This document shows positions 1 to 64,000 of a stretch of DNA of 64,000 nucleotides, piece by piece; the stretch's first letter is position 1; every line of letters starts with the position of its first letter. This stretch comes from Synergistaceae bacterium (GTDB lineage: Bacteria; Synergistota; Synergistia; Synergistales; Aminobacteriaceae). The position numbers and the translations under genes were made by a program. The stretch lies in the NCBI GenBank assembly GCA_018436595.1, contig JAHDLC010000006.1, forward strand, positions 1 to 64,000. The letters are read 5' to 3'. A model generated the notes under the pieces. It made no database searches and was not told the DNA's origin. It worked only from the letters and a program-made list of their open reading frames with translations.

Positions 1-285
1 AGGGCGGAGGGATCTCGCCTTTGGTTCTGAGTGCCGTCAAACCCGAGATCCCTCGCATTCGCTCGGGATGACAGTAGTTTCTGTCGTCCTGAGCAACGCG
101 AAGGACCTCGGTTTTGATTCCGCTCTCTCTCAAGGATGCTGCGCGACCGCATTTGTTAGTCATCCCGAACGACCGAAGGGCGGAGGGATCTCGCCTTTGG
201 TTCTCGGGGTTGGTTTTTTGTGGATTTTAAGGGCGAGATCCTTCGCTGCGCTCAGGATGACAAACCGCTGCGCTCAGGATGACTT
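1..285. repeat. Dispersed inverted-repeat cluster R1
   Basis: No gene is apparent here. The stretch is built from alternating copies of a unit containing GTCATCC(C/T)GAG followed by CGAAGG(G)ATCTCG and of its reverse complement (CGAGATCC(C/T)TCG then GGGATGACA), separated by unrelated centres. The same unit fills two other intergenic gaps, near 4.9-5.3 kb and 17.6-18.0 kb. Spacing is irregular, so it is not a CRISPR. It lies just beyond the 3' end of the subtilase gene. Paired arms could fold into long hairpins in a transcript. Confidence 0.8.
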
Positions 286-290
286 CCTTT

Positions 291-1757
291 TTACTTCTTC
301 CTTCTCATCAGCAGGCCGAGAGGAAGCAGGAGAAGCGCTACGGCCGGGGTGACTCCACCCGCGGCGCTGCATCCGCCGCCGCCTCCTCCGTCGCTGGGTG
401 TTTCGTTAGTCACAGCGCCCTGGATGTTGAGATATCCTCCTGTGGAGACCAATCCCGAGAGATTGCTTGTCCGTGTGACGTTTCCCAGGATCCTGCTCCG
501 GATCTGGCCGGCCGTTTCTGACGGGAACATGGCCGAAAGAAGGGCTGCAGCACCGGCGACGTAGGGCGTGGCCATGGACGTGCCGTTCATTTCCGTGTAT
601 CCCCCGTTGTGGTACGTGCTCCAGATGCCTACCCCGGGGGCCGCAAGGTGAACGTACCTGGAGCTGTAGTTTGCAAAATCAGGGCGTCTGTAGGAAGAAT
701 TTATCGCGGTCACGCTGATCATGTTCGCATGTCTGAATGACGCTGGGTAGGGGAGCTTACCCCTGTAGTCCGCCAATAGATCGTCCGGATTAGAAAAAAG
801 ACCGCCCGGATTGCTGATGTCCTGGTATTCGTTGCCTGATGCTACAGTCAGCATCACTCCCCGGCTTGATACGGCTTCACATGCCGTGTTCATGGCGTTG
901 ATGGCCGCCGCGTCGTTGGCAATTGAACTGTTCAGCCAGACGCCGAGCGACATGTTGGCGACCCGGATGTTCAGTCCCCGGCGTTTCTGGTCCGTCACGT
1001 ACTCAAGCCCTGAAACCAGGTTGTAAATATCTCCACTTCCGTTTGACCCCAAAACCTTCACGGCAAGAAGCTTTACATTCCAGTTGACGCCGGCGACGCC
1101 GATGCCGTTGTTTCCCTTTGCCCCGATAATGCCGGCCACGTGGGTACCGTGGCCGTTGTCATCCATGGGGTTTGTGTCTCCGTTGTGGAAATCGTAGCCG
1201 TAATTTCCCTCCAGGTCCGTCCCCATGTTGGCTGTGAGGTCGGGGTGGTCGTACCTGATTCCTGAGTCAATGACCACCGCATAGACGCTGGTGGAGCCGA
1301 CAGACCTGTCCCAGGCCGCAGGTGCCCGTACAGCGGTCATGCCCCATTGCTGCCCGCTCGTGTAGTAGGGATCGTTCGGTGTTCGTGAAAGGCGGATTTT
1401 GTAGTTCGGCGAAGCGCTGAGAACTGCGGAATTTTTCCTCAGTTCTGCGAGGAGTTCTTCCGTCGTTTTTTCCGAGCTTTTTACGAGGATGATGTTTTTC
1501 CCCGTGACCGAGGCTATGGCGGCAGTGATCCCCGCGGTATTCCCCCCTGCTGCGGAGGCGATGCGTTCCGCTGAAGAAGAGAGCATGTTGCCGAATTCCA
1601 TTGCGGTGAGCCCTTCGCCGGACGTTCCCGCTTCAACGACTACGACAGCCTCTCCCGGAACATACTCATTTTCGGATGCGTTCTGGACCGACGCCAGGGC
1701 GGGAAGGGGGCTGAACAACAGCACAGCGGCAGTGATCCAGACTCTCAAATCTCTCAT
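291..1757 (-). CDS. Secreted S8 (subtilisin-like) serine peptidase with Synergist-CTERM anchor
   Basis: An exported subtilase of 488 aa. The first ~24 residues form a signal peptide ending ALAS. Residues ~30-120 resemble an I9-type prodomain. The catalytic triad is clear: Asp164 in VIDSG, His203 in HGTHVAG and Ser394 in GTSMATP, with the oxyanion Asn309 in ASGNE. The C terminus is a Gly run, then Cys463, a hydrophobic stretch and RRKK. That layout matches the Synergist-CTERM sorting signal, so the enzyme is probably processed and anchored at the cell surface. Three ATGs lie in a row at the start; the third (1757) is chosen because AAAGG sits 9 nt ahead of it. The gene follows, by about 60 bp, a gene for a free-standing prodomain-like protein (1816-2226). 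Likely role: degradation of extracellular protein to feed the peptide transporter further along. Confidence 0.93.
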   Translation of the reverse strand: MRDLRVWITAAVLLFSPLPALASVQNASENEYVPGEAVVVVEAGTSGEGLTAMEFGNMLSSSAERIASAAGGNTAGITAAIASVTGKNIILVKSSEKTTEELLAELRKNSAVLSASPNYKIRLSRTPNDPYYTSGQQWGMTAVRAPAAWDRSVGSTSVYAVVIDSGIRYDHPDLTANMGTDLEGNYGYDFHNGDTNPMDDNGHGTHVAGIIGAKGNNGIGVAGVNWNVKLLAVKVLGSNGSGDIYNLVSGLEYVTDQKRRGLNIRVANMSLGVWLNSSIANDAAAINAMNTACEAVSSRGVMLTVASGNEYQDISNPGGLFSNPDDLLADYRGKLPYPASFRHANMISVTAINSSYRRPDFANYSSRYVHLAAPGVGIWSTYHNGGYTEMNGTSMATPYVAGAAALLSAMFPSETAGQIRSRILGNVTRTSNLSGLVSTGGYLNIQGAVTNETPSDGGGGGGCSAAGGVTPAVALLLLPLGLLMRRKK

Positions 1758-1815
1758 TGTCATCATCCTTTCAGCCGATGAGGCATGAATTTTGTACCTT
1801 ACAAACCTTGTCTGC

Positions 1816-2226
1816 TCAAATCATTTTCCGTGACTCGTTGGGGGACACGGCTTCGATAAGGGGATCTGCCCTCATTTCACGCAGCAGTTTTTCCTGTAGT
1901 TCCGTGTTCTCTTTCGCCTTTTCGCACCGGACGAAGAACATTCCTTTGCCGGTGGTCTCGGAAATAGCGCTGAAGGTGCTCTCCACGGCTACTCCATATT
2001 TCACCCTGAGGTACTCCGCCTGCATGTCGAGCATGACTGCCGCCGCAGCCGACCGTTCTTTCCCTTCAAAGGAAAGAACCACATCCCTCTGCGGAAAGAG
2101 CACCAGGAATTCGCCGGGGATGACAGACGACTCGGCCTTTGTTGCCTTTTCTTCCGCCTGCAGCGGAACACACAGGACAGAAAAGAGAAGCAGTACAACG
2201 GAAAAGAGAGACAAAACACCTTTCAT
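1816..2226 (-). CDS. Small exported protein resembling a subtilase prodomain (I9-like)
   Basis: A 136-aa protein with a clear signal peptide (hydrophobic run ending near PLQAEE, residues ~1-24). The mature part is only about 110 aa. It contains IPGEFLVLFP near its N terminus and LIEAVSPN near its C terminus, which line up by eye with VPGEAVVVVE and VLSASPN in the prodomain of the downstream subtilase. Length and framing therefore fit an I9/prodomain-like fold with no catalytic domain attached. A strong ribosome site (AGGAGGG) precedes the ATG. The subtilase starts about 60 bp downstream on the same strand, so the two are probably co-transcribed. It may act as a folding helper or inhibitor of the protease; this is inference from pairing and similarity only. 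Confidence 0.72.
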   Translation of the reverse strand: MKGVLSLFSVVLLLFSVLCVPLQAEEKATKAESSVIPGEFLVLFPQRDVVLSFEGKERSAAAAVMLDMQAEYLRVKYGVAVESTFSAISETTGKGMFFVRCEKAKENTELQEKLLREMRADPLIEAVSPNESRKMI

Positions 2227-2272
2227 TGCCGTTCCCTCCTATTCTCCGGATCATGCCGGCAAAAACGAGGTT

Positions 2273-4222
2273 CTACCAGCCGCCGCCGCCGCCGCCGCCC
2301 CCGCCGCCTCCGGACGAGCCGCCGCCCCCGCTGCCGCTCGATGAGCCGGGAGCCTGGGAGGCCGACGCGATGGTGGACGACATGGAAGATGCCAGCGATG
2401 CCACCGCTCCTCCGCTGTAGAAGTTCGCCGCGGAGGGTCCCGAGTACCAGTCGGGCTGGTACTGCTGCTGTCTGAGGATATCCTCGAAGCGGTCCGCCCA
2501 CGTTTCCGCCGTGTCCAGGGCGAAAGCGTAGGGAAGGAGCTTTTCAAAGACCTCCGGCGTTTCCTCCGGCGGGTTGAACATTTCCAGCCGGTGCCGCTCG
2601 GCGGTGCCCATGTACATGGCCAGGCCGTCTGCCTCGTTCAGCACGTCGTTTCCTTTCTCCGTCCTGACCGTCATGAGCTCCCGGAAGACCAGGATCATCA
2701 GTCCGGCCGCCAGGGGCGGCACGAGGAGCCATCCGCTCACCTCTGTGAGGGCGGCCAGGAAGAGAAGGGTGATGATCGTCGCGAATATGGCCGGGATGAA
2801 GGCCGTGATGATTTTCCGGAGAATGCGTCCCCTGCTCCTGATTCGTTTCCAGGCGAAGATGTAGAGTGCTCCCGCTGCGAGGATTCCGCCCACGGCAAAG
2901 ACGGAGAGCAGGGCGCCGTCCTCCTGGCCGCCCCAGGCGAGAAGGGCGTAGATCAGGACGGGGATGAGGAATCCCGCCAACCAGATAAGGGTGTTCTTCG
3001 AGAAAAGAGATTTGGAGGCGTCCGACCAGGAGGCTTCCAGGGTTTCCTTCGCCTTGCCGAGGATTTCATGGTTGTCCTGGACGAGATGGAGCTCTTTTCT
3101 TCCTCCGCCGAAAAGAGTGTTGAAAAGCCGTGATTCCTCCTTCGAGGGAGTTGTCTTCCATCCTTCCCTGGGAAGGGACACAAGGGCGTACCGTTTCCCG
3201 GCAAGCTTGGAAGCCAGGGACACCACACCCCGCAGCAGGCTCTTTTTCCCTATTTCGCCCTGCCGCTCCATGGCCTCCTCGAGGGACATCTCCTCGATTT
3301 TGAGGAAGCCCCTGACCGCCAGGTTCAGGATTTCAGCGGTGAAGCAGGAGTTGTCCATGCCCATCCGCCTGACGAAGCGGAGGAAGCCCGGTCCGTTGCC
3401 TGCCGTGGGGCTGAAGAGGGGGATCACGGGTTTTCTCGGGGGATCCTTCCCCCAGCGGATCCAGGAGAGGGAATAGTACAGGAGGAGCAGCAGGGGAACG
3501 CTCCAGAAAAATACAGTGCCGAAGCGGTCGAAGAGGGCATAGCGGATGGGCGGTTTCGGCTTTTCCACGATGCCCTTGGGCCAGGTATAGGCCACGGTCA
3601 GGCCTTCACCGGGGGCAAGACGCCGGGTGGTCTCCACTGAGTTGTCGGGGAGGATGCGGGCATCCTGTCCACGGGCTCCCTGGGGGCCCGTATAGATATC
3701 GACGGACGAAAAGGGGACATTGCCCGGCAGCGAGGCGGTAAAGCGGGCTTTCAGTATGGGGAAGACCCAGTCGTTGCCCGTTACGTTCCAGTAGAGCTCG
3801 TCGTGTTCATCGAAAAAACCGAGCTGGCCGGTGGTCACGTAGACGAGAGTGTAAGTCTGCTCGCCGAGGGGGGCATTTCCTTTCGGGTCTCCGAGGTAAA
3901 CCCGGACGCCGTTGGAGCGGGATTCGGTGCTGTAGGGAACCCGTTTTCCGTTGAGAAGGGCTTCTTCAACGGAAAATCCGACCCGGACGGTTTTGCCGGA
4001 ACTGTCCGTGTAGGTGGTGGGAAAGTCCCGGAAAATGCCTTTCCGGATACGCACTCCTTCCACGCGGACGGTGATGTCTTCCCGTACTTCGAGGGAAGCG
4101 TCCCCGCGGACGGAAGCCGAAGAGGAAAAAAAGAGTATGGACTCCTCAGCCCCGGAAGGCCGGGGGAGGAGCACCAGGGCCAGCGCGAGAAGCGCCGGCG
4201 CAAGTTTGCGGAACAATACCAT
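2273..4222 (-). CDS. DUF2207 family membrane protein with poly-glycine tail
   Basis: A 649-aa protein with a signal peptide (residues ~1-25). A large extracytoplasmic region (~26-230) of the DUF2207 type follows, then a membrane helix near 235-250. A soluble stretch comes next, then a group of three or four helices around residues 420-510. The last ~25 residues are almost pure Gly and Ser, ending GGGGW, encoded by a CCG/CCC-rich tract on the plus strand. This low-complexity tail is common in DUF2207 proteins and often ends the chain. LemA lies directly upstream on the same strand, 29 bp away, a pairing seen in many bacteria. The function is unknown; an envelope role is likely. The start has GGAGGAGG upstream. 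Confidence 0.88.
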
Positions 4223-4251
4223 GGATGCGCCTCCTCCGTCTTCGGTGGAGC

Positions 4252-4803
4252 CTAGAACGAGACTTTCGGGGCGGTCTTCTCTTCCTCCGCTGCCTCGAAG
4301 TAGTCGGCCTTTTCGTAGCCGAACTTCTGGGCGATCAGCACTGCCGGGAAGGTGGCGATGGAGATGTTGTAGTCCCTTGCGGCGCCGTTGTAGTACCGCC
4401 TGGACATCTGGATGTCGTTCTCCAGGGAGGCGAGCTGTTCCTGAAGCTGCAGGAAATTCGTGTTGGCCTTCAGTTCGGGGTAGTTTTCCGCCACCGCGAA
4501 AAGGGTCTTCAGGGCGCCGGAGAGCATGTTTTCCGACTCGACCCGTTCGCCCACGGACTGGGCGTGGCTGATGGCCGACCGTGCCTCGGTGACCTTTTCG
4601 AAGACTTCCTTCTCGTGGGAGGCGTAGCCTTTCACGGCCTCCACGAGGTTGGGAACCAGGTCAAAACGCCTCTTGAGCTGGACGTCGATGCCGCTCCACG
4701 CTTCGTTCTTGAGGTTCTGCATCCTTATGAGCCTGTTGTAGACGGAGACGGCCCAAAAAACTACTCCAGCGACAAGTGCGAGAAGAACCAGCAACACGAT
4801 CAT
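4252..4803 (-). CDS. lemA: LemA family protein
   Basis: A 183-aa protein with an N-terminal membrane segment (residues ~1-18) followed by a helical, coiled-coil-like domain outside or beneath the membrane. It carries the family hallmark [14 protein letters not shown] near residue 35 and then [14 protein letters not shown]. Length matches the family (about 180-200 aa). GGGAGGGG lies just ahead of the ATG. It heads a minus-strand run with the DUF2207 gene, the usual partner of LemA. The biochemical role of LemA is not known; links to envelope processes are suggested only by association. Confidence 0.95.
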
Positions 4804-4923
4804 GAAAAACCCCTCCCAGACGGATAGATAGAATTAAAAAACCTTCCGATCATTCTACACCAAAGGGCAGGCCGACCGGAAGGTATTTTCTCTGTTTTTT
4901 CGATGGTGTCGGGGGGAAGGCCA

Positions 4924-5280
4924 CGGGGTTGTCTTTGTTTGTCATCCTGAGGAGCGGGTCTGGGCGACGAAGGATCTGCTATTGATCCCAGGATTCAAGA
5001 ATCGAGATCCCTCGCGATCGCTCGGGATGACAAACCGGGGCCGAGATCCCTCGGCCAAAAATCCGGCCTCGGGATGACAAACCGGAAGCGAGATCCCTCG
5101 CATTCGCTCGGGATGACAAACAAGGCTTTCATCCTGAGAAAGCGAAGCGACGAGGGGCCTCGGGGTTGTCTTTGTTTGTCATCCTGAGGAGCGGGTCTGG
5201 GCGACGAAGGATCTCGGGTTTGACTCTGAATGCAGTAAAAAGCGAGATCCTTCGCTGCGCTCAGGATGACAGGCTATTAG
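4924..5280. repeat. Dispersed inverted-repeat cluster R2 with exact 54-bp duplication
   Basis: This gene-free stretch between lemA and the nitroreductase contains at least six copies, in both orientations, of the GTCATCC(C/T)GAG / GATCC(C/T)TCG unit. Positions 4924-4977 and 5161-5214 are identical over 54 bp, a direct duplication 237 bp apart that contains CTGAGGAGCGGGTCTGGGCG. The remainder shows nothing resembling a gene or RNA. Confidence 0.85.
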
Positions 5281-5302
5281 GGATGACAAGGTTCTTTGAA
5301 GG

Positions 5303-5842
5303 TCAGAGATACCTCCGGATTTCGTCCAGGGATTTCCGTTTCTTCGGAGGGAGGCAGTCTTCGTCGGGCGGGTAGCCGAGGGACATCATGAGGTCGATCT
5401 TCGCTGCCTTCGGCAGCGATAGTTCCCGCTTCACGGCCTTCTCGTCCAGCCAGCCGAACATGCAGGTTCCCAGGCCCAGCTCGGCGGCCTGGAGGGACAG
5501 GTGCTCGCAGGCTATGGCCACGTCCATGATGCTGAACTGGATGCCCCGGAAAAAGCCCCCCATGGACGCGGCGTACCCGGACCGTTCGGTGATGACGGTG
5601 ATCAGCACCGGGGCGTTGGCCGCAAAGGAGTTCATGGAGTAGATCCCGCTGAAGGCCGCTTTCGCCAGGGAAGCCACCTTTTGCGGTGTGTTGGCCACCA
5701 GGAAGGTCCAGGGCTGGGAGTTGCAGGCCGACGGGGCGAGCCGGGCGGCTTCGAGGCATTTGTCGATGACCGCTTCCGCCACGGGGAAGGACGAATATTT
5801 CCGGAGGCTGTACCGTTTTCGTACCAGGTCGACGAAATCCAT
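5303..5842 (-). CDS. Nitroreductase family protein
   Basis: A 179-aa FMN-dependent nitroreductase-fold protein. The N-terminal RYSLRKYS motif (residues ~10-17) is the classic phosphate-binding start of the family. It is followed by AARLAPSACNSQPW (~33-46), which contacts the flavin. The C-terminal part has LGTCMFGW and SLGYPPDE, also typical. The length is at the short end for the family. It is the last gene of a minus-strand set after the Sec-thioredoxin and CcdA genes, 16 bp downstream of ccdA, so it is probably co-transcribed with them. Likely activity: NAD(P)H-dependent two-electron reduction of an unknown acceptor. The physiological substrate cannot be read from sequence. Confidence 0.93.
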   Translation of the reverse strand: MDFVDLVRKRYSLRKYSSFPVAEAVIDKCLEAARLAPSACNSQPWTFLVANTPQKVASLAKAAFSGIYSMNSFAANAPVLITVITERSGYAASMGGFFRGIQFSIMDVAIACEHLSLQAAELGLGTCMFGWLDEKAVKRELSLPKAAKIDLMMSLGYPPDEDCLPPKKRKSLDEIRRYL

Positions 5843-5858
5843 GGTCCGTTCTCTGCCC

Positions 5859-6563
5859 TCAGACCGTGGGGGCGTTGTAGATCAGGTACCCTGCCGCAAC
5901 GAGAAGAAGAAGGCCGCTGATCTTTCCGAGCCATGCGGCGGTTTTTCCGCCCCCGCCGGAGAAGAGGCGGGAAAAGGCGTCGGTGGCGCTTCCTGCGGCG
6001 ATGATCACCGTGCAGTGGCCGGCTCCGTAGGCCGCCACGAGCAGCAGGGCCCGGACGATGTCGGTGGCGGCGGTCTGTATGGCGAGGAAGATCACCGGGG
6101 CCGAGTAGGCGAAGCTGCACGGTCCGAGGGCCAGGCCGGAGAGGGTTCCTAGGGCGAGGGCACCCCGGTAGCCCGTGTGCTTCGTCGTCGGGCCGGATCC
6201 GCCCCTGAACCAGGGCATGTTGATCAGTCCGAGGAGGTGCAGGCCGAAGAGGACGAAGACGGCCGCCACGATGTAGTTCGTGTACCGGTCGATGCCGCCG
6301 AGGAAGACCCCGGCGGAGGTGAGCAGTCCCCCGAGGAAGGCGAGGTTGACGAACACGCCGAGGGAGAAGACCACGGAAATGCGGAAGGCCGACCAGAACG
6401 TGGTATTGTCCGAGTCGCTCACATACCCCACAACCAGCGGAATGGTTGCGATGCTGCAGGGACTGAGGGTCATTCCCAGTATTCCCCAGGCGTACAGGGC
6501 GGCGTATGCCGCCGCCCCGTCGCCGTGGAACACTCCGTAGAGAAAATCATACAATCCGCCCAT
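5859..6563 (-). CDS. CcdA-like thiol-disulfide transporter (cytochrome c biogenesis family)
   Basis: A 234-aa polytopic membrane protein with about six hydrophobic segments. Two conserved Pro-Cys sites lie in membrane helices: LSPCS (Cys36) and LGPCS (Cys149). These are the paired redox cysteines with which CcdA/DsbD-type proteins pass electrons from cytosolic thioredoxin to extracytoplasmic partners. The gene follows the thioredoxin-like gene by 9 bp on the minus strand, so that protein is the obvious redox partner outside the membrane. No cytochrome c maturation genes are near, so a general disulfide-reducing role is more likely than haem attachment. Confidence 0.9.
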   Translation of the reverse strand: MGGLYDFLYGVFHGDGAAAYAALYAWGILGMTLSPCSIATIPLVVGYVSDSDNTTFWSAFRISVVFSLGVFVNLAFLGGLLTSAGVFLGGIDRYTNYIVAAVFVLFGLHLLGLINMPWFRGGSGPTTKHTGYRGALALGTLSGLALGPCSFAYSAPVIFLAIQTAATDIVRALLLVAAYGAGHCTVIIAAGSATDAFSRLFSGGGGKTAAWLGKISGLLLLVAAGYLIYNAPTV

Positions 6564-6572
6564 GATACTGTG

Positions 6573-6947
6573 TCAGTTTCCTTCGTTCATGTCGTAGCCC
6601 AATCCTTCCCAGTGCTTCTCCAGCGCGTCGAGGGGCATGTAGCCCACCCGCTTGTCGAGCATCTTGCCCGCCTCATCGAGGAAGACGAGAGTGGGGACGT
6701 ACCGCACCTGGTAGAGCCTGGCCACGTCCGGGAAGTCCCGTACGTTGACTATCTGCACCTCGATCATATCCCCGTGCTTCTCCGAAAACTGGTCCAAAAC
6801 TTTGGACATCTCAACGCAGGCCGGTCAGCCCGGTGACATGAGTTCCACGAGTTTCGGGCGGGCGGTATCGGCCGCGTATCCGGAGTATGGAAGCAGGAGA
6901 ACTACAGCGAGAGCGGCAAAAATGAGAAAGAGCCGGTTGATGGTCAT
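6573..6947 (-). CDS. Exported thioredoxin-like protein, probable selenoprotein (UGA at position 41)
   Basis: Read straight through, the gene encodes 124 aa: a signal peptide or anchor (residues ~1-26), then KLVELMSPG, an in-frame UGA at codon 41 (positions 6825-6827), then PAC. This is the thioredoxin active site with the first Cys replaced, giving U-P-A-C44. The part after the UGA continues as a thioredoxin fold with the cis-Pro stretch VRYVPTLVFLDEAGK. A start downstream of the UGA would lose the active site and the signal peptide. GGGGGG lies 7 nt before the ATG at 6947. A hairpin follows the UGA at SECIS distance (6792-6807). The CcdA-like gene begins 9 bp downstream. I infer selenocysteine insertion; a plain nonsense mutation is the alternative, but the exact placement at the catalytic Cys argues against it. 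Confidence 0.85.
6792..6807 (-). promoter_or_regulatory. SECIS-like hairpin downstream of UGA in the thioredoxin-like gene
   Basis: On the minus strand the mRNA reads GUCCAAAGUUUUGGAC. This forms a 6-bp stem (GUCCAA with UUGGAC) and an AGUU tetraloop. Counting from the base after the UGA, the stem starts at +18 and the loop GU is at +25/+26. Bacterial SECIS elements sit within the coding region just after the UGA and need a small apical loop with an exposed GU bound by SelB. A second UGA-containing ORF in the window has the same geometry. Confidence 0.72.
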
Positions 6948-7086
6948 GTTTCATCCCCCCTGGGTGTATTTCGGTATATGAAACTGCAGCAGTATTGTAG
7001 CTTCCGGAGGAGGGGGCGGTCAACGCGAAAAGGGCGGATTTTCCCTTTCCGGCGAATTTTCGGTAGAATGGCGGAGCGGAAGGGAA

Positions 7087-8280
7087 GTGAACGGAGTGGA
7101 AAAAGAGAACGATCGGATCAATGCATTGTATGAAGAGCTTGTCGCAGTCCGCAGGAGGCTCCACGCCTGTCCGGAGCTGGATTTTGACCTGAAGGAGACG
7201 GCGGGGATCGTGGGCGGGCAGCTCGATTCCCTTGGCATTCCGTGGCGGTTCGTAGCAGGAACCGGCATCGCCGCTCTCCTCGAAGGGAAAGAGCCCGGGC
7301 GGACGGTGCTGCTCCGGGCGGACATGGATGCCCTGCCCGTGGAGGAGGAAGGGGACGTACCCTGGCGGTCGAAGTATCCCGGGAGAATGCACGCCTGCGG
7401 CCATGACGTCCACACGGCCTGTCTCCTGGGGGCGGCCCGGCGGCTTGCGGAACAGCGAGGCGATTTTGCCGGACGGGTCCTTTTCGTCTTCCAGCCTGCG
7501 GAAGAAACGTCCGGAGGAGCCCTTCCCATGATCCGGGACGGCCTTCTGGATGGAGTGGATCCGGAAGGGGCCTTCGCCCTTCACTGTGATCCCTCCCGTC
7601 CGGCGGGAACGGTGGGGGTCCACCTGGGAGCCGTACGGGCGGCGTCGGATATGTTCGACTGCATGATCAGAGGAAGGGGGACCCACGGTGCGGAACCCCA
7701 CAACGGCGACGACGTGATCGCCGTGGCCTGCAGGGTGGTCGGAGCCCTCCACGAGCTTGTGGGGCGGACGGTTTCCCCCGCAGAGCCGGCGGTGCTTTCC
7801 ATAGGCTCTTTTCACGGGGGAAACGCCCGGAACGTTCTGCCGGAGAGGGTGGAGTTCTCCGGTATTATTCGCACGATGAAACAGGAGACCAGGGTTGGCC
7901 TCAAAGCGAGGATCCGGCGGACGGTGATGAACATCCCCGATGTCCTCGGCGCCGTGGGGGAAGTGACCTTCACGGAAGGGTACCCCGTTCTCGTGAACGA
8001 TTTCGGCCTGGCCGACCTGGTGCTCCGCTCCGCGGCGGAAGTGCTTGGGAAGGAGAACGTCTCCGTTCTGAGGGATCCGAGCATGGGTGTGGATGATTTT
8101 TCCTATTTCCTGCAGCGGATGCCCGGGTGCTACTTTATGCTCGGAACCGGCACGGGGAAGGGGGAGGACGCCCCTCTCCACAGCCCCCGGTTCAACCCTG
8201 ACGAGCGGAGCCTGGCGGTCGGGGCGGACGTGCTGGCCGCTGCGGCCCGTTCCTTCCTTGCGGGAGATTACCAGAAATAG
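7087..8280 (+). CDS. M20 family amidohydrolase (hippurate hydrolase/aminoacylase type)
   Basis: A 397-aa cytosolic metal-dependent amidohydrolase. Recognisable signatures are RRRLHACPELDF near residue 22 (variant of RRxLHxxPE), RADMDALPV (~79-87), HACGHDVHTA (~102-111) and QPAEETSGGA (~138-147). The His, Asp and Glu residues in these bind the two metal ions. It probably hydrolyses N-acyl amino acids or similar amides. The start is a GTG with GGAAGGGA close upstream. The gene is convergent with the HD-domain gene, and their 3' ends overlap by 13 bp. The exact substrate is not readable from sequence. Confidence 0.93.
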   Translation: MNGVEKENDRINALYEELVAVRRRLHACPELDFDLKETAGIVGGQLDSLGIPWRFVAGTGIAALLEGKEPGRTVLLRADMDALPVEEEGDVPWRSKYPGRMHACGHDVHTACLLGAARRLAEQRGDFAGRVLFVFQPAEETSGGALPMIRDGLLDGVDPEGAFALHCDPSRPAGTVGVHLGAVRAASDMFDCMIRGRGTHGAEPHNGDDVIAVACRVVGALHELVGRTVSPAEPAVLSIGSFHGGNARNVLPERVEFSGIIRTMKQETRVGLKARIRRTVMNIPDVLGAVGEVTFTEGYPVLVNDFGLADLVLRSAAEVLGKENVSVLRDPSMGVDDFSYFLQRMPGCYFMLGTGTGKGEDAPLHSPRFNPDERSLAVGADVLAAAARSFLAGDYQK

Positions 8281-9494
8281 TCGAAGAGCTGCCCCATGGG
8301 GAAGCTCGAGATCACCGACCGGCCGAACCGGGAGTACAGGTTCCGCTTTCCGTCGGCCAGAGCCTGAGGGGCCAGGCCGAGGCGGATGGAGTGGGACGCC
8401 TCGATATAGGCGGCGAGCTTGTCGCATGCTTCTATGATCCGTCCGTCGAGAGGATTCAGTTCGTTCCTGTTCTGTTCTTCCCTGATGTCGCCGTCGAGGA
8501 GCGCCGGGACGTCCACCCCCTCCGGACAGATCCTGTTCCGGAACTCGTTCTCGGTGAAGTAGCGGATGTCCTGCCGCCATCCTTCGGGGAGGAGGGGGAG
8601 GATACGGTCTTCCATGGCCTGCTTCTCGTAGTCCTTGATGAGGTCGTCGAGACCCTCCACCGAGTTCTTCACCGGGGAGACGATGTCCCGGGTCAGAACC
8701 TCGGGGAGGTCGTGGAGCAGGCCGCCGAAGAAGTTGTTGTACTTCCTCCGGGGACAGGCGCCGATCTCCATGGAGATGAAGTAGGCGAGGACCGCCACGA
8801 AAAGCAGATGTCCCAGGACCGATGTCTGGGGAATCCTGGGGGTCTGGGCCCACCGCTTCTGGAAGCCCAGCTGCCCCACCAGGGAGACGAAACCCCAGAG
8901 GCCCATGTCCCGGTCGGGCAGTTCCCGCGCGGCGAGCATTTCATCCACCGCCCGCAGGTCCCGGTGCTCGTTGATCTGCCTGGAGATCTCTCCCCTGGTC
9001 TGCTCGATGCCGAACATGGACTTGGTGCTGCTCCAGTGGTAGATGAAGTCGAACTCCCACTTGGTGGCCAGGTAGTGGGCCGCCCTGAGGCTTTTGCGTT
9101 CCAGGGTGAGGTCGCCGTCGTGGAGAAGGTACTTCCGGAAGCGGGAGGCGAAGTCCGGGGACAGTCCCTCGAGATCCGGGGCGAGCCTGTCGGCCACCCA
9201 GGAATTGAGCTTTTCTCTCTGGCCGGGATCCTGCATGAGCTTGTGGAAGACGGGGGGCTTGATGTCCGTCAGGACAACCCTGTGGAGAAACTCGAAGATC
9301 CCCCCCTCGATGAGGGCCGTCCAGTCGATGTCACGGCGCCGTTCCTCCCCCTCATATCGGGCGATGACCCACGCCATGATCATCTTGTGGGCCTGCTTTC
9401 CCAGCTCGGTGAAGGTGGCTGGGTGGGGGTGGTCGTTCCAGCGCTCCATGCTGGCGGCGGAGAACACGAGTTCAATCAGGGAACGGGTTATCAC
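8268..9494 (-). CDS. HD-domain protein (putative metal-dependent phosphohydrolase)
   Basis: A 408-aa cytosolic protein. The His229 region (LGHLLFVAVLAYF), the HD pair at 261-262 (GLLHDLPE) and a later Asp in LLDGDIREE form an HD-type metal site. The family hydrolyses phosphate esters such as nucleotides, but no specific substrate can be assigned. The start is taken as GTG at 9494 because AGGAGGG lies 9 nt ahead; an internal ATG 15 codons later is the alternative. Open reading on this strand continues far upstream opposite the ABC binding-protein gene, but that is codon-bias shadow. A TATAAT on the minus strand lies at 9547-9552, with no clear -35. Confidence 0.88.
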   Translation of the reverse strand: MITRSLIELVFSAASMERWNDHPHPATFTELGKQAHKMIMAWVIARYEGEERRRDIDWTALIEGGIFEFLHRVVLTDIKPPVFHKLMQDPGQREKLNSWVADRLAPDLEGLSPDFASRFRKYLLHDGDLTLERKSLRAAHYLATKWEFDFIYHWSSTKSMFGIEQTRGEISRQINEHRDLRAVDEMLAARELPDRDMGLWGFVSLVGQLGFQKRWAQTPRIPQTSVLGHLLFVAVLAYFISMEIGACPRRKYNNFFGGLLHDLPEVLTRDIVSPVKNSVEGLDDLIKDYEKQAMEDRILPLLPEGWRQDIRYFTENEFRNRICPEGVDVPALLDGDIREEQNRNELNPLDGRIIEACDKLAAYIEASHSIRLGLAPQALADGKRNLYSRFGRSVISSFPMGQLFDYFW

Positions 9495-9618
9495 GGGAAT
9501 TGCCCTCCTTTTCCCGGCGGAAACGGCCGGAATATCCGTTTTTTTTATTATACAGCTCGCCGGGCGACCGGAGGAAAGAGGGGGGCGGGATTCGGTGATT
9601 GTGTATGCAGTATTCTTC

Positions 9619-9648
9619 TTGACAGCGAGGCTTCCCGTGGCCCATAAT
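9619..9648 (+). promoter_or_regulatory. Sigma-70-type promoter for the peptide ABC operon
   Basis: TTGACA at 9619-9624 and CATAAT at 9643-9648 are separated by 18 bp. That is a perfect -35 and a 5/6 -10. It lies about 110 bp ahead of the binding-protein ATG at 9756, which has GAAGGAG upstream. Confidence 0.65.
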
Positions 9649-9755
9649 CCTTCCGTATGCAGAAGGGGATGCGCTTGGGAAAGCCTGTCAAGATCAATGC
9701 AAAAGGCAACTTTTTCCCGGCCTCTCTGCGTCAATATATTGAAGGAGATGACAGA

Positions 9756-11267
9756 ATGAAAGGAAACTCCCGCACCAAGGCAACGCTTCTGGCAGTATCC
9801 GCAGCAGTTCTTCTGTGCCTTTTTGCCGTTCCGGCGCTGGCGAAGGATACTCTTGTCGTGGCCAACATTTACGACGCGCGCACCCTGGACCCCATCGTCC
9901 AGAATGAAGTGGCCACCTCCGGAATGTGCCTTCACATCTACGACACCCTTCTTGCCCTCGACCAGGAGAACAACCTTGTCCCCATGCTCGCCGAGAAGTG
10001 GGAGCAGATCGACGACGTGACGTACAAGTTCGCTCTCCGCAAGGGCGTGAAATTCCACAACGGCGAGCCGTTCTCCGCAAAAGACGTCAAGTACACCGTC
10101 GAACGCGCCCAGACTCCCGTCGGAAGCGCCATCCGGCAGTATTCCGAAGTTGTCGACAAGGTGGAGATCGTTGACGATTACACCGTCATCTTCAAGCTGA
10201 AGGCTCCCTTCACCCCCTTCCTCATGTCCCTGAGCCACACTTGGGGAAGCATCGTGAACCAGAAGGCCGTCGAGGCCGCCGGCGAGTCCTACGGCATGAA
10301 TCCCGTGGGAACGGGCCCCTTCAAGTTCAAGAGCTGGAACAAGGGCGACCGGATTGTCCTTGAGAGAAACGATGACTACTGGGGCAAGAAGCCTGCCTAC
10401 AAGGAACTCGTCATGCGGGCCGTCGCCGAGAGCATCAACCGGACCATCGAACTCGAGAGCGGTGCCGTGGATATCGCTTACCGTGTGCCCGTGACGGACA
10501 TCAAGCGGGTCGAAGAGAACGAAAAGCTGACCCTGTACCGCCACCTGGAGAACTCCACGAGCTACATGGGCTTCAACTGCGCCAAGGCTCCCTGGGACAA
10601 CCCGAAGGTCCGCCAGGCCGTCCGCCTCGCCCTCGACAATGTGGGAATGCAGAAGGCCGTCTTCCGCGGCACCGGCAGGGCTCCCAACGCCCCCGTGGCC
10701 CCGAGCGTGAAGTACTCCGACAAGGATATCCCCTACGTGAAGCGTGACGTCGAGGCCGCCAAGAAGCTTCTTGCCGAGGCCGGCGTGCAGCTTCCCCTGA
10801 AGGCCGAGATCTGGACCAACGACTACAAGCCCCGCCGCGACCTCGCGACGATCATCCAGGCCCAGCTCAAGGAAGTGGGAATCGAGGTAGAGCACAAGGT
10901 TCTCGAGTGGGGAGCCTATCTTGACGGTCTCCAGAAAAAGACCCACGACATGTACATCCTCGGCTGGGTTGCGTCCGTTCCCGATGCGGAGTTCGCCATT
11001 TCCGGCGTGCTGAGGTCCACCGGCGGCTCCAACTACTCCTTCTTCTCCGATGCGGAAGTGGACGCCCTCCTCGAAAAGGGCAAGAGCCTTCCTGACGGCG
11101 AGGAGCGCGCAGCGGTGTACAAGAAGGTCCAGGAGCGGATTCACGAACTTGCTCCGTGGGTGTACATGTACAACGAGGAGACCTTCCACGGTTCCCAGAA
11201 GAACGTGAAAGGATTCGTTCCCAGCCCCAGGGGCTACCACCTGCTGACGAACGTAACCTTCGAATAG
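9756..11267 (+). CDS. Peptide ABC transporter substrate-binding protein (family 5)
   Basis: A 503-aa extracytoplasmic solute-binding protein. The signal peptide covers residues ~1-27 and ends VPALA. Family-5 hallmarks follow: ARTLDPIVQNE near the mature N terminus, LVPMLAEKWEQ, and KFHNGEPFSAKDVKYT around 110-125. The length fits DppA/OppA-type binders. There is no lipobox Cys, so the protein may be free or held by its signal anchor. It is the first gene of an operon with two permeases, two ATPases and two peptidases, so short peptides are the likely ligand. A terminator-like hairpin follows before the permease gene, which would raise its expression above theirs. Confidence 0.95.
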   Translation: MKGNSRTKATLLAVSAAVLLCLFAVPALAKDTLVVANIYDARTLDPIVQNEVATSGMCLHIYDTLLALDQENNLVPMLAEKWEQIDDVTYKFALRKGVKFHNGEPFSAKDVKYTVERAQTPVGSAIRQYSEVVDKVEIVDDYTVIFKLKAPFTPFLMSLSHTWGSIVNQKAVEAAGESYGMNPVGTGPFKFKSWNKGDRIVLERNDDYWGKKPAYKELVMRAVAESINRTIELESGAVDIAYRVPVTDIKRVEENEKLTLYRHLENSTSYMGFNCAKAPWDNPKVRQAVRLALDNVGMQKAVFRGTGRAPNAPVAPSVKYSDKDIPYVKRDVEAAKKLLAEAGVQLPLKAEIWTNDYKPRRDLATIIQAQLKEVGIEVEHKVLEWGAYLDGLQKKTHDMYILGWVASVPDAEFAISGVLRSTGGSNYSFFSDAEVDALLEKGKSLPDGEERAAVYKKVQERIHELAPWVYMYNEETFHGSQKNVKGFVPSPRGYHLLTNVTFE

Positions 11268-11345
11268 GAGGAGACCGTCGGAGAACCGCTTCTGCCGGAG
11301 CTCCTGGGCGGCACGTCCGGCTGAAGTCCTGAAAGCGGTCATGTT

Positions 11346-11382
11346 GCAGGAGCATGGAGAATTCTATGCTCCTGCTTTATTT
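11346..11382 (+). terminator. Intra-operon terminator-like hairpin after the binding protein
   Basis: GCAGGAGCAT and ATGCTCCTGC form a perfect 10-bp stem (11346-11355 with 11366-11375), followed by TTTATTTT. It sits between the binding-protein stop and the first permease gene. Partial termination or 3'-end protection here would give more binding protein than permease. Confidence 0.7.
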
Positions 11383-11405
11383 TCCAACGGAAGGATGAAC
11401 AGCGT

Positions 11406-12332
11406 ATGTTCAAATATATAGCCAGAAGGATCCTCTTTCTCCTCCCTGTGCTCGTGGGGGTCTCGTTCATCGTTTTCTCCCTCCTCTACATCACTCCCGG
11501 CGATCCCGCCAGGATGGTCCTCGGAGACCAGGCGACGGAGGAGGCCGTGCAGGAATTCAGGAACAAGGAAGGGCTGAACGATCCTTTCCTGGTCCAGTAC
11601 GGGCGGTATGTCTACAAAGCGATCCAGGGTGATATCGGCCGCTCCTACATGACACGGCGCCCGGTATCCGATGAAATTCTCTCCGCCTTTCCGTCCACCA
11701 TCAAGCTCGCGGCCTTGTCCATGGTGATCGCGATTCTGCTCGGCATTCCCTTCGGCATTATTTCGGCGATCCGCCAATATTCCCTGTTTGATTCAGTGAC
11801 CATGATTTTTGCGATGGTGGGGCTTTCCATGCCGGTGTTCTGGCTCGGAATCCTGCTGATCCTGTTTTTTTCGGTCCAGCTTCGCTGGCTTCCTTCATCG
11901 GGGTTCGACTCTCTCGCAGCCATGATTCTTCCCTCGATTACCCTCGCCGCCCAGTCGGTGGCGATCGTGACGCGGATGACCCGGTCGAGCATGCTCGAGG
12001 TTGTGCGGCAGGACTACATCCGCACCGCACGGGCCAAGGGGCAGAAAGAATCGGTGGTTATCTGGAGGCATGCCCTGGGAAACGCCCTCATCCCCGTGGT
12101 TACGGTGGTGGGGCTTCAGTTCGGCCATCTCCTCGGCGGCGCCGTGCTTACCGAATCCATTTTCTCCATTCCCGGGGTGGGACGGCTCATGGTGGAGGCC
12201 ATCAAGATGCGGGACTACCCCCTGGTCCAGGGCGGCGTTCTGTACATCGCCATAGCCTTCAGCCTGGTTAACCTGCTGGTGGACCTTGTCTATGCATGGG
12301 TCGATCCGCGAATCAAGGCGCAGTACAAATGA
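11406..12332 (+). CDS. dppB: Peptide ABC transporter permease DppB-type
   Basis: A 308-aa inner-membrane permease with six predicted helices. The N terminus (MFKYIARRILFLLPVLVG) and YITPGDPARMVLG are typical of DppB/OppB. The EAA loop that docks on the ATPase reads TARAKGQKESVVIWRHALGN around residue 205-225. It pairs with the DppC-type permease 30 bp downstream. Substrate class is inferred from the neighbouring peptidases. Confidence 0.95.
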   Translation: MFKYIARRILFLLPVLVGVSFIVFSLLYITPGDPARMVLGDQATEEAVQEFRNKEGLNDPFLVQYGRYVYKAIQGDIGRSYMTRRPVSDEILSAFPSTIKLAALSMVIAILLGIPFGIISAIRQYSLFDSVTMIFAMVGLSMPVFWLGILLILFFSVQLRWLPSSGFDSLAAMILPSITLAAQSVAIVTRMTRSSMLEVVRQDYIRTARAKGQKESVVIWRHALGNALIPVVTVVGLQFGHLLGGAVLTESIFSIPGVGRLMVEAIKMRDYPLVQGGVLYIAIAFSLVNLLVDLVYAWVDPRIKAQYK

Positions 12333-12362
12333 GAGTGCCCCATACCGTCAGGAGGAACAGCC

Positions 12363-13238
12363 ATGAATGAACACACGGAAAAGAACATCGGGCAAAGCCA
12401 GCACGGCCTGAAAGAGATCTTCAAGCGCCTCAGCCGCGCCCCCCTGGCCATGATCGGTCTTGCCATAGTCGTCGTTCTTGTCTTTACAGCCGTTTTCGCA
12501 GGCTTCATCGCGCCCTACGGATACGCTGAACAGGATCTGATGGCAGCATTCGAGGAGCCTTCCGGCGCCCATCTTTTCGGGACCGACGAGTTCGGCCGCG
12601 ATATCTTCAGCCGCATCATCTACGGATCCCGGATTTCCCTCCAGGTGGGCTTCATCGCGGTGGGAATCGCTGTTTTTGCCGGCGGCTTCCTCGGCGCCAT
12701 CGCCGGGTATTACGGCGGGAAGGCCGACAACCTGATCATGAGGGCCATGGACGTCCTTCTTTCCATTCCCTCCATCCTCCTCGCCATCGCCATCGCCGCC
12801 TCCCTCGGTCCCGGTCTCTTCAACCTCATGATCGCCGTGGGCATCTCCTCCACGCCGAACTATGCCCGAATCGTCCGGGGATCGGTGCTGTCCATCCGGA
12901 ACCAGGAGTTCGTCGAAGCCGCGAAGGCTGTGGGATCATCGGACCTTCGGATCATCCTGAAGCACATCATCCCCAACTGCCTGGCTCCCATCATTGTCCA
13001 GGCGACTCTCGGGGTGGCCATCGCGATCCTGACCGCCGCCGGCCTGTCCTTCATCGGCCTCGGCATCCAGCCTCCCATCCCGGAATGGGGCGCCATGCTG
13101 TCCGGCGGGCGGGAGTACATCCGGGATTATGCCTACATGACCGTGTTTCCCGGCCTGGCCATCATGATCACCATTCTCGCGCTCAATTTCCTTGGGGACG
13201 GCCTCCGCGACGCCCTCGACCCCAAGCTGAAGCGATAG
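12363..13238 (+). CDS. dppC: Peptide ABC transporter permease DppC-type
   Basis: A 291-aa permease with an N-terminal cytosolic tail and about six helices. GAHLFGTDEFGRDIFSRII (around residues 60-80) is the DppC/OppC signature. The EAA loop EAAKAVGSSDLRIILKHIIPN (~180-200) binds the ATPase subunits. AGGAGG lies just before the ATG. It forms the heterodimeric channel with the upstream permease. Confidence 0.95.
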   Translation: MNEHTEKNIGQSQHGLKEIFKRLSRAPLAMIGLAIVVVLVFTAVFAGFIAPYGYAEQDLMAAFEEPSGAHLFGTDEFGRDIFSRIIYGSRISLQVGFIAVGIAVFAGGFLGAIAGYYGGKADNLIMRAMDVLLSIPSILLAIAIAASLGPGLFNLMIAVGISSTPNYARIVRGSVLSIRNQEFVEAAKAVGSSDLRIILKHIIPNCLAPIIVQATLGVAIAILTAAGLSFIGLGIQPPIPEWGAMLSGGREYIRDYAYMTVFPGLAIMITILALNFLGDGLRDALDPKLKR

Positions 13239-13251
13239 GAGACCACACACA

Positions 13252-14244
13252 ATGGAAGACAAAAAATTGCTGCTCGACATACAGGACCTCTCGATCCACT
13301 ACGTGGTGGAAAGCGGCACCGTCCACGCGGTGGAGCACCTCAATCTTTCCCTCGCTCCCGGAGAGAACCTCGGCTTCGTCGGGGAGACCGGAGCGGGCAA
13401 AACCACCACGGCCCTTGGGATCATGGGACTTGTTCCCAATCCCCCGGGAAAAGTGGTCAACGGGAAGATCCTTTTTGAAGGAGAGGATCTGCTGAAGAAG
13501 ACGGAGGAACAGATGCGGTCGATCCGCGGCGGAAAGATCGCCATGATCTTCCAGGACCCCATGACCTCCCTGAACCCGGTCATCACCGTGGACAAGCAGA
13601 TTGCGGAAATGGTGCTGCTCCACAACAATGTAACGGAGCAGCAAGCCCTGGAGCGGGCGGAGGAAATGCTCGAGCTTGTGGGCATCAAGAGGGAGCGGGC
13701 GAGGGACTTTCCCCACCAGTTCAGCGGAGGAATGAAGCAGCGGGTGGTCATCGCCATTGCCCTGGCGTGCAACCCGACCCTCCTCATCGCCGACGAGCCC
13801 ACAACAGCCCTCGACGTTACTATCCAGGCCCAGGTCCTGGAACTGATGCACGAACTCCGGCGGAAGATCAACACCTCCCTCATCATGATCACCCATGACC
13901 TGGGCATAGTGGCCGAAATGTGCGACAAGGTGGCCATCATGTATGCCGGCAAGGTGGTGGAATACGCCCCCACGGAGGCACTGTTCAATCACCCCGGCCA
14001 TCCATACACCGAGGGGCTGTTCAATTCCATTCCCGACCTTGATTCCGACGAAGAGGAGCTGAAGGTCATCCAGGGCCTGATGCCGGATCCCACGAATCTT
14101 CCGTCGGGATGCACGTTCCACCCCCGCTGCCCCTACGCGGTGGAAGCCTGTTCGAAGGACGTCCCTCCCATGGTGGAGATCGAGCCCGGACATTTCGTGG
14201 CGTGCCCCGTGCGGGGAAAGCCCTACCTTCACCTCGGGAAATAG
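13252..14244 (+). CDS. dppD: Peptide ABC transporter ATP-binding protein DppD-type
   Basis: A 330-aa ATPase. The Walker A is [11 protein letters not shown] near residue 45, the signature FSGGMKQRV near 160, and the Walker [15 protein letters not shown] near 180. The C-terminal Cys-containing region ([16 protein letters not shown] ... ACPVRG) is the oligopeptide/dipeptide transporter extension, whose cysteines bind an Fe-S cluster in some relatives. The gene starts 13 bp after dppC and is followed 11 bp later by the second ATPase. Confidence 0.95.
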
Positions 14245-14255
14245 GGGGGAGCAGA

Positions 14256-15236
14256 ATGGAACAGACACATCCGATGGTTGAAGTCACCAACCTGAAAAAA
14301 TACTTCAAGACCAAGCGGGGAATGCTCCACGCCGTTGACGACGTTTCCTTCACCATCCGCAAGGGGGAGACCCTCGGCCTCGTGGGCGAGTCGGGATGCG
14401 GGAAGTCCACCCTCGGACGGGTGATGATCCGCCTGCTGGAAGCGACCGGCGGGGAGGCAAAGTTCTGGGGTGAGGATATCCTCAGGTATTCAGCGGGAAA
14501 GATGAAGGATATGCGGAGGAAGGTCCAGATTGTTTTCCAGGACCCCTATTCCAGCCTGAACCCGCGGCTGTCGGTGTCCGAGCTCATCGCGGAACCCCTG
14601 CTCGTGAACAGGGTGTACTCCTCGGCAGCCGAGCGGAACAGGAAGATCGCCGAGCTGATGGATACCGTGGGCCTCGCCAGGCGGCTCATGAACGCATACC
14701 CCCACGAACTTGACGGCGGAAGGCGCCAGAGGATCGGCATCGCCAGGTCCCTCGCCCTGTCGCCGGAATTCATCGTCCTGGACGAGCCGGTGTCCGCCCT
14801 GGACGTGTGCATCCAGGCCCAGATCCTGAACCTTCTGAACAGTCTCCAGAAGCAGTTCGGCTACACCTACGTCTTCATCTCCCACAACCTGAGCGTGGTG
14901 AAGCACGTGTCTGACCGCATCGCGGTCATGTACCTGGGAAAGATAGTGGAACTTTCGGACTACAAGAGCCTGTTCGTGGAGCCCCTGCATCCCTACACCC
15001 AGGCCCTCCTGTCGGCGATTCCCCTGCCGAAGTTCGGGAAAAAGCGGGACCGCATCATCCTGGAAGGGGACGTTCCCAGCCCCATCGAGCCTCCCGAGGG
15101 ATGCCGGTTCCAGGGACGGTGCCCCTACAGGCAGGACGTCTGCAAAGAGAAGACCCCGGAGCTGAGGGAACTCGAGCCCGGCCGGTTCGTGGCCTGCCAT
15201 TTCGCGAGAACCCTCGTGCCGGCCTCGGGAAAATAA
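14256..15236 (+). CDS. dppF: Peptide ABC transporter ATP-binding protein DppF-type
   Basis: A 326-aa ATPase partner of DppD. The Walker A is [11 protein letters not shown] near residue 45 and the Walker [14 protein letters not shown] near 175. The signature loop reads LDGGRRQRI instead of LSGGQRQRI, a variant that recurs in peptide-type ATPases and should not by itself mean loss of activity. The C-terminal extension [16 protein letters not shown] is of the dipeptide transporter type. GGGGGGAG lies just before the ATG at 14256; an in-frame reading upstream overlaps dppD and is rejected. Confidence 0.94.
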
Positions 15237-15263
15237 GATAAGGGAAAAGAACGGGAGAAAATG

Positions 15264-16307
15264 ATGAAGATCGATATGGAGTACGTGCTCCGGCTGCTCA
15301 GGGAACTGATGGACATCCCATCGGTGGCCGGGGACTGCCGGAAAATTCTGGACAGGACCGAAAGGGAGTTTCTCTCCTTCGGCCTTCCGGTCAAGAGAAC
15401 CCGCAAGGGGGCCCTTCTCGCGACCATGAAGGGGCGGAACGACGAGGAAGTCCGTCTCGTCTCCGCCCACGTTGATACCCTCGGGGCGGTGGTCCGGGAG
15501 ATCAAGCCCAACGGACGGCTTCGCCTCCTCCAGATCGGGGGCTTCGCCTGGACCTCCTTCGAGACCGAGAATCTTGTCGTCCGGACCGCCTCGGGCCGGG
15601 ACGTCCGGGGAAGCCTTCTTCCGGAGAAGGCCTCCATCCACGCCTTTTCCGATACGGTCCGGGAGACCCTGCGGACCGACGAGAACATGGAGGTCCGCCT
15701 GGACGAGCCCGTGTCCTCCCCGGAGGACGTCCGGGCCCTCGGGATCGAGGTGGGAGATTTTGTCTTCTTCGACCCCCGGTACGAAGTTTCGGAATCGGGT
15801 TTCGTGAAGTCACGATTTCTCGACGACAAGGCCTGCGTCGCCTTCCTGTTCGGGGCGATAAAGGCCGTGAAGGATTCCGGAATTCCTCCGGCCCATACGA
15901 CCGTGTTCTACCTGACCAACTACGAGGAGCACGGTCACGGTATCTCCTGTTTGCCGGAGAATACGGCGGAGCACCTGGCCCTTGACGTGGGGATCGTGGC
16001 CCCTCCGGCAAATTCCAGGGAGGACGCCGTGACCATCGTGGCCCGGGACAGCCGGACCCCCTACGACTTCGCCTTCAGGAAATTCCTGTCCGACCTCGCC
16101 GCTGAGAACAACGTCCCGTACAGGGTGGACACCCACTTCCGGTACGGATCGGACGCCAGCCTCGCGGCCGTGGCAGGTTTCGACGCAAATTTCGCCTGCT
16201 TCGGGCCCGGCGTCGACGCGTCCCATTCCTATGAACGCACCACCATCCGGGCGGTGGAGGCCAGCGGAGAGCTTCTCGCGGCCTACCTCGCCTCAGAACG
16301 CCGATAA
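15264..16307 (+). CDS. M42 family metallopeptidase (glutamyl/cellulase-type aminopeptidase family)
   Basis: A 347-aa cytosolic aminopeptidase-like protein of peptidase family M42. Metal-site elements seen are SAHVDTLG (~71), LDDKACVAF (~190) and NYEEHGHG (~228), the last carrying the catalytic Glu pair. In the family these enzymes form large hollow assemblies that trim N-terminal residues from imported peptides. It lies 24 bp after dppF, so peptide import and hydrolysis are coupled. The second of two adjacent ATGs is chosen for better spacing from GGGAG. Confidence 0.9.
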   Translation: MKIDMEYVLRLLRELMDIPSVAGDCRKILDRTEREFLSFGLPVKRTRKGALLATMKGRNDEEVRLVSAHVDTLGAVVREIKPNGRLRLLQIGGFAWTSFETENLVVRTASGRDVRGSLLPEKASIHAFSDTVRETLRTDENMEVRLDEPVSSPEDVRALGIEVGDFVFFDPRYEVSESGFVKSRFLDDKACVAFLFGAIKAVKDSGIPPAHTTVFYLTNYEEHGHGISCLPENTAEHLALDVGIVAPPANSREDAVTIVARDSRTPYDFAFRKFLSDLAAENNVPYRVDTHFRYGSDASLAAVAGFDANFACFGPGVDASHSYERTTIRAVEASGELLAAYLASERR

Positions 16308-16323
16308 AGGAGATTATTGCCAG

Positions 16324-17550
16324 ATGTCGTCAGTTCTTGACCGCTTTTTGAAGTACGTACAGATACCCTCCCAGGCCGCCCACGGCAAAGATACCGTCCC
16401 CAGCACGCCGGGGCAGATGACCCTTGCCGTTGAGCTTGGAGAGGAACTGCGGGCCCTGGGCCTTTCCGACGTTGATGTGGACGAACACGCCTACGTCACG
16501 GCCACCCTTCCGGCCAACACGGACAGAAAAATCCCCGTCATCGCCTTCAACGCCCACCTGGACACGGCCCTGGAGGTCACCGACGACACGGTGCGCCCCC
16601 GGCTGGTGGAAAACTACGACGGCGGCGACATCGTCCTCAACGAAAAGGAGCGGGTGACGCTCTCTCCCTCCACCTTTCCCGACCTGCTGAAATACAGGGG
16701 AGAGACCCTGGTGGTCACCGACGGGACGACACTCCTCGGCGCCGATGACAAGGCGGGAATCGCCGAGATCATGGCGGCCCTGGAGTACATGACGAACCAT
16801 CCGGAGTTCATCCACGGCTGCGTGAAGGTGGCCTTCTCTCCCGACGAGGAGATCGGACACGGGGCGAGCCTGCTGGACCTGGAGAAGCTCGGCGCCGATT
16901 TCGCCTATACGGTGGACGGCGGGGAAGTGGGGGAGATCAGCTACGAGACCTTTAACGCCGCCCGGGCCAGGGTGACGGTCCACGGACGGAGCGTCCATCC
17001 CGGCAAGTCCAAGAACAAGATGGTGAACTCCATCCTCCTGGGCTTGGAGCTGGCCTCCATGTTCCCTGCCGACGAAACTCCGGCGACAACCGAGGAATAC
17101 GAAGGGTTCTTCCACCTCCTGGGCTTTTCCGGGAACGTGGAGACCACCACCATGGACTACATTATCAGGGACCATTCTTCGGAGAAGTTTTTGGCGAGAA
17201 AGAAGGCCGTGGAGGATGCCGTGGCGGCCCTGAACGGCCGGTACGGGGAAGGAACCGCGGAGCTGGACATGGCCGACCAGTACTACAACATGCTGGAGAA
17301 GGTCAAACCGCAGATGCACATCGTGGACACGGCTCTGGAGGCCATGAGGCAGCTCGGCATCGAGCCGAAGATCATCCCCGTCAGGGGTGGGACCGACGGA
17401 TCCCAGCTCAGCTACCGCGGGCTGCCGACACCGAACCTCTTTACCGGCGGGCACAATGCCCACGGGAAACACGAATTCATCTCCGTCTCCTCCATGGAGA
17501 AGGCTGTGGACCTGGTGCTGAAGATCGTGGAGCTCTACGCGGGGAAATAG
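16324..17550 (+). CDS. pepT: Tripeptide aminopeptidase (peptidase T, M20B)
   Basis: A 408-aa zinc aminopeptidase that releases the N-terminal residue of tripeptides. Seen are FNAHLDTALEV (~76-86), the long insertion typical of PepT, LLGADDKAGIAEI (~137-149), FSPDEEIGHGA (~171-181) and VRGGTDGSQLSYRG (~354). The length equals the family norm. AAAGGAG lies 11 nt before the ATG at 16324. It closes the peptide operon 16 bp after the M42 gene. The repeat cluster R3 begins about 30 bp after its stop. Confidence 0.96.
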   Translation: MSSVLDRFLKYVQIPSQAAHGKDTVPSTPGQMTLAVELGEELRALGLSDVDVDEHAYVTATLPANTDRKIPVIAFNAHLDTALEVTDDTVRPRLVENYDGGDIVLNEKERVTLSPSTFPDLLKYRGETLVVTDGTTLLGADDKAGIAEIMAALEYMTNHPEFIHGCVKVAFSPDEEIGHGASLLDLEKLGADFAYTVDGGEVGEISYETFNAARARVTVHGRSVHPGKSKNKMVNSILLGLELASMFPADETPATTEEYEGFFHLLGFSGNVETTTMDYIIRDHSSEKFLARKKAVEDAVAALNGRYGEGTAELDMADQYYNMLEKVKPQMHIVDTALEAMRQLGIEPKIIPVRGGTDGSQLSYRGLPTPNLFTGGHNAHGKHEFISVSSMEKAVDLVLKIVELYAGK

Positions 17551-17574
17551 GATCCGAAAAGAAACGCCCTCGGG

Positions 17575-17975
17575 ATGATGGCCTTTTTTTGTCATCCCGA
17601 GGCCTGCGCTCCGGCCGAAGGATCTCGGTTCTTTGTCATCCTGAGGAGCGTTTCCTGCGACGAAGGATCTCGGGGTTGATGCTGAAGGCCTAAGACCAGA
17701 TCCTTCGCTCCGCTCAGGATGACAAGCAAAAGCACTCCTTCGGAACGACAGGGCTAGGTTGTCATCCCGAGCGAATGCGAGGGATCTCGGGGTTGAGAAA
17801 CCCAGAGTCAAAAACGAGATCCCTCCTCGCTGCGCTCGTTCGGGATGACAAGCAAATGCGCTCCTCAGGATGACAAACCGCTGCAGGCCTCAGGGTGACA
17901 CTCCTTGTGTGTCATCCTGAGGCCGGGTTCATGGCCGATCGCGTCCCCGGAGGGGAGGGATCCCGCCCCTGGTTC
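17575..17975. repeat. Dispersed inverted-repeat cluster R3
   Basis: This gene-free gap between pepT and larB holds at least seven copies, in both orientations, of the GTCATCC(C/T)GAG / GATCC(C/T)TCG unit also found in R1 and R2. Both flanking genes converge on it (pepT from the left, larB from the right). Paired arms could act as transcript ends, but no U-run terminator is evident. Confidence 0.8.
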
Positions 17976-17981
17976 TGCTTT

Positions 17982-18731
17982 CTATTTCGACTGCCGTACC
18001 ACCAGGGCCGCGAAGTATCCCGCACCGAGGCCGTTGTCGATGTTCATCACCGAAACCCCTGACGCGCAGGAGTTCAGCATGGTGAGCAGGGGTGCGATTC
18101 CCCCGAGGTTCGCGCCGTACCCGGTGCTCGTGGGCACGGCCACCACGGGACAGGACACCAGCCCCCCGACAACGCTGGGAAGGGCCCCTTCCATACCCGC
18201 TACCGCGACAATCGCCCTGGACCGCTGCAGGATGTCCACATGGGCGAGGAGCCTGTGAAGCCCCGCCACCCCAACGTCGTAGAGTCTTTCCGCTTCACAC
18301 CCCATGTACTCGGCGGTTACCGCAGCCTCCTCGGCCACGGGAACGTCGCTGCTGCCGGCAGTGATGACCGTGAGGCCGGGGCAGGCAGGGTAGTCCTTCC
18401 TCTTTGCTCCGATGATCCGGGCCTTTTCGTGGAATACGGCGTCCTGCAGGTGGTTTTTGACAATTCCGTACTGGTGGGCCGTAGCCCTCGAAAAGAGGAC
18501 GTTGTCCTCCGTTCCTGCGAGGGCCGCGGCGATGGACTCGATCTGGGAATCGCTCTTTCCGGGGCAGTAGACGATCTCCGCGAACCCTTTCCGGAGGGCC
18601 CTGTGGGTGTCGAATTTTACCTCCCCGAGGTCCCGGAAGGGCATTGCCCGTATCTGCCGCACCAGCTCATGTTCGTCGAGATCTCCGTCCTTCACCCGGC
18701 GGATGAGGGAAAGAAGGCTCTGTTCATCCAT
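17982..18731 (-). CDS. larB: Nickel pincer cofactor biosynthesis protein LarB
   Basis: A 249-aa protein with an N-terminal helical part (FRDLGEVKFDTHRALRKG, ~31-48) and a C-terminal AIR-carboxylase-like domain (TAGSSDVPVAEEAA, VAGMEGALPSVVGGLV, PTSTGYG). LarB carboxylates nicotinate adenine dinucleotide and hydrolyses the product, the first step to the nickel-pincer cofactor of LarA-type racemases and epimerases. No larC, larE or larA is in the window. GGAGCGGACA precedes the ATG. Confidence 0.94.
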   Translation of the reverse strand: MDEQSLLSLIRRVKDGDLDEHELVRQIRAMPFRDLGEVKFDTHRALRKGFAEIVYCPGKSDSQIESIAAALAGTEDNVLFSRATAHQYGIVKNHLQDAVFHEKARIIGAKRKDYPACPGLTVITAGSSDVPVAEEAAVTAEYMGCEAERLYDVGVAGLHRLLAHVDILQRSRAIVAVAGMEGALPSVVGGLVSCPVVAVPTSTGYGANLGGIAPLLTMLNSCASGVSVMNIDNGLGAGYFAALVVRQSK

Positions 18732-18880
18732 TGTCCGCTCCGTCCTTTCGTCCCTGTTGGGTTCTCGAATGCTCCATCTCCGGCAAGATATGGTAGCATA
18801 TATTTCCGCACCCTTGGGTTTACCCCCGAAAAGAGGGGTGACTGCTGGGGGACTCGGAATGAAAGGCGGTGCGCTCGATC

Positions 18881-20056
18881 ATGGCGATGATTCAGGTTGT
18901 GAGTTTCGATTCCGGGCTGGATCCCCACGAGATCCTGGCCTGGCGGTACAGGGACCCGGGCAGCCCCGGAAAGAGCGATGAACTGGGCACGTGGGCCCAG
19001 CTCGTGGTGGACGAGTCCCAGGAGGCGGTCCTCTACAGGAACGGGCAGGCTCTGGATCTCTTCGGTCCGGGAAGGTATACCCTGTCCACGGCCAACGTGC
19101 CCCTCCTTTCGAAGGTGGTGAACCTCCCCTACGGAGGGGAATCCCCCTTCAAGGCATGGGTGTGGTTCGTCAACCGGGTCCACTCCCTCGACGTGAAGTG
19201 GGGCACTGCCTCTCCCATCCAGCTCCAGGACCCGAAGTACGGCGTCCTGCTGCCGGTGCGCTCCTACGGCCAGTTCGGCATCCGCATAGCGGATTCCCGG
19301 AAATTCCTGGTCAAGCTCGTCGGGGCCGCATCCCAACTCGACCGGGAGATGCTGGTGAAGCATTTCCGGGGGCTGCTGCTCACCCGGATCCATGACCTTA
19401 TTTCCACCTACCTGATCCACAAGAAAATTTCCGTGGTGGAAGTCAACGCCTGGCTCGACGAGATCTCCGGCGAGATGGGGGACAGGGTGGCCCCTCTGTT
19501 CCGGGAATACGGCGTGGAGGTGCTCAACTTCTTCGTGAACTCCATCAATGTCCCGGAAGAGGACCCGGCTGTCGCCGAGCTGAAGAAAACCCTCACGGAG
19601 CGGGCGAAGATGGAGGTGCTGGGCTACAGCTACCAGCAGATGCGCTCCTTCGACGCCCTGGAGAAGGCGGCTTCCAACGAAGGGGGAGGAAACCTCATCA
19701 ACGCAGGGCTCGGGCTCGGGGTCGGCGTGGGCATGGGCGGCGCCTTCGGCAGGATGGCGGAGCAGATGGGCCGGAATCTTTCGGCACCGGATTCCTCCCG
19801 GACCTGCGGGAAGTGCGGCGCCCCTGTATCCGAGGGGGCCAGGTTCTGTTCCGGATGCGGTGCCCCGATGCCCGGCAGGACCGTCTGTCCCGGGTGCGGC
19901 GCTTCCCTTTCCGGGGGGATGAAGTTCTGCCCGGAATGCGGCATGGCACTGTCGCCCCGGTGTCCCTCCTGCGGAAAAACGGCCTCCCCCGGTGCGAAAT
20001 TCTGCCCGGAATGCGGGACCGAACTGACGGGAAAAAGCAATCCGGAAGAAAGATAG
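18881..20056 (+). CDS. SPFH-domain protein with C-terminal zinc ribbons
   Basis: A 391-aa protein. Residues ~1-290 form an SPFH/virion-core-like domain (LVVDESQEAVLYRNGQALD, then GPGRYTLSTANVPLL). A Gly-rich linker follows. The C terminus has six Cys-x2-Cys knuckles (CGKC, CSGC, CPGC, CPEC, CPSC, CPEC), enough for three zinc ribbons. Such proteins are thought to be cytosolic or membrane-associated scaffolds; no enzymatic role is known. The ATG at 18881 is chosen with AAAGGCGG upstream; a GTG four codons earlier is possible. A membrane protein gene follows 15 bp later and is likely its partner. Confidence 0.88.
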   Translation: MAMIQVVSFDSGLDPHEILAWRYRDPGSPGKSDELGTWAQLVVDESQEAVLYRNGQALDLFGPGRYTLSTANVPLLSKVVNLPYGGESPFKAWVWFVNRVHSLDVKWGTASPIQLQDPKYGVLLPVRSYGQFGIRIADSRKFLVKLVGAASQLDREMLVKHFRGLLLTRIHDLISTYLIHKKISVVEVNAWLDEISGEMGDRVAPLFREYGVEVLNFFVNSINVPEEDPAVAELKKTLTERAKMEVLGYSYQQMRSFDALEKAASNEGGGNLINAGLGLGVGVGMGGAFGRMAEQMGRNLSAPDSSRTCGKCGAPVSEGARFCSGCGAPMPGRTVCPGCGASLSGGMKFCPECGMALSPRCPSCGKTASPGAKFCPECGTELTGKSNPEER

Positions 20057-20071
20057 ATGGAAGGTGATGTC

Positions 20072-20827
20072 ATGAACAGGGTATTCACGAAAGGGTTCAT
20101 TCTGCTTGCTGTTTTCCTGGTGGTGCTGGCGGGGCTTTCGGCGGCGATGCTCCTCCTCACCCCGGAGGAGGGAAGGACCGGAAATTTCTGGATTTCCTTC
20201 TGGACGATCATTTTTGCGGTGGTCCTCGCTTTTGTCTACATGCTTTTCCACATCTTCGCCGGACGGGAGGGAACGGCCCCTCTTCCCCTGCTGCTCGGAA
20301 TATCGGCTACGCTGGCGCTGTACTGCGCTTTCGTCCTCGGAAACGTGGCCGTCTCCCACTACTTTCTCGGCCTCTCCAGGAACGCCTACCTGGCCACCCA
20401 TATCCTCGGGTTCCTGGTGCTGGCGGGCGGTGGGGGGGCACTCACCATACTGTCCCTCAGCACAAAGGAGGCGGACACCACGGCCTCCCTCAAGAGGAGC
20501 AGGCTCTTTGTTCTCACCACCAGGATCGGTTCCCTGGCCGGGGAGCTGAACCTCTGTTCCCACAGGGAGATGGCGTCCGGCATCATCGGCGGGCTCAATG
20601 ACCTGAAGGAGGCCATCCGCTTCAGCGATCCCATGAGCGCCGGGGGCGAGGACGGAGAAGAGAAGGTGGTGCTCGCCGTAGCGGCGCTGGAGAACAAGTG
20701 CCGCCGCTTTATGGCCCTTTCCTCCGGAGATGAGAGGGAAAAGGCGGTGCTGGAGATCGAAAACCTGATCGACAGGGCGTTCAGTGCCCTCAAGACACGA
20801 AACGAGGATGTCCTTCACGGCAAGTAG
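20072..20827 (+). CDS. Uncharacterised four-helix membrane protein
   Basis: A 251-aa protein with four hydrophobic segments in the first ~140 residues. The soluble C-terminal half is rich in charged residues and helices (IGGLNDLKEAIRF, then ENKCRRFM, then EIENLIDRAFSALK). I do not recognise a named family. The start at 20072 has GGAAGGTGAT ahead; an ATG five codons earlier lies inside that ribosome site. It follows the SPFH/zinc-ribbon gene by 15 bp and is followed by a strong terminator, so these two genes form one unit. Confidence 0.8.
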   Translation: MNRVFTKGFILLAVFLVVLAGLSAAMLLLTPEEGRTGNFWISFWTIIFAVVLAFVYMLFHIFAGREGTAPLPLLLGISATLALYCAFVLGNVAVSHYFLGLSRNAYLATHILGFLVLAGGGGALTILSLSTKEADTTASLKRSRLFVLTTRIGSLAGELNLCSHREMASGIIGGLNDLKEAIRFSDPMSAGGEDGEEKVVLAVAALENKCRRFMALSSGDEREKAVLEIENLIDRAFSALKTRNEDVLHGK

Positions 20828-20859
20828 CTATTATTTTCCCCTTTTCTTCTGTTTTTTGG

Positions 20860-20898
20860 GAGCCTTCCGCGTTTTTTTTCGCACGGAGGGCTCTTTTT
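20860..20898 (+). terminator. Rho-independent terminator
   Basis: GAGCCTTCCG (20860-20869) pairs with CGGAGGGCTC (20884-20893) over 10 bp with one G-U, followed by TTTTT. It ends the SPFH/membrane-protein unit ahead of the acyl-CoA synthetase gene. Confidence 0.85.
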
Positions 20899-20981
20899 GC
20901 TTTACAATATCCTCTGTCACCCTCTGGTGATATGTGCGGTTCCGACGCACTCTTGAGAATAAACCGAAGGGGGAGAATTCT

Positions 20982-22454
20982 ATGGTGAGACTTGAAAAGG
21001 TAATCCTGGACAATTTGCGCCTCGAGCCGGAGAAGCCCTGTCTCTGGTGGGAGGGAAAGTGGTGGACCAACGGAGATCTGCTCCGGCTCGTGGAAGAGTC
21101 GACGAAGGGTCTTGAAAAAGGCGGCTTTCGCGCCGGGTACAGGCTGGCGGTGCTCCTGCCGAACTCTCCCCTCGTGCTGGCCCTGTCCCTTGCGGCCTGG
21201 AACCTCGGAGGGGCTATTTCGCCCCTGAACGCGAAATCCGGGCTCCCGTCCCTCATGGGGACCCTGGACCTTGTGGAACCCTGCGCCGTGGTCGTCGCCC
21301 CCGGCCTCGACGAGCTGAAGACGGCCCTTGAGGAACAGGATGTTCCCGTGGTGGTGGCGGAATCCCTTTCCGCAGCCCTGCCGGCCTGTACGGTGAAAGA
21401 AACCTCCCTGGAGAATGACTCCCTGGCGGTGATCTTCGCCACCTCCGGGACCACGGGAATGCCCAAGGCCGTTCCCCTCACCCACGGCAACCTGCTGGAC
21501 AACTCCCTGATGATGTACGATGCCCTTGAGCTTCTCCAGGAAGGTGACATCCTTCTCAACGTGCTGCCGAACTTCCATTCCTTCGGCTACACCGTGGCCG
21601 GCCTCATGCCCCTGGTGAAAAAGCTCCGGCAGACCCTTGTGGCATCCTTCCTTCCCCCCGTTGAGACCATGAAGACCATCCATGACTCCGGCACCAACGT
21701 GATCGTGGCCGTCCCGACCATGCTCTATTTCATGACAGTGGCCGCCTCCAAAGGCGCCTCCATGCCCGTCTCCCTCAGGATGATCGTCACGGGCGGAGAC
21801 CGGCTGAACGTCCAGCTCGACGGAAAAGTGAAGGAAGTCTTCGGCGTCGGCATCATCGAAGGGTACGGTCTCACCGAGTGCTCTCCCGTTGTGGCGGTGA
21901 ACCGGAACTACAAGGACCGGCGCATCGGCACCGTGGGGCCCGTCGTGAAGGGATACGAGTGGAAGCTCCTCAACGATAAGAACGAGGATGTGACTGCCTC
22001 GGGCGAAGGGGTGCTCTGGGTGAAGGGGCCTTCCGTGACATCCGGCTATTTCAGGGACCCCGTCATGACGGCGGACCGGTTCGTGGACGGATGGTTCAAC
22101 ACGGGGGACTACGTCAGGATGGAAGACGGGTTTGTCAGGATTCTCGACCGGGTGACGGACATCATCATCGTCGGCGGTTTCAACGTCTATCCCCAGGAGG
22201 TGGAGGCCATTCTCCACACCCACCCGGCGATTTCCCAGGCCGTGGTGGTGGGCATCCCCCACCCGGTGAACGGCGAGGTCCCCAAGGCTTTCATCCGGCT
22301 CCAGGAAGGGGCCCGGGTCACGCCGAGGGAGATCATCGACTTCTGCAAGAAGCACCTCGCCCATTTCAAGGTCCCCAGGAGCGTAGAGTTCATGGAAGCT
22401 TTCCCCCTGTCAAGCACGGGAAAGGTTCTCCGGAGGCTGCTGCGGCAGAAATAG
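20982..22454 (+). CDS. AMP-binding acyl-CoA synthetase / ligase
   Basis: A 490-aa ANL-superfamily enzyme. The P-loop reads TSGTTGMPKAVPLTHGN (~147-163). The A5 motif is EGYGLTECSP (~290), and the A7/A8 region has WFNTGDY and DIIIVGGFNVYPQEVE. The catalytic lysine motif STGKVLRR is at the C terminus. It would adenylate a carboxylic acid and transfer it to CoA or another thiol. The length is slightly short of typical fatty-acid ligases, and the substrate cannot be inferred. AAGGGGGAG precedes the ATG at 20982. It appears to be a single-gene unit bounded by terminators. Confidence 0.93.
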   Translation: MVRLEKVILDNLRLEPEKPCLWWEGKWWTNGDLLRLVEESTKGLEKGGFRAGYRLAVLLPNSPLVLALSLAAWNLGGAISPLNAKSGLPSLMGTLDLVEPCAVVVAPGLDELKTALEEQDVPVVVAESLSAALPACTVKETSLENDSLAVIFATSGTTGMPKAVPLTHGNLLDNSLMMYDALELLQEGDILLNVLPNFHSFGYTVAGLMPLVKKLRQTLVASFLPPVETMKTIHDSGTNVIVAVPTMLYFMTVAASKGASMPVSLRMIVTGGDRLNVQLDGKVKEVFGVGIIEGYGLTECSPVVAVNRNYKDRRIGTVGPVVKGYEWKLLNDKNEDVTASGEGVLWVKGPSVTSGYFRDPVMTADRFVDGWFNTGDYVRMEDGFVRILDRVTDIIIVGGFNVYPQEVEAILHTHPAISQAVVVGIPHPVNGEVPKAFIRLQEGARVTPREIIDFCKKHLAHFKVPRSVEFMEAFPLSSTGKVLRRLLRQK

Positions 22455-22486
22455 GCCCCCTTCGGAGGCAGAGCGGGAGAAAAATG

Positions 22487-22522
22487 AGTCCCGTTCCGGA
22501 CTTGCCGGAGCGGGACTTTTTT
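22487..22522. terminator. Convergent (bidirectional) terminator
   Basis: AGTCCCG..CCGG pairs with CCGG..CGGGACT around a short loop, with a T-run on the plus side (22518 onward) and an A-rich stretch on the left that gives a U-run on the minus strand. It separates the acyl-CoA synthetase gene (plus) from the tiny UGA-containing gene (minus). Confidence 0.8.
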
Positions 22523-22526
22523 CTTT

Positions 22527-22640
22527 TTACCGGAACATCCTGAACAGACGGGAAATGCCGGCGACGACCGCCGCCGCGATGAGCACGAGCAGTCAGGGAG
22601 GGCAGGCGAAACCCCTTCTTTTTTTCTCGTCATCGCTCAT
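22527..22640 (-). CDS. Tiny membrane protein, probable selenoprotein (CPPU motif, UGA at position 16)
   Basis: Read through its UGA, this ORF encodes 37 aa: a charged N terminus (MSDDEKKRRGFA), Cys13-Pro-Pro-U16, a hydrophobic helix (~17-29) and a basic tail (RLFRMFR). The UGA is at 22593-22595 and the stop is TAA. Support for a real gene: AGGGGGTGAT, a near-perfect match to the anti-SD, lies 5 nt before the ATG; TATAAT lies just upstream; a terminator lies just downstream; and a SECIS-like hairpin with loop GGUC follows the UGA. C-x-x-U is a standard redox motif. The family is not one I can name. It would sit in the inner membrane with its redox motif at the membrane face. Without selenocysteine insertion only a useless 15-mer would be made. 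Confidence 0.72.
22560..22575 (-). promoter_or_regulatory. SECIS-like hairpin downstream of UGA in the tiny membrane ORF
   Basis: The minus-strand mRNA reads GGCGGCGGUCGUCGCC: a 6-bp stem (GGCGGC with GUCGCC, one G-U) and tetraloop GGUC. The stem starts at +18 after the UGA and the loop GU is at +25/+26. GGUC is the same apical sequence as in the E. coli fdhF SECIS. The position equals that in the thioredoxin-like gene. Confidence 0.72.
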
Positions 22641-22661
22641 GGTTTATCACCCCCTGGGGGT

Positions 22662-22667
22662 ATTATA
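22662..22667 (-). promoter_or_regulatory. Candidate -10 box for the tiny UGA-containing gene
   Basis: A perfect TATAAT on the minus strand lies 21 bp upstream of the ATG at 22640, so the leader would be very short. No convincing -35 is visible about 17 bp further upstream. Confidence 0.4.
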
Positions 22668-22866
22668 ACAGAGAATATTCCGGAAAGCCGGATGGGGCTC
22701 CTCCTGCCTTCTGCAGGCCCGTTACCCGGAAATGCTCCCTTCCTGCGGAGCGCTTTCAGCCTTTGTCCGGCATCGCGGCACAACGGGGGAGTCCGTTCAG
22801 CAAATATATATGGTACAGTATGGATCTCTTCCGGATCAGTTTTTCGAAAGGACGTGGTTCTGCACC

Positions 22867-23352
22867 ATGACATGGTTCCTGTACCTCGCGGCGGGGGCGG
22901 CCCTCGCCGTGTCGGCGGCGGCAAGCAGGGAAAAGACGAAGAAGGCTCTGAACAAGGCCTGGAACAGCTTTCTGAACGTTCTTCCCGCCCTGGCGGCCAT
23001 GCTCTTCCTTGTCTCCATTTCCGTGGCGCTGCTTCCCGAACGGGTGATCGCCTCCCTCATCGGCGAGGAGAGCGGATTTTTCGGCCAGATTCTCGCTTCC
23101 GTCATCGGTTCCATAACCCTGATCCCGGCCTTTGTGGCCTTCCCCATGGCGAAGGTGCTTATGGAGCATGGAGCGGGGGCGGCCCAGATGGCCGTCTTCG
23201 CCTCGACCCTCATGATGGTGGGCGTTGCCACCGCTCCCCTCGAGGCCTCGTTCTTCGGGTGGAAGGCCACTCTCTTCCGCAACGGCATGGCCTATTTTTA
23301 TTCTTTTGCGGTGGGATACGTGGTCTGGCTGGCGGTGAAGGCATGGATGTGA
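22867..23352 (+). CDS. Permease half (first), COG0701-like
   Basis: A 161-aa membrane protein with about four to five hydrophobic segments. It looks like the first half of a permease of the ArsP/DUF318 (COG0701) type: NVLPALAAMLFLVSISVALL, then GSITLIPAFVAFPMA and TLMMVGVATAPLE. The next gene overlaps its end by 10 bp and appears to be the second half, so the two likely form one heterodimeric transporter. The substrate is unknown. The start is uncertain; ATG 22867 gives a sensible N terminus just before the first helix. Confidence 0.72.
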   Translation: MTWFLYLAAGAALAVSAAASREKTKKALNKAWNSFLNVLPALAAMLFLVSISVALLPERVIASLIGEESGFFGQILASVIGSITLIPAFVAFPMAKVLMEHGAGAAQMAVFASTLMMVGVATAPLEASFFGWKATLFRNGMAYFYSFAVGYVVWLAVKAWM

Positions 23353-23891
23353 GAAAAGCACTGAAGCGGTGGCGCACGGCGATGGCGTCCCTCTTCATAG
23401 CCGCCGTCCTCTCCGTCGCCTTTCCACGGGCCGGCAGGGAGGCCCTGTCCCTTCTCGGGATGAACGTGGGAACCATTCTCGGCATTCTTCCCCCGGTGTT
23501 TGTTCTCCTCGGGCTCTTTGACGCATGGGTTCCCCGGGAGAGGGTCGCCCCTCATCTCGGAGAGACTTCCGGCCTCAAGGGGGTTATCCTCGCGATCCTT
23601 CTCGGGGCAAGCTCCGCCGGTCCACTGTACATCGCCTTTCCCGTGGCGGAAGTTATGATCCGGAAGGGGACGAGCCTCAGGAACGCCTTTATATTCCTGG
23701 GCGCATGGTCCACCATGCGGGTTCCCATGATTCTCTTTGAAATTCAGAACCTGGGGGCGATATTTGCCCTTTCCCGGTACGGGGCCTCTCTCGCCGGCGT
23801 TCTTCTCATGGGGGCCTTCATGGAAAGGGTGCTCGGGCCGAAGGACAGGGAGGACATTCTGGCGCGCTTCGCGGAACACCGCGCGGGGTGA
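23343..23891 (+). CDS. Permease half (second), COG0701-like
   Basis: A 182-aa membrane protein with about four to five helices, sharing the layout of the preceding gene: NVGTILGILPPVFVLLGLFD, then AILLGASSAGPLYIAFPVAE and FIFLGAWSTMRVPMILFE. It starts within the last 10 bp of the upstream gene, which implies translational coupling. In related proteins such halves are fused into one chain of about 300-350 aa. The ligand is unknown. Confidence 0.75.
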   Translation: MDVRKALKRWRTAMASLFIAAVLSVAFPRAGREALSLLGMNVGTILGILPPVFVLLGLFDAWVPRERVAPHLGETSGLKGVILAILLGASSAGPLYIAFPVAEVMIRKGTSLRNAFIFLGAWSTMRVPMILFEIQNLGAIFALSRYGASLAGVLLMGAFMERVLGPKDREDILARFAEHRAG

Positions 23892-24004
23892 ATTCCGAAA
23901 GGCAATGTGTTGTTTTTTCAGTATTTTTTTGTATCCCCGGCGCTCCTTCATAGGATAGAATAAAATCCGTATTTTTTACTCCGGTTCATGAAGAGAGGTA
24001 CCCC

Positions 24005-25132
24005 ATGGGAATTCTGAAGAAAGCAAACGTGTGGATCTGGATTATAGCTCTCGCCGCAGGACTGGGAGTCCTCGGGTACAAGGTCGTGATGCCTTCGGGC
24101 GCCCAGCAGAAGCCTCCTGCGCCCCCCGCGGGAATCACCGTTACCGTCTACGAGGTGCAGCCCCGGATCTGGGAGATCTGGAGGAGCTTTTACGGTACCG
24201 TCCGGTCGGCCCAGGTCCAGAGGGTGAACTCCAACACACGGGAAGTCATCGAGGATATCGCCGTGGAAGTGGGCGACCATGTGAAGAAGGGAGATATCCT
24301 CATTTCCCTCGCCAGCCAGAGCCAGGCGGCTGTCCTCAGCGCCCGGCAGGCGGCCTACGAGGATGCCAGGAGCCGCTACGAGAGTCTTCAGAAGCTGTAC
24401 AGGGCCGGAGGAACCTCGAAGCAGGAGCTTGACCGGGCCAACGTGCAGCTCAAGGACGAGTCCGCAAAGCTTCGGGATGCCCGGACCACCGTGTCCCGGA
24501 CGCAGATCCGGTCCGCCCTGAACGGCGTGGTGGTGCGGCGGTCCGCGGAAAAGGGGGAATTTGCCGAACCGGGGCGGGAACTTCTCGCCGTGGCCGACTT
24601 CGACCGCAGGGAAGTGGAGATGCTTGTTTCCCCGACGATCCGGGGTCTCATCATCCCGGGAATGGATGTCCTGGTCAAGGCTCCCTGGGGAGGGGAGACC
24701 ATGGGTAAAATTTTCCGAATGGACCCCGAGGCTGACGCCGCCACGGGATTCTTCCGGGCCATCGTCCGCCTGCCTGCCGAGTGCAGGCTGATTCCCGGGG
24801 ATTATGTCCGGATGGAGGTCCGGATGGTCCGCCGGGAAAATACCATTGCGGTGCCCTATGAGTCAATCCTCCGTGAGGACGGAAACCCCTTCGTCTTCGT
24901 TGTTTCCGGTGAGGGGGCTTCCAAAAGGCCCATCGTCACCGGCGAGGGGAGCGGAGGGTACGTGGAGGTTTCCGAAGGGCTCTCCCCGGGCGAAAAGGTC
25001 GTGAAGACCGGAGCGGGCAGCCTGTACGACGGGGCCCGCCTGATCATCTCCAACGGAATGCTGAAAAAGCCGGAACAGGACTCCGGGACGGCCGGCAGGG
25101 CCGCAAGCGCCGACCTCCCCGGGGGAAAATAG
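24005..25132 (+). CDS. RND efflux periplasmic adaptor subunit (HlyD/MFP)
   Basis: A 375-aa membrane-fusion protein. An N-terminal anchor helix (~8-28) is followed by a barrel-sandwich half (VEVGDHVKKGDILISL, ~85-100), a coiled-coil hairpin (AYEDARSRYESLQKLYRAGG) and the other lipoyl half (SALNGVVVRRSAEKGEF). A beta-barrel domain and a membrane-proximal domain come last. It links the inner-membrane pump encoded 3 bp downstream to an outer-membrane channel. No TolC-type gene is in the window, so that partner is elsewhere. Confidence 0.94.
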   Translation: MGILKKANVWIWIIALAAGLGVLGYKVVMPSGAQQKPPAPPAGITVTVYEVQPRIWEIWRSFYGTVRSAQVQRVNSNTREVIEDIAVEVGDHVKKGDILISLASQSQAAVLSARQAAYEDARSRYESLQKLYRAGGTSKQELDRANVQLKDESAKLRDARTTVSRTQIRSALNGVVVRRSAEKGEFAEPGRELLAVADFDRREVEMLVSPTIRGLIIPGMDVLVKAPWGGETMGKIFRMDPEADAATGFFRAIVRLPAECRLIPGDYVRMEVRMVRRENTIAVPYESILREDGNPFVFVVSGEGASKRPIVTGEGSGGYVEVSEGLSPGEKVVKTGAGSLYDGARLIISNGMLKKPEQDSGTAGRAASADLPGGK

Positions 25133-25135
25133 TCC

Positions 25136-28100
25136 ATGAACCTGATCAGCATCTCCATCCGGCGTCCCGTGCTGACGCTGGTCATCGTCATTCTTTTCGT
25201 GCTTCTGGGTCTCTCGGGAATGAAGGGAATGGGAGTGGCCCTGCTGCCCCAGATCGAGGTCCCCTTCGTTTCCGTGCGTACAGAGTACGAGGGGGCCGGT
25301 CCCGAGGACATCGAAACCCTGGTGTCCAAGCCCATAGAGGACGCCATCAGCCAGATCCAGGGGGTCCGGCGCATCGAGAGCACGTCCCTTGAGGGAATGT
25401 CCTATGTTTTCGTCGAGTTCGATACGGACGTGAACCTGGCCGACGCGGCCCTGGACGTGGCCAACCGCGTCCGGACGGTCAACCTCCCGGAGGACGCGGA
25501 GGATCCGGTGGTACGGAAGTTCGACATCAACGCCCGCTCCTTCATGGGGATCGTCTTCACGTCCACCCTTCCGCCCCAGAGGGCGAAGGACATCCTGGAA
25601 GACAGGGTGCAGATGCAGCTCTCCCAGGTGGTGGACGTGGCGGAGGTTTCCCTCTACGGAGGACTCACCCGGGAGATCCAGGTGGAGCTCGACCCGGTGG
25701 CCCTGGGAAGTCTCGGCCTGAGCATCCGCCAGGTGACGAACATCGTGAAGAGCGGTAACTACAGTTCCCCTTCGGGGCGCATCTCCCTCGGCGACCAGGA
25801 GTCCATTCTGCGGGTCGTTGGTGAATCCTCCACCATCCGGGAGCTGGAGGAACTCCAGATTCCCCTCTCCGGAGGAGTTTCAGTCCGGCTGGCGGACATC
25901 GCCGCCATCACCGACGGAACGGCGGAGCTGCGCCGGATCGCCCGGTACATGGGAAAGGACTCCTTTATCCTGACCCTGAGAGCCATTCCCGACGGGAACG
26001 TGGTTCAGGCCAGCAGGGGGGTCAGGGAAATGCTTGACCGGATTGTTCCCACCCTGCCTCCGGGATTCACCATGTCCATCCCCTTCGACGACGGGGAATT
26101 CATCGCCGATTCCATCTGGAATGTGTTCCGGGACATGATTACGGGCACGGCCCTTACGGCCCTCATCCTGTTCCTGTTCCTCCAGAGGCTTTCCGTGACG
26201 CTCCTCGTGGCCATCGTGATGCCGACGGCAATCATCGCCACCTTCATGCCCATGGTCCTCGCGGACTACACCCTGAACATGATGACCACCCTCGGCCTGG
26301 CCATCTCCACGGGGGTGCTGGTGAACAATTCCATCCTGGTCATCGAGAACATCATCCGCTACAAGGAGATGGGGTACCACCCCATCGAAGCGGCCGAACG
26401 GGGCACGAAGGAAATCGCCATCGCCGTCCTCTCCACCACGGCCACGAACCTCGGGGTCTTCGTGCCCGTGGCCCTGTCGGGAGGACGCATGGGGCAGATG
26501 TTCAACCCCTTCGCCATGACGGTGGTCTTTTCCACCCTGTTCTCCCTCTGGGTGGCCCTGACCTTCACCCCCATGCTGGCTGCCCGCATCGGCAGCTCTT
26601 CGGGGCCGTCGAAGCTCAGCCGTTTTCTCACGGGGTGGTGGCAGTGGCTCTACAACGGTTTTGACGACCTCCACCATGTCCTGGTGAAGACCGCCGTGGG
26701 CCATCCTTTCCTGGCAGTCCTGCTCTTCGGAGGCCTGACGGCAGGCTCCGTGATGATCATGGACCGCATCGGCTTCCAGTTCTTCCCCTCCTCCGACGAA
26801 GGACAGATTTCCATCTCCATGGAAACCTCGGCCTCGGCCTCCCTCTCCATGACCGACCGCCTGGTGCGGCAGATCGAGGGGCACATCCTCGAACTCCCCC
26901 ACGTGAAGGGCGTGGACGTGGTCATCGGGGGCAGCGGCTCCCAGTCGGGGCTGAACCGGGCCACCGTGCGGATTTACCTGGAGGATGACCCGAAGAGGCC
27001 CTCTTCATTTGCCTTTGCCGCCCCCCTCCGGCCCCTCCTGGCGTCGCTGCCGGACATGAAGTCGAGCGTCACGGCGGGAGGGGGACGGGGCGGCGTCCGG
27101 GGCAAGCCCATCCAGGTGGTTGTCCGGGGCGACGAGGTGGACGTGCTGAACGACGTGGCCATGAAGGTCATGACCATGCTTCGCGGCGTGGACGGCGTGG
27201 TGGACGTGGACCTCGACTGGCGGACGGGCAGGCCGGAGATCCAGATGATTCCCGACAGACTCCGCATGGGGCGGCTCAATTTCAGTTCCGAGAACCTTTC
27301 GGATCTTCTGAGAGGGTACGTGACCGGCCTCAGGGCAGGGGTCTTCCGCGAGGGCGGCAAGGAATACGATATCCTCGTGAAGCTCAAATCGGAGGAAGTC
27401 TCCAGCCCCTTCCAGCTTCCCGACCTTCCCTTTCCCACCTCGGCCGGCTTTGTTTCCCTGCAGGATCTGGCGGACCTGAAAGAGACCATGGGACCCACCC
27501 AGATTCTCCGGAAGGACCGGCAGCGGTCCATTACCGTGGATGCCAACGTCTCCGGTACGACCGTGGGAGAAGCATACCAGGTTATCGACAGCAAACTGAA
27601 GGAGATTCCTCTTCCCCCGGGATACCGGTTTACCTATGCGGGAGAAATCCAGTCCATCCAGGATAATTTCGGGGCGCTGGGCTTTGCCCTCGGGCTGGCG
27701 GTACTTCTGACATTCCTCCTCATCGCGGCCATCCTCGAATCCTTCGTTTTCGCCTTCGTGATCATGCTGACCGTCCCTCTCTCCATCATCGGAGTGGTGC
27801 CGGCCCTCATCCTGACGAACACCCCCATGTCCATCTACGGCCTCATGGGCGTGATCATGCTCGTGGGGCTGGTGGTGAACAACGCCATCGTCATCATCGA
27901 CTACGCCGAAATCGTCAGGAAAGAGGGGATGGATCCCGCCGAAGCCATCATCGAGGCGTGCAGGGTCAGACTCCGGCCGATTCTCATGGCGGACGCCACG
28001 TCCGTCATCGCCATGGTCCCCCTTGCCATGGGCGTCGGGGCCGGAGGATCCTACAGGTCTCCCATGGCCATCGTTTCCATCGGCGGGCTCGTGGCGGGCG

Positions 28101-28192
28101 GCGTTCTTGCCCTTCTGGCCATTCCCCCAGTGTACAAGCTGGTCTGGAGACTGAAGCAGCGCTTCGGCTTCGAGGCGGTGGAGCAGCCATGA
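25136..28192 (+). CDS. RND efflux transporter permease (AcrB-like) with Asn in the proton-relay sites
   Basis: A 1018-aa pump with the standard two repeats of six helices and two large periplasmic loops. RRPVLTLVIVILFVLLGLSG forms TM1. The helix 4 motif reads GVLVNNSILVIEN (Asn397-Asn398), where AcrB-type pumps carry Asp407-Asp408. The helix 10 motif reads GLVVNNAIVIIDY (Asn915), where AcrB has Lys940. The helix 11 Arg is kept in RLRPILMADA. The proton relay is thus replaced by neutral residues, so the coupling mechanism may differ. It overlaps the radical SAM gene downstream by ATGA. The transported substrate is not deducible. Confidence 0.93.
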   Translation: MNLISISIRRPVLTLVIVILFVLLGLSGMKGMGVALLPQIEVPFVSVRTEYEGAGPEDIETLVSKPIEDAISQIQGVRRIESTSLEGMSYVFVEFDTDVNLADAALDVANRVRTVNLPEDAEDPVVRKFDINARSFMGIVFTSTLPPQRAKDILEDRVQMQLSQVVDVAEVSLYGGLTREIQVELDPVALGSLGLSIRQVTNIVKSGNYSSPSGRISLGDQESILRVVGESSTIRELEELQIPLSGGVSVRLADIAAITDGTAELRRIARYMGKDSFILTLRAIPDGNVVQASRGVREMLDRIVPTLPPGFTMSIPFDDGEFIADSIWNVFRDMITGTALTALILFLFLQRLSVTLLVAIVMPTAIIATFMPMVLADYTLNMMTTLGLAISTGVLVNNSILVIENIIRYKEMGYHPIEAAERGTKEIAIAVLSTTATNLGVFVPVALSGGRMGQMFNPFAMTVVFSTLFSLWVALTFTPMLAARIGSSSGPSKLSRFLTGWWQWLYNGFDDLHHVLVKTAVGHPFLAVLLFGGLTAGSVMIMDRIGFQFFPSSDEGQISISMETSASASLSMTDRLVRQIEGHILELPHVKGVDVVIGGSGSQSGLNRATVRIYLEDDPKRPSSFAFAAPLRPLLASLPDMKSSVTAGGGRGGVRGKPIQVVVRGDEVDVLNDVAMKVMTMLRGVDGVVDVDLDWRTGRPEIQMIPDRLRMGRLNFSSENLSDLLRGYVTGLRAGVFREGGKEYDILVKLKSEEVSSPFQLPDLPFPTSAGFVSLQDLADLKETMGPTQILRKDRQRSITVDANVSGTTVGEAYQVIDSKLKEIPLPPGYRFTYAGEIQSIQDNFGALGFALGLAVLLTFLLIAAILESFVFAFVIMLTVPLSIIGVVPALILTNTPMSIYGLMGVIMLVGLVVNNAIVIIDYAEIVRKEGMDPAEAIIEACRVRLRPILMADATSVIAMVPLAMGVGAGGSYRSPMAIVSIGGLVAGGVLALLAIPPVYKLVWRLKQRFGFEAVEQP

Positions 28193-29496
28193 CGGATCAC
28201 CGGATTCCTCCCATGGACCGTCCCTGGCCTTCCAAGCTCTTCGTCGAGGTGACAACGGCGTGCAACCTCCGCTGCGCCATGTGCGTCAAGCAGTCGGGGC
28301 CCGGAATCCCGGATGCGTACCTTTCCGATGAAACTTTCGAAAAACTGGTCCCGGCGTTCCCGACGCTGGAAACCCTCATCCTGAACGGCATCGGGGAACC
28401 CCTGCTTCATCCCGGTCTGGAACACTATATCCGCACGGCGAGGCAGAACGTTGCCGCTGATGCCGTGATAGGTTTCCAGACCAACGGCTCGCTCCTGACG
28501 GAACAGCGGGCGTGCTCCCTCCTTTCCGCCGGAACGGATGCCATCAGCATATCCGTCGATGCCGCAGATCCTGCTCTTTTCCGGTCCATGAGGGAGGGAG
28601 GGGAGACGGAGGATGTAAACCGGGCCGCCGCCGCTCTCGGGAGGGCAAAAGAACGGACCGGAAGAACAGGCTTCCGCTGGGGGGCTGAACTGGTGCTCGC
28701 GCGGGAGACAAGGGCGGAGCTTCCCAAGGTCATCGAATGGGTGGCCGCGCGGGGAGGTTCATTCCTTATCGTGACCCATATCCTGCCCTATAGGGAGGAA
28801 GCAGTTTCGTCGGTGGTTTACGACCCCAACGTAGACAAAACCCTCGCCCATTACCGGAAAAGAAAAGAGGAAGCGGCGGAGCTTGGAATCGACCTGTCAC
28901 TGTACTACACCGCAAAATGGCGCCTGGGCCCGGTGGAGCGCAGGGAGGAGATCATCGCCTGTATGGAGAGGGTGGTTCAGGAAATCTCGGACATGGGGCT
29001 GCCGCAGCACATTCCGAACCTGGTGTCCCACGATGAGGGGCAGTACAGGGAAACAGAACGGCTCTTCAGGGAAAGCAGCTCCCTGGCGCAGGCCCGGGGA
29101 GTGGATCTGCGCCTCCCCGCCCTCGGTCCCAGGATGGACCGGAGGTGCGATTTCATCGAAGAAGGAAGCGCCTTTGTTTCGGTTTCCGGCACGGTCCACC
29201 CCTGCTATTTCCTCTGGCATTCCTTCACGTGCCATGCAGACGGTCGGATCCGTCCCGTGGACGCCCTTTCCTTCGGATCGGTCCATGACCGTCCGCTGCT
29301 CGACATCTGGAACAGTCCCGAGTTTGCTGCCTACCGCCGTGAGATCGGCACCTACCCCTTTCCCCACTGCGGAAACTGCAGCCTGGCGCCCTGTGACTAC
29401 ATCGAGCGCCATGAATTCGAGCAGGACTGCCTGGGGAACCGGCTCACCTGCGGCTCCTGTCCCTGGAGCCTCGGGGTGCTGCAGTGCATGAGATAA
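28189..29496 (+). CDS. Radical SAM protein with SPASM-like C-terminal domain
   Basis: A 435-aa enzyme. The Cys triad for the SAM-binding 4Fe-4S cluster is Cys25-x3-Cys29-x2-Cys32 in TACNLRCAMC. GIGEPLLHP near residue 67 is the GGE-type motif. The C-terminal third has many Cys residues (HPCYF, FPHCGNCSLAPC, then CLGNRLTCGSCPW), consistent with a SPASM domain holding extra Fe-S clusters. Such enzymes often modify peptides or coordinate cofactor maturation. Its ATG overlaps the stop of the RND pump gene by 4 nt, so the two are translated together. No obvious precursor peptide is next to it. Confidence 0.9.
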   Translation: MTDHRIPPMDRPWPSKLFVEVTTACNLRCAMCVKQSGPGIPDAYLSDETFEKLVPAFPTLETLILNGIGEPLLHPGLEHYIRTARQNVAADAVIGFQTNGSLLTEQRACSLLSAGTDAISISVDAADPALFRSMREGGETEDVNRAAAALGRAKERTGRTGFRWGAELVLARETRAELPKVIEWVAARGGSFLIVTHILPYREEAVSSVVYDPNVDKTLAHYRKRKEEAAELGIDLSLYYTAKWRLGPVERREEIIACMERVVQEISDMGLPQHIPNLVSHDEGQYRETERLFRESSSLAQARGVDLRLPALGPRMDRRCDFIEEGSAFVSVSGTVHPCYFLWHSFTCHADGRIRPVDALSFGSVHDRPLLDIWNSPEFAAYRREIGTYPFPHCGNCSLAPCDYIERHEFEQDCLGNRLTCGSCPWSLGVLQCMR

Positions 29497-29531
29497 AAAA
29501 GGGACCTGCTCAGACAGGCCCCTTCACCGTC

Positions 29532-30107
29532 TTACATTGAGAACTTTTTGTATCCTGCCGGAAGCGAGAACAATCCGTTATCGAGCTTTCCCTGCCTGAT
29601 ATTTTTGTACAGGATCGTGGCAGTATCCTGGAGTGTGACGGTGAAAATCTTCAGGGGATAGTTCAGCTCGCCGGAGACCCATACCGTTCCCTCGCCGAGG
29701 TTTTTATCGCTGTAGACGATATGGTACACGTCGCAGGAATAGCCCCCGATGGTCTCGGAGCCTTTTTTCGTCACTTTGCCCTGGTTTGCCATCTTTGCCT
29801 CGAGGTTCTCTGATGAATCCAGGGTCACCTGGGTGTTCGGGATCTCCATGTACATCTTCTGTCCCGGGAGCAGCACATACATCACGGCCGCCCCGGATGG
29901 GATGATGGTGGTCTGCACACCGACGGGGGTGTCCAGCTCCTGTCTCAGGGCATTCCCCTTTACGAATACCTTTCCGGTCATGTCTGCTCCCGCCGCTTTC
30001 GACGAAATGACCATGTCCGCCGTGAATTCAGCCCCAAGAGCAGAACCGGCAAGAAGAAAAACAAGAAACAGCGCCGCCCGAAGAATCCCTTTTGATTTAC
30101 AGTGCAT
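29532..30107 (-). CDS. Exported DUF4412-like protein
   Basis: A 191-aa protein with a signal peptide (~1-24, ending GSALGA). The mature part resembles DUF4412/outer-membrane lipoprotein-carrier-like folds: EFTADMVISSKAAG, GKVFVKGNALRQE, PSGAAVMYVLLPGQKMYMEIP, then GGYSCDVYHIVYSD. This is a beta-rich domain that could bind a hydrophobic ligand; no role is established. The third ATG (30107) is chosen because AAAGGAG lies 9 nt ahead. Confidence 0.8.
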   Translation of the reverse strand: MHCKSKGILRAALFLVFLLAGSALGAEFTADMVISSKAAGADMTGKVFVKGNALRQELDTPVGVQTTIIPSGAAVMYVLLPGQKMYMEIPNTQVTLDSSENLEAKMANQGKVTKKGSETIGGYSCDVYHIVYSDKNLGEGTVWVSGELNYPLKIFTVTLQDTATILYKNIRQGKLDNGLFSLPAGYKKFSM

Positions 30108-30179
30108 GATCTTCATCTCCTTTGTCCGCGACAATAATGGTTCCTGTCGTCTTTCCCGTTCTTTGTATCATTCCCGCCT

Positions 30180-31613
30180 CTATCTGCAGTCCCGTTCGAA
30201 CTTGCTTTTCCGCTCGGCAAGCTCTTTCCGGAATCCCCTCAGTTCAAATTCAGCCCACTCGTCAATGGACTTCGGATACCCCATGCTGGTGAGATCCGCC
30301 ACATGCTGTTTTTCATGGTCCATTATGCCGTCAAACCCGTCGGTTTTTCCCCGAAAATAGTTCATCAGGGCTTCATCCTGTGACACCAGGTTGCCTTCGG
30401 AATCGAATGCCATTATGTTGAAAGACTCTCCGTCGATAATACCTCCTATGACAGGCGCATTCTCACCGGCTCCGCATTCATTCGTTGTGCAGTTGGGAGC
30501 TGTCTGGAATTCGGAATGAATAGCCGCCGGGTTGCCTTTCGTATCAGGGAACGCTTCACTGACTTCCCGCTCAACCTGTTTCTGGTACTCTTCCATCCCT
30601 TTCAGTCCATCCCCAAAATTCAATCGAAACCATTCCCTGAGCGCCTCGTCCTCGTACGTCTCAATGACTTTCTCGATCCACCTGATTTTGTCGCGTAATT
30701 TTTCACAGTCATCGTCAACGGGTCCCTTCACGTTTTCCCCGATGTTCCAGCTGACGGTGTAGGTCACTGTGGCTTTTCCTTCCTCAGAACGGGGCGACTG
30801 TCCGAACGTCACTTTGCCGGTTCCGCCTGCTGCCGGTTTCTCCTGCATCTGTCCGCCTGTGTCTGAAAGGGAAACATCGAAATATGAGGGTACTCCCTTC
30901 CCCTCTGTCGACCATTCATGACTTCCCAGTACGCTGCCTGATTCAGGCAGCGTCAGGCGGAGACCAACGGCAAACAGCGGAACCGCTTTTTCATACCTTT
31001 CGACCTCGCAGGTTTTTCCGGCCCGGATGCGGATCCCGGTAAGTTTATTCGATATTCTGAGTTTCGCGGGGCCCTTGACCGAAAGACTGAGGGAATCCGG
31101 TTCCCTTTGGTAGAACTGAAGCAGCTGAGAAGCAAACTCCTTCCCCTTCGGGGATATGTTTTTGACAATGGCTTCAGTTGCCGAGGACATCCTGTGTATT
31201 GCAAGGCTGCCTCCTTCGGTTTCTTCGGAAGAAAAACGCCCGATGACACTTTTCCTGAGACGGGCCGTGCATCTTCCGGGATGGAGAGGCCCCACGTAGG
31301 TTTCTTTTTCAACGTAGGAATAGCGCATGGCCATCGACTGCGGAAGGAACATCGCCACGGCGTCCGCAACGGGGCCTTCCCTTTGTTTTCCTTTTCCGTA
31401 CGTGCGCTCCATAGTCCCGAATGCGGAGACATTGAGCAAGCCTTCATATCTCATTTCCTTTTTTGTGATGTCCCACTGGACCTTCATTTCGACGAGAACA
31501 TTAATCGGCGTGGCAGTTTCCGCGGAAACCGTGCGGTTTCCTGTACCCAATCCCAGAAGGACACACACGACCGCAAGGACACTTTTCTTCAGCCATTTTC
31601 CCCTGATACGCAT
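30180..31613 (-). CDS. Secreted protein of unknown function with an HExxH motif
   Basis: A 477-aa protein with a signal peptide (~1-32). The long middle is beta-rich and unfamiliar. Near the C terminus, MDHEKQHVADL has His-Glu-x-x-His at 433-437, the zinc-binding motif of zincin peptidases, and acidic residues follow (IDEWAEFELRG). Two Cys flank the preceding segment (CTTNECG). I do not recognise the family. The ATG at 31613 has GAGGGTGA ahead; an upstream in-frame ATG overlaps the Sel1 gene. It is third in a minus-strand set with a secreted unknown and a Sel1-repeat protein. Peptidase activity is possible but unproven. Confidence 0.72.
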   Translation of the reverse strand: MRIRGKWLKKSVLAVVCVLLGLGTGNRTVSAETATPINVLVEMKVQWDITKKEMRYEGLLNVSAFGTMERTYGKGKQREGPVADAVAMFLPQSMAMRYSYVEKETYVGPLHPGRCTARLRKSVIGRFSSEETEGGSLAIHRMSSATEAIVKNISPKGKEFASQLLQFYQREPDSLSLSVKGPAKLRISNKLTGIRIRAGKTCEVERYEKAVPLFAVGLRLTLPESGSVLGSHEWSTEGKGVPSYFDVSLSDTGGQMQEKPAAGGTGKVTFGQSPRSEEGKATVTYTVSWNIGENVKGPVDDDCEKLRDKIRWIEKVIETYEDEALREWFRLNFGDGLKGMEEYQKQVEREVSEAFPDTKGNPAAIHSEFQTAPNCTTNECGAGENAPVIGGIIDGESFNIMAFDSEGNLVSQDEALMNYFRGKTDGFDGIMDHEKQHVADLTSMGYPKSIDEWAEFELRGFRKELAERKSKFERDCR

Positions 31614-31675
31614 GGTCTTCACCCTCTTTCCGCCAAGGGGATCTGCCGATGCCGGTGAAAAGGGAACGACTTTTG

Positions 31676-32341
31676 TCAATACCCCAGTTTTTTCAACCGC
31701 GCCTTTGCCTCCCTGTGCCCCTTCGCGGCGGCTTTTTTATACCAGTGGACCGCTGTTTTCATGTCTTTTTCGACCCCTTTTCCCGCCTCCCTCAGCATGC
31801 CCAGCCACCACTGAGCTTCCGGCAGTCCCTGGAGGGCTGCCTGGAAGTTCCAGTAATACGCCTTTCTGTAGGCAGCAGGGTCCTGTTCACCCCTGCTGAG
31901 ATAGAAGAGCGCCATCTTGAGCTGTGCCTCTCCGTATCCGTGCATGGCAGAGAGAAACCAGAAATCCAGCGCCTTTTCCCGGTCTTTTTTCACGCCTTTC
32001 GGGCCGGTCCACAGGATATTTGCGAGATTGTTCTGAGCACCGTAATGTCCCTGCCTTGCCGCTTTTTCGTACCAGAAGAGGGCTTTTTTTACATTTTCTC
32101 CTGTTCCCCTTCCGAAAGCATAGAAGAGGCCTGTTCTGGCCTGTGCTTCCACATGCCCCGCTTCAGCCGCTTTCAGGTAGAAGGAAAAGGCTTTTGAATC
32201 GTTTTTGGAGACTCCTTTTCCTAACTCGTAGCGCCTGCCGTTTTCATATAACTGCTCCGGCGTCGGGGGCGCCCCTTCCGCCCGGAAGGAGACGCAGATG
32301 CATGAAAATACGAGAAATACCAGGAGGACAGTTTTTTTCAT
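31676..32341 (-). CDS. Exported Sel1-repeat protein
   Basis: A 221-aa protein with a signal peptide (~1-24). Four to five Sel1-like repeats of about 36 residues follow, each with the A..G..A....L......G pattern (AFSFYLKAAEAGHVEAQARTG, KKALFWYEKAARQGHYGAQNN, TAVHWYKKAAAKGHREAKA). Such solenoids mediate protein contacts. Its start overlaps the stop of the upstream gene by ATGA, which points to coupled expression with the secreted unknown there. Confidence 0.88.
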   Translation of the reverse strand: MKKTVLLVFLVFSCICVSFRAEGAPPTPEQLYENGRRYELGKGVSKNDSKAFSFYLKAAEAGHVEAQARTGLFYAFGRGTGENVKKALFWYEKAARQGHYGAQNNLANILWTGPKGVKKDREKALDFWFLSAMHGYGEAQLKMALFYLSRGEQDPAAYRKAYYWNFQAALQGLPEAQWWLGMLREAGKGVEKDMKTAVHWYKKAAAKGHREAKARLKKLGY

Positions 32342-33321
32342 GAGAAATCATCTCCTCCCTGACTTTCGGCCGGAAGGCCGCTTTTTCGGGGGGAAACGTA
32401 GTAGGTCGCCCGGAAGGCAAGCTCATCAGGTATCATCGCCATGATGAAATCGAAAGGAACCTTGTTGGACATCTCATTCCAGAATCCCCATACCGACCCT
32501 GTTACGGTTCCGTTCGACGCCATGGCCTGCCACCGAACCTGTCCCCGCCATGACCGGCCGTTCATGCGGATGGTAATTTCTCCCTTTCCTTCCCACGAAC
32601 AGGATGAAGGAAAAACGCTGAAGGTTTTGCTTTTATCCTGCCCCCGCGGATGTCCCGGCTGGAGATCGAAAAAATAGTCTACCCACTCGTCCGCATGGGT
32701 GGAGTTGACGATTTTTATTTTCACCGTGCCCCTGCACCGGGGGATCCCGTGAGGTGTCAGGCCCAGAGAAAGGGATACATTGTTATCCCGCAGCGGGATG
32801 CCGCGCACACCGTTCGTAATAACTCCTGCAGCCATGATCGAACCCTTGAAAACAGTGGAGGGCGGAGATTTTTTTTGAGGAACCGCCCCTTTCTGTTTAT
32901 TCTGCAGGGCAGCCCTCAAAGGAGCGCCGTCTCCCGTGGAAATCCATACCTTTGCGGCCTCGAGACGCTGAATGACTCCTTCGTAGTACTTCCGGTCGGC
33001 CTCGCTTCCATATTCCAGAGCCCGTTCGTAATTTTTGTACGCTATTTTTCTCTGCTGTTCGAAGTGAAAGAGGGCCGCGCCTTTTGCAAGGCCGGGAGAC
33101 GACAGGGCGAAGCTCGACAGTCCGCCGTCGTTCAGCTGGTAGCTTACGGAACCCACGATTATGTCCATGAAGAGTTCCCGGACGCTGTACGGAGTCTTGT
33201 CACCGCCCGGAAGGATGATCTTCTGATCGATAACCTGTTCCAGGGGCTGGCACATGAGAATTCCAGGAAGAAGCAGGACCAGGAAAACAACTGCCGCTGC
33301 AGGAACACTTTTTTTCATCAT
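32338..33321 (-). CDS. Secreted protein of unknown function
   Basis: A 327-aa protein with a signal peptide (~1-25). A helical segment near 70-110 (FHFEQQRKIAYKNYERALEYG) is followed by a beta-rich C-terminal half (CRGTVKIKIVN, GEITIRMNGRSWRG). I do not recognise a family. The start has GGAGG 6 nt ahead of the first of two ATGs. It heads a minus-strand set with the Sel1-repeat protein (4-nt overlap) and the HExxH protein, so the three may act together outside the cell. Confidence 0.7.
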   Translation of the reverse strand: MMKKSVPAAAVVFLVLLLPGILMCQPLEQVIDQKIILPGGDKTPYSVRELFMDIIVGSVSYQLNDGGLSSFALSSPGLAKGAALFHFEQQRKIAYKNYERALEYGSEADRKYYEGVIQRLEAAKVWISTGDGAPLRAALQNKQKGAVPQKKSPPSTVFKGSIMAAGVITNGVRGIPLRDNNVSLSLGLTPHGIPRCRGTVKIKIVNSTHADEWVDYFFDLQPGHPRGQDKSKTFSVFPSSCSWEGKGEITIRMNGRSWRGQVRWQAMASNGTVTGSVWGFWNEMSNKVPFDFIMAMIPDELAFRATYYVSPRKSGLPAESQGGDDFS

Positions 33322-33420
33322 CTCCCACCTCCATTTTTCGGAGTCTTTGTCCACCTTACCATTAAACGCAAAAAATTAAAACCTTTTCAGAGTGTGGTAA
33401 GGGTTTGAGTCTTCGCTGTA

Positions 33421-33448
33421 TTTACCCTCTGTCCGGTAGGGGTATAAT
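33421..33448 (+). promoter_or_regulatory. Promoter for the ABM-domain gene
   Basis: TTTACC (33421-33426) and a perfect TATAAT (33443-33448) are separated by 16 bp, about 80 bp ahead of the ATG at 33529. The divergent secreted-protein set starts on the other side of this 207-bp gap. Confidence 0.55.
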
Positions 33449-33528
33449 AAGTCAGCAGGGCAGAATGCGCTTTCGGTGCAGAAGCCATGCCTGTCCGCTA
33501 CATTATCCCTTTCGGAGGAGGAAGAATC

Positions 33529-33825
33529 ATGATTATCGTATCCGCATCCTTTTCTGCGAAACCTGGAATGAGGGACGCCATCGCTGAGATTTCCCGAAAG
33601 GCCGTCGAACTCACGAGAAAGGAAAAGGGGAACATCAGCTACACCCTCTTCAAAAGCAGCGATGACGACGTCTCCATGATGTATTTCGAGGAGTGGGAGA
33701 GCATGGACGACCTGAGGGCCCACCTGAAGACGGACCATATCCGCGAGGCCAGGGAGGCCCGGAAGGATATGCTGGACGGCCCGGTCCGGGTACGGGTGTT
33801 CGAGTCGAAGGAAGTGGAACTTTAG
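33529..33825 (+). CDS. ABM-domain (antibiotic biosynthesis monooxygenase-like) protein
   Basis: A 98-aa dimeric ferredoxin-like-fold protein. IIVSASFSAKPGMRD begins the first strand, followed by EKGNISYTLFKSS and the hallmark FEEWESMDDLRAHLKTDH. Small ABM proteins include quinol monooxygenases and isomerase-like enzymes, but many have no known activity. GGAGGAGG lies close before the ATG at 33529; in-frame codons upstream lack such a site. The flavoprotein gene follows 21 bp later and may be co-transcribed. Confidence 0.9.
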   Translation: MIIVSASFSAKPGMRDAIAEISRKAVELTRKEKGNISYTLFKSSDDDVSMMYFEEWESMDDLRAHLKTDHIREAREARKDMLDGPVRVRVFESKEVEL

Positions 33826-33846
33826 ACAGGAGCTGGTTTATTTTTT

Positions 33847-35469
33847 ATGGAAACCGGGACGTATGATGCGATTGTCGTCGGCGGAGGCCTTGCAGGCCTG
33901 TCTGCTGCCATTGAAGCGGCGAATAGAGGGCTCGGCGTTCTCCTGATCTGCAAGAGCAGTGCGGGACGGAGCGGCAATACCCTCGTCTCCGGCGCCGCCC
34001 TTTCGGTGATGAACGCCGGGGCCGGGGATTCCAACTCCCTGCTGGAGGAGGATATTCTCTCGTCGGGGTGCGGAATGAGCGATCCGGATATTTGCCGCGT
34101 TTTTTCAAAAGAATCGGCTTCGGCATTGTGTGAGCTGAAGGAATCCGGTGTCGCGTTCAAGGAGCCGGGGGGGATTCCCATGGTGAAGCAGCCTCCCGGA
34201 CACAGCGTTCCCCGCATGTTCCCGTCGGAATACCGGAAGTTTCCCTACAAGAACCGCGGCCTCGCCCTGACGCTTCCCCTTGTGAAACGGGCGGAGAAAC
34301 TCGGTGTCGCCGTCAGGAACGATACCGCGGCCCTCAGGGTCCTTACCCGCGGAAATTCCGTCTGCGGTCTCCTGGCATGGGACGGCCGCTCGGGAGAGGT
34401 TCTTCACTTCAGGACGGGAATAGTCATCCTGGCCGCCGGCGGGGGAGCGGGTCTCTATTCCAGGAACAACAACACGGCGGATGTGTCCTGCGATTCCTTC
34501 GGACTGGCCTACGAAGCGGGGGCGGTGCTCCGGGACATGGAAATGGTGCAGTTCTACCCCTCCATGATGTACGAGCCGGTCAGAATCCCCATTTCCAATC
34601 CCCTCTTCGGCGAAGGTGCCGTTCTCAGGAATGCACTAGGGGAGGAGTTTCTCTGCCGGTACAGCCCAATGGGCAATCATGCCACCAGGGATCTCATGGC
34701 AAGGGCGGTGAAACAGGAAATCGACGAAGGGAGGGGCAATCCGGGGTACGTGTACGTGGACTGCTCCGGTATTCCCGGAAATGTGCTGGAGATGAGGTAC
34801 GGCGAACTTTCGGCAATTCTCGCACGATACGGCCTGAACCCGGAGAAGGACCTTCTTCCTGTCGCTCCCTCGGCCCACTTTTACCTCGGAGGGGTGGACA
34901 TCGACAGGACCTGCGCCACTTCCGTCGAAGGCCTGCTCGCCTGCGGCGAGGCAGCGGGAGGGCTTCACGGGGCGAACCGCCTCGCGGGAATTGCCCTGGC
35001 CGAGGCGGCAGTGTTCGGGAAAATCGCCGGCAGAACGGCGTCCACCCTTTTCAAAAAACATCAGCCTCCTGCTTCGCCGGCGGAGCCGGACGTTGTGCTT
35101 CCCGGAAGTCCCGGTGTTCCTCTTGCGGAGCTGACGGAGAAGCTGCGGGAAATGCTGTGGGACTGCGCTTCCCTCGTCCGCAGCGGGGCCTCCCTGGAAA
35201 AGGCTGAGCGGGAGATCGGAGAAATCTCCCGGGAGCTCGAAGGGGGAGCAAGGGGGAACGCAGAAGATCCTCCCCGGTATTTTGCCCTCCGGTCCATGGT
35301 GCTGACGGCGCGGATGCTTGTAAAGTGCAGCCTCCTCCGGAAAGAAACCCGGGGCGCCTTCTGCCGGGAGGAGCACCCGGAGAGTTCCGGTCGTTTCGCG
35401 GGCTCGTTCATTGTTCAAAAGACGGAAGCCGGGGCCATGGCGGTCCGCTTCCGGCCGAACTGGTCATGA
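33847..35469 (+). CDS. FAD-dependent oxidoreductase of the fumarate reductase/aspartate oxidase flavoprotein family
   Basis: A 540-aa soluble flavoprotein. The FAD-binding Rossmann motif is VVGGGLAGLSAAIEA (~10-24), followed by SAGRSGNT. The catalytic domain carries GEGAVLRNALGEEF and GNHATRDLMARA, with the active-site Arg region. LLACGEAAGGLHGANRLAG (~362-380) binds the flavin isoalloxazine. A helical SdhA-like C-terminal domain follows. There is no signal peptide and no partner Fe-S subunit nearby, so it may be an L-aspartate-oxidase-like or thiol-coupled reductase. The specific substrate is unknown. Confidence 0.88.
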   Translation: METGTYDAIVVGGGLAGLSAAIEAANRGLGVLLICKSSAGRSGNTLVSGAALSVMNAGAGDSNSLLEEDILSSGCGMSDPDICRVFSKESASALCELKESGVAFKEPGGIPMVKQPPGHSVPRMFPSEYRKFPYKNRGLALTLPLVKRAEKLGVAVRNDTAALRVLTRGNSVCGLLAWDGRSGEVLHFRTGIVILAAGGGAGLYSRNNNTADVSCDSFGLAYEAGAVLRDMEMVQFYPSMMYEPVRIPISNPLFGEGAVLRNALGEEFLCRYSPMGNHATRDLMARAVKQEIDEGRGNPGYVYVDCSGIPGNVLEMRYGELSAILARYGLNPEKDLLPVAPSAHFYLGGVDIDRTCATSVEGLLACGEAAGGLHGANRLAGIALAEAAVFGKIAGRTASTLFKKHQPPASPAEPDVVLPGSPGVPLAELTEKLREMLWDCASLVRSGASLEKAEREIGEISRELEGGARGNAEDPPRYFALRSMVLTARMLVKCSLLRKETRGAFCREEHPESSGRFAGSFIVQKTEAGAMAVRFRPNWS

Positions 35470-35485
35470 ACTGAAAGGTTTTTGG

Positions 35486-36286
35486 TCAACGGTCCGTTTC
35501 AAGAAGAGAAACGGACCGGCGTTCGGCTCCGAGTTTCAGTGAAAGGTCCAGGCATGTCTTCTTCAGTGCGGGAATGAGTTCATGTATCATCTCTTCCGTG
35601 AAGCGGGCCGTCGGACCTGAGAGCGTCATGCATGCCACTGGCTGCAGAGAGGCGTCAAAGATGGGCACGGCCACGGAAGAGACCCCCTGTTCCCGTTCCG
35701 AAAGGCTGAAGCTGTATCCACGCTTTCGCAGCTCACTGTTTTTTTCCGTGACCACTTTTTTGTCAAGAATCGTATTCGGTGTCAGGGATTGGGCTTCGTC
35801 CAAAATCCGGCTTACCTCCTCTTCCGGCATGAATGCGAGAAAACACCGGCCCGATGCGCCTGCCCACAGGGGAAAACGGTCGCCAAGTTTCGCCGAACGC
35901 TTCAGGTTGAGAGAACTCTCGACCTGTTCGTAGCATATTCGAAAGTCACCTTCCCGGACGTAAAGGTTCACTGTTTCGTTAAACCTTTTTCTGAGCTCTT
36001 CCATACAGGGAAGAGCAAGAGTCCTCAGGCCCCCCGTTTTTTTCGCTATCGCCCCAAGGAGATAGCACTGAAAACCAAGGCTGTAGAGTCTGCTCTTTTT
36101 TTCCCGCTCCAGAAAGCCCTGCCCCTCCAGTGCTTTTGCCAGCCGTGCGGCCGTGGGCAGGGGAAGGTTCAGCTCCCGGGCGATTTCCGTCAGGGTTCTC
36201 CTGCTTTTCTGCCAGGAAAAACAGGAAAGGACCGACAGTCCTTTTTTCAGGGCCGACGCCCCGTCCTCTTTCGTGTTCCCCTTCAT
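35486..36286 (-). CDS. IclR family transcriptional regulator
   Basis: A 266-aa regulator. The N-terminal winged helix-turn-helix covers about residues 10-75 (LSVLSCFSWQKSRRTLTEIA, then LPTAARLAKALEGQGFLE). The C-terminal effector domain includes GRCFLAFMPEEE and SVAVPIFDASLQPVACMTLSGP. IclR proteins bind small acids. It is divergent from the 36.4-50.5 kb catabolic island and is its evident regulator. The start at 36286 leaves a 136-bp shared regulatory region; longer reading upstream runs through the promoter and is rejected. A 10-bp hairpin without a U-run lies at its 3' end (35491-35517). Confidence 0.92.
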   Translation of the reverse strand: MKGNTKEDGASALKKGLSVLSCFSWQKSRRTLTEIARELNLPLPTAARLAKALEGQGFLEREKKSRLYSLGFQCYLLGAIAKKTGGLRTLALPCMEELRKRFNETVNLYVREGDFRICYEQVESSLNLKRSAKLGDRFPLWAGASGRCFLAFMPEEEVSRILDEAQSLTPNTILDKKVVTEKNSELRKRGYSFSLSEREQGVSSVAVPIFDASLQPVACMTLSGPTARFTEEMIHELIPALKKTCLDLSLKLGAERRSVSLLETDR

Positions 36287-36322
36287 GATCCTTTTCAGCC
36301 TCCAGCAGGAAAATATTTTGCA

Positions 36323-36350
36323 TTGACAAAACAGGTTCACCGTGTAATAT
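36323..36350 (+). promoter_or_regulatory. Strong promoter for the catabolic island
   Basis: TTGACA (36323-36328), a 16-bp spacer and TAATAT (36345-36350) form a near-consensus promoter directed at the lyase gene starting 36423. The expected transcription start near 36357 lies upstream of a palindrome. Confidence 0.75.
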
Positions 36351-36372
36351 GATTTTACCACAATATGAAATG

Positions 36373-36393
36373 TACTTCCAATATATGGAAGTA
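36373..36393. promoter_or_regulatory. Palindromic operator candidate for the IclR regulator
   Basis: TACTTCCA, a 5-nt spacer ATATA, and TGGAAGTA make a perfect 8-bp inverted repeat. It lies between the promoter above and the lyase start, where a bound repressor would block transcription. TTCCA/TGGAA half-sites recall those of IclR proteins. Binding by the adjacent regulator is inferred. Confidence 0.65.
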
Positions 36394-36422
36394 TTTCTAT
36401 CCCCATTTCACGGAGGCAGATT

Positions 36423-37313
36423 ATGAAAAAATCCGCAGTGCTTCGCCAGATGCTTCAGGAACGAAAAGCAGTTCCGGTGCCCGGCGCCCATGACGCCATC
36501 TCCGCAAAACTCATCGAAAAGACGGGATTCAAGGCTGTCCAGGTGAGCGGTTTCGGCCTCGCCGCGTCCCTCCTCGGGCTTCCCGACATGGCGTTCATTT
36601 CTTTTACCGAGGTCCTCGAATTTACACGGAATATCGTTGATGCCGTCAACATCCCCGTCATGGCCGACGCTGACACGGGGTACGGAAACGCCATCAACGC
36701 CATGCGGGTCACCGAAAAGTTCATCAGGGCAGGCGCCGCGGGAATGAACATCGAAGACCAGGTATTCCCGAAACGGTGCGGTCATATCGAAGGAAAAACT
36801 GTCGTCCCCCTGGAGGAGATGGTCCTCAAGGTAAGGGCGTGCGCGAAAGTCCGGGATCAGCTTGACCCTGATTTCATCATCAATGCCAGGACTGACGCCA
36901 TCGCCGTTTCCGGTGTCGACGAGGCCATCCGCAGGGGCAACGCCTATATCGAAGCCGGGGCGGACATGATCTTCGTCGAGGCTCCCCGCACGGTGGAGGA
37001 GATCGAGAAGGCGGTCAAGGGTATCAAGGGGCTGGTGAGCATCAACCTCTTTGACAATATCGAGGGCGGAAAGACACCCCTCCTGTCCGTGGAAGAATTG
37101 GCGGCCATGGGAGTCGCCCGCATCAGCATTCCGGTGGGGACGACCTTCGCGGCAGCCCGGGGAGTGCTCAATTACCTTGAGGCCATCAAGGGAGGCCGCC
37201 TTGCTCCCGAGAGAAAGGATCTGGTCTTCTCCTTCAATGAATTCAAGGACCTCGTGGGGGTGCCGGAATTCAGGGATCAGGAGAAGGAATTCCTCCCTAC
37301 CTTCGTCGAGTAG
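36423..37313 (+). CDS. Isocitrate lyase/PEP mutase family lyase (dimethylmalate/methylisocitrate lyase-like), copy 1
   Basis: A 296-aa TIM-barrel enzyme. PGAHDAISAKLIEK, the metal-site DADTGYGN (~76-83), the catalytic loop FPKRCGH and NARTDAIA are all present. The Cys in KRCGH marks a C-C lyase rather than a phosphonate mutase. Known relatives cleave 2-methylisocitrate or 2,3-dimethylmalate to pyruvate plus a carboxylate. It is the first gene after the IclR-controlled promoter. A second, closely similar copy lies at 41097-41996 in the same island. Confidence 0.9.
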   Translation: MKKSAVLRQMLQERKAVPVPGAHDAISAKLIEKTGFKAVQVSGFGLAASLLGLPDMAFISFTEVLEFTRNIVDAVNIPVMADADTGYGNAINAMRVTEKFIRAGAAGMNIEDQVFPKRCGHIEGKTVVPLEEMVLKVRACAKVRDQLDPDFIINARTDAIAVSGVDEAIRRGNAYIEAGADMIFVEAPRTVEEIEKAVKGIKGLVSINLFDNIEGGKTPLLSVEELAAMGVARISIPVGTTFAAARGVLNYLEAIKGGRLAPERKDLVFSFNEFKDLVGVPEFRDQEKEFLPTFVE

Positions 37314-37337
37314 AAATTCCGAAAGGGGAGATGACAG

Positions 37338-38228
37338 ATGGCTGTTACTCTTGGTTTTCTCGGCTTCGGAGAAGTGGGCTACTACATGGCGAAGGGGCTG
37401 AAAACGGCAGGCTTCGGCAGGATTGTGGCTTTCGACAAGGCTGCGGCCGACGGAGGTCCGTTCGCCCGGACCATCGGTTCGAGAGCCGAAGAAGCGGGAG
37501 TGGAACTTGTTTCTTCACTTCAGGATATGCTCGGCCTGGCTGAAGTGGTCGTCTCCGCCCTTCCGGCGAAGTACTCCCTTTCCGCGGCCAGGGAGGCGGC
37601 AGGATATACGACGGCTGCACGGCTTTTCGTCGATGTGTCCACGGCAAAACCCTCGGAAAAGAGGGAGATGGAACAACTTTTTGACGGAATGGGCATCCTG
37701 TTTGCCGACGGAGCCATGCTCGGCCCTCTTCCCACCTACGGGCACACTGTTCCTATTCTTGCCTCGGGAAGCGGAGCCTCCCAATGGGCGGAGATGATGA
37801 CACCCTACGGGATGAAGATTGACCTCGCCGAAGGTCCCGCCGGGGCGGCCTCATCCATCAAGCTTGTCCGCAGCGTTTTTATGAAAGGCCTTGAGGCTCT
37901 TCTCGTGGAGACGTTCCTGTTCGCCAAAAAGAGCGGCGCGGAGGAGATCGTGCTGGAATCCCTGGCGGAAACCCTGAACGTTCCCTTCCAGAACACCGCC
38001 CGGAGAATGATCGCCGCCGACCTTGTCCATGCCGAACGCAGGGCCTTCGAAGTGGGGGAGTCGGTGGAGCTCATGAAGGACCTCGGTATCGAGCCCATCA
38101 TGGCCGAAGCTGTTATACGGCGCCTCAAAAAGTCCGCCGCCCTCGGAACGAGGGAAGAACTCGGCGGGGTGCCGCCGAAGAGCCTTCCCGAGGTCTATGA
38201 GATCTGGCGCACAAAAGGCCACTGCTGA
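37338..38228 (+). CDS. NAD(P)-dependent oxidoreductase, 6-phosphogluconate/hydroxyisobutyrate dehydrogenase family
   Basis: A 296-aa enzyme. The N-terminal Rossmann motif is GFLGFGEVGYYMAKGL (~6-21). It is followed by VVVSALPAKYS and FVDVSTAKPSEKREM. The C-terminal helical domain resembles DUF1932, often fused to this type. Catalytic Lys is expected in SIKLVRSVFMKGLEA. It would interconvert a 2- or 3-hydroxyacid and its keto or semialdehyde form. It lies between a lyase and an aldolase gene, so it probably oxidises or reduces an intermediate of the same route. Confidence 0.87.
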   Translation: MAVTLGFLGFGEVGYYMAKGLKTAGFGRIVAFDKAAADGGPFARTIGSRAEEAGVELVSSLQDMLGLAEVVVSALPAKYSLSAAREAAGYTTAARLFVDVSTAKPSEKREMEQLFDGMGILFADGAMLGPLPTYGHTVPILASGSGASQWAEMMTPYGMKIDLAEGPAGAASSIKLVRSVFMKGLEALLVETFLFAKKSGAEEIVLESLAETLNVPFQNTARRMIAADLVHAERRAFEVGESVELMKDLGIEPIMAEAVIRRLKKSAALGTREELGGVPPKSLPEVYEIWRTKGHC

Positions 38229-38263
38229 AAAAACGCAAACCGACCCTTAAAGGAGAGAAAACA

Positions 38264-38959
38264 ATGCCCGTTGGATTCCGTGTTTTTCTTCAAAGAAACC
38301 TTCCCCCGAAAGACCTTGTCGAAAGCTTCCGGACGATCCCGGCGGCAAACATAGCCGACTGCATGGGACGACACAACGCCATGATCCCCGAGATCCGGCT
38401 GATGACGAAGCCCGGCGAGGTCAACATGGTGGGTGTCGCCCTGACGGTGAAAACCTGCTATGGGGATAACCTGATGATCCACCAGGGGCTCGACATGGCG
38501 GCCGAAGGGGATGTCCTGGTGATTGCCAACGAAGAGGGAAGAAACAGGTCCCTCCTTGGGGAAATAATGTACCGGTACGCTGAGAGAAAGAACCTTGCCG
38601 GAATCGTCCTCGACGGTCCTATCCGGGATGCCCTCCAGATCTCCGGCGGTTCCGTCCCCCTCTACGCCACCGGTTCGACACCGGGCGGTCCCTACAAGGA
38701 GGGACCGGGCGAGGTGAACGTTCCCGTCTCCTGCGGCGGCGTGCACGTCAACCCCGGGGACATCATCGTCGGAGATCCTGACGGCGTCATCGTCATTCCG
38801 CGGCAGGACGCAGAGGACGTGCTCGAAGCGGTGAAGGCCTTCCAGCAGAATGACAGGAGGAAACTGCAGGCTGCCATCGACGGAACTGCCGACAGAAGCT
38901 GGGTCATGAAGCAGCTTGAAGCGAAGAAGTGTGAATTTCGGGACGGAGTCTGCGGCTGA
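38264..38959 (+). CDS. RraA-family protein, probable 4-hydroxy-4-methyl-2-oxoglutarate-type aldolase
   Basis: A 231-aa protein of the RraA/HMG aldolase fold. Signature regions are IPAANIADCMGR, VALTVKTCYGDNLMIHQGLD, GIVLDGPIRD (~107-116) and VHVNPGDIIVGDPDGV (~162-177). The GxxxDxxxRD-type Arg/Asp site binds pyruvate enolate and metal in aldolases of this family. Such enzymes release pyruvate from 4-hydroxy-4-substituted-2-oxo acids or decarboxylate oxaloacetate. Context in a set of pyruvate-releasing lyases favours an aldolase over an RNase regulator. Confidence 0.85.
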   Translation: MPVGFRVFLQRNLPPKDLVESFRTIPAANIADCMGRHNAMIPEIRLMTKPGEVNMVGVALTVKTCYGDNLMIHQGLDMAAEGDVLVIANEEGRNRSLLGEIMYRYAERKNLAGIVLDGPIRDALQISGGSVPLYATGSTPGGPYKEGPGEVNVPVSCGGVHVNPGDIIVGDPDGVIVIPRQDAEDVLEAVKAFQQNDRRKLQAAIDGTADRSWVMKQLEAKKCEFRDGVCG

Positions 38960-38978
38960 TCCCGCAGACTTCTCCGAC

Positions 38979-39016
38979 GGCCGACCCGTAATGATCGGTA
39001 GGCTTTCCGGTCGGCC
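38979..39016 (+). other. Inverted repeat between aldolase and tctB genes
   Basis: GGCCGACC (38979-38986) and GGTCGGCC (39009-39016) are perfect arms around a 22-nt loop. No U-run follows. It may be an RNA-processing or pausing site dividing the enzyme genes from the transporter genes. Confidence 0.4.
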
Positions 39017-39055
39017 CCGCATCAGGATGACTGAAAGAACAAGGGAGGTACCGGA

Positions 39056-39493
39056 ATGGAAATCAGGTTGAAATACGCGGAAAGCCTTTTTCTGGTGGTG
39101 ATCGGGGCGGTTTCAGGACTGTTTCTTGTTCTTTCCAGGGAGTACAGCGCCATGGCGAGAAGCGTGCCGAACATTTGCGCCGTTTTTATCCTGCTGGCAA
39201 TTGGTTTCCGGCTGTGGCAGATCTGGCTCAGGGATTCCCTCCGGGGAGCGGTGCTGAAAATCCACCAGCGATCCGTGCCTTTTATTGCTATGCTTGCCTG
39301 CTATACGGCGGGGGTCTTCCTCATAGGGTTTATTCTCTCCAGCCTGGTCTTCGTTCCGGTATGCATGTACTGGATGGGGCAACGGAAACTTTTCAGAATT
39401 GCCGTCATTGCCGCTGTTTATGTCGCAACGGTCTATCTTGTTTTTGTCGTAGGGTTCCGGATGCCCCTTCCGGACAGCCTGGTCGGTTTTTGA
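39056..39493 (+). CDS. tctB: Tripartite tricarboxylate transporter small membrane subunit (TctB)
   Basis: A 145-aa protein with four predicted helices (SLFLVVIGAVSGLFLVLS, ICAVFILLAIGFRLWQIW, FIAMLACYTAGVFLIG and a last pair). Size and layout fit TctB. The TctA gene follows 13 bp later. TctB is the small membrane partner of the TTT carboxylate importer. Confidence 0.87.
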   Translation: MEIRLKYAESLFLVVIGAVSGLFLVLSREYSAMARSVPNICAVFILLAIGFRLWQIWLRDSLRGAVLKIHQRSVPFIAMLACYTAGVFLIGFILSSLVFVPVCMYWMGQRKLFRIAVIAAVYVATVYLVFVVGFRMPLPDSLVGF

Positions 39494-39506
39494 CGAGGTG
39501 CGGATC

Positions 39507-40988
39507 ATGATGTACGAAGGCCTCATTGCAGCTCTTGCCCCTCTCAACATCGGTTACGCTCTCTTCGGAACGGCCCTGGGAATCGTCATGGGTGCGATAC
39601 CGGGCATCGGTTCTTCCATGACCATGGCACTGCTTCTTCCGTTTACCTTCTGGATGTCCGCCGAAGGGGCGTTGATTCTCCTGGGATCGGTCTACTGCGG
39701 GGCCACTTTCGGTGGGTCCATCTCGGCCATCCTGTTGAATACTCCGGGGACTCCCGCATCGGCTGCGACTTCTTTCGACGGATACCCCATGGCACAGCAG
39801 GGCAGAGGCATGGAAGCCATAGGAATTGCGGTCATGGCTTCTTTTGTCGGAGGAATTGCGGGACTGCTGCTTCTTTTCTTTCTCTCGCCGCCCCTCGCTG
39901 AGATTTCGCTCAAATTCGGCCCCGCGGAACTTTTCCTCCTGACCCTTTTCACCTTTATCATCATCTCCGTTACCGTACTGAAAGAATCCGTAGTGAAAGG
40001 CCTCATTGCCCTCGGGCTGGGCCTCGTTCTTTCGGGGATAGGATATGATCCCATCTCCGGAGCGCTGCGGTTCACCTTCGGCCTGCCCTATCTTGAGGAC
40101 GGGATACAGCTCGTGCCTGCAATCATAGGATTGTTTGCCATTTCAGAGGTTTTTGCCTTTGTGGAAAGCGGGGGAACTATTTCGAACTCGCTCGAAGCAA
40201 AGGGAGGGCTGAAAGAGGGATTCAGGCAGACTTTCCGTTTTCCGGGGACACTGGTTCGTTCAACCATAATAGGTTCGGTCATCGGAGCGCTCCCCGGCAT
40301 CGGCGTGAGTGCGGCCAACCTGATAGCCTACGTCGCGGCAAAAGCCCGTTCAAAACATTCAAAGCATTTCGGCCAGGGAGCTCCTGAAGGAGTCATCGCC
40401 CCTGAATCATCGAACAACGCGGTTACCTGCACTTCTCTCATACCGACGCTGACCCTCGGCATTCCCGGCAGTTCTTCGGCCGCTCTCCTTATGGGAGCCC
40501 TTATGATCCATGGCCTGATACCGGGCTCTTCCCTTTTCACCACCTACGGAAAAGTGACGTATACGTTCTTTTTCGGCCTGGGGCTGTCCAATATCTTCAT
40601 GCTTCTCGTCACCATCTTCGCCGTGCGGTTCCTCGTAAAGGTGACGGTGGTGGACGTCGGATTTCTTGTTCCGATAATCGTGAGCCTCTGCTTCATAGGG
40701 TCTTACGCCATGAGAAACAACATAGGAGACGCGGTCGTCACCATAGCTTTCGGCCTTTTGGCTTTCGTCATGAGAAAACTCAAGTACCCTCTCATATGCC
40801 TTCTGCTTCCCATCATCCTGGGAACAATGATGGAACGGGGATACCATCAGTCTCTCATGCTTTCGGGCGGATCCTTCTCCATATTCTGGGCAAGCCCTAT
40901 TTCCAAGGTTATTCTGGCCGTCACTTTTCTGTCTGTGGTGTATCCATTGCTGGGATTTTTCCGGAAAAACGGAAAGAGCGTGAAATAA
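39507..40988 (+). CDS. tctA: Tripartite tricarboxylate transporter large permease (TctA)
   Basis: A 493-aa permease with about 11-12 helices. The two family repeats carry VMGAIPGIGSSMTMALLLP and IGALPGIGVSAANLIAYV, and NTPGTPASAATSFDGYPMA is present. Residues in these loops form the substrate and sodium path. TctA uses the cognate binding protein (43849-44811, in the same operon) to import di- or tricarboxylates. The ATG at 39507 has GAGGTG upstream; a GTG three codons earlier overlaps that site. Confidence 0.95.
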   Translation: MMYEGLIAALAPLNIGYALFGTALGIVMGAIPGIGSSMTMALLLPFTFWMSAEGALILLGSVYCGATFGGSISAILLNTPGTPASAATSFDGYPMAQQGRGMEAIGIAVMASFVGGIAGLLLLFFLSPPLAEISLKFGPAELFLLTLFTFIIISVTVLKESVVKGLIALGLGLVLSGIGYDPISGALRFTFGLPYLEDGIQLVPAIIGLFAISEVFAFVESGGTISNSLEAKGGLKEGFRQTFRFPGTLVRSTIIGSVIGALPGIGVSAANLIAYVAAKARSKHSKHFGQGAPEGVIAPESSNNAVTCTSLIPTLTLGIPGSSSAALLMGALMIHGLIPGSSLFTTYGKVTYTFFFGLGLSNIFMLLVTIFAVRFLVKVTVVDVGFLVPIIVSLCFIGSYAMRNNIGDAVVTIAFGLLAFVMRKLKYPLICLLLPIILGTMMERGYHQSLMLSGGSFSIFWASPISKVILAVTFLSVVYPLLGFFRKNGKSVK

Positions 40989-41096
40989 GGTACGGAAAAG
41001 CTGCCGGCAAGCGGTGGTTCTCATCGCCCGCCGGCAGGATTTCCCGGGGGCAGACCGAAGAGGGGCCCAAACCCTATTCATTAAGGAGGATCGGCA

Positions 41097-41996
41097 ATGA
41101 AAAGATCAACAAAGCTCAGGGCAATGCTGAATGAACGTTCCGCCCTCGTGTGTCCGGGGGCCCATGACGCCCTTTCGGCAAAAATGATCGAAAGCTATGG
41201 ATTCAAGGCGCTCCAGGTCAGCGGTTTCGGACTTTCCGCCAGCTATCTCGGCCTGCCGGACATGGCGTTCCTTTCCTTTGCAGATGTGCTGCATTTCTCG
41301 AAGAATGTGATCGATGCCGTGCATATTCCGGTCATTGTCGATGCGGACACCGGTTTCGGCAATGCCATATCGGCAATGTACGTCACCGAGCAGTTTATCG
41401 GCGCGGGGGCGGCAGGAATGAACATAGAAGACCAGGCATTCCCCAAAAGATGCGGGCACATGGAAGGCAAGCAGCTTGTTTCGAAAGAGGAAATGGCACT
41501 GAAGGTTTTGGCCTGCAGGGATGTGCGGGATCGGCTCGATCCCGATTTCATCATCAATGCCCGTACTGACGCAATTGCCGTTGAGGGATTCGAAAGCGCC
41601 ATTGACAGGGCGAACGCCTATGCCGAAGCAGGGGCTGACCTCATTTTTCTCGAGGCCCCAAGGTCTGAAGAGCAGATACGGGAAGCTGTGGCCCGGATCA
41701 AGGCCCCTGTGAGCATCAACATATTTGATGCAGTTGCCGGAGGGAAAACTCCTGTCATGTCCATTGAAAAGCTCAGGGAGCTCGGCGTTGCCAGGGTGAG
41801 CATTCCCGTCGGCCCGCTTTTTGCGGCGGTGAAGGGGCTTATGGGGTATCTCGATGCGATTCGGGACGATAATGTGGCCGTAGGGCGGAACGATCTGGTC
41901 TGTTCCTTCGGGGAATTCAGAGACCTTGTGGGATACGATGACTTCCGGCAGCTGGAAAAGAAGTATCTTCCCTCGTTCATCGAGAACAACATGTAA
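41097..41996 (+). CDS. Isocitrate lyase/PEP mutase family lyase, copy 2
   Basis: A 299-aa enzyme very similar along its whole length to the product of 36423-37313. The same catalytic features are kept: PGAHDALSAKMIES, DADTGFGN, FPKRCGH and NARTDAIA. AAGGAGG lies before the ATG. It is directly followed by the LeuC/LeuD-type hydratase genes, the arrangement expected if the hydratase makes the hydroxyacid that the lyase splits. The two copies may act on different stereo- or chain-length variants. Confidence 0.9.
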   Translation: MKRSTKLRAMLNERSALVCPGAHDALSAKMIESYGFKALQVSGFGLSASYLGLPDMAFLSFADVLHFSKNVIDAVHIPVIVDADTGFGNAISAMYVTEQFIGAGAAGMNIEDQAFPKRCGHMEGKQLVSKEEMALKVLACRDVRDRLDPDFIINARTDAIAVEGFESAIDRANAYAEAGADLIFLEAPRSEEQIREAVARIKAPVSINIFDAVAGGKTPVMSIEKLRELGVARVSIPVGPLFAAVKGLMGYLDAIRDDNVAVGRNDLVCSFGEFRDLVGYDDFRQLEKKYLPSFIENNM

Positions 41997-42029
41997 CGGC
42001 GATTCCTGAGAAAGGCCAGGTTTTCTGAT

Positions 42030-43256
42030 ATGCATGGACAGACAATTGCCGAAAAAATACTCCAGAAGCACTCGATGGATCCGGGAAAGCCGGTAAAGGC
42101 GGGAGACATCCTTTTCTGCAGCGTTGATTTTCTCATGAGCCATGACGCAACGGCGCCGATGGCCATACGGGCTTTTGAAAACATGGGAGGAACAAAGGTT
42201 TTTGATCCCTCGAAAATGGTGCTCATTCTTGACCACGCCACTCCGGCTCCCTATGAAAGGATAGCCAACCTTCAGTCCATGATGAGGGAGTTCGCCAGGG
42301 AGCAGGGAATACCGTTCATCGAAGGCGGAGAAGGCGTATGCCACCAGATCGTCGTGGAAAAAGAATACCTCAGGCCCGGAGACCTGGCTCTCGGAACGGA
42401 TTCCCACACCTGCACCTACGGTGCTCTGGGGGTTTTTGCGACCGGGGTAGGTTCCACAGATATGGCCGCGGCGATGTACACCGGCAAATCATGGTTCAAG
42501 GTTCCGGAAACCATACGGGTGAACCTGAAGGGAACCCTCGGGAAGGGATGTTCGGCGAAAGACGTAATTCTGAAGACCGCCGGGGTTATCGGGGCGGACG
42601 GAGCGAATTACAGGAGCATCGAGTTCTACGGAGAGTGGATTGACAGGGCTTCTCTTTCGGAACGCCTGACCATTGCCAACATGGTGGTGGAAATGGGGGC
42701 GAAGTGCGGTTTCCCCTGCTGTCCCGGTCTTGGAATTTCCGCCGATGCTGACGCCCGGTACCTGATGGAAGCGGAAATCGATCTTGACGCCCTTGAACCC
42801 ATGGTTGCGAGGCCTCACGCGGTGGACGACGTCTGCCCCGTGAGTGAAGCGGCGGACGTGGTCATTCACCAGGCCTTCCTGGGCAGCTGCACGAACGGGA
42901 GAATCGAAGACCTTCGCGAGGCCGCGCGGATACTGAAAGGAAAGAAGATCGCAGAAGGCGTGAGGCTTATCATCGCGCCCGCCTCCAGGCAGGTCATGCT
43001 CCGGGCCATGGAGGAAGGTGTCCTGGCGACGCTCATCGAGGCGGGAGGAGCAGTTTTTACTCCCGGATGCGGCGTGTGCGTGGGAACCCACGGAGGCGTC
43101 CCTGCAGACGGAGAGGTGGTCCTTTCCTCCTCCAACCGCAATTTCAAGGGGAGGATGGGAAACAACAAGGCGCTTATCTATCTTGCATCACCCCTTACCA
43201 TTGCGGCATCGGTAATCACGGGGAGAATCACGGACCCCAGGGAACTGGAGGAATGA
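42030..43256 (+). CDS. Aconitase-family hydro-lyase, large subunit (LeuC/DmdA-like)
   Basis: A 408-aa Fe-S hydro-lyase subunit. GTDSHTCTYGALGVFATGVGS is near residues 115-135. Fe-S ligands are the Cys in GSCTNGR and the pair in PGCGVCVG near the C terminus. It belongs to the isopropylmalate/homoaconitate/dimethylmaleate hydratase group. No leucine-biosynthesis genes (leuA, leuB) are near; lyases are instead, so a catabolic hydratase such as dimethylmaleate or citraconate hydratase is more likely. The stop overlaps the small-subunit ATG by 4 nt. Confidence 0.9.
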   Translation: MHGQTIAEKILQKHSMDPGKPVKAGDILFCSVDFLMSHDATAPMAIRAFENMGGTKVFDPSKMVLILDHATPAPYERIANLQSMMREFAREQGIPFIEGGEGVCHQIVVEKEYLRPGDLALGTDSHTCTYGALGVFATGVGSTDMAAAMYTGKSWFKVPETIRVNLKGTLGKGCSAKDVILKTAGVIGADGANYRSIEFYGEWIDRASLSERLTIANMVVEMGAKCGFPCCPGLGISADADARYLMEAEIDLDALEPMVARPHAVDDVCPVSEAADVVIHQAFLGSCTNGRIEDLREAARILKGKKIAEGVRLIIAPASRQVMLRAMEEGVLATLIEAGGAVFTPGCGVCVGTHGGVPADGEVVLSSSNRNFKGRMGNNKALIYLASPLTIAASVITGRITDPRELEE

Positions 43257-43747
43257 CGGTGAAACTCCAAGGGCATGCCGTAAAATACGGCGACAATATC
43301 AGCACGGATCTCATCATTGCCGGCAAGCACACCAAAACGCTGAATGTCCGGGACCTCGCGGACCATGCGATGGAAGATCTTGATCCTTCCTTCGGTGAGA
43401 AGATCAGCGGAGGAGGCGTCCTTGTGGCCGGTACGTATTTTGGGTGCGGTTCTTCGAGAGAACAGGCCCCCGTTGCTTTGAAAGAGGCCGGGGTCCTGTT
43501 CATCGCGGCGAAAACCTTTTCCCGCATTTTTTACAGGAATGCAGTCAACATCGGCCTTGCCGTTGTTGAATGCGATACCGATGCCATTGATGAGGGAGAT
43601 ATCCTCGAATATGATGTCGGCTCTGACATGCTGAAGAACATGACCAGGTACCGAGAGCTGGCGGTAACCCCTCTCCCCGAAATAATGGTGGAAATTCTGA
43701 AAGAAGGCGGGGTGGTGCCCTATATAAAAAAACACGGCGGGTTTTAG
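43253..43747 (+). CDS. Aconitase-family hydro-lyase, small subunit (LeuD/DmdB-like)
   Basis: A 164-aa swivel-domain subunit. It starts with the strand GHAVKYGDNISTDLIIAGK (~7-25). The substrate-loop motif is YFGCGSSREQAP (~62-73) and the C-terminal swivel core is FSRIFYRNAVNIGLAV. It forms the active site with the large subunit. The ATG overlaps the large-subunit stop; a longer in-frame reading lies inside leuC-like coding sequence and is rejected. Confidence 0.92.
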   Translation: MTVKLQGHAVKYGDNISTDLIIAGKHTKTLNVRDLADHAMEDLDPSFGEKISGGGVLVAGTYFGCGSSREQAPVALKEAGVLFIAAKTFSRIFYRNAVNIGLAVVECDTDAIDEGDILEYDVGSDMLKNMTRYRELAVTPLPEIMVEILKEGGVVPYIKKHGGF

Positions 43748-43848
43748 GGAATGGAAGCTTCCCGGCCGGTTTTCAGCCCGGAAGCCGGGGAACCTCCGGG
43801 GCTGAGGAACCGTAATTATGGTGTTAAGTAAGGAGGAGGTATGTCGAG

Positions 43849-44811
43849 ATGTTCAGGCTATTAAAGGTTTCTATGTGCGCATTTCTGGTCGTGTTTGTCA
43901 TTGTCGCTCCATCCTTCGCAGCCTTTCCCGACGGGAAGCCGATTCGGATAGTGAACCCTTTCGCCGCGGGAGGAGCAGGAGATGTGGAACTCCGTATGCT
44001 TGCCCCCCTTATGGAGAAGCATTTCGGTGTTCCGGTGGTCATAGAAAACATGACAGGGGCGGGCGGGCGTATCGCCTACGACAAAATGTACAGGGAAACG
44101 GCCGACGGGCACACTCTTTTTTACAACAACCAGCCCGCGCTGCAGCTGGGGGAGTTTCTTTACGACGGAAGATACAAGGGGAATGAATTCAGCTATCTCG
44201 TCAACGTCGTAAAAGACGCCCGGTATCTTCTCGTTCTGAAAAATGCACCCTACCAGACATTCCAGGATCTTCTCGAAGCCTCGAAGAAGGAAGATGTTTC
44301 CTGCGCCGTATCCGGTCTTGGAAGCAGCGGGCACCTGGGCAGCGTTCAGCTTGTTCTTGCGGGCCTGAAGCACCGGATAGTGCCTTTCGACGGTACGGCT
44401 CCGTCAAAGGCGGCCTTCCTCGGAGGGCATGTGACATTCTGGATTGCCGGTTACAGCGAACTCAAATCTCTGCTTGCAGACGATAAAATCAAGGTGCTCG
44501 CCACACTGAACGACAAGCGTCTTGCCCCCTACGATTACCCGACCCTTTCCGAAATGGGACTGCCTGAGGTCGCCGTCTACAACATGCGGGGCATTTGCGC
44601 TCCCCCCAATCTTCCTGAAGATATCCGGGCACTTCTCATTGAAGGAATCAGCAAGGCGGTGAATTCGGAAGAAATTCAGAAGTGGGCGGCTGAAACGGAC
44701 AGACCGATGCTCTTTGCGGCAGGCGCGGATTATTTCAAGCTTCATGAGGAAACCACAAAAATGGTGACGGATGCGCTTCCGATGATGAAAGAGAGCATCG
44801 GAAAGAAGTAA
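43849..44811 (+). CDS. tctC: TTT transporter substrate-binding protein (TctC)
   Basis: A 320-aa exported binding protein. The signal peptide is ~1-22 (FLVVFVIVAPSFA). The mature protein starts FPDGKPIRIVNPFAAGGAGD, the classic TctC N terminus, with ENMTGAGGRIAYDKMY close by. It delivers a carboxylate to the TctBA channel. It lies apart from tctBA, after the hydratase genes, but in the same transcription direction. AAGGAGGAGG precedes the start. Confidence 0.92.
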   Translation: MFRLLKVSMCAFLVVFVIVAPSFAAFPDGKPIRIVNPFAAGGAGDVELRMLAPLMEKHFGVPVVIENMTGAGGRIAYDKMYRETADGHTLFYNNQPALQLGEFLYDGRYKGNEFSYLVNVVKDARYLLVLKNAPYQTFQDLLEASKKEDVSCAVSGLGSSGHLGSVQLVLAGLKHRIVPFDGTAPSKAAFLGGHVTFWIAGYSELKSLLADDKIKVLATLNDKRLAPYDYPTLSEMGLPEVAVYNMRGICAPPNLPEDIRALLIEGISKAVNSEEIQKWAAETDRPMLFAAGADYFKLHEETTKMVTDALPMMKESIGKK

Positions 44812-44870
44812 AGCTATTCGTAAACGCTCCCTGACACAAATTTGACAGAAATCTGAAAGGAGACAGTAAA

Positions 44871-45815
44871 ATGAAAAAAAGTATGCTTGCGGTTATTCTC
44901 CTTCTGTGTGTCGCTGCAGCTCCCGCTTTTGCGGATGACGTGTTCGTCCGCATCGGGACGAGCAGCGTAGGCGGAGGGTTCTATCTCATCGGCAACACGA
45001 TTGCCCAGCTGGGGACTGAGGTCGAGAAGAGCATCAATTTCACCGCGGTCACCGGCGGATCCATCAAGAACTGCATCAACCTGGGCAACAAGGAAGTGGA
45101 GCTCGGCATGGTGCAGTCCTCCACCGTGAACGACGCCTGGAACGGCACCGGTTCCTTCAAGGAGCCCATCAAGTCTCTCCGCTATGTGACGGCCATCTAT
45201 CCCATGCCCGCCCATATCCTGGTGAACCTTGACGCCGAAATCAAGAGCATAGGCGATTTCAAGGGCAAACGGGTCGACTACGGTTCGGTGGGACAGGGCA
45301 TTGAAGTCAACGTCCGGGAAATGATGTCGGTCTTCGGTCTCAAGGACGAGGACGTCAGGATCGAGCGTTACGGCCGTTCCGAAGTTGCCGAGGCACTCAA
45401 GGTTGGTGACTCCCAGGCCCACATCTGGACTACGAATGCCCCGAACGCGCAGGTCACGGACATGATCCGCTCGGGCAAAGTCGGTTTGATCGGCATCGAG
45501 CCGGAAAAGATACAGGAGATCGTATCGAAGTTTCCCCACTACGCTCCAGTTGTGATTCCGGCGGGCGTTTATGAGGGGTATGACAAAGACCTTCCTGTTG
45601 TCGGCGCAGTGGGATCGCTTCTCACCTATGAAGATATGCCCGAAGAAGTAATTTACAAGATTACCAAGATGATCCATACCAACACGAAATTCCTGCAGGA
45701 GAGACTGAACTACTTCAACAACCTGAATCTTCAGTTTGCCCTTGCCGGAATGGCTGTGCCCCTTCATCCCGGTGCGAAGAAGTACTACGTTGAAGCCGGC
45801 CTGATCAAGGAATAG
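44871..45815 (+). CDS. TAXI-family TRAP transporter solute-binding protein
   Basis: A 314-aa exported protein. The signal peptide is ~1-22 (AAPAFA). The mature protein starts DVFVRIGTSSVGGGFYLIGN, typical of the TAXI branch, with FKGKRVDYGSVGQGIEVN near 145. It binds an organic acid for the fused permease encoded next. A hairpin followed by T4 lies between it and the permease gene. AAAGGAG precedes the ATG. Confidence 0.93.
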   Translation: MKKSMLAVILLLCVAAAPAFADDVFVRIGTSSVGGGFYLIGNTIAQLGTEVEKSINFTAVTGGSIKNCINLGNKEVELGMVQSSTVNDAWNGTGSFKEPIKSLRYVTAIYPMPAHILVNLDAEIKSIGDFKGKRVDYGSVGQGIEVNVREMMSVFGLKDEDVRIERYGRSEVAEALKVGDSQAHIWTTNAPNAQVTDMIRSGKVGLIGIEPEKIQEIVSKFPHYAPVVIPAGVYEGYDKDLPVVGAVGSLLTYEDMPEEVIYKITKMIHTNTKFLQERLNYFNNLNLQFALAGMAVPLHPGAKKYYVEAGLIKE

Positions 45816-45826
45816 GACCGCTCTGC

Positions 45827-45868
45827 GGCGGGAGGAAGGCGCGCCGGCGCCGGATCCTCCCGCCTTTT
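45827..45868 (+). terminator. Intra-operon terminator-like hairpin after TAXI binding protein
   Basis: GGCGGGAGGA (45827-45836) pairs perfectly with TCCTCCCGCC (45855-45864), followed by TTTT. As after the peptide-binding protein gene, it should favour binding-protein mRNA over permease mRNA. Confidence 0.7.
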
Positions 45869-45895
45869 GATATCGGGAATTTCAGGGAGGAAATG

Positions 45896-47818
45896 ATGGA
45901 TACTACTGTTTCCGGAAACCAGGAGAAAAAAACGTCTTCCGGCAAGAAGCGCTCCTTCTCGGGGAATCTGAAGCTTCTTGTCACGGTGCTTACCGTTGCC
46001 CTGGCGGTCTTTCAGCTCTACACCGCCTTTTTCGGCGTTCTGCCTGCCATGCAGCAGAGGAGCCTGCACCTCGCATTCGTGCTGCCGCTGATTTTCCTTC
46101 TTTATCCGATGTGGAAGACATCGCCGAAAAACCGTCCCAGCCTTTTCGACTGGATGTTTGCGGCGGCGGCGGCGCTTTGCACCGTCTATGTGTATTTTAT
46201 GTACGAGGATATTGCGAACAGGGCCGGAATGTACACCCAGTATGAACTCTATCTCGGGGTAGTGATGATTTTCCTTGTGTTCGAAGCCGCACGGAGGGTC
46301 CTGGGATACCCGCTCCCCATTTTCTGCGCCCTTTTCATTCTTTTTGCCTATTTCGGACGATCCATGCCGGGCCCCTTCAAGCACTTCGGCCTGTCCATCC
46401 CGCGCATCATCGAAGAGCTCTATCTCACCACGGACGGTCTGTTCGGGCTGGTAACCGGAGTTTCGGCAACGTACATCTATCTCTTCATTTTGTTCGGGGC
46501 GTTTCTCAGCTCCACGGGGACATCCCAGTTTTTCAATGACCTTGCCATGGCCCTTACGGGCCATCTCAAGGGGGGACCAGCAAAGATCGCCGTGGTTTCC
46601 AGTGCCTTCATGGGAACCATCAGCGGAAGCACCTCCGCCAACGTTGCCACTACGGGGGCTTTTACGATTCCCTTGATGAAAAAAATAGGGTATCAGCCTC
46701 ATTTCGCTGGAGCTGTGGAAGCAGCAGCCTCCACCGGCGGGCAGATTATGCCTCCGGTACTTGGAGCCGCCGCTTTTATCATCGCCGACTCACTGGGAAT
46801 CTCGTACCTCAAGGTTTTAAGTGCTGCAGTTGTGCCGGCCTTGCTTTATTTCTGGGGCATCTGGTGCTGCCTGAGCCTTGAGGCCGCAAAGCTCGGCCTG
46901 CAGGGCCTGCCGAAGGACGCTCTTCCAAGGGTGAAGGATGTTTTGGTCAAGAGCGGATACAAATCCATTCCCCTTTTCGGGATCATCTATTTCCTCGTCC
47001 AGGGGTACAACCCGCTGTACGCCGGATGCTGGGGCATTGTCCTTGCGACTCTTCTCAGCTTCGTCAGGAAGGAAGACAGGCTGAATATAAGGTCCTTCAT
47101 TTCCACCCTCGAAGACGGCTCAAAAAGCGCTCTTTCAGTGGCGATTGCCTGTGTCATCGTCGGCGTTGTCATAGGAATGATGGGCGCTACGGGAATCGCT
47201 CTGAAGGTAGGGGACGTCATCCTTGGATTCACGAAGGGCAATCTGCTCCTTACCCTGATTTCCACAATGATTCTCTCCATGGTCCTGGGAATGGGGATGC
47301 CCACGACGGCGAGCTACGTCATGGCAAGCGCCGTGGCTGCTCCTGCCCTGATTCTCCTGGGAGGCCGGCCCCTCGATGTTCATTTCTTCGTCTTCTTCTT
47401 CGCCGTCCTGTCATCGGTGACGCCTCCGGTGTGCGTAGGCGCCTATACTGCGGCGGGAATAGCCGGTTCAGACCCGAACAGAACGGCCTTCACCTCCATC
47501 AAGCTCGCTCTTTCCGGATTCATCGTTCCCTTCGTCTTCATTTACTCGCCGGAGATCATGCTCACCAATGTTGAAAGCTGGCCTGTGACCATTTTTGCCA
47601 TAATCACGGCGATTATCGGCGTGTTCGGGCTTTCTGTCGCGACAGAGGGGTATATATCGGCACCGGTTCCTCTCTGGGGAAGAGCGCTTGCTCTGACAGG
47701 CGCGGTTCTCCTCATTTTCCCCGGAATTCTTACCGATGCCACAGGATTTGCTCTCCTCGGGCTGGTGATACTGCATAACCTGAAGTTTGGGAAAAAGATA
47801 CCGCAGGCCGGTTCGTAA
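45896..47818 (+). CDS. TRAP transporter permease, fused small and large subunits (DctQM type)
   Basis: A 640-aa permease with about 16-18 helices, as in the TAXI branch where DctQ and DctM are fused. Seen are FMGTISGSTSANVATTGAF (~240-260), GGQIMPPVLGAAAFI, VLGMGMPTTASYVMASA and SSVTPPVCVGAYTAAGI. It uses an ion gradient with the TAXI binding protein upstream. The second of two adjacent ATGs is chosen for better spacing from GGGAGG. Confidence 0.93.
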   Translation: MDTTVSGNQEKKTSSGKKRSFSGNLKLLVTVLTVALAVFQLYTAFFGVLPAMQQRSLHLAFVLPLIFLLYPMWKTSPKNRPSLFDWMFAAAAALCTVYVYFMYEDIANRAGMYTQYELYLGVVMIFLVFEAARRVLGYPLPIFCALFILFAYFGRSMPGPFKHFGLSIPRIIEELYLTTDGLFGLVTGVSATYIYLFILFGAFLSSTGTSQFFNDLAMALTGHLKGGPAKIAVVSSAFMGTISGSTSANVATTGAFTIPLMKKIGYQPHFAGAVEAAASTGGQIMPPVLGAAAFIIADSLGISYLKVLSAAVVPALLYFWGIWCCLSLEAAKLGLQGLPKDALPRVKDVLVKSGYKSIPLFGIIYFLVQGYNPLYAGCWGIVLATLLSFVRKEDRLNIRSFISTLEDGSKSALSVAIACVIVGVVIGMMGATGIALKVGDVILGFTKGNLLLTLISTMILSMVLGMGMPTTASYVMASAVAAPALILLGGRPLDVHFFVFFFAVLSSVTPPVCVGAYTAAGIAGSDPNRTAFTSIKLALSGFIVPFVFIYSPEIMLTNVESWPVTIFAIITAIIGVFGLSVATEGYISAPVPLWGRALALTGAVLLIFPGILTDATGFALLGLVILHNLKFGKKIPQAGS

Positions 47819-47833
47819 CCGGGAGGTACGTTC

Positions 47834-48130
47834 ATGCAGGATCAAAGAATCGGCGTTGCAGGATCCCTTGAATCCTGCGATGTCCTCGTAATGGTGATAC
47901 TCTCAGCCGAAAGCAGGGGAATGACGCTGGAAATAGACAGTCCTTCCCTCGCTTCCTTCGGGGAGGAAATGAAAAATACGGTCATGGAAATTATGGAAAC
48001 CCTCGGAATTCCGCATGCCGTCATCAAGGTGCAGGACCGGGGGGCTCTTGACTGCACGCTGAGAGCCCGAACGGAGGCAGCCGCAAAAAGAGCTCTTGCG
48101 GTACCCGCCGGAGAGAAGGTGAGCGAATGA
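47834..48130 (+). CDS. citD: Citrate lyase acyl carrier protein (CitD-like, gamma subunit)
   Basis: A 98-aa protein. Ser14 in GSLESCD is the site that carries the phosphoribosyl-dephospho-CoA prosthetic group in citrate lyase. The C-terminal VKVQDRGALDCTLRARTEAAAKRA-type region (seen around residues 65-88) is also conserved. It overlaps citE by 4 nt. In citramalate lyase the same kind of subunit is used, so the lyase substrate may be citrate or citramalate. Confidence 0.93.
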   Translation: MQDQRIGVAGSLESCDVLVMVILSAESRGMTLEIDSPSLASFGEEMKNTVMEIMETLGIPHAVIKVQDRGALDCTLRARTEAAAKRALAVPAGEKVSE

Positions 48131-49020
48131 ATCGGAGGCGTCTTCGCCGCACTTCTCTCTACATTCCGGGAACGAATCCCGGAATGCTTGCCAATGCTGA
48201 AGTATATGGAGCCGACAGCGTTATTCTGGATCTCGAGGACGGGGTTCCCGTTTCGGAGAAGGATGCTGCGAGAATCCTCGTCAGGAATGCTCTGCAGCAT
48301 ATCCCCTACCGGAGGGCAGAAGTGACGGTCAGGGTGAACGCTCTTTCCACCCCCTTCGGCAGGGATGATTTCCGGGAGATCATTCCCCTCGCGCCGGACG
48401 CCGTCCGGCTGCCGAAGTGCGAATCGGCCGACGATGTCCGGGAGGCCGACGCCATGATGACGGAAATTGAACTGGAAAACGGCATTGAACCGGGAACGGT
48501 GGGGATTATCGCCATAACCGAGTCGGCCCGGGGCGGCCGGAACCTGTCGGAAATAGCCGCCGAAAGCCCCCGGCTGATCGCCCTGAATTACGGCGCGGAA
48601 GACTATACCGCCGACATCGGGGCTGTGCGGACAAAGGAAGGCCGCGAACTGGACGATATCCGGGCGAAAGTCATCGTGGCGGCCCGGATTGCCGGGGTGC
48701 AGGCCCTGGACAGCGTGTTCGGCGACGTGAACGATCTGGACGGCCTCTATGCGGAAGCCCTGCGGGTGCGTCTTTTGGGGTTTGACGGGAAATCGGTCAT
48801 TCACCCGAGACAGATTCCGGTGGTGCACAGGGCGTTTACTCCCTCGGATCAGGAGGTCGGGTTTGCCCGGAGGGTGATGGCTGCCTTCCGCGAGGCGTCG
48901 TCCAGGGGAGCCGGGGTTATCGCCCTCGACGGCCGGATGATCGACGCCCCCGTGGTGGCCAGGGCGGAAAAGATCCTGGCACTGGCGGAAGCGGCCGGAT
49001 GCCTTCCGGGAGAAAGGTGA
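48127..49020 (+). CDS. citE: Citrate lyase beta subunit (CitE-like)
   Basis: A 297-aa TIM-barrel lyase. RTSLYIPGTNPGMLANAE, then DSVILDLEDGVP (~36-47), RVNALSTPFGRDD, then GKSVIHPRQIP near 225. The acid residues bind Mg2+. CitE splits the acyl-ACP of citrate, citramalate or malate-like thioesters. Translation is coupled to citD (4-nt overlap) and it is followed at once by citF. Confidence 0.93.
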   Translation: MNRRRLRRTSLYIPGTNPGMLANAEVYGADSVILDLEDGVPVSEKDAARILVRNALQHIPYRRAEVTVRVNALSTPFGRDDFREIIPLAPDAVRLPKCESADDVREADAMMTEIELENGIEPGTVGIIAITESARGGRNLSEIAAESPRLIALNYGAEDYTADIGAVRTKEGRELDDIRAKVIVAARIAGVQALDSVFGDVNDLDGLYAEALRVRLLGFDGKSVIHPRQIPVVHRAFTPSDQEVGFARRVMAAFREASSRGAGVIALDGRMIDAPVVARAEKILALAEAAGCLPGER

Positions 49021-49022
49021 CC

Positions 49023-50510
49023 ATGATGAGCAGAAGCGCCGGCAACCGGAAAACCTTCTCTTTTACAGGAGAAGGGAAGGATATTCCCTCCATCGGAAAG
49101 AAGAGGGAGAAAGGCAAAATCGTCGCCTCCCTCGAGGAAGCCTTCCGATTGGCGGAAGTGCGGGACGGCATGACCATTTCCTTCCACCATCACCTGCGTG
49201 ACGGCGACCTGGTAGTGAACATGGCCCTGGACGTGCTGGCCGGGATGGGCATCAGGGACCTGGTCCTCGCCCCTTCGGCTCTTTTCCCCGTGCACGAGAG
49301 CCTGCTCCGCCATGTCCGGTCCGGGGTGATCCGGTCCATCGAGGGGAGCGTGAACGGTCCGGTGGGCAGAGCCGCCTCGGAAGGACTCTTCTCCTCGCCG
49401 GTGATCCTTCGTTCCCACGGCGGCCGGGTCCGGGCCATGCAGGCAGGGGAGCTGCGAGTGGACGTGGCGGTCCTTGCGGCCCCGGCCGCGGATGCCATGG
49501 GAAACCTGAGCGGCATATCGGGTCCCTCGGCCTGCGGCTCCCTCGGGTATGCTTTTTCCGACGCCCAATATGCCGACAGGGTGATTGCCGTCACCGACAA
49601 CCTGGTACACTACCCGGCCGTTCCCTTCTCCATTCCCCAGACTCTCGTGGACTGGGTCGTTCCCGTGGAGAGCATCGGCGTGCCGGAAAAAATCGTCTCC
49701 GGAACCCTCAGGGTTACCAGGGATCCTCTCCGGCTCATCATCGCGGAGCAGGTGGCGAAAGTCGTTGAGGAGAGCGGACTGTTCACCGGCGGTTTCTCCA
49801 TGCAGGCCGGCGCAGGGGGTATCTCCCTCGCCGCGTCAGCTTGTATCCGTGAGCGGATGAAGGCTGCCGGAATCAGGGGGAGTTTCATTTCCGGCGGCAT
49901 CACGGGACAGAGCGTGGAAATGCTGGAAGAGGGGCTCTTCGAATCCCTGCTGGACGTCCAGTCTTTCGACCTCGAGGCCGTGGCCTCCCTCGCCTCGAAC
50001 CGCGGGCATGCGGAAATGAGCGCGTCCTTCTACGCCAATACGGCCTCCAAGGGATGCGTGGTGGATATGCTCGACGTGGCGGTGCTCGGGGCAACCCAGG
50101 TGGACACGGACTTCAACGTCAATGTGAACACCGAATCGGACGGGGTGCTTCTCCACGGCATCGGCGGCCACATGGACACCGCGGCCGGCGCCGCCGTGAC
50201 CGTCGTCGTCACGCCACTGTTCCGGGGAAGGATGCCCATGATCGTGGACAGGGTCCTGACGGTGACCACCCCGGGAGAAACGGTGGACGTGGTGGTCACG
50301 GAACGGGGCGTGGCGGTCAATCCCCGAAGAAAAGACCTCCTGGAGAATCTGCGGGGGAAAGGCATTCCGCTGATGGAGATCGGGGACCTGAAGAAAATGG
50401 CCGAGGAATTCACCGGAATTCCCAAGACCCCTTCCTTCGGGGAAAAAATCATCGGAATAGTGGAGTACCGGGACGGCACAGTCATCGATACGATCCGTCA
50501 AAGAATCTGA
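49023..50510 (+). CDS. citF: Citrate lyase alpha subunit (CitF-like)
   Basis: A 495-aa CoA-transferase-fold subunit. Family features are SFHHHLRDGDLVVN, QAGAGGISLAAS, FISGGITGQSVEMLEEGLF, TDFNVNVNTESDG and GIGGHMDTAAGAA. It exchanges acetate on the carrier protein for the incoming acid. The loop usually reading YADPYNKG is YANTASKG here. No citC, citX or citG is found in the window, so activation genes must be elsewhere. It is the last gene of the island and a terminator follows. Confidence 0.93.
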   Translation: MMSRSAGNRKTFSFTGEGKDIPSIGKKREKGKIVASLEEAFRLAEVRDGMTISFHHHLRDGDLVVNMALDVLAGMGIRDLVLAPSALFPVHESLLRHVRSGVIRSIEGSVNGPVGRAASEGLFSSPVILRSHGGRVRAMQAGELRVDVAVLAAPAADAMGNLSGISGPSACGSLGYAFSDAQYADRVIAVTDNLVHYPAVPFSIPQTLVDWVVPVESIGVPEKIVSGTLRVTRDPLRLIIAEQVAKVVEESGLFTGGFSMQAGAGGISLAASACIRERMKAAGIRGSFISGGITGQSVEMLEEGLFESLLDVQSFDLEAVASLASNRGHAEMSASFYANTASKGCVVDMLDVAVLGATQVDTDFNVNVNTESDGVLLHGIGGHMDTAAGAAVTVVVTPLFRGRMPMIVDRVLTVTTPGETVDVVVTERGVAVNPRRKDLLENLRGKGIPLMEIGDLKKMAEEFTGIPKTPSFGEKIIGIVEYRDGTVIDTIRQRI

Positions 50511-50530
50511 ACTCCCCCGGGACTCACGGA

Positions 50531-50571
50531 AAAAAGAGCCTCCCCGGCAGCCGGCCGGGGAGGCTCTTTTT
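50531..50571. terminator. Bidirectional terminator ending the catabolic island
   Basis: GAGCCTCCCCGGC (50536-50548) pairs with GCCGGGGAGGCTC (50554-50566) over 13 bp. A5 precedes and T5 follows, so it can stop transcription in both directions. It separates citF from the riboswitch region. Confidence 0.92.
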
Positions 50572-50590
50572 CTAAATCCGCAGTTTTTTA

Positions 50591-50721
50591 GGCAGAGGGA
50601 GTGTCGCCGGGCACAGCGCCCGGCCGAGAAACCGACATGGATGTCGGTTTCAGGTGCAGTTGTCATGGAAGACAATCTGCACCGACGGCCCAAGCGAGCA
50701 CCGGTGACGCTCCCCGCTGCC
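50591..50721 (+). ncRNA. Moco/Tuco-type riboswitch candidate upstream of AOR
   Basis: The RNA folds into a closed multi-stem element. Outer stems GGCAG/CTGCC (50591-50595 with 50717-50721) and GGGAGTGTC/GACGCTCCC (50597-50605 with 50706-50714) enclose three hairpins: GCCGGGC/GCCCGGC (50606-50624), an 11-bp stem starting GAAACCGAC (50628-50651) and GGTGCAG/CTGCACC (50653-50683). CCGAGAAACCG and CACCGGTGACGCTCCCC resemble conserved parts of the Moco RNA motif. It lies about 120 nt ahead of the tungsten/molybdenum-enzyme gene aor and a MoaD-like gene, the expected context. Confidence 0.78.
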
Positions 50722-50842
50722 TGCAGAGTTAGGATTTTTCCGGGCTGTTGCAATAAAACGCCGCTGAATTTAGACTATAACTCCATGGAAGCGTACAATA
50801 TCCGGCCGCCCCGGCGGTTTCCGGACATCAGGAGGTGGAATC

Positions 50843-52699
50843 ATGTACGGTTATTGGGGAAAACTGCTTCGGGTAAACCTGACGAGCAGGGCCTGCAGGA
50901 TCGACGATATTCCGGAGGAGACCTTCGACCTCCTGCTCGGAGGCTCGGCCCTCGGAGCGAAGATTCTTCTCGAAGAAACTCCGGCGAAGGTGGACCCCCT
51001 CTCCCCGGAGAACAAGCTCATCTTTGCCGTGGGCCCCTTCCAGGGAGTGAAGTTTCCCGGCAACGGAAAATGGAGCGTCATCACCAAGGGGCCCCTCACG
51101 GGAACCTTCCTCGAGTCGGCGGGTACAGGCCACTGGGCGCCCTATTTCAAGCAGTGCGGCATCGATGCCGTGGTGTTCGAGGGGCGGGCGGACAGCCCGG
51201 TCTACGTGTTCATCAAGGACGGCGGCGCCGAGATCCGGGACGCTGCGTTCCTGTGGGGGAAGGATACCATCGAAACGGGGGAACTCATAAAGGAAGACCT
51301 GGGCGACAGGCGGATCAACGCCCTGAACATCGGTCCCGCCGGGGAGAGAATGCACCCCATCGCCTGCATTTCCTGTGACGGGCACAGCTTTGCCGGGCGG
51401 GGAGGGGCGGGGGCCGTCATGGGCTCGAAGAACCTGAAGGCCGTGGCGGCATGGGGAACGATGGAAGTCCCCGTGCATGATCCGGAGAAGGCGGCGGAGT
51501 TCGCAAAGGAAACGTTCAGGCTGCTCTCCGGGCAGGGTGAGAAGTTCCGGGCCCACGGAACGCCACGGGTCATCGTTCCCCTCGAAGGGATCGGCGATAC
51601 CCCCATCAAGTACTGGAGGGGGGACGAGAACAAGCGGGGCGCAGCCCTCCTCGGCGCTCCCCGCTACACGGAGTACCTGAACGTGAAGCCCCTCCCCTGC
51701 ATCAACTGCCCCATAGGGTGCCACCGCCATATCCGGTTCGAATATCCGGACGGAACGGTGCTTGAGGGGAACGGCCCCGAGTACGAGACCATCGGCATGA
51801 TGGGGAGCAATCTCCTGGTGGAGGACCTGGGGGCTGTGGCGAAGGCCAACGACATGGCCAACCGCCTGGGGATAGACACCATCTCCTGCGGCGCCTGGAT
51901 CGGCTTTCTCATGGAGTGCTGGGAGTATGGCTGGATCACCCCCCGGGATACCGGCGGGCTGTCCCTGAAATGGGGCGACCCGGACGTCCTCCTTGCCCTG
52001 GTGGAACAGATCGGCACCATGACAGGCATGGGCGGATGGTTCCGGGAAGGGATCCGGGGCGCGGCCCGGCATATCGGCGGGGAAGCGGAAAAGATCACCG
52101 TGGAAGTGAAGAACATGGATTACCCGGCCCACGACCCCCGGGCGGTGTATGCGCTGGGGGTGAATTACGCCGTGGGAACAAGGGGGGCCTGCCACGAACG
52201 GGGCAATCCCCAGACGAGCGCCCTTGGGGGCTATTTCCCGGAGCTCGGCCAGGACGGTCCCTATGACAGGCAGACACCGGAGTTCGCCGCGAAGACGGCG
52301 GTGATCCACCAGGATGTGAGTGTCCTGATGAACTGCATGACCATCTGCCAGTTCATGATGGGAGGCGGCGGCCTGACCCTGACGGAGATCCGGACGGCCT
52401 ACCGGTACCTGACGGGGAAGGACGTTCCGGTGGAGGAGCTGGTGAAGTTCGGCGAGAGGGCCTGGCAGCTCCAGAGGATCATCAACGTCCGCGACGGCCT
52501 GGACAGGAAGGACGATACCCTCCCCCTGAAGATGACCGTCCCTGCAATGGTGGGGCCCAGGGCGGGGAAGACGCCCACCCCCCACGACCGGATTCTCGAC
52601 GACTACTACGAGCTCCGGGGGTGGGACAGGAACGGCATCCCCACCAGGGAACGCCTGGAATCCCTGGGACTCGGCCGGTTCGCGGCCTTCCTTCCCTGA
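50843..52699 (+). CDS. aor: Aldehyde:ferredoxin oxidoreductase (tungsten-pterin enzyme)
   Basis: A 618-aa enzyme that oxidises aldehydes to acids with ferredoxin as acceptor, or runs in reverse. It begins MYGYWGKLLRVNLTSR, typical of AOR. Pterin-site features include GPFQGVKFPGNGKWSV and SFAGRGGAGAVMGSKNLKAV. The 4Fe-4S ligands are Cys286-x2-Cys289-x3-Cys293 (CINCPIGC), with Cys498 or Cys502 near the C terminus as the fourth. The length is normal. A Moco/Tuco-like riboswitch precedes it and a MoaD-like gene follows 15 bp later. The GGAGG ribosome site is good. Confidence 0.96.
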   Translation: MYGYWGKLLRVNLTSRACRIDDIPEETFDLLLGGSALGAKILLEETPAKVDPLSPENKLIFAVGPFQGVKFPGNGKWSVITKGPLTGTFLESAGTGHWAPYFKQCGIDAVVFEGRADSPVYVFIKDGGAEIRDAAFLWGKDTIETGELIKEDLGDRRINALNIGPAGERMHPIACISCDGHSFAGRGGAGAVMGSKNLKAVAAWGTMEVPVHDPEKAAEFAKETFRLLSGQGEKFRAHGTPRVIVPLEGIGDTPIKYWRGDENKRGAALLGAPRYTEYLNVKPLPCINCPIGCHRHIRFEYPDGTVLEGNGPEYETIGMMGSNLLVEDLGAVAKANDMANRLGIDTISCGAWIGFLMECWEYGWITPRDTGGLSLKWGDPDVLLALVEQIGTMTGMGGWFREGIRGAARHIGGEAEKITVEVKNMDYPAHDPRAVYALGVNYAVGTRGACHERGNPQTSALGGYFPELGQDGPYDRQTPEFAAKTAVIHQDVSVLMNCMTICQFMMGGGGLTLTEIRTAYRYLTGKDVPVEELVKFGERAWQLQRIINVRDGLDRKDDTLPLKMTVPAMVGPRAGKTPTPHDRILDDYYELRGWDRNGIPTRERLESLGLGRFAAFLP

Positions 52700-52714
52700 G
52701 GAGGAGTCGGTACC

Positions 52715-52939
52715 GTGGCTGTGACAATCCGTCTTCTCGGACTCTTCAGGCAGTACGGGCCTCCGGAACCGTGGGTGGTCCCCGCCGGAGAGCGGTCCAT
52801 CGGCGAACTCCTCGCTGAAATGGAGGAGAAGGCCCATGCAGGCTATATTCCCATAGTGAACGGGGAGCGGAAAAGCAAGGCCTATGTTCCCGAGGAGGGG
52901 GACGAGATAAAGATCATGCCCCTGGTGACGGGGGGATAA
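52715..52939 (+). CDS. MoaD/ThiS-family sulfur carrier protein
   Basis: A 74-aa beta-grasp protein (VTIRLLGLFRQYGPPE at the start, ending IMPLVTGG). The C-terminal Gly-Gly is the site activated as thiocarboxylate for sulfur delivery. Placed right after aor, it most likely supplies dithiolene sulfur for the tungsten/molybdenum pterin of AOR. The start is GTG with GAGGAGGAG upstream. Confidence 0.9.
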   Translation: MAVTIRLLGLFRQYGPPEPWVVPAGERSIGELLAEMEEKAHAGYIPIVNGERKSKAYVPEEGDEIKIMPLVTGG

Positions 52940-52980
52940 AAAAGTAGACATGGTCCGGAGTTCCGTGGTAGAATTCAGAC

Positions 52981-53331
52981 ATGTCGCATGATGCGCAATA
53001 CCCGGAGAACTCGATCCTTGTCGTGGGAAACTCCCAGACCACGGGATTCAATCCCATCAACCAGCAGTTCGGGGCGTTTTTCATCACTTTCATCGTGGTG
53101 AAGGAAACGGAAGAGATCCTCGACTGCGGCGTGTCCGTGACGGTCAAGACCACGGAGAACTTCATTCGGGGGATGTTTGCGGGAAAGCGCCTGGTGAAGG
53201 ACGAGGAGCGGATCGTGGCGGAAGTTCAGTCGCGGTATTTCGGCTCCTCCCAGAAGGCCATCATCGCCGCCTACAGGGACGCCGTAAAGAAGTTCCGGGA
53301 AGTCACCGCGGCGAAAAAAACAGTGAAATAA
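52981..53331 (+). CDS. DUF3870 domain protein
   Basis: A 116-aa soluble protein matching the DUF3870 pattern: NSILVVGNSQTTGFNPINQQ, FFITFIVVKETEEILDCGVS, TVKTTENFIRGMFAGK and RYFGSSQKAIIAAYRDAVKK. No function is known for the family. It follows the MoaD-like gene by 41 bp and precedes a strong terminator, so it may belong to the aor unit. One Cys and a conserved aromatic patch suggest a ligand-binding site. Confidence 0.85.
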   Translation: MSHDAQYPENSILVVGNSQTTGFNPINQQFGAFFITFIVVKETEEILDCGVSVTVKTTENFIRGMFAGKRLVKDEERIVAEVQSRYFGSSQKAIIAAYRDAVKKFREVTAAKKTVK

Positions 53332-53387
53332 CGAGCTGCTTCGTTCTTCGGTCCGTCTGAGTTTTTCCTCACGGACACTAGAGAATG

Positions 53388-53439
53388 AAATCCAGCGGTC
53401 ACCGGCGAAAACAATCGCCGGAGGCTGCTGGATTTTTTT
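53388..53439 (+). terminator. Rho-independent terminator after the aor unit
   Basis: AAATCCAGC (53388-53396) pairs with GCTGGATTT (53427-53435). An inner stem CCGGCGA/TCGCCGG lies inside, and T7 closes the element. It stops the aor-MoaD-DUF3870 transcript. The rest of this gap up to 53566 holds the ribosome site of the next gene and nothing else recognised. Confidence 0.88.
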
Positions 53440-53566
53440 ATGGACCGCTCTTTTTGGAGAAGGCGGTTCCAGCCGCGCCCCCCGGGCGCAGAAGAAAGGA
53501 GGAGGTAACGGAACAGTCAGAATCAGTGAAACGGCAGGGAAGTCAACTTTTGAAGGAGGGATTACT

Positions 53567-54874
53567 GTGGAAAATTCGGTACTTCTGGGACTGGTTCCCC
53601 TGGGGATCTACATAATTTTCTGCTTTACCCGCTACGGCCAGATTGTGGCGGTATCTCTCGGCATCCTCGCAGCATCCCTTATCGGCGGTCACAGCCTCAT
53701 GGACGTCGCCGCCGGCATCCGCGGAGGCCTGGGGTCGTTCCTGGGGTACATCGGACTCATCATCCTGCTCGGTGCAGGGCTCGGCGAGGTTTTGAAGCGG
53801 ACGCAGGTCGTCAATGACCTCGTCTCCATGGTAACCGGCAAGCTCAACGTCAATTCCCAGAAGCGCGCATTTTTCGTCGTTATGTTCTGTTCAGTCGTTA
53901 TCGTCAGCCTTCTCGGAACTATGGCGGGAGGAAACGCCATTCTCGCTCCCATCCTCATTCCCATCGTCGCTTCCGTAAGGATCACCCCGAACACCATGGG
54001 AGTCCTCTTCCACGGCGCCGGGGCCACCGGACTCTTCCTCGGGCCCTTTACGCCTCCGGTGGTGGCTCTCATGGAATTCACCGGCCTTTCCTACCCCCAG
54101 TACCTTGTCAACGCGGGCATTCCCATTTCCGTCATCATGTGGATCGTGACCTTTTTCTGGGCGGGCTATGTGCAGAGAGTGACCGAAGGAAAGAAGCACT
54201 ATTCCGAGGAAGAAGTGGCAGCGGCCGGAAAAATTGAATGGACCCCCACCGCCGCGGTGAGACGGGCGACCATCGTCTTCCTCGTCTCCATGATCTCCCT
54301 CGTAGGCTACGGAATCGCTATTGAAGGCGGATCCACCTTCGTTCTCGCCATTATGCTCGGCACGGCCCTGCTGACGGGATTCGCGGCCCGGCTCAACATG
54401 ACCGAGATCGTGGATACCATCTTCGAAGGGGCCAAGCGCCTCATCTGGCTCTTTTTCTTCTTCGTTCTGCTGGATCCCTTCGTCAATTTCATGTCCGATG
54501 CAGGTACCTTCGAGGCTCTTGCCGCACTGCTGAAACCCTATGTGGAAAACGGCGGTCCGGTGGCGTTCCTGGCATTCTCGACCCTGGTCGGCGTCTTCGG
54601 GATTCCCGGAGCTGCCGTCGCCCAGGCCGAAGTCATTAACAAGATGTTCCTTCCCCTGGCCCAGACCCTGAATATCCCCATGACCATCTGGGTCGTGGTG
54701 CTGCTCGTCGGGTCGCAGATGACCTCCTTCGCCATTCCGGAGGGAGACATGCAGGGCCAGATGGGACTGGCGCAGTCCGATGACCTGAAGGCGATGCTGT
54801 GCAACGGATGGATCATTGTCGTATTTACGGTCATCTACGTCATCATCCGGGCGATGATGCTCGGAACCGCCTGA
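53567..54874 (+). CDS. Permease of the ion-transporter superfamily (NhaC/DcuC/GntP-like)
   Basis: A 435-aa polytopic protein with about 11-12 helices. Two re-entrant-type repeats can be seen: GTMAGGNAILAPILIPIVAS with HGAGATGLFLGPFTPPVVA, and GVFGIPGAAVAQAEVINKMF with GSQMTSFAIPEGDMQGQMG. These features suit sodium- or proton-coupled carriers of organic acids, amino acids or peptides. The start is GTG with GAAGGAGGG 6 nt ahead. It stands next to a serine hydrolase (1 bp away), DUF819 and a dipeptide epimerase, so a dipeptide or acidic amino-acid ligand is likely. Confidence 0.72.
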   Translation: MENSVLLGLVPLGIYIIFCFTRYGQIVAVSLGILAASLIGGHSLMDVAAGIRGGLGSFLGYIGLIILLGAGLGEVLKRTQVVNDLVSMVTGKLNVNSQKRAFFVVMFCSVVIVSLLGTMAGGNAILAPILIPIVASVRITPNTMGVLFHGAGATGLFLGPFTPPVVALMEFTGLSYPQYLVNAGIPISVIMWIVTFFWAGYVQRVTEGKKHYSEEEVAAAGKIEWTPTAAVRRATIVFLVSMISLVGYGIAIEGGSTFVLAIMLGTALLTGFAARLNMTEIVDTIFEGAKRLIWLFFFFVLLDPFVNFMSDAGTFEALAALLKPYVENGGPVAFLAFSTLVGVFGIPGAAVAQAEVINKMFLPLAQTLNIPMTIWVVVLLVGSQMTSFAIPEGDMQGQMGLAQSDDLKAMLCNGWIIVVFTVIYVIIRAMMLGTA

Positions 54875-54875
54875 G

Positions 54876-55676
54876 ATGGACTGGGCTGAAGCGGTTCAGA
54901 AGGAGACGGCGGCTTTCCGCGGTACCGCCGGTGTCGTCATATCCAGTCTCGCCGACGGCCGGAATCTGAGCCACAACGCCGACAAAGTTTTTTCTTCAGC
55001 GAGCCTGATCAAGCTGGGAGTGCTCTACACCCTTTTTCTAAAGAGTTCTTCCGGCGAGATCGACCTTGACGAAGTACACGGGTTTTCTTCCGCGGAATCG
55101 GTGGACGGAGGGCTGCTTCACCGGGTACGCTCCGGTGCCCGGCTGCGGCTGGACGACCTCGCCCTTCTCATGATTTCCGTCAGCGACAACACGGCGGCGA
55201 ATCTGCTCATCGACAGGCTGGGCATGGATGCGGTCAACGGGGGGTTCAGGGAACTCGGCCTCTCCGGAACGGTCCTCGGGAGGAAGATGCTGGACTTCGA
55301 GGCAAAAAAGGCGGGCAAGGACAACTTCACCACGGCGGGGGACATGGCCGTGGTGCTGGAAACACTCCATTCGGGAAAGATTTTTTCCGCTTCCGCCAGG
55401 AGCCGCATGATGGAGATACTTTCCCTGCAGAAACTCAATTCCAAGCTTCCCGGATTGATTCCCGTCCTCGACGTGGATGATGTGGAGCGGTTCCTCGCCC
55501 ACAAGACAGGCGAGCTACCGGGAAACGAGCACGACGCGGGCATATTTTTCTTCCGGGGCAGAAAACCCGTGGTAGTTTCGGTTTTGACGGAAGGGCTTAA
55601 GGACAGGTCCGAGGGCGTGGAGTTCTGTGCCAGGATCGGGCGGATCATTTATGACGCGTATCATAATCAGCAGTAA
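54876..55676 (+). CDS. Class A beta-lactamase-fold serine hydrolase lacking a signal peptide
   Basis: A 266-aa penicillin-recognising fold protein. Catalytic motifs are Ser43-x-x-Lys46 (SLIK), Ser103-Asp-Asn105 (SDN) and Lys210-Thr-Gly212 (KTG). A Glu142 lies near the omega-loop position, but the usual Asn four residues on is Ala. There is no signal peptide, so the protein should be cytosolic, unusual for beta-lactamases. It starts directly after the permease stop and is followed by DUF819 and a dipeptide epimerase. A role as a peptidase or amidase acting on imported peptides is more plausible than antibiotic resistance; this is inferred. Confidence 0.87.
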   Translation: MDWAEAVQKETAAFRGTAGVVISSLADGRNLSHNADKVFSSASLIKLGVLYTLFLKSSSGEIDLDEVHGFSSAESVDGGLLHRVRSGARLRLDDLALLMISVSDNTAANLLIDRLGMDAVNGGFRELGLSGTVLGRKMLDFEAKKAGKDNFTTAGDMAVVLETLHSGKIFSASARSRMMEILSLQKLNSKLPGLIPVLDVDDVERFLAHKTGELPGNEHDAGIFFFRGRKPVVVSVLTEGLKDRSEGVEFCARIGRIIYDAYHNQQ

Positions 55677-55718
55677 ATCAACAATTATCCTATTCTTTCA
55701 TTCAGGAGGTTTTTTGCT

Positions 55719-56915
55719 GTGATCACTAACGGTTTTGCCTATGTGGCCTTTCTTTTCTGTTTTGCCGGGGTAGTGGCATCCCTGGAGAGGAAGTACAAGG
55801 ACACCACGTTCTTTAAGTATGTTCCCACTCCCGTAATTTTGTACTTCATGTGCATGGTTTTTGCCACCTTTGATCTCTGGCAGAAGACCGACAGCGTCAA
55901 TGCGGCGTACAGGGTTGTCCGGGGGAATATCATCCCGGCCATGATCTTCGTCATGCTTCTTCGCTGCGACATCCGGAAGATCCTGAAACTCGGCCCCAGG
56001 ATGCTCATCGGATTCTTCTCCGCCACCATCACCATCATGATCGGCTTCGTGGTCATGTTCGCCCTCATGAAGAACGGCTTTCCTCCTGAGGCATGGAAGA
56101 CCTGGGGAGCCCTTGCCGGAAGCTGGATCGGCGGCACGGCAAACATGGTGGCCATTCAGGGAGCCCTGGGGATCGAAGAATCCGCCATGGGGTATACCCT
56201 GCTGGTGGACAACGTGAACTATTCCATCTGGGTCATAATGCTGCTCGCGACCGTCCCCTACGCCAAGTTCTTCAATAAGTGGACCAAGACCGACACCTCC
56301 ACCATCGATTCAGTGGGTCTTTCCCTCTCGGAACTGGATGAAAACGCCCGAACGAAGATGGAGACGTCGGATCTCGCCCTTCTCATCGGAGCCGGCCTTC
56401 TCGTTTCGGCCCTCTCCTCCTGGCTGGCAACCTTTATTTCGCCCATGCTGATGGATGTCTTCGGCAAGAGTGACTTCCTCTCCGTCAGTACCGTCACCAT
56501 CGTCCTGGCCACCATCTTCGGCATTGTCTGCGCCATGACGCCCATGAACAGCATTCCCGGTTCCTCGCCCGTTTCCATGACCATGCTCTACATCATGATC
56601 TGCCTCATCGCTTCCAGGGCATCCTTCAAGGAGCTGACTGACGCACCCTACTACCTGGCCGCAGGCTTCGTCGTCCTGGGCATCCACGCTCTTCTCATGG
56701 CCATCATCGCCAAGATCCTCAAGATCGACCTCTTCACCTGCGCCGTGGCAAGCCTTGCGAACATCGGCGCCGTGGCGGCGGCCCCCATCATTGCGGCAGC
56801 CTACAAGGAAACCCTGGTTCCCATCGGCGTCCTGATGGCTCTCATGGGCTACGTGGCGGGCACCGCGGGAGGACTCTTCGTCGCCAAGATGCTGTCCATG
56901 ATGGCGGGAGCCTAG
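55719..56915 (+). CDS. DUF819 family membrane protein (YjcL-like)
   Basis: A 398-aa protein with about ten or eleven helices. Features of DUF819 include FMCMVFATFDLW, GALAGSWIGGTANMVAIQGAL, DNVNYSIWVIMLL and NIGAVAAAPIIAAAYKETLVPIGVLMA-like helices near residue 350-375. The fold resembles sodium-dependent transporters, but the ligand is unknown. The GTG start has CAGGAGGT upstream. The dipeptide epimerase gene begins 1 bp after its stop, which suggests the same pathway. Confidence 0.9.
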   Translation: MITNGFAYVAFLFCFAGVVASLERKYKDTTFFKYVPTPVILYFMCMVFATFDLWQKTDSVNAAYRVVRGNIIPAMIFVMLLRCDIRKILKLGPRMLIGFFSATITIMIGFVVMFALMKNGFPPEAWKTWGALAGSWIGGTANMVAIQGALGIEESAMGYTLLVDNVNYSIWVIMLLATVPYAKFFNKWTKTDTSTIDSVGLSLSELDENARTKMETSDLALLIGAGLLVSALSSWLATFISPMLMDVFGKSDFLSVSTVTIVLATIFGIVCAMTPMNSIPGSSPVSMTMLYIMICLIASRASFKELTDAPYYLAAGFVVLGIHALLMAIIAKILKIDLFTCAVASLANIGAVAAAPIIAAAYKETLVPIGVLMALMGYVAGTAGGLFVAKMLSMMAGA

Positions 56916-56916
56916 A

Positions 56917-58005
56917 ATGAAAATACGCACACTCCGTCTCGGTCGTCTTTCCGTTCCACTGAAAAAACCGTTCAAGACGGCGCTCCGTACTGTTACTGAA
57001 GTGACCACCAACGTGGTGGTCGTGGAGACGGATGAGGGAGTCTGCGGGTACGGAGAAGCCCCTCCCACGGCGGTCATTACGGGGGATTCCAACGGAGCGA
57101 TCCGGGGTGCGGTGGAGGAGCGGCTTCGCCCGCTCCTCACCGGCCGGGATACGGAGAATCTCAACGACCTGCTGGACATCGTGGATTCGGCGCTGGTGCA
57201 CAATACGTCGGCAAAGGCCGCTGTGGACATTGCCCTCCACGACCTGTGGGGGAAAATGCTCGGTAAGCCTTTGTATGCCCTCCTCGGGGGAACGGCGAAG
57301 GAAGTGGAAACAGACTACACCATCAGCGTCAACGATCCGGAAACCATGGTGAAAGACAGCCTCGAGGCCGTGGCGGACGGGTATCCCGCCCTGAAGATCA
57401 AGGTGGGGACCGACTCGGCCCAGGACATGATCCGCCTCAGAGAGATCCGTTCGGCGGTGGGGAAGGACATTCTGCTCCGGGTGGACGCCAACCAGGGGTG
57501 GACGCCCAAGCAGGCGGTCCGCACCATCCGGTTCTTCGAGGACGAGGGGCTCGACATCGAGCTCGTGGAGCAGCCGGTGAAGGCCCATGACTTCGAGGGA
57601 CTGAAGTATGTCACCGACAGCGTGGACACCCTGATACTGGCGGACGAGTCGGTGTTTTCGCCCCGGGACGCCTTCACCATTCTCTCCATGAGGGCGGCGG
57701 ACCTGGTCAACATCAAGCTCATGAAGACCGGGGGCATACGGAATGCCCTGGCCGTCTGCGCCATGGCCCGCTCCTGCGGCGTGGAGTGCATGATCGGGGC
57801 CATGATGGAGACCAAGATCAGCGTCACGGCGGCAGCACACCTTGCCTCCGCCCTGCCGGTCATCACAAGGGCGGACCTGGATCCCCCCATCCTCTGCGCC
57901 TCAGACCCGGTGGAAGGCGGCGCGGTCTACACAGGAGCGAAGGTCGCTCCTTCAGCGGGACCCGGCCTGGGGATCACGAACATCAGGGGACTCGTGCTGG
58001 AATAA
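56917..58005 (+). CDS. Dipeptide epimerase (L-Ala-D/L-Glu epimerase type, enolase superfamily)
   Basis: A 362-aa enzyme with an N-terminal capping domain and a C-terminal barrel. Acid-base and metal residues are visible: Lys160-x-Lys162 (LKIKVG), Asp190 (RVDANQGW), Glu218 (LVEQP), Asp243 (LADES) and Lys267 (NIKLMKTGG). This is the dipeptide epimerase pattern: it inverts the alpha-carbon of the second residue, classically L-Ala-D-Glu to L-Ala-L-Glu from cell-wall peptides. It lies downstream of two permease-like genes and a serine hydrolase. A terminator follows. Confidence 0.9.
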   Translation: MKIRTLRLGRLSVPLKKPFKTALRTVTEVTTNVVVVETDEGVCGYGEAPPTAVITGDSNGAIRGAVEERLRPLLTGRDTENLNDLLDIVDSALVHNTSAKAAVDIALHDLWGKMLGKPLYALLGGTAKEVETDYTISVNDPETMVKDSLEAVADGYPALKIKVGTDSAQDMIRLREIRSAVGKDILLRVDANQGWTPKQAVRTIRFFEDEGLDIELVEQPVKAHDFEGLKYVTDSVDTLILADESVFSPRDAFTILSMRAADLVNIKLMKTGGIRNALAVCAMARSCGVECMIGAMMETKISVTAAAHLASALPVITRADLDPPILCASDPVEGGAVYTGAKVAPSAGPGLGITNIRGLVLE

Positions 58006-58015
58006 GAATCAAAAG

Positions 58016-58047
58016 AAGGCGCAGGAAGTTTTTTCCCTGCGCCTTTT
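58016..58047. terminator. Bidirectional terminator between epimerase and sdaAA
   Basis: GGCGCAGG pairs with CCTGCGCC (58036-58043) over 8 bp, with A-rich left and TTTT right flanks. The genes on both sides converge on it, and the sdaAA stop codon overlaps the T-run. Confidence 0.82.
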
Positions 58048-58906
58048 ACATGCCTGTACCTTCAGCCAGGGCTTTCCCCGTGGGGGTGACGGCAAGGCCG
58101 CCCAGCCCTGTTTCCCTCAGGGTCCCCGGAAGGGCGCGGCCGATCTGCCCCATGGCGTCGATCACTTCGTCGGCGGGGATGAGGGACTTCACCCCTGCGA
58201 GGGCCATGTCTGCCCCGAGGGTCCCGAGGCTCACCAGCATGGCGTTCCTCTTGACGCAGGGGCATTCCACCAGGCCGCCCACGGGGTCGCACACCAGGCC
58301 GAGGATGGACTTGAAGGTGAGGGCAACCGCGGAGGACACGGCGTCGGCGGATCCTCCCCTGATGGTCACCAGGGCTGCGGCGCCCATGGCGGCCGCTGAA
58401 CCGCATTCCGCCTGGCAGCCTCCGGAGGCTCCCGCGAGAGTTGCCCGGGCGGCGGTCACTTCACCGACAGCCGCGGCGGCGAACAGGCCCGAAAGAAGAA
58501 GGTCGTCCTCCGTGCCGAACTGTTCCCGGCACGCGAAGAGCATGCCGGGCAGGATGCCGCAGCTCCCCGCCGTGGGTGCCGCCACGATGCGCCCCATGGC
58601 GGCGTTGTAGGTGGAAACCGCCATGGCGATCCGGGCGGCGGAAAGAACATAGGGCCCCGACAAGGCGCACCCCAGTGCCGCGTACTGCTCCAGAAGAGAG
58701 GCTTCCGCCGGAACGATGAGCCCCCGCCACTCTTTCGACACGGCCTCCCTGACCGAGAACTCCATATCCTTCAGCCGGGAGAGCATCCCTTTCCTGAGAA
58801 TGTCCGGGGAGGATCCTGTTTCCTCCGATTCCATAAAGAGGGCCTGTTCGGAGAAAGACCGTCCTGACAGGCGGCACTGCTCGGCGATATCGGTCATGGA
58901 TCTCAT
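58046..58906 (-). CDS. sdaAA: L-serine dehydratase, Fe-S type, alpha subunit
   Basis: A 286-aa catalytic subunit of the oxygen-sensitive L-serine ammonia-lyase (serine to pyruvate and ammonia). Seen are PTAGSCGILPGMLFA (~131-145), GASGGCQAECGSAAAMGAAA (~178-197) and CDPVGGLVECPCVKRN (~227-242). The cysteines in these segments hold a 4Fe-4S cluster. The length fits SdaAA. It overlaps the beta-subunit gene by ATGA. A fermenting anaerobe would use it to feed pyruvate. Confidence 0.95.
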   Translation of the reverse strand: MRSMTDIAEQCRLSGRSFSEQALFMESEETGSSPDILRKGMLSRLKDMEFSVREAVSKEWRGLIVPAEASLLEQYAALGCALSGPYVLSAARIAMAVSTYNAAMGRIVAAPTAGSCGILPGMLFACREQFGTEDDLLLSGLFAAAAVGEVTAARATLAGASGGCQAECGSAAAMGAAALVTIRGGSADAVSSAVALTFKSILGLVCDPVGGLVECPCVKRNAMLVSLGTLGADMALAGVKSLIPADEVIDAMGQIGRALPGTLRETGLGGLAVTPTGKALAEGTGM

Positions 58907-59586
58907 GACGGACCTCCTCTCCCGTAGAGGGGAACGACCCGCACGATGGCAGGGTGGACCTTCGCAACGTCGCCGGGAAGAGCATGGTCGGGATTTCCTT
59001 CCATCTCCATCTCCGCCACGAGGGAGGCCAGTCCTCCCCGGGCTTTTCTGTGGAGGGTCATGGAGGCGATGTTGATCTTCCGGTCCGCGAGAAGGGCGGC
59101 CACGGCGGCCACCACACCGTGGACGTCCCTGTGGAAGGTCACCAGTGTTGGCAGGTCGCCGCTGACCTTCAGCGAAAAACCGTCGATCTCCTGGAGTTCC
59201 ACGGCACCTCCCCCCACCGATGCTCCCACAATTTCCATGGTTCGTCCATCCCTGCCGGAAAAGAGGAACCGGACCGAATTGGGATGGGCGCCGTCCACGT
59301 CCTCCCGCTCGAAACGGAAGGGAAAGCCCCGCTCAGCGGCCGTTGCGAGAGCCGTCCGGATGCCCTCGTCGTCTGGCTCCATGCCGAGAAGGCCGGCCAC
59401 CAGGGCCTTGTCCGTTCCGTGCCCTTTGGACGTGAAGGCGAAGCTTCCCCTCAGGAAAAGGACCACTTCCCCGACAGGGTCGTCTCCCCAGCACGCCCTC
59501 GCCAGTTTTCCCAGCCGGGCGGCGCCGGCGGTGTGGCTTGATGACGGGCCGATCATCACCGGCCCGATGATGTCCAGAAAACCCAT
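58903..59586 (-). CDS. sdaAB: L-serine dehydratase, Fe-S type, beta subunit
   Basis: A 227-aa subunit. The N-terminal part carries IGPVMIGPSSSHTAGAARLG, the conserved serine-binding segment. The C-terminal ACT domain (~150-220: PTLVTFHRDVHGVVAAVAAL, then INIASMTLHRKARGG) is probably regulatory. It is the first gene of the sda pair, with GGGGAGGAAT ahead of the start, and the alpha subunit overlaps its end. Confidence 0.95.
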   Translation of the reverse strand: MGFLDIIGPVMIGPSSSHTAGAARLGKLARACWGDDPVGEVVLFLRGSFAFTSKGHGTDKALVAGLLGMEPDDEGIRTALATAAERGFPFRFEREDVDGAHPNSVRFLFSGRDGRTMEIVGASVGGGAVELQEIDGFSLKVSGDLPTLVTFHRDVHGVVAAVAALLADRKINIASMTLHRKARGGLASLVAEMEMEGNPDHALPGDVAKVHPAIVRVVPLYGRGGPS

Positions 59587-59603
59587 GCGGATTCCTCCCC
59601 GGA

Positions 59604-59645
59604 AAAAAAGAAAAAGAGGGGAAGAGACCGCAGCCCCTTCCCCTC
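59604..59645 (-). terminator. Terminator after rubrerythrin
   Basis: On the minus strand GAGGGGAA (59645-59638) and TTCCCCTC (59623-59616) form an 8-bp stem followed by TTTTTCTTTTTTT. It lies between the rubrerythrin stop and the sdaAB start. Confidence 0.85.
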
Positions 59646-59654
59646 ATCCGACAC

Positions 59655-60209
59655 TTAGAAGCGGACGTATTTCTCCTTCGCCACTCCGCACACCGGGCAT
59701 TTGTCCGGCGCCTCGTCGGCCACGGTGTGTCCGCACACGGGACAGATATACATGGCCTCGAACTCCATGTCCTTTTTGGCGAGGGCATGCTCCCTGGCCT
59801 GTCTGAAGAACGCCGCGTGCTGCTTCTCCGCCTGGAGGGCGAAGTTGAAGGTGCGCATGGCATCCTTCTCGCCCTGGAACTTGGCAGCCTCGTAGTAGAC
59901 GGGATACATCTGGTCCACTTCGTGCTCCTCGCCCGCGATGGCTCCCACGAGGTTCTCGGCGGTCTCCTTCATGCCGAATACGGCCCCTGCGGTGAGGCAG
60001 GCATCAGCCACGTCGCCGTTCAGGACGACGAAGTGGTTCGTGGCGTGTACCTGCTCGGCATAGGCGACGGCCCGGAACAGCCTTGCGATCTTCGGCAAAC
60101 CTTCCTTGTCGGCCTTGTCCGCCCAGCCGAGATAGCGCATGTGGGCCATGCTTTCGCCGCCGTAGGCCGACCGCAGGAATTCAGCGGTCATGGCATTCTT
60201 TACAGACAT
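59655..60209 (-). CDS. Rubrerythrin
   Basis: A 184-aa oxygen-defence protein. The N-terminal four-helix ferritin-like domain (~1-140) has the diiron ligands in AEFLRSAYGGESMAHMRY, AEQVHATNH, GEEHEVDQMYP and EKQHAAFF. The C-terminal rubredoxin-like part (~150-184) has CPVCGHTVADEAPDKCPVC, two Cys pairs for one iron. The enzyme reduces hydrogen peroxide. It is transcribed alone on the minus strand; GAGGAGG precedes the start. Confidence 0.95.
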   Translation of the reverse strand: MSVKNAMTAEFLRSAYGGESMAHMRYLGWADKADKEGLPKIARLFRAVAYAEQVHATNHFVVLNGDVADACLTAGAVFGMKETAENLVGAIAGEEHEVDQMYPVYYEAAKFQGEKDAMRTFNFALQAEKQHAAFFRQAREHALAKKDMEFEAMYICPVCGHTVADEAPDKCPVCGVAKEKYVRF

Positions 60210-60365
60210 GAAACCATCCTCCTCGAAATAGAATTTAGAACTGCCTTTGCTGAAAGAATATCACATTCCCGGGCATGGCGAAACGGGAACGCAGATGGTA
60301 TTCTATTGGTATCCGCAAAATTAATGTTCAGAATGGAATACTGAGACAACGGGGGTGAGCCGGAC

Positions 60366-61787
60366 ATGAGGGCGGCAAAAATCCTTGGAACCGCGGTCGG
60401 TCTTGGTCTGCTCTTTGCGTGGATGGAATCTCTCTTCCTGTACTACGGTCTCCCGGTGCGCCTTGCCGCCAGAGGATATGCGGGCGGAAATCCCGTGTTC
60501 CTTTTTCTTGCTGTTCACTGCTCCGCCTATCTTGTCATGGGGCTGCTCTCCATGAGCCCTTTTTTTGGCCGGTACAGCCATGCCGTTCCCTTTGCCGGGT
60601 GCCTGTTCATGCTCTCTCTTCCGGGGCTCCTTTTCCTGTCAGAATTCGTATCATCTCCTTTCGCCGCGTCCCTGGCGCTGGCGGGGGTCCTCCTGGCTGC
60701 CGCCGGGGTTGCCATGCTCATCGGCCGATGGGGGGTGCTCCTCAGCACCCTTGTCCCCGATGACGTGGCGGTGGTCTACGGACTGTCCCCCATCCTCTCC
60801 CTGTTGATTATCCGGTTTTTCTCGCTGCCCGGCGTTTCGACCCTCGCCGTCGGAGCACCCCTGCTGACCCTTGCGCTTCTCTGGGGCACGGGAGGGGTGC
60901 GGGCGGAAGAAACTGAGCAGCTTGCCCCCCTTCCCGATTTCCCCATCTGGAGACTGGCCGTGTTTCTCTTTTGCTTCTACGCCGCCAACGGCTTTCTTAT
61001 CAGCCTCGTTCCCATCGTCTTTGCCCGGACCGAACCGCTGACGGATTGGATCAGGGTCTTTTCCTCCCTCGGTGCGGCCCTGGTCTTCCGGCTATACCCC
61101 AGGTCGGACCTGAGGAACTTCTACAGGGGCGCCTTCCCGTTCATCGCCGCCGCTCTTTTCTTTCTCACCTTCTCACCCTATCGGACACCCGCGAGAGTTT
61201 TCCTTGAGGGAGGACTTTCCTTTCTCGACCTCTACGCCTGGCTGCTCCTGATTTATTTCGCTTCACGAACGGGCCTCAGGAGGGGAGCGGTGATCAACCT
61301 GGGCATTTCCATCATCGTGCTTGCCGGAACGGTTTCCCACTTTTCCATTCTCTTCCGTACCGGCGCCTCTCTTTTCCCCGGGCAGTCCAACCACATGTCT
61401 TTTGCCCTCCTTGGGATTTTTCTCCTCCTCATCCTCCTGTCTCTCTGGGACGGAAGGGAAGTTACCTTTACAACGGGAGGAGGTGCCCCCGGAAAAACAT
61501 GTGAGGAAGAAGGTTTCGCCGGGGGAGACGACGGCGGGGATGGAGGGGACGCGGACCCTGAAGTGAAGGAAAAAGAAGAGGAGATGGGCCGGCGAATGAA
61601 GCTCATGGAATTCAACCTCACCCGCCAGGAAACGGAAATTGCCCTTCTGCTCCTCAAGGGTGCCAAGGATCTGAATATCTGTTCCCTTCTGTACATCTCC
61701 CAGAATACACTGAAATACCACCTCAGGAATATCTACAGGAAAACAGGCTCAAGCAACAGACGGGAGCTTAAAAACATCCTCGATTGA
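60366..61787 (+). CDS. LuxR-family regulator with N-terminal multi-spanning membrane domain
   Basis: A 473-aa protein. Residues ~1-365 hold about ten to twelve hydrophobic segments (transporter-like layout: SLFLYYGLPVRLAARGYAGG and several Leu/Phe-rich runs). An acidic linker (~385-410) follows. The C terminus is a LuxR-type helix-turn-helix (LTRQETEIALLLLKGAKDLN, then ISQNTLKYHLRNIYRKTG). Such proteins sense a signal at the membrane and bind DNA directly. It is divergent from rubrerythrin, and the next gene encodes a secreted unknown that could be its target. Confidence 0.88.
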   Translation: MRAAKILGTAVGLGLLFAWMESLFLYYGLPVRLAARGYAGGNPVFLFLAVHCSAYLVMGLLSMSPFFGRYSHAVPFAGCLFMLSLPGLLFLSEFVSSPFAASLALAGVLLAAAGVAMLIGRWGVLLSTLVPDDVAVVYGLSPILSLLIIRFFSLPGVSTLAVGAPLLTLALLWGTGGVRAEETEQLAPLPDFPIWRLAVFLFCFYAANGFLISLVPIVFARTEPLTDWIRVFSSLGAALVFRLYPRSDLRNFYRGAFPFIAAALFFLTFSPYRTPARVFLEGGLSFLDLYAWLLLIYFASRTGLRRGAVINLGISIIVLAGTVSHFSILFRTGASLFPGQSNHMSFALLGIFLLLILLSLWDGREVTFTTGGGAPGKTCEEEGFAGGDDGGDGGDADPEVKEKEEEMGRRMKLMEFNLTRQETEIALLLLKGAKDLNICSLLYISQNTLKYHLRNIYRKTGSSNRRELKNILD

Positions 61788-61795
61788 ATGCAAAT

Positions 61796-61881
61796 GGGGT
61801 GAGACTCATCACCCCAAGGCTTTATGGAACAGGTGGGAAATCTCACCCCGAAAAAGGGGTGGGAAAACCCACCCTTTTTTT
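61796..61881 (+). terminator. Nested, mutually exclusive hairpins ending in a terminator
   Basis: Three related hairpins sit in tandem. GGGGTGA/TCACCCC (61796-61815) comes first. CACCCC-GAAAAA-GGGGTG (near 61847-61862) comes next, and GGGTGGG/CCCACCC with a following T7 (near 61857-61881) is last. The second and third share the GGGGTGGG strand and cannot form together. The last is a standard Rho-independent terminator after the LuxR-type gene. Confidence 0.72.
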
Positions 61882-61965
61882 ATCCCATGGGTGAGGACGG
61901 GCTTTCCCTTTTGGATTAGGCTGTTTTCGGAAAGCGGAACCAGAACCGGGAGGAGATGATGTGCC

Positions 61966-63318
61966 ATGCCCCTTTTCACGGGAAAAAAAGCGGGTGCTCT
62001 TCTGTTTCTTTCACTTTTCATCGTAATCGGCCTGGCTGCCCTGGGTGCGGAATGCGCCCCGCAGGCACCGAAAAACGAAGTAACGAGGGCGGAATTTTTC
62101 CTGAAGAAGTTTGAGGACAGGGTGAACCGTTTCCGGGGGCAAGCCTTCCGCCTCGGCTACGAGGATAACGAGGCCCTGAAGAGAATCAAGGGTCTTAAGG
62201 AAAAATATCCCGATGATCCTGCCGTGGAGGATCTGTTCCAGAGAGGCCGCCTCGCCCTCATGAAGAGCAAGGGAGATTTTATGGAGATCACGCCGGAGAT
62301 GCTGGTTTTCCGGGAGAACGAGAAGAAGCTCAAGCAGCTCTTCGGCGAAATTGCCGACAGGGAGTGGAAGCAGTTCACCGGGGACATCCTCGCCGGGCCG
62401 ACAGTCCTGCCGAAGGCCTTTCCCGCTCCAGACCGCACCCAGGTCTCCATTGAGGATATCAAGGAAAGCTATGTCATCCTGGACGAGTTTGAATATCCCG
62501 CGAACCAGTTCATCGACCTGGGACGGGAGTTCGTATCCGTGGGATCCGGAGCCAAAGGATACTATTTCGTGGAGATTTCCAACCGCAACTGGCTCGGCCC
62601 CTACGAGGCGGTCAAACGGTACCGCCGGCTCATCAACAGGGATTTCCCTGAAGAGGGGAAGTGGACCCTTCTCGGGCGCATCACCGGCATCGAGATGGTG
62701 ATTCCCCAGGCCGAAAAGGTCAAGACCGTGGCCCCCCAGTGGGGGTGGGTGGTCACACCGGTGGCCATCTACATTCCAGGGGTGACCTTCGCCTTCTACG
62801 ACCCGGCGGATGAACTGGGCGGCAGTTTCGCAGGCGAAGAACGCATGGAGGAGATCAAGGATCCCCTCTACACGGTACGGTATGTCCCCAGGGATGTGGA
62901 GCCGGAACGGCTTGTGGAGATCTTCGCAGCCTCCGTGAAGGAGAAGAATTTCGAGCTCTTCCTTGACTGCATCGACCCCGACAGAAAGAAGACACGCACC
63001 GCCCAGTCCCTGATCCGCTATCACTGGGATCTGCACCTGGAGCGGTTCGCCACCCTTTACGTCCACGTAACCACTGGCGAAGCCAAAATAGACGTTATCA
63101 GCGGTTTCGATACCGGGACGGGAGTGGAGGATTTCTTCCTCGACGAAGAGCAGAAAGAGAAAATCCGGGAAATTTCCGGAGAAGTTGTGGAACAGGCCCT
63201 CGTGACCACCCGGGCGTGGGATGAGAGGGGACGCCAGTACGGGTCTCCCAAGCCCCATTTCCTTATTCGGAAAAACAAGGGGCGCTGGTACATCAACAAC
63301 TTCGAGCAGCCCTTCTAG
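61966..63318 (+). CDS. Exported protein of unknown function
   Basis: A 450-aa protein with a signal peptide (~1-30, AGALLFLSLFIVIGLAALGA). The mature part is charged and helical at first (FFLKKFEDRVNRFRG, then EALKRIKGLKEKY). A middle beta-rich segment contains FIDLGREFVSVGSGAKGYYF, and the C terminus has GRWYINNFEQPF. I do not recognise the family. GGGAGGAG precedes the ATG. The next gene, 21 bp downstream, also encodes an exported protein, so they form one unit. Confidence 0.75.
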   Translation: MPLFTGKKAGALLFLSLFIVIGLAALGAECAPQAPKNEVTRAEFFLKKFEDRVNRFRGQAFRLGYEDNEALKRIKGLKEKYPDDPAVEDLFQRGRLALMKSKGDFMEITPEMLVFRENEKKLKQLFGEIADREWKQFTGDILAGPTVLPKAFPAPDRTQVSIEDIKESYVILDEFEYPANQFIDLGREFVSVGSGAKGYYFVEISNRNWLGPYEAVKRYRRLINRDFPEEGKWTLLGRITGIEMVIPQAEKVKTVAPQWGWVVTPVAIYIPGVTFAFYDPADELGGSFAGEERMEEIKDPLYTVRYVPRDVEPERLVEIFAASVKEKNFELFLDCIDPDRKKTRTAQSLIRYHWDLHLERFATLYVHVTTGEAKIDVISGFDTGTGVEDFFLDEEQKEKIREISGEVVEQALVTTRAWDERGRQYGSPKPHFLIRKNKGRWYINNFEQPF

Positions 63319-63339
63319 AAGGGAACGACGGAGGACGTC

Positions 63340-64000
63340 ATGAAAACGACAAAGATCCTGAACTGTCACGGAAGTCTTGTCCTTGTGCTCCTAGGAGCCT
63401 TTCTTCTTGCATCGACGGGCGGGGCGGTGGCCCAGGAGCAGGAGGAAAAGGCGCTGAGTTTCCAGGAAATTGCCGCCGAGGTGGAAAAGAGGCTGCCGGA
63501 CGCGGAGGAGAAGCTCCTTGCGGGAGCGGCGGCGGTGGAGCAGCTCCTGAAGTCTTCAAAGACCGAGGCAGGGGAGATGACGGGAAAGTGGAACGAGATC
63601 CTTGAGCAGTCCTTCGCCTCTCCCGTCATGAAGGAACTGGCCCAGCTCCGCCCCCTGCTGAAGGTGACCATCGACAGGGGACTGCATGAAGCGATGCAGG
63701 CGTCACGGGAAAGAATGACCAAGGGGGATGCGCCTGTTGCTTCGACTTCGGGAAAATCCGGGATCACTCTCCCTATTGCCAGGGACATCCACAAGGACGC
63801 CGAGGAACTGCTCGGCTTCGCCCAGGAGATCCAGTCCGTGGGAGAAGCGGTTGCCTGGACGCTGAAGGTGAACCGACACATCGAGTCCCTGGAGTTCGAC
63901 ATCGGCAACGCCCCGGCCCGGGTCGGCGCTTACGTTGACGACATGAAGCTCATGAGTGCATCCCTGGCGGATATCCGCCGGAAGGCGAACCAGGCCATGG
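63340..64000 (+). CDS. Exported protein of unknown function (partial, runs off the window)
   Basis: The ORF opens with an ATG at 63340 (GGAGG ahead) and stays open to the last base, giving 220 codons. Residues ~1-32 are a signal peptide (LVLVLLGAFLLASTGGAVA). The remainder is helical with heptad-like charge (FQEIAAEVEKRLPDAEEKL, later EELLGFAQEIQSVGEAV). It resembles the periplasmic N-terminal part of some large envelope or channel proteins, but no family can be named from this fragment. Confidence 0.8.
   Translation, partial: MKTTKILNCHGSLVLVLLGAFLLASTGGAVAQEQEEKALSFQEIAAEVEKRLPDAEEKLLAGAAAVEQLLKSSKTEAGEMTGKWNEILEQSFASPVMKELAQLRPLLKVTIDRGLHEAMQASRERMTKGDAPVASTSGKSGITLPIARDIHKDAEELLGFAQEIQSVGEAVAWTLKVNRHIESLEFDIGNAPARVGAYVDDMKLMSASLADIRRKANQAM

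Follow-up and report, generated by a model that had tools for sequence, protein, structure and literature searches.

Predicted mini-selenoproteins of Synergistota with a Cys-Pro-Pro-Sec motif capping a lone transmembrane helix

Several bacterial selenoproteins carry a CxxU motif, among them the SelW-like and AhpD-like proteins, the CC/Se motif family NF041239 and DUF1858. They share with the gene described here an in-frame UGA, a downstream bSECIS and a Cys-x-x-Sec redox motif, but they are covered by Pfam or NCBIfam models, none of which matches a single-helix mini protein of 34-49 residues. The Tso set (TsoA/B/C/X/Y; NF045695, NF045694, NF045708, NF045809 and NF047643) also consists of unusual bacterial selenoproteins, in a system that includes a TsoB/DsbD-type transporter and the ArsR-type regulator TsoR. 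Its motifs (LULAxC, UxxxxU, GxxU, UxxC and UxxV) differ from CPPU, and the mini protein gave no match to the Tso models at E<=10. The selenoprotein arsenite methyltransferases (NF008823, NF041536 and NF041537) likewise bring selenium and arsenic genes into one setting, but there the Sec lies inside the enzyme, whereas here it would lie in a separate mini membrane protein encoded beside ArsM. In eukaryotes, SELENOK and SELENOS are small single-pass membrane selenoproteins, as the mini protein is predicted to be; they differ in being larger, with Sec near the C-terminus and the SECIS in the 3' UTR, and we claim no sequence relation to them.

No Pfam or NCBIfam model matches the mini protein, and no entry resembling it stands among the 119 selenoprotein families in Table 1 of a 2026 review. 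An earlier sequence-only reading of this DNA had put the ORF forward as a candidate for a new family of small selenoproteins, in which CPPU is combined with a single hydrophobic helix and a basic tail, and had known no named family of such architecture. Both proposals are supported, the first by 25 UGA-bearing homologues and the second by these searches. Judged from its sequence, the CPPU mini protein is a new, unnamed selenoprotein family in Synergistota. Synergistetes were flagged as selenoprotein-rich in 2016, and a CPPU family is not named in the passages of that report consulted here (PMC5029168). A literature search limited to open-licence papers found nothing joining 'selenoprotein' with CPPU, and an unseen report remains possible.

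The window, the whole stretch of 64,000 nucleotides that was analysed, comes from a Synergistaceae genome (G000 in our labelling) and carries the mini gene on its minus strand, running from 22640 to 22527. The gene has 37 codons and a TAA stop, with the translation MSDDEKKRRGFACPPULLVLIAAAVVAGISRLFRMFR. The earlier reading had these coordinates right but gave no strand; the plus strand of 22527-22640 was rejected, as its translation is meaningless. The sole in-frame UGA is codon 16 (TGA, 22593-22595, minus strand) and stands three codons after a cysteine codon, as had been claimed, closing the Cys-Pro-Pro-Sec codons TGC CCT CCC TGA at 22593..22604. Codons for residues 17-36, which hydropathy and AlphaFold2 assign to the transmembrane helix and basic end, occupy 22533..22592. 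If the UGA acted as a stop, translation would yield only 15 residues.

The expression signals reported earlier were all located. The Shine-Dalgarno sequence AGGGGGTGA (22647..22655, minus strand) sits 6 nt upstream of the ATG and is kept in eight of the nine members of the window's clade. The TATAAT is part of an extended -10 promoter element, TGTTATAAT (TGtTATAAT; 22662..22670, minus strand), found as TGnTAYAAT in all nine. No good -35 element was found upstream of the gene, and the position of the extended -10 suggests a 5' UTR of only ~15 nt. This promoter/Shine-Dalgarno block is unique within the window. A GC-rich hairpin followed by T's (22486..22518) lies 3' of the gene and resembles a bidirectional intrinsic terminator, common to the mini gene and a convergent acyl-CoA synthetase gene. 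Post-stop hairpins occur in most members of the clade.

When 60 relatives were searched directly, six more ORFs, each interrupted by a single TGA, came up at E<=4.4e-7. With profiles, 188 Synergistota genomes yielded 25 homologues (E<=6e-7) from about eleven genera, with E-values reaching 2e-22 and a clear gap before noise at E=3e-3. A single in-frame TGA immediately 3' of the Cys-Pro-Pro codons is present in every one of the 25, and none has TAA, TAG, TGG or a Cys codon at that position. Nor did the two profile searches of these 188 genomes find any significant Cys homologue, so the CPPC relatives that had been anticipated did not appear. Family members are 34-49 residues long. Across 24 aligned members the C, P, P and U of the motif never vary, nor does one Ala, and a Gly ahead of the motif is almost invariant. 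The sequences fall into four sub-groups: GF(A/V)CPPU, the form of the window's family; GGCPPU, that of most of family f4; GFCPPU (G050 and G171); and a form belonging to genus g5 (G008 and G035).

A DNA-pattern scan of GTDB (257 Gb, 85,000 species) gave ten matches in Synergistota and five elsewhere. We read the five as chance, as none has a hydrophobic helix after the motif; three of the five genomes gave no significant profile match, and no mini gene was found in 379 genomes of the phylum of the Spirochaeta match. The real matches thus read as restricted to Synergistota. The pattern's sensitivity is only partial (ten Synergistota matches against 25 known members), so rare members outside the phylum are not excluded.

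Both sides of the UGA are, on comparative sequence evidence, under coding constraint. Loss of the frame in relatives, or the absence of a bias to synonymous change, had been named beforehand as grounds for refutation; the frame is conserved on both sides across taxonomic families, and pN/pS before and after the UGA is 0.35 and 0.46 in the window's family and 0.27 and 0.36 in family f4. Between G000 and its congener G001 the ORF is 86% identical, the promoter/Shine-Dalgarno block 100% and the flanks 50-53%, and conservation stops at the ORF borders.

The GGUC-loop hairpin described after the UGA was also recovered. It lies at 22559..22576 (minus strand), with a 7-bp stem pairing 22576-22570 with 22565-22559 and the apical loop at 22569-22566. 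In the window copy the hairpin starts 16 nt past the UGA and the loop follows after 23 nt, with an MFE of -12.8 kcal/mol; in 24 of 25 minimum-energy folds the apical loop starts 22-23 nt past the UGA. The 24 distinct sequences have mostly GGUC (12), GGGC (4) or AGUU (4) loops, and 89.3% of their pair cells form. Four of the seven pairs show 11 double-sided changes between them, a level of covariation reached in none of 500 shuffles, and the hairpin scores above all slid versions of itself for both cells paired and covariation. As the region also encodes protein, a second null was used in which each sequence was recoded by drawing synonymous codons at random according to local usage: 150 of 168 pairs were observed against 124.8±3.5 expected, and none of 2000 recodings was as high. 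Both tests are inflated by shared ancestry, since related sequences are treated as partly independent. Published bSECIS criteria are a stem of 4-16 bp, a loop of 3-9 nt, a G in the first two loop positions, a spacing of 16-37 nt and an MFE <= -7.5 (PMC13188914). The window copy satisfies all of them, as do most other members. The exceptions are G137, G136 and G035 on energy (the -7.5 kcal/mol limit), the fold of G137 also being different, and G008 on the loop, which has no G in its first two positions.

All members examined have one hydrophobic stretch after the Sec, with a maximum 17-residue hydropathy of 1.9-2.9. AlphaFold2, run on the family alignment with Cys replacing Sec, gave one helix over residues 16-36 at a pLDDT of about 90. 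Its predicted start at residue 16 suggests that CPPU caps the helix. The mini protein fulfils the criterion of a lone hydrophobic helix some 17-20 residues long and is thus predicted to be a single-pass membrane protein, with insertion inferred and topology inferred from charge. The CxxC of thioredoxin caps a helix, and the CPPU geometry is similar, by analogy only.

The window's genome encodes SelA, SelB, a Sec-type SelD and tRNA-Sec, all over curated cut-offs. Of the 25 mini-gene carriers 22 have a detected tRNA-Sec, as against 101 of 163 non-carriers (p=0.007, without correction for phylogeny). Two of the three carriers without it are ~66% complete assemblies, and the third, G012, is 97% complete and has SelB. 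G003, of the window's genus, has no tRNA-Sec above cut-off; it keeps the permease described below, with no mini gene beside it. A single in-frame TGA also interrupts the SelD gene of G000 (G000:C6:78526-79461, L134), whose product is probably itself a selenoprotein. In G050 (G050:C21:24719-25670) the tRNA-Sec gene is followed ~770 bp downstream by the mini gene, which, judged by eye, just precedes mraZ/mraW-like genes.

It is very probable that the mini gene is a real gene whose UGA is decoded as Sec, although this is inferred from sequence, with no transcript, peptide or 75Se evidence. The UGA after Cys-Pro-Pro would be read by SelB and tRNA-Sec, aided by the hairpin directly downstream. That an ORF of only 37 codons arose by chance, or is a decayed gene, is refuted by its conservation across 25 homologues with E-values to 2e-22, together with the conserved promoter, Shine-Dalgarno and frame and the coding constraint; we give it practically no weight. 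Of the stop codons, UGA is the one most prone to leak, and an ordinary tRNA (Trp or other) might read through it without selenium. This is highly improbable, as the UGA is strictly kept and never replaced by TGG, TGY, TAA or TAG, stands in a CxxU context and is followed at a fixed distance by a covarying SECIS-type hairpin. Moreover, the G171 and G035 members use TGA as their terminal stop as well, so UGA is not globally reassigned in these genomes and its decoding depends on context.

The ORF might instead be a selenium-sensing leader peptide, in which decoding or non-decoding of the UGA ties translation of the following gene to selenium status. In family f4 a DUF308 gene begins 0-16 nt past the mini gene stop, and in G140 (L081) and G147 (L078) its ATG directly abuts that stop, so that translation of DUF308 may depend on read-through of the Sec codon. 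In the window's family, however, a terminator-like hairpin of its own closes most copies of the mini gene and no constant partner lies downstream, which makes a general leader unlikely, and lineages with different neighbours preserve the amino-acid sequence encoded past the UGA. We consider the leader reading very unlikely.

In the window's family the mini gene is divergent from a split ArsP_1-like permease, a membrane-fusion protein and an RND pump. The permease halves are adjacent half-size ORFs on the plus strand (22867-23891), ~27-34% identical to each other. The first (22867..23352) matches PF03773 at E=6e-7, below the curated cut-off, and the second (23346..23891) at 43.0 bits against a cut-off of 32.3; NCBIfam gives neither a name. 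The HlyD-type membrane-fusion protein (24005-25132) and RND efflux pump (25136-28192), also on the plus strand, lie near the mini gene in seven of nine members of the clade. ArsM (NF008823, with representatives over the curated cut-off) adjoins the mini gene on the same strand, upstream in G012, G028, G073 and G074 and downstream in G021, while in G001 it comes after ArsR, both following the mini gene. ArsR and an ArsN2 domain are also among the neighbours in this family. The mini genes of G036 and G000 have no adjacent ArsM, the ArsM gene of G000 being on another contig.

Family f4 has a conserved Ptb-Buk-mini-DUF308 run (L077, L079 and others; Ptb and Buk named by eye). Most f4 loci also have a convergent DsbD_TM gene and a TlpA/ResA-like WCPPC thioredoxin nearby, a second thiol-redox setting.

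In the predicted product a short basic N-terminus leads to C-P-P-U, which caps the single transmembrane helix, and a short basic tail ends the chain. In the most likely mode of action, the helix would keep the Cys-x-x-Sec pair at the face of the membrane as a membrane-bound selenol/thiol couple that could reduce neighbouring membrane proteins, or bind soft metalloids for them. Candidate partners are the ArsP-like permease and RND pump with the arsenic-methylation genes in the window's lineage, and the DUF308 membrane protein in another. This membrane selenol redox or metalloid role is inferred, and remains a possibility rather than an expectation. We suggest, tentatively, that CPPU with its helix is a stand-alone module, in effect a minimal peptide for selenol redox chemistry or metalloid binding, adopted as a partner by different membrane transport and detoxification systems.

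A narrower reading would make the protein arsenic-specific: part of an arsenic/organoarsenic resistance island, it would exchange As(III) or methylated arsenic with ArsM and the ArsP-like permease, or keep ArsM reduced. Besides the adjacency of ArsM in five members and the ars genes around them, ArsM is present in all five mini-bearing genera of the window's family against 4 of 15 others (p=0.008, uncorrected for phylogeny), and G003, without a mini gene, still has the permease and ArsM on one contig. Against it, the mini genes of G036 and G000 stand apart from ArsM, the permease halves are unnamed by NCBIfam, and no ArsM was found in the mini-bearing genera of families f4 and f6. The ars linkage seen in the window's family is thus absent from f4, whose carriers show that arsenic cannot be the general function; a universal arsenic role was rejected, and the arsenic-specific reading as a whole is doubtful.

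The selenoproteome would gain a family of 34-49 residues in which Cys-x-x-Sec caps a lone transmembrane helix and which is always Sec, never Cys. Standard annotation misses such genes twice, as they are too short and are interrupted by UGA, even in a selenoprotein-rich phylum. Cultured species, including Aminobacterium colombiense, appear to carry the mini gene, so selenium incorporation and an arsenic or thiol role are directly testable.

Several Synergistota ArsM genes contain an in-frame TGA (G009, G014, G016, G017, G032, G142, G143 and others), some with a further stop; these are probably Sec-type ArsM. Elsewhere in the window, a frame with a CHPERSEG-type peptide at ~16333-17814 (minus strand) looks like a translated intergenic DNA repeat and not a protein. 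An ORF at 5862-6566 (minus strand) with LSPCSIATIPLVVGYVSD has, judged by eye only, the look of a CcdA/DsbD-type thiol transporter.
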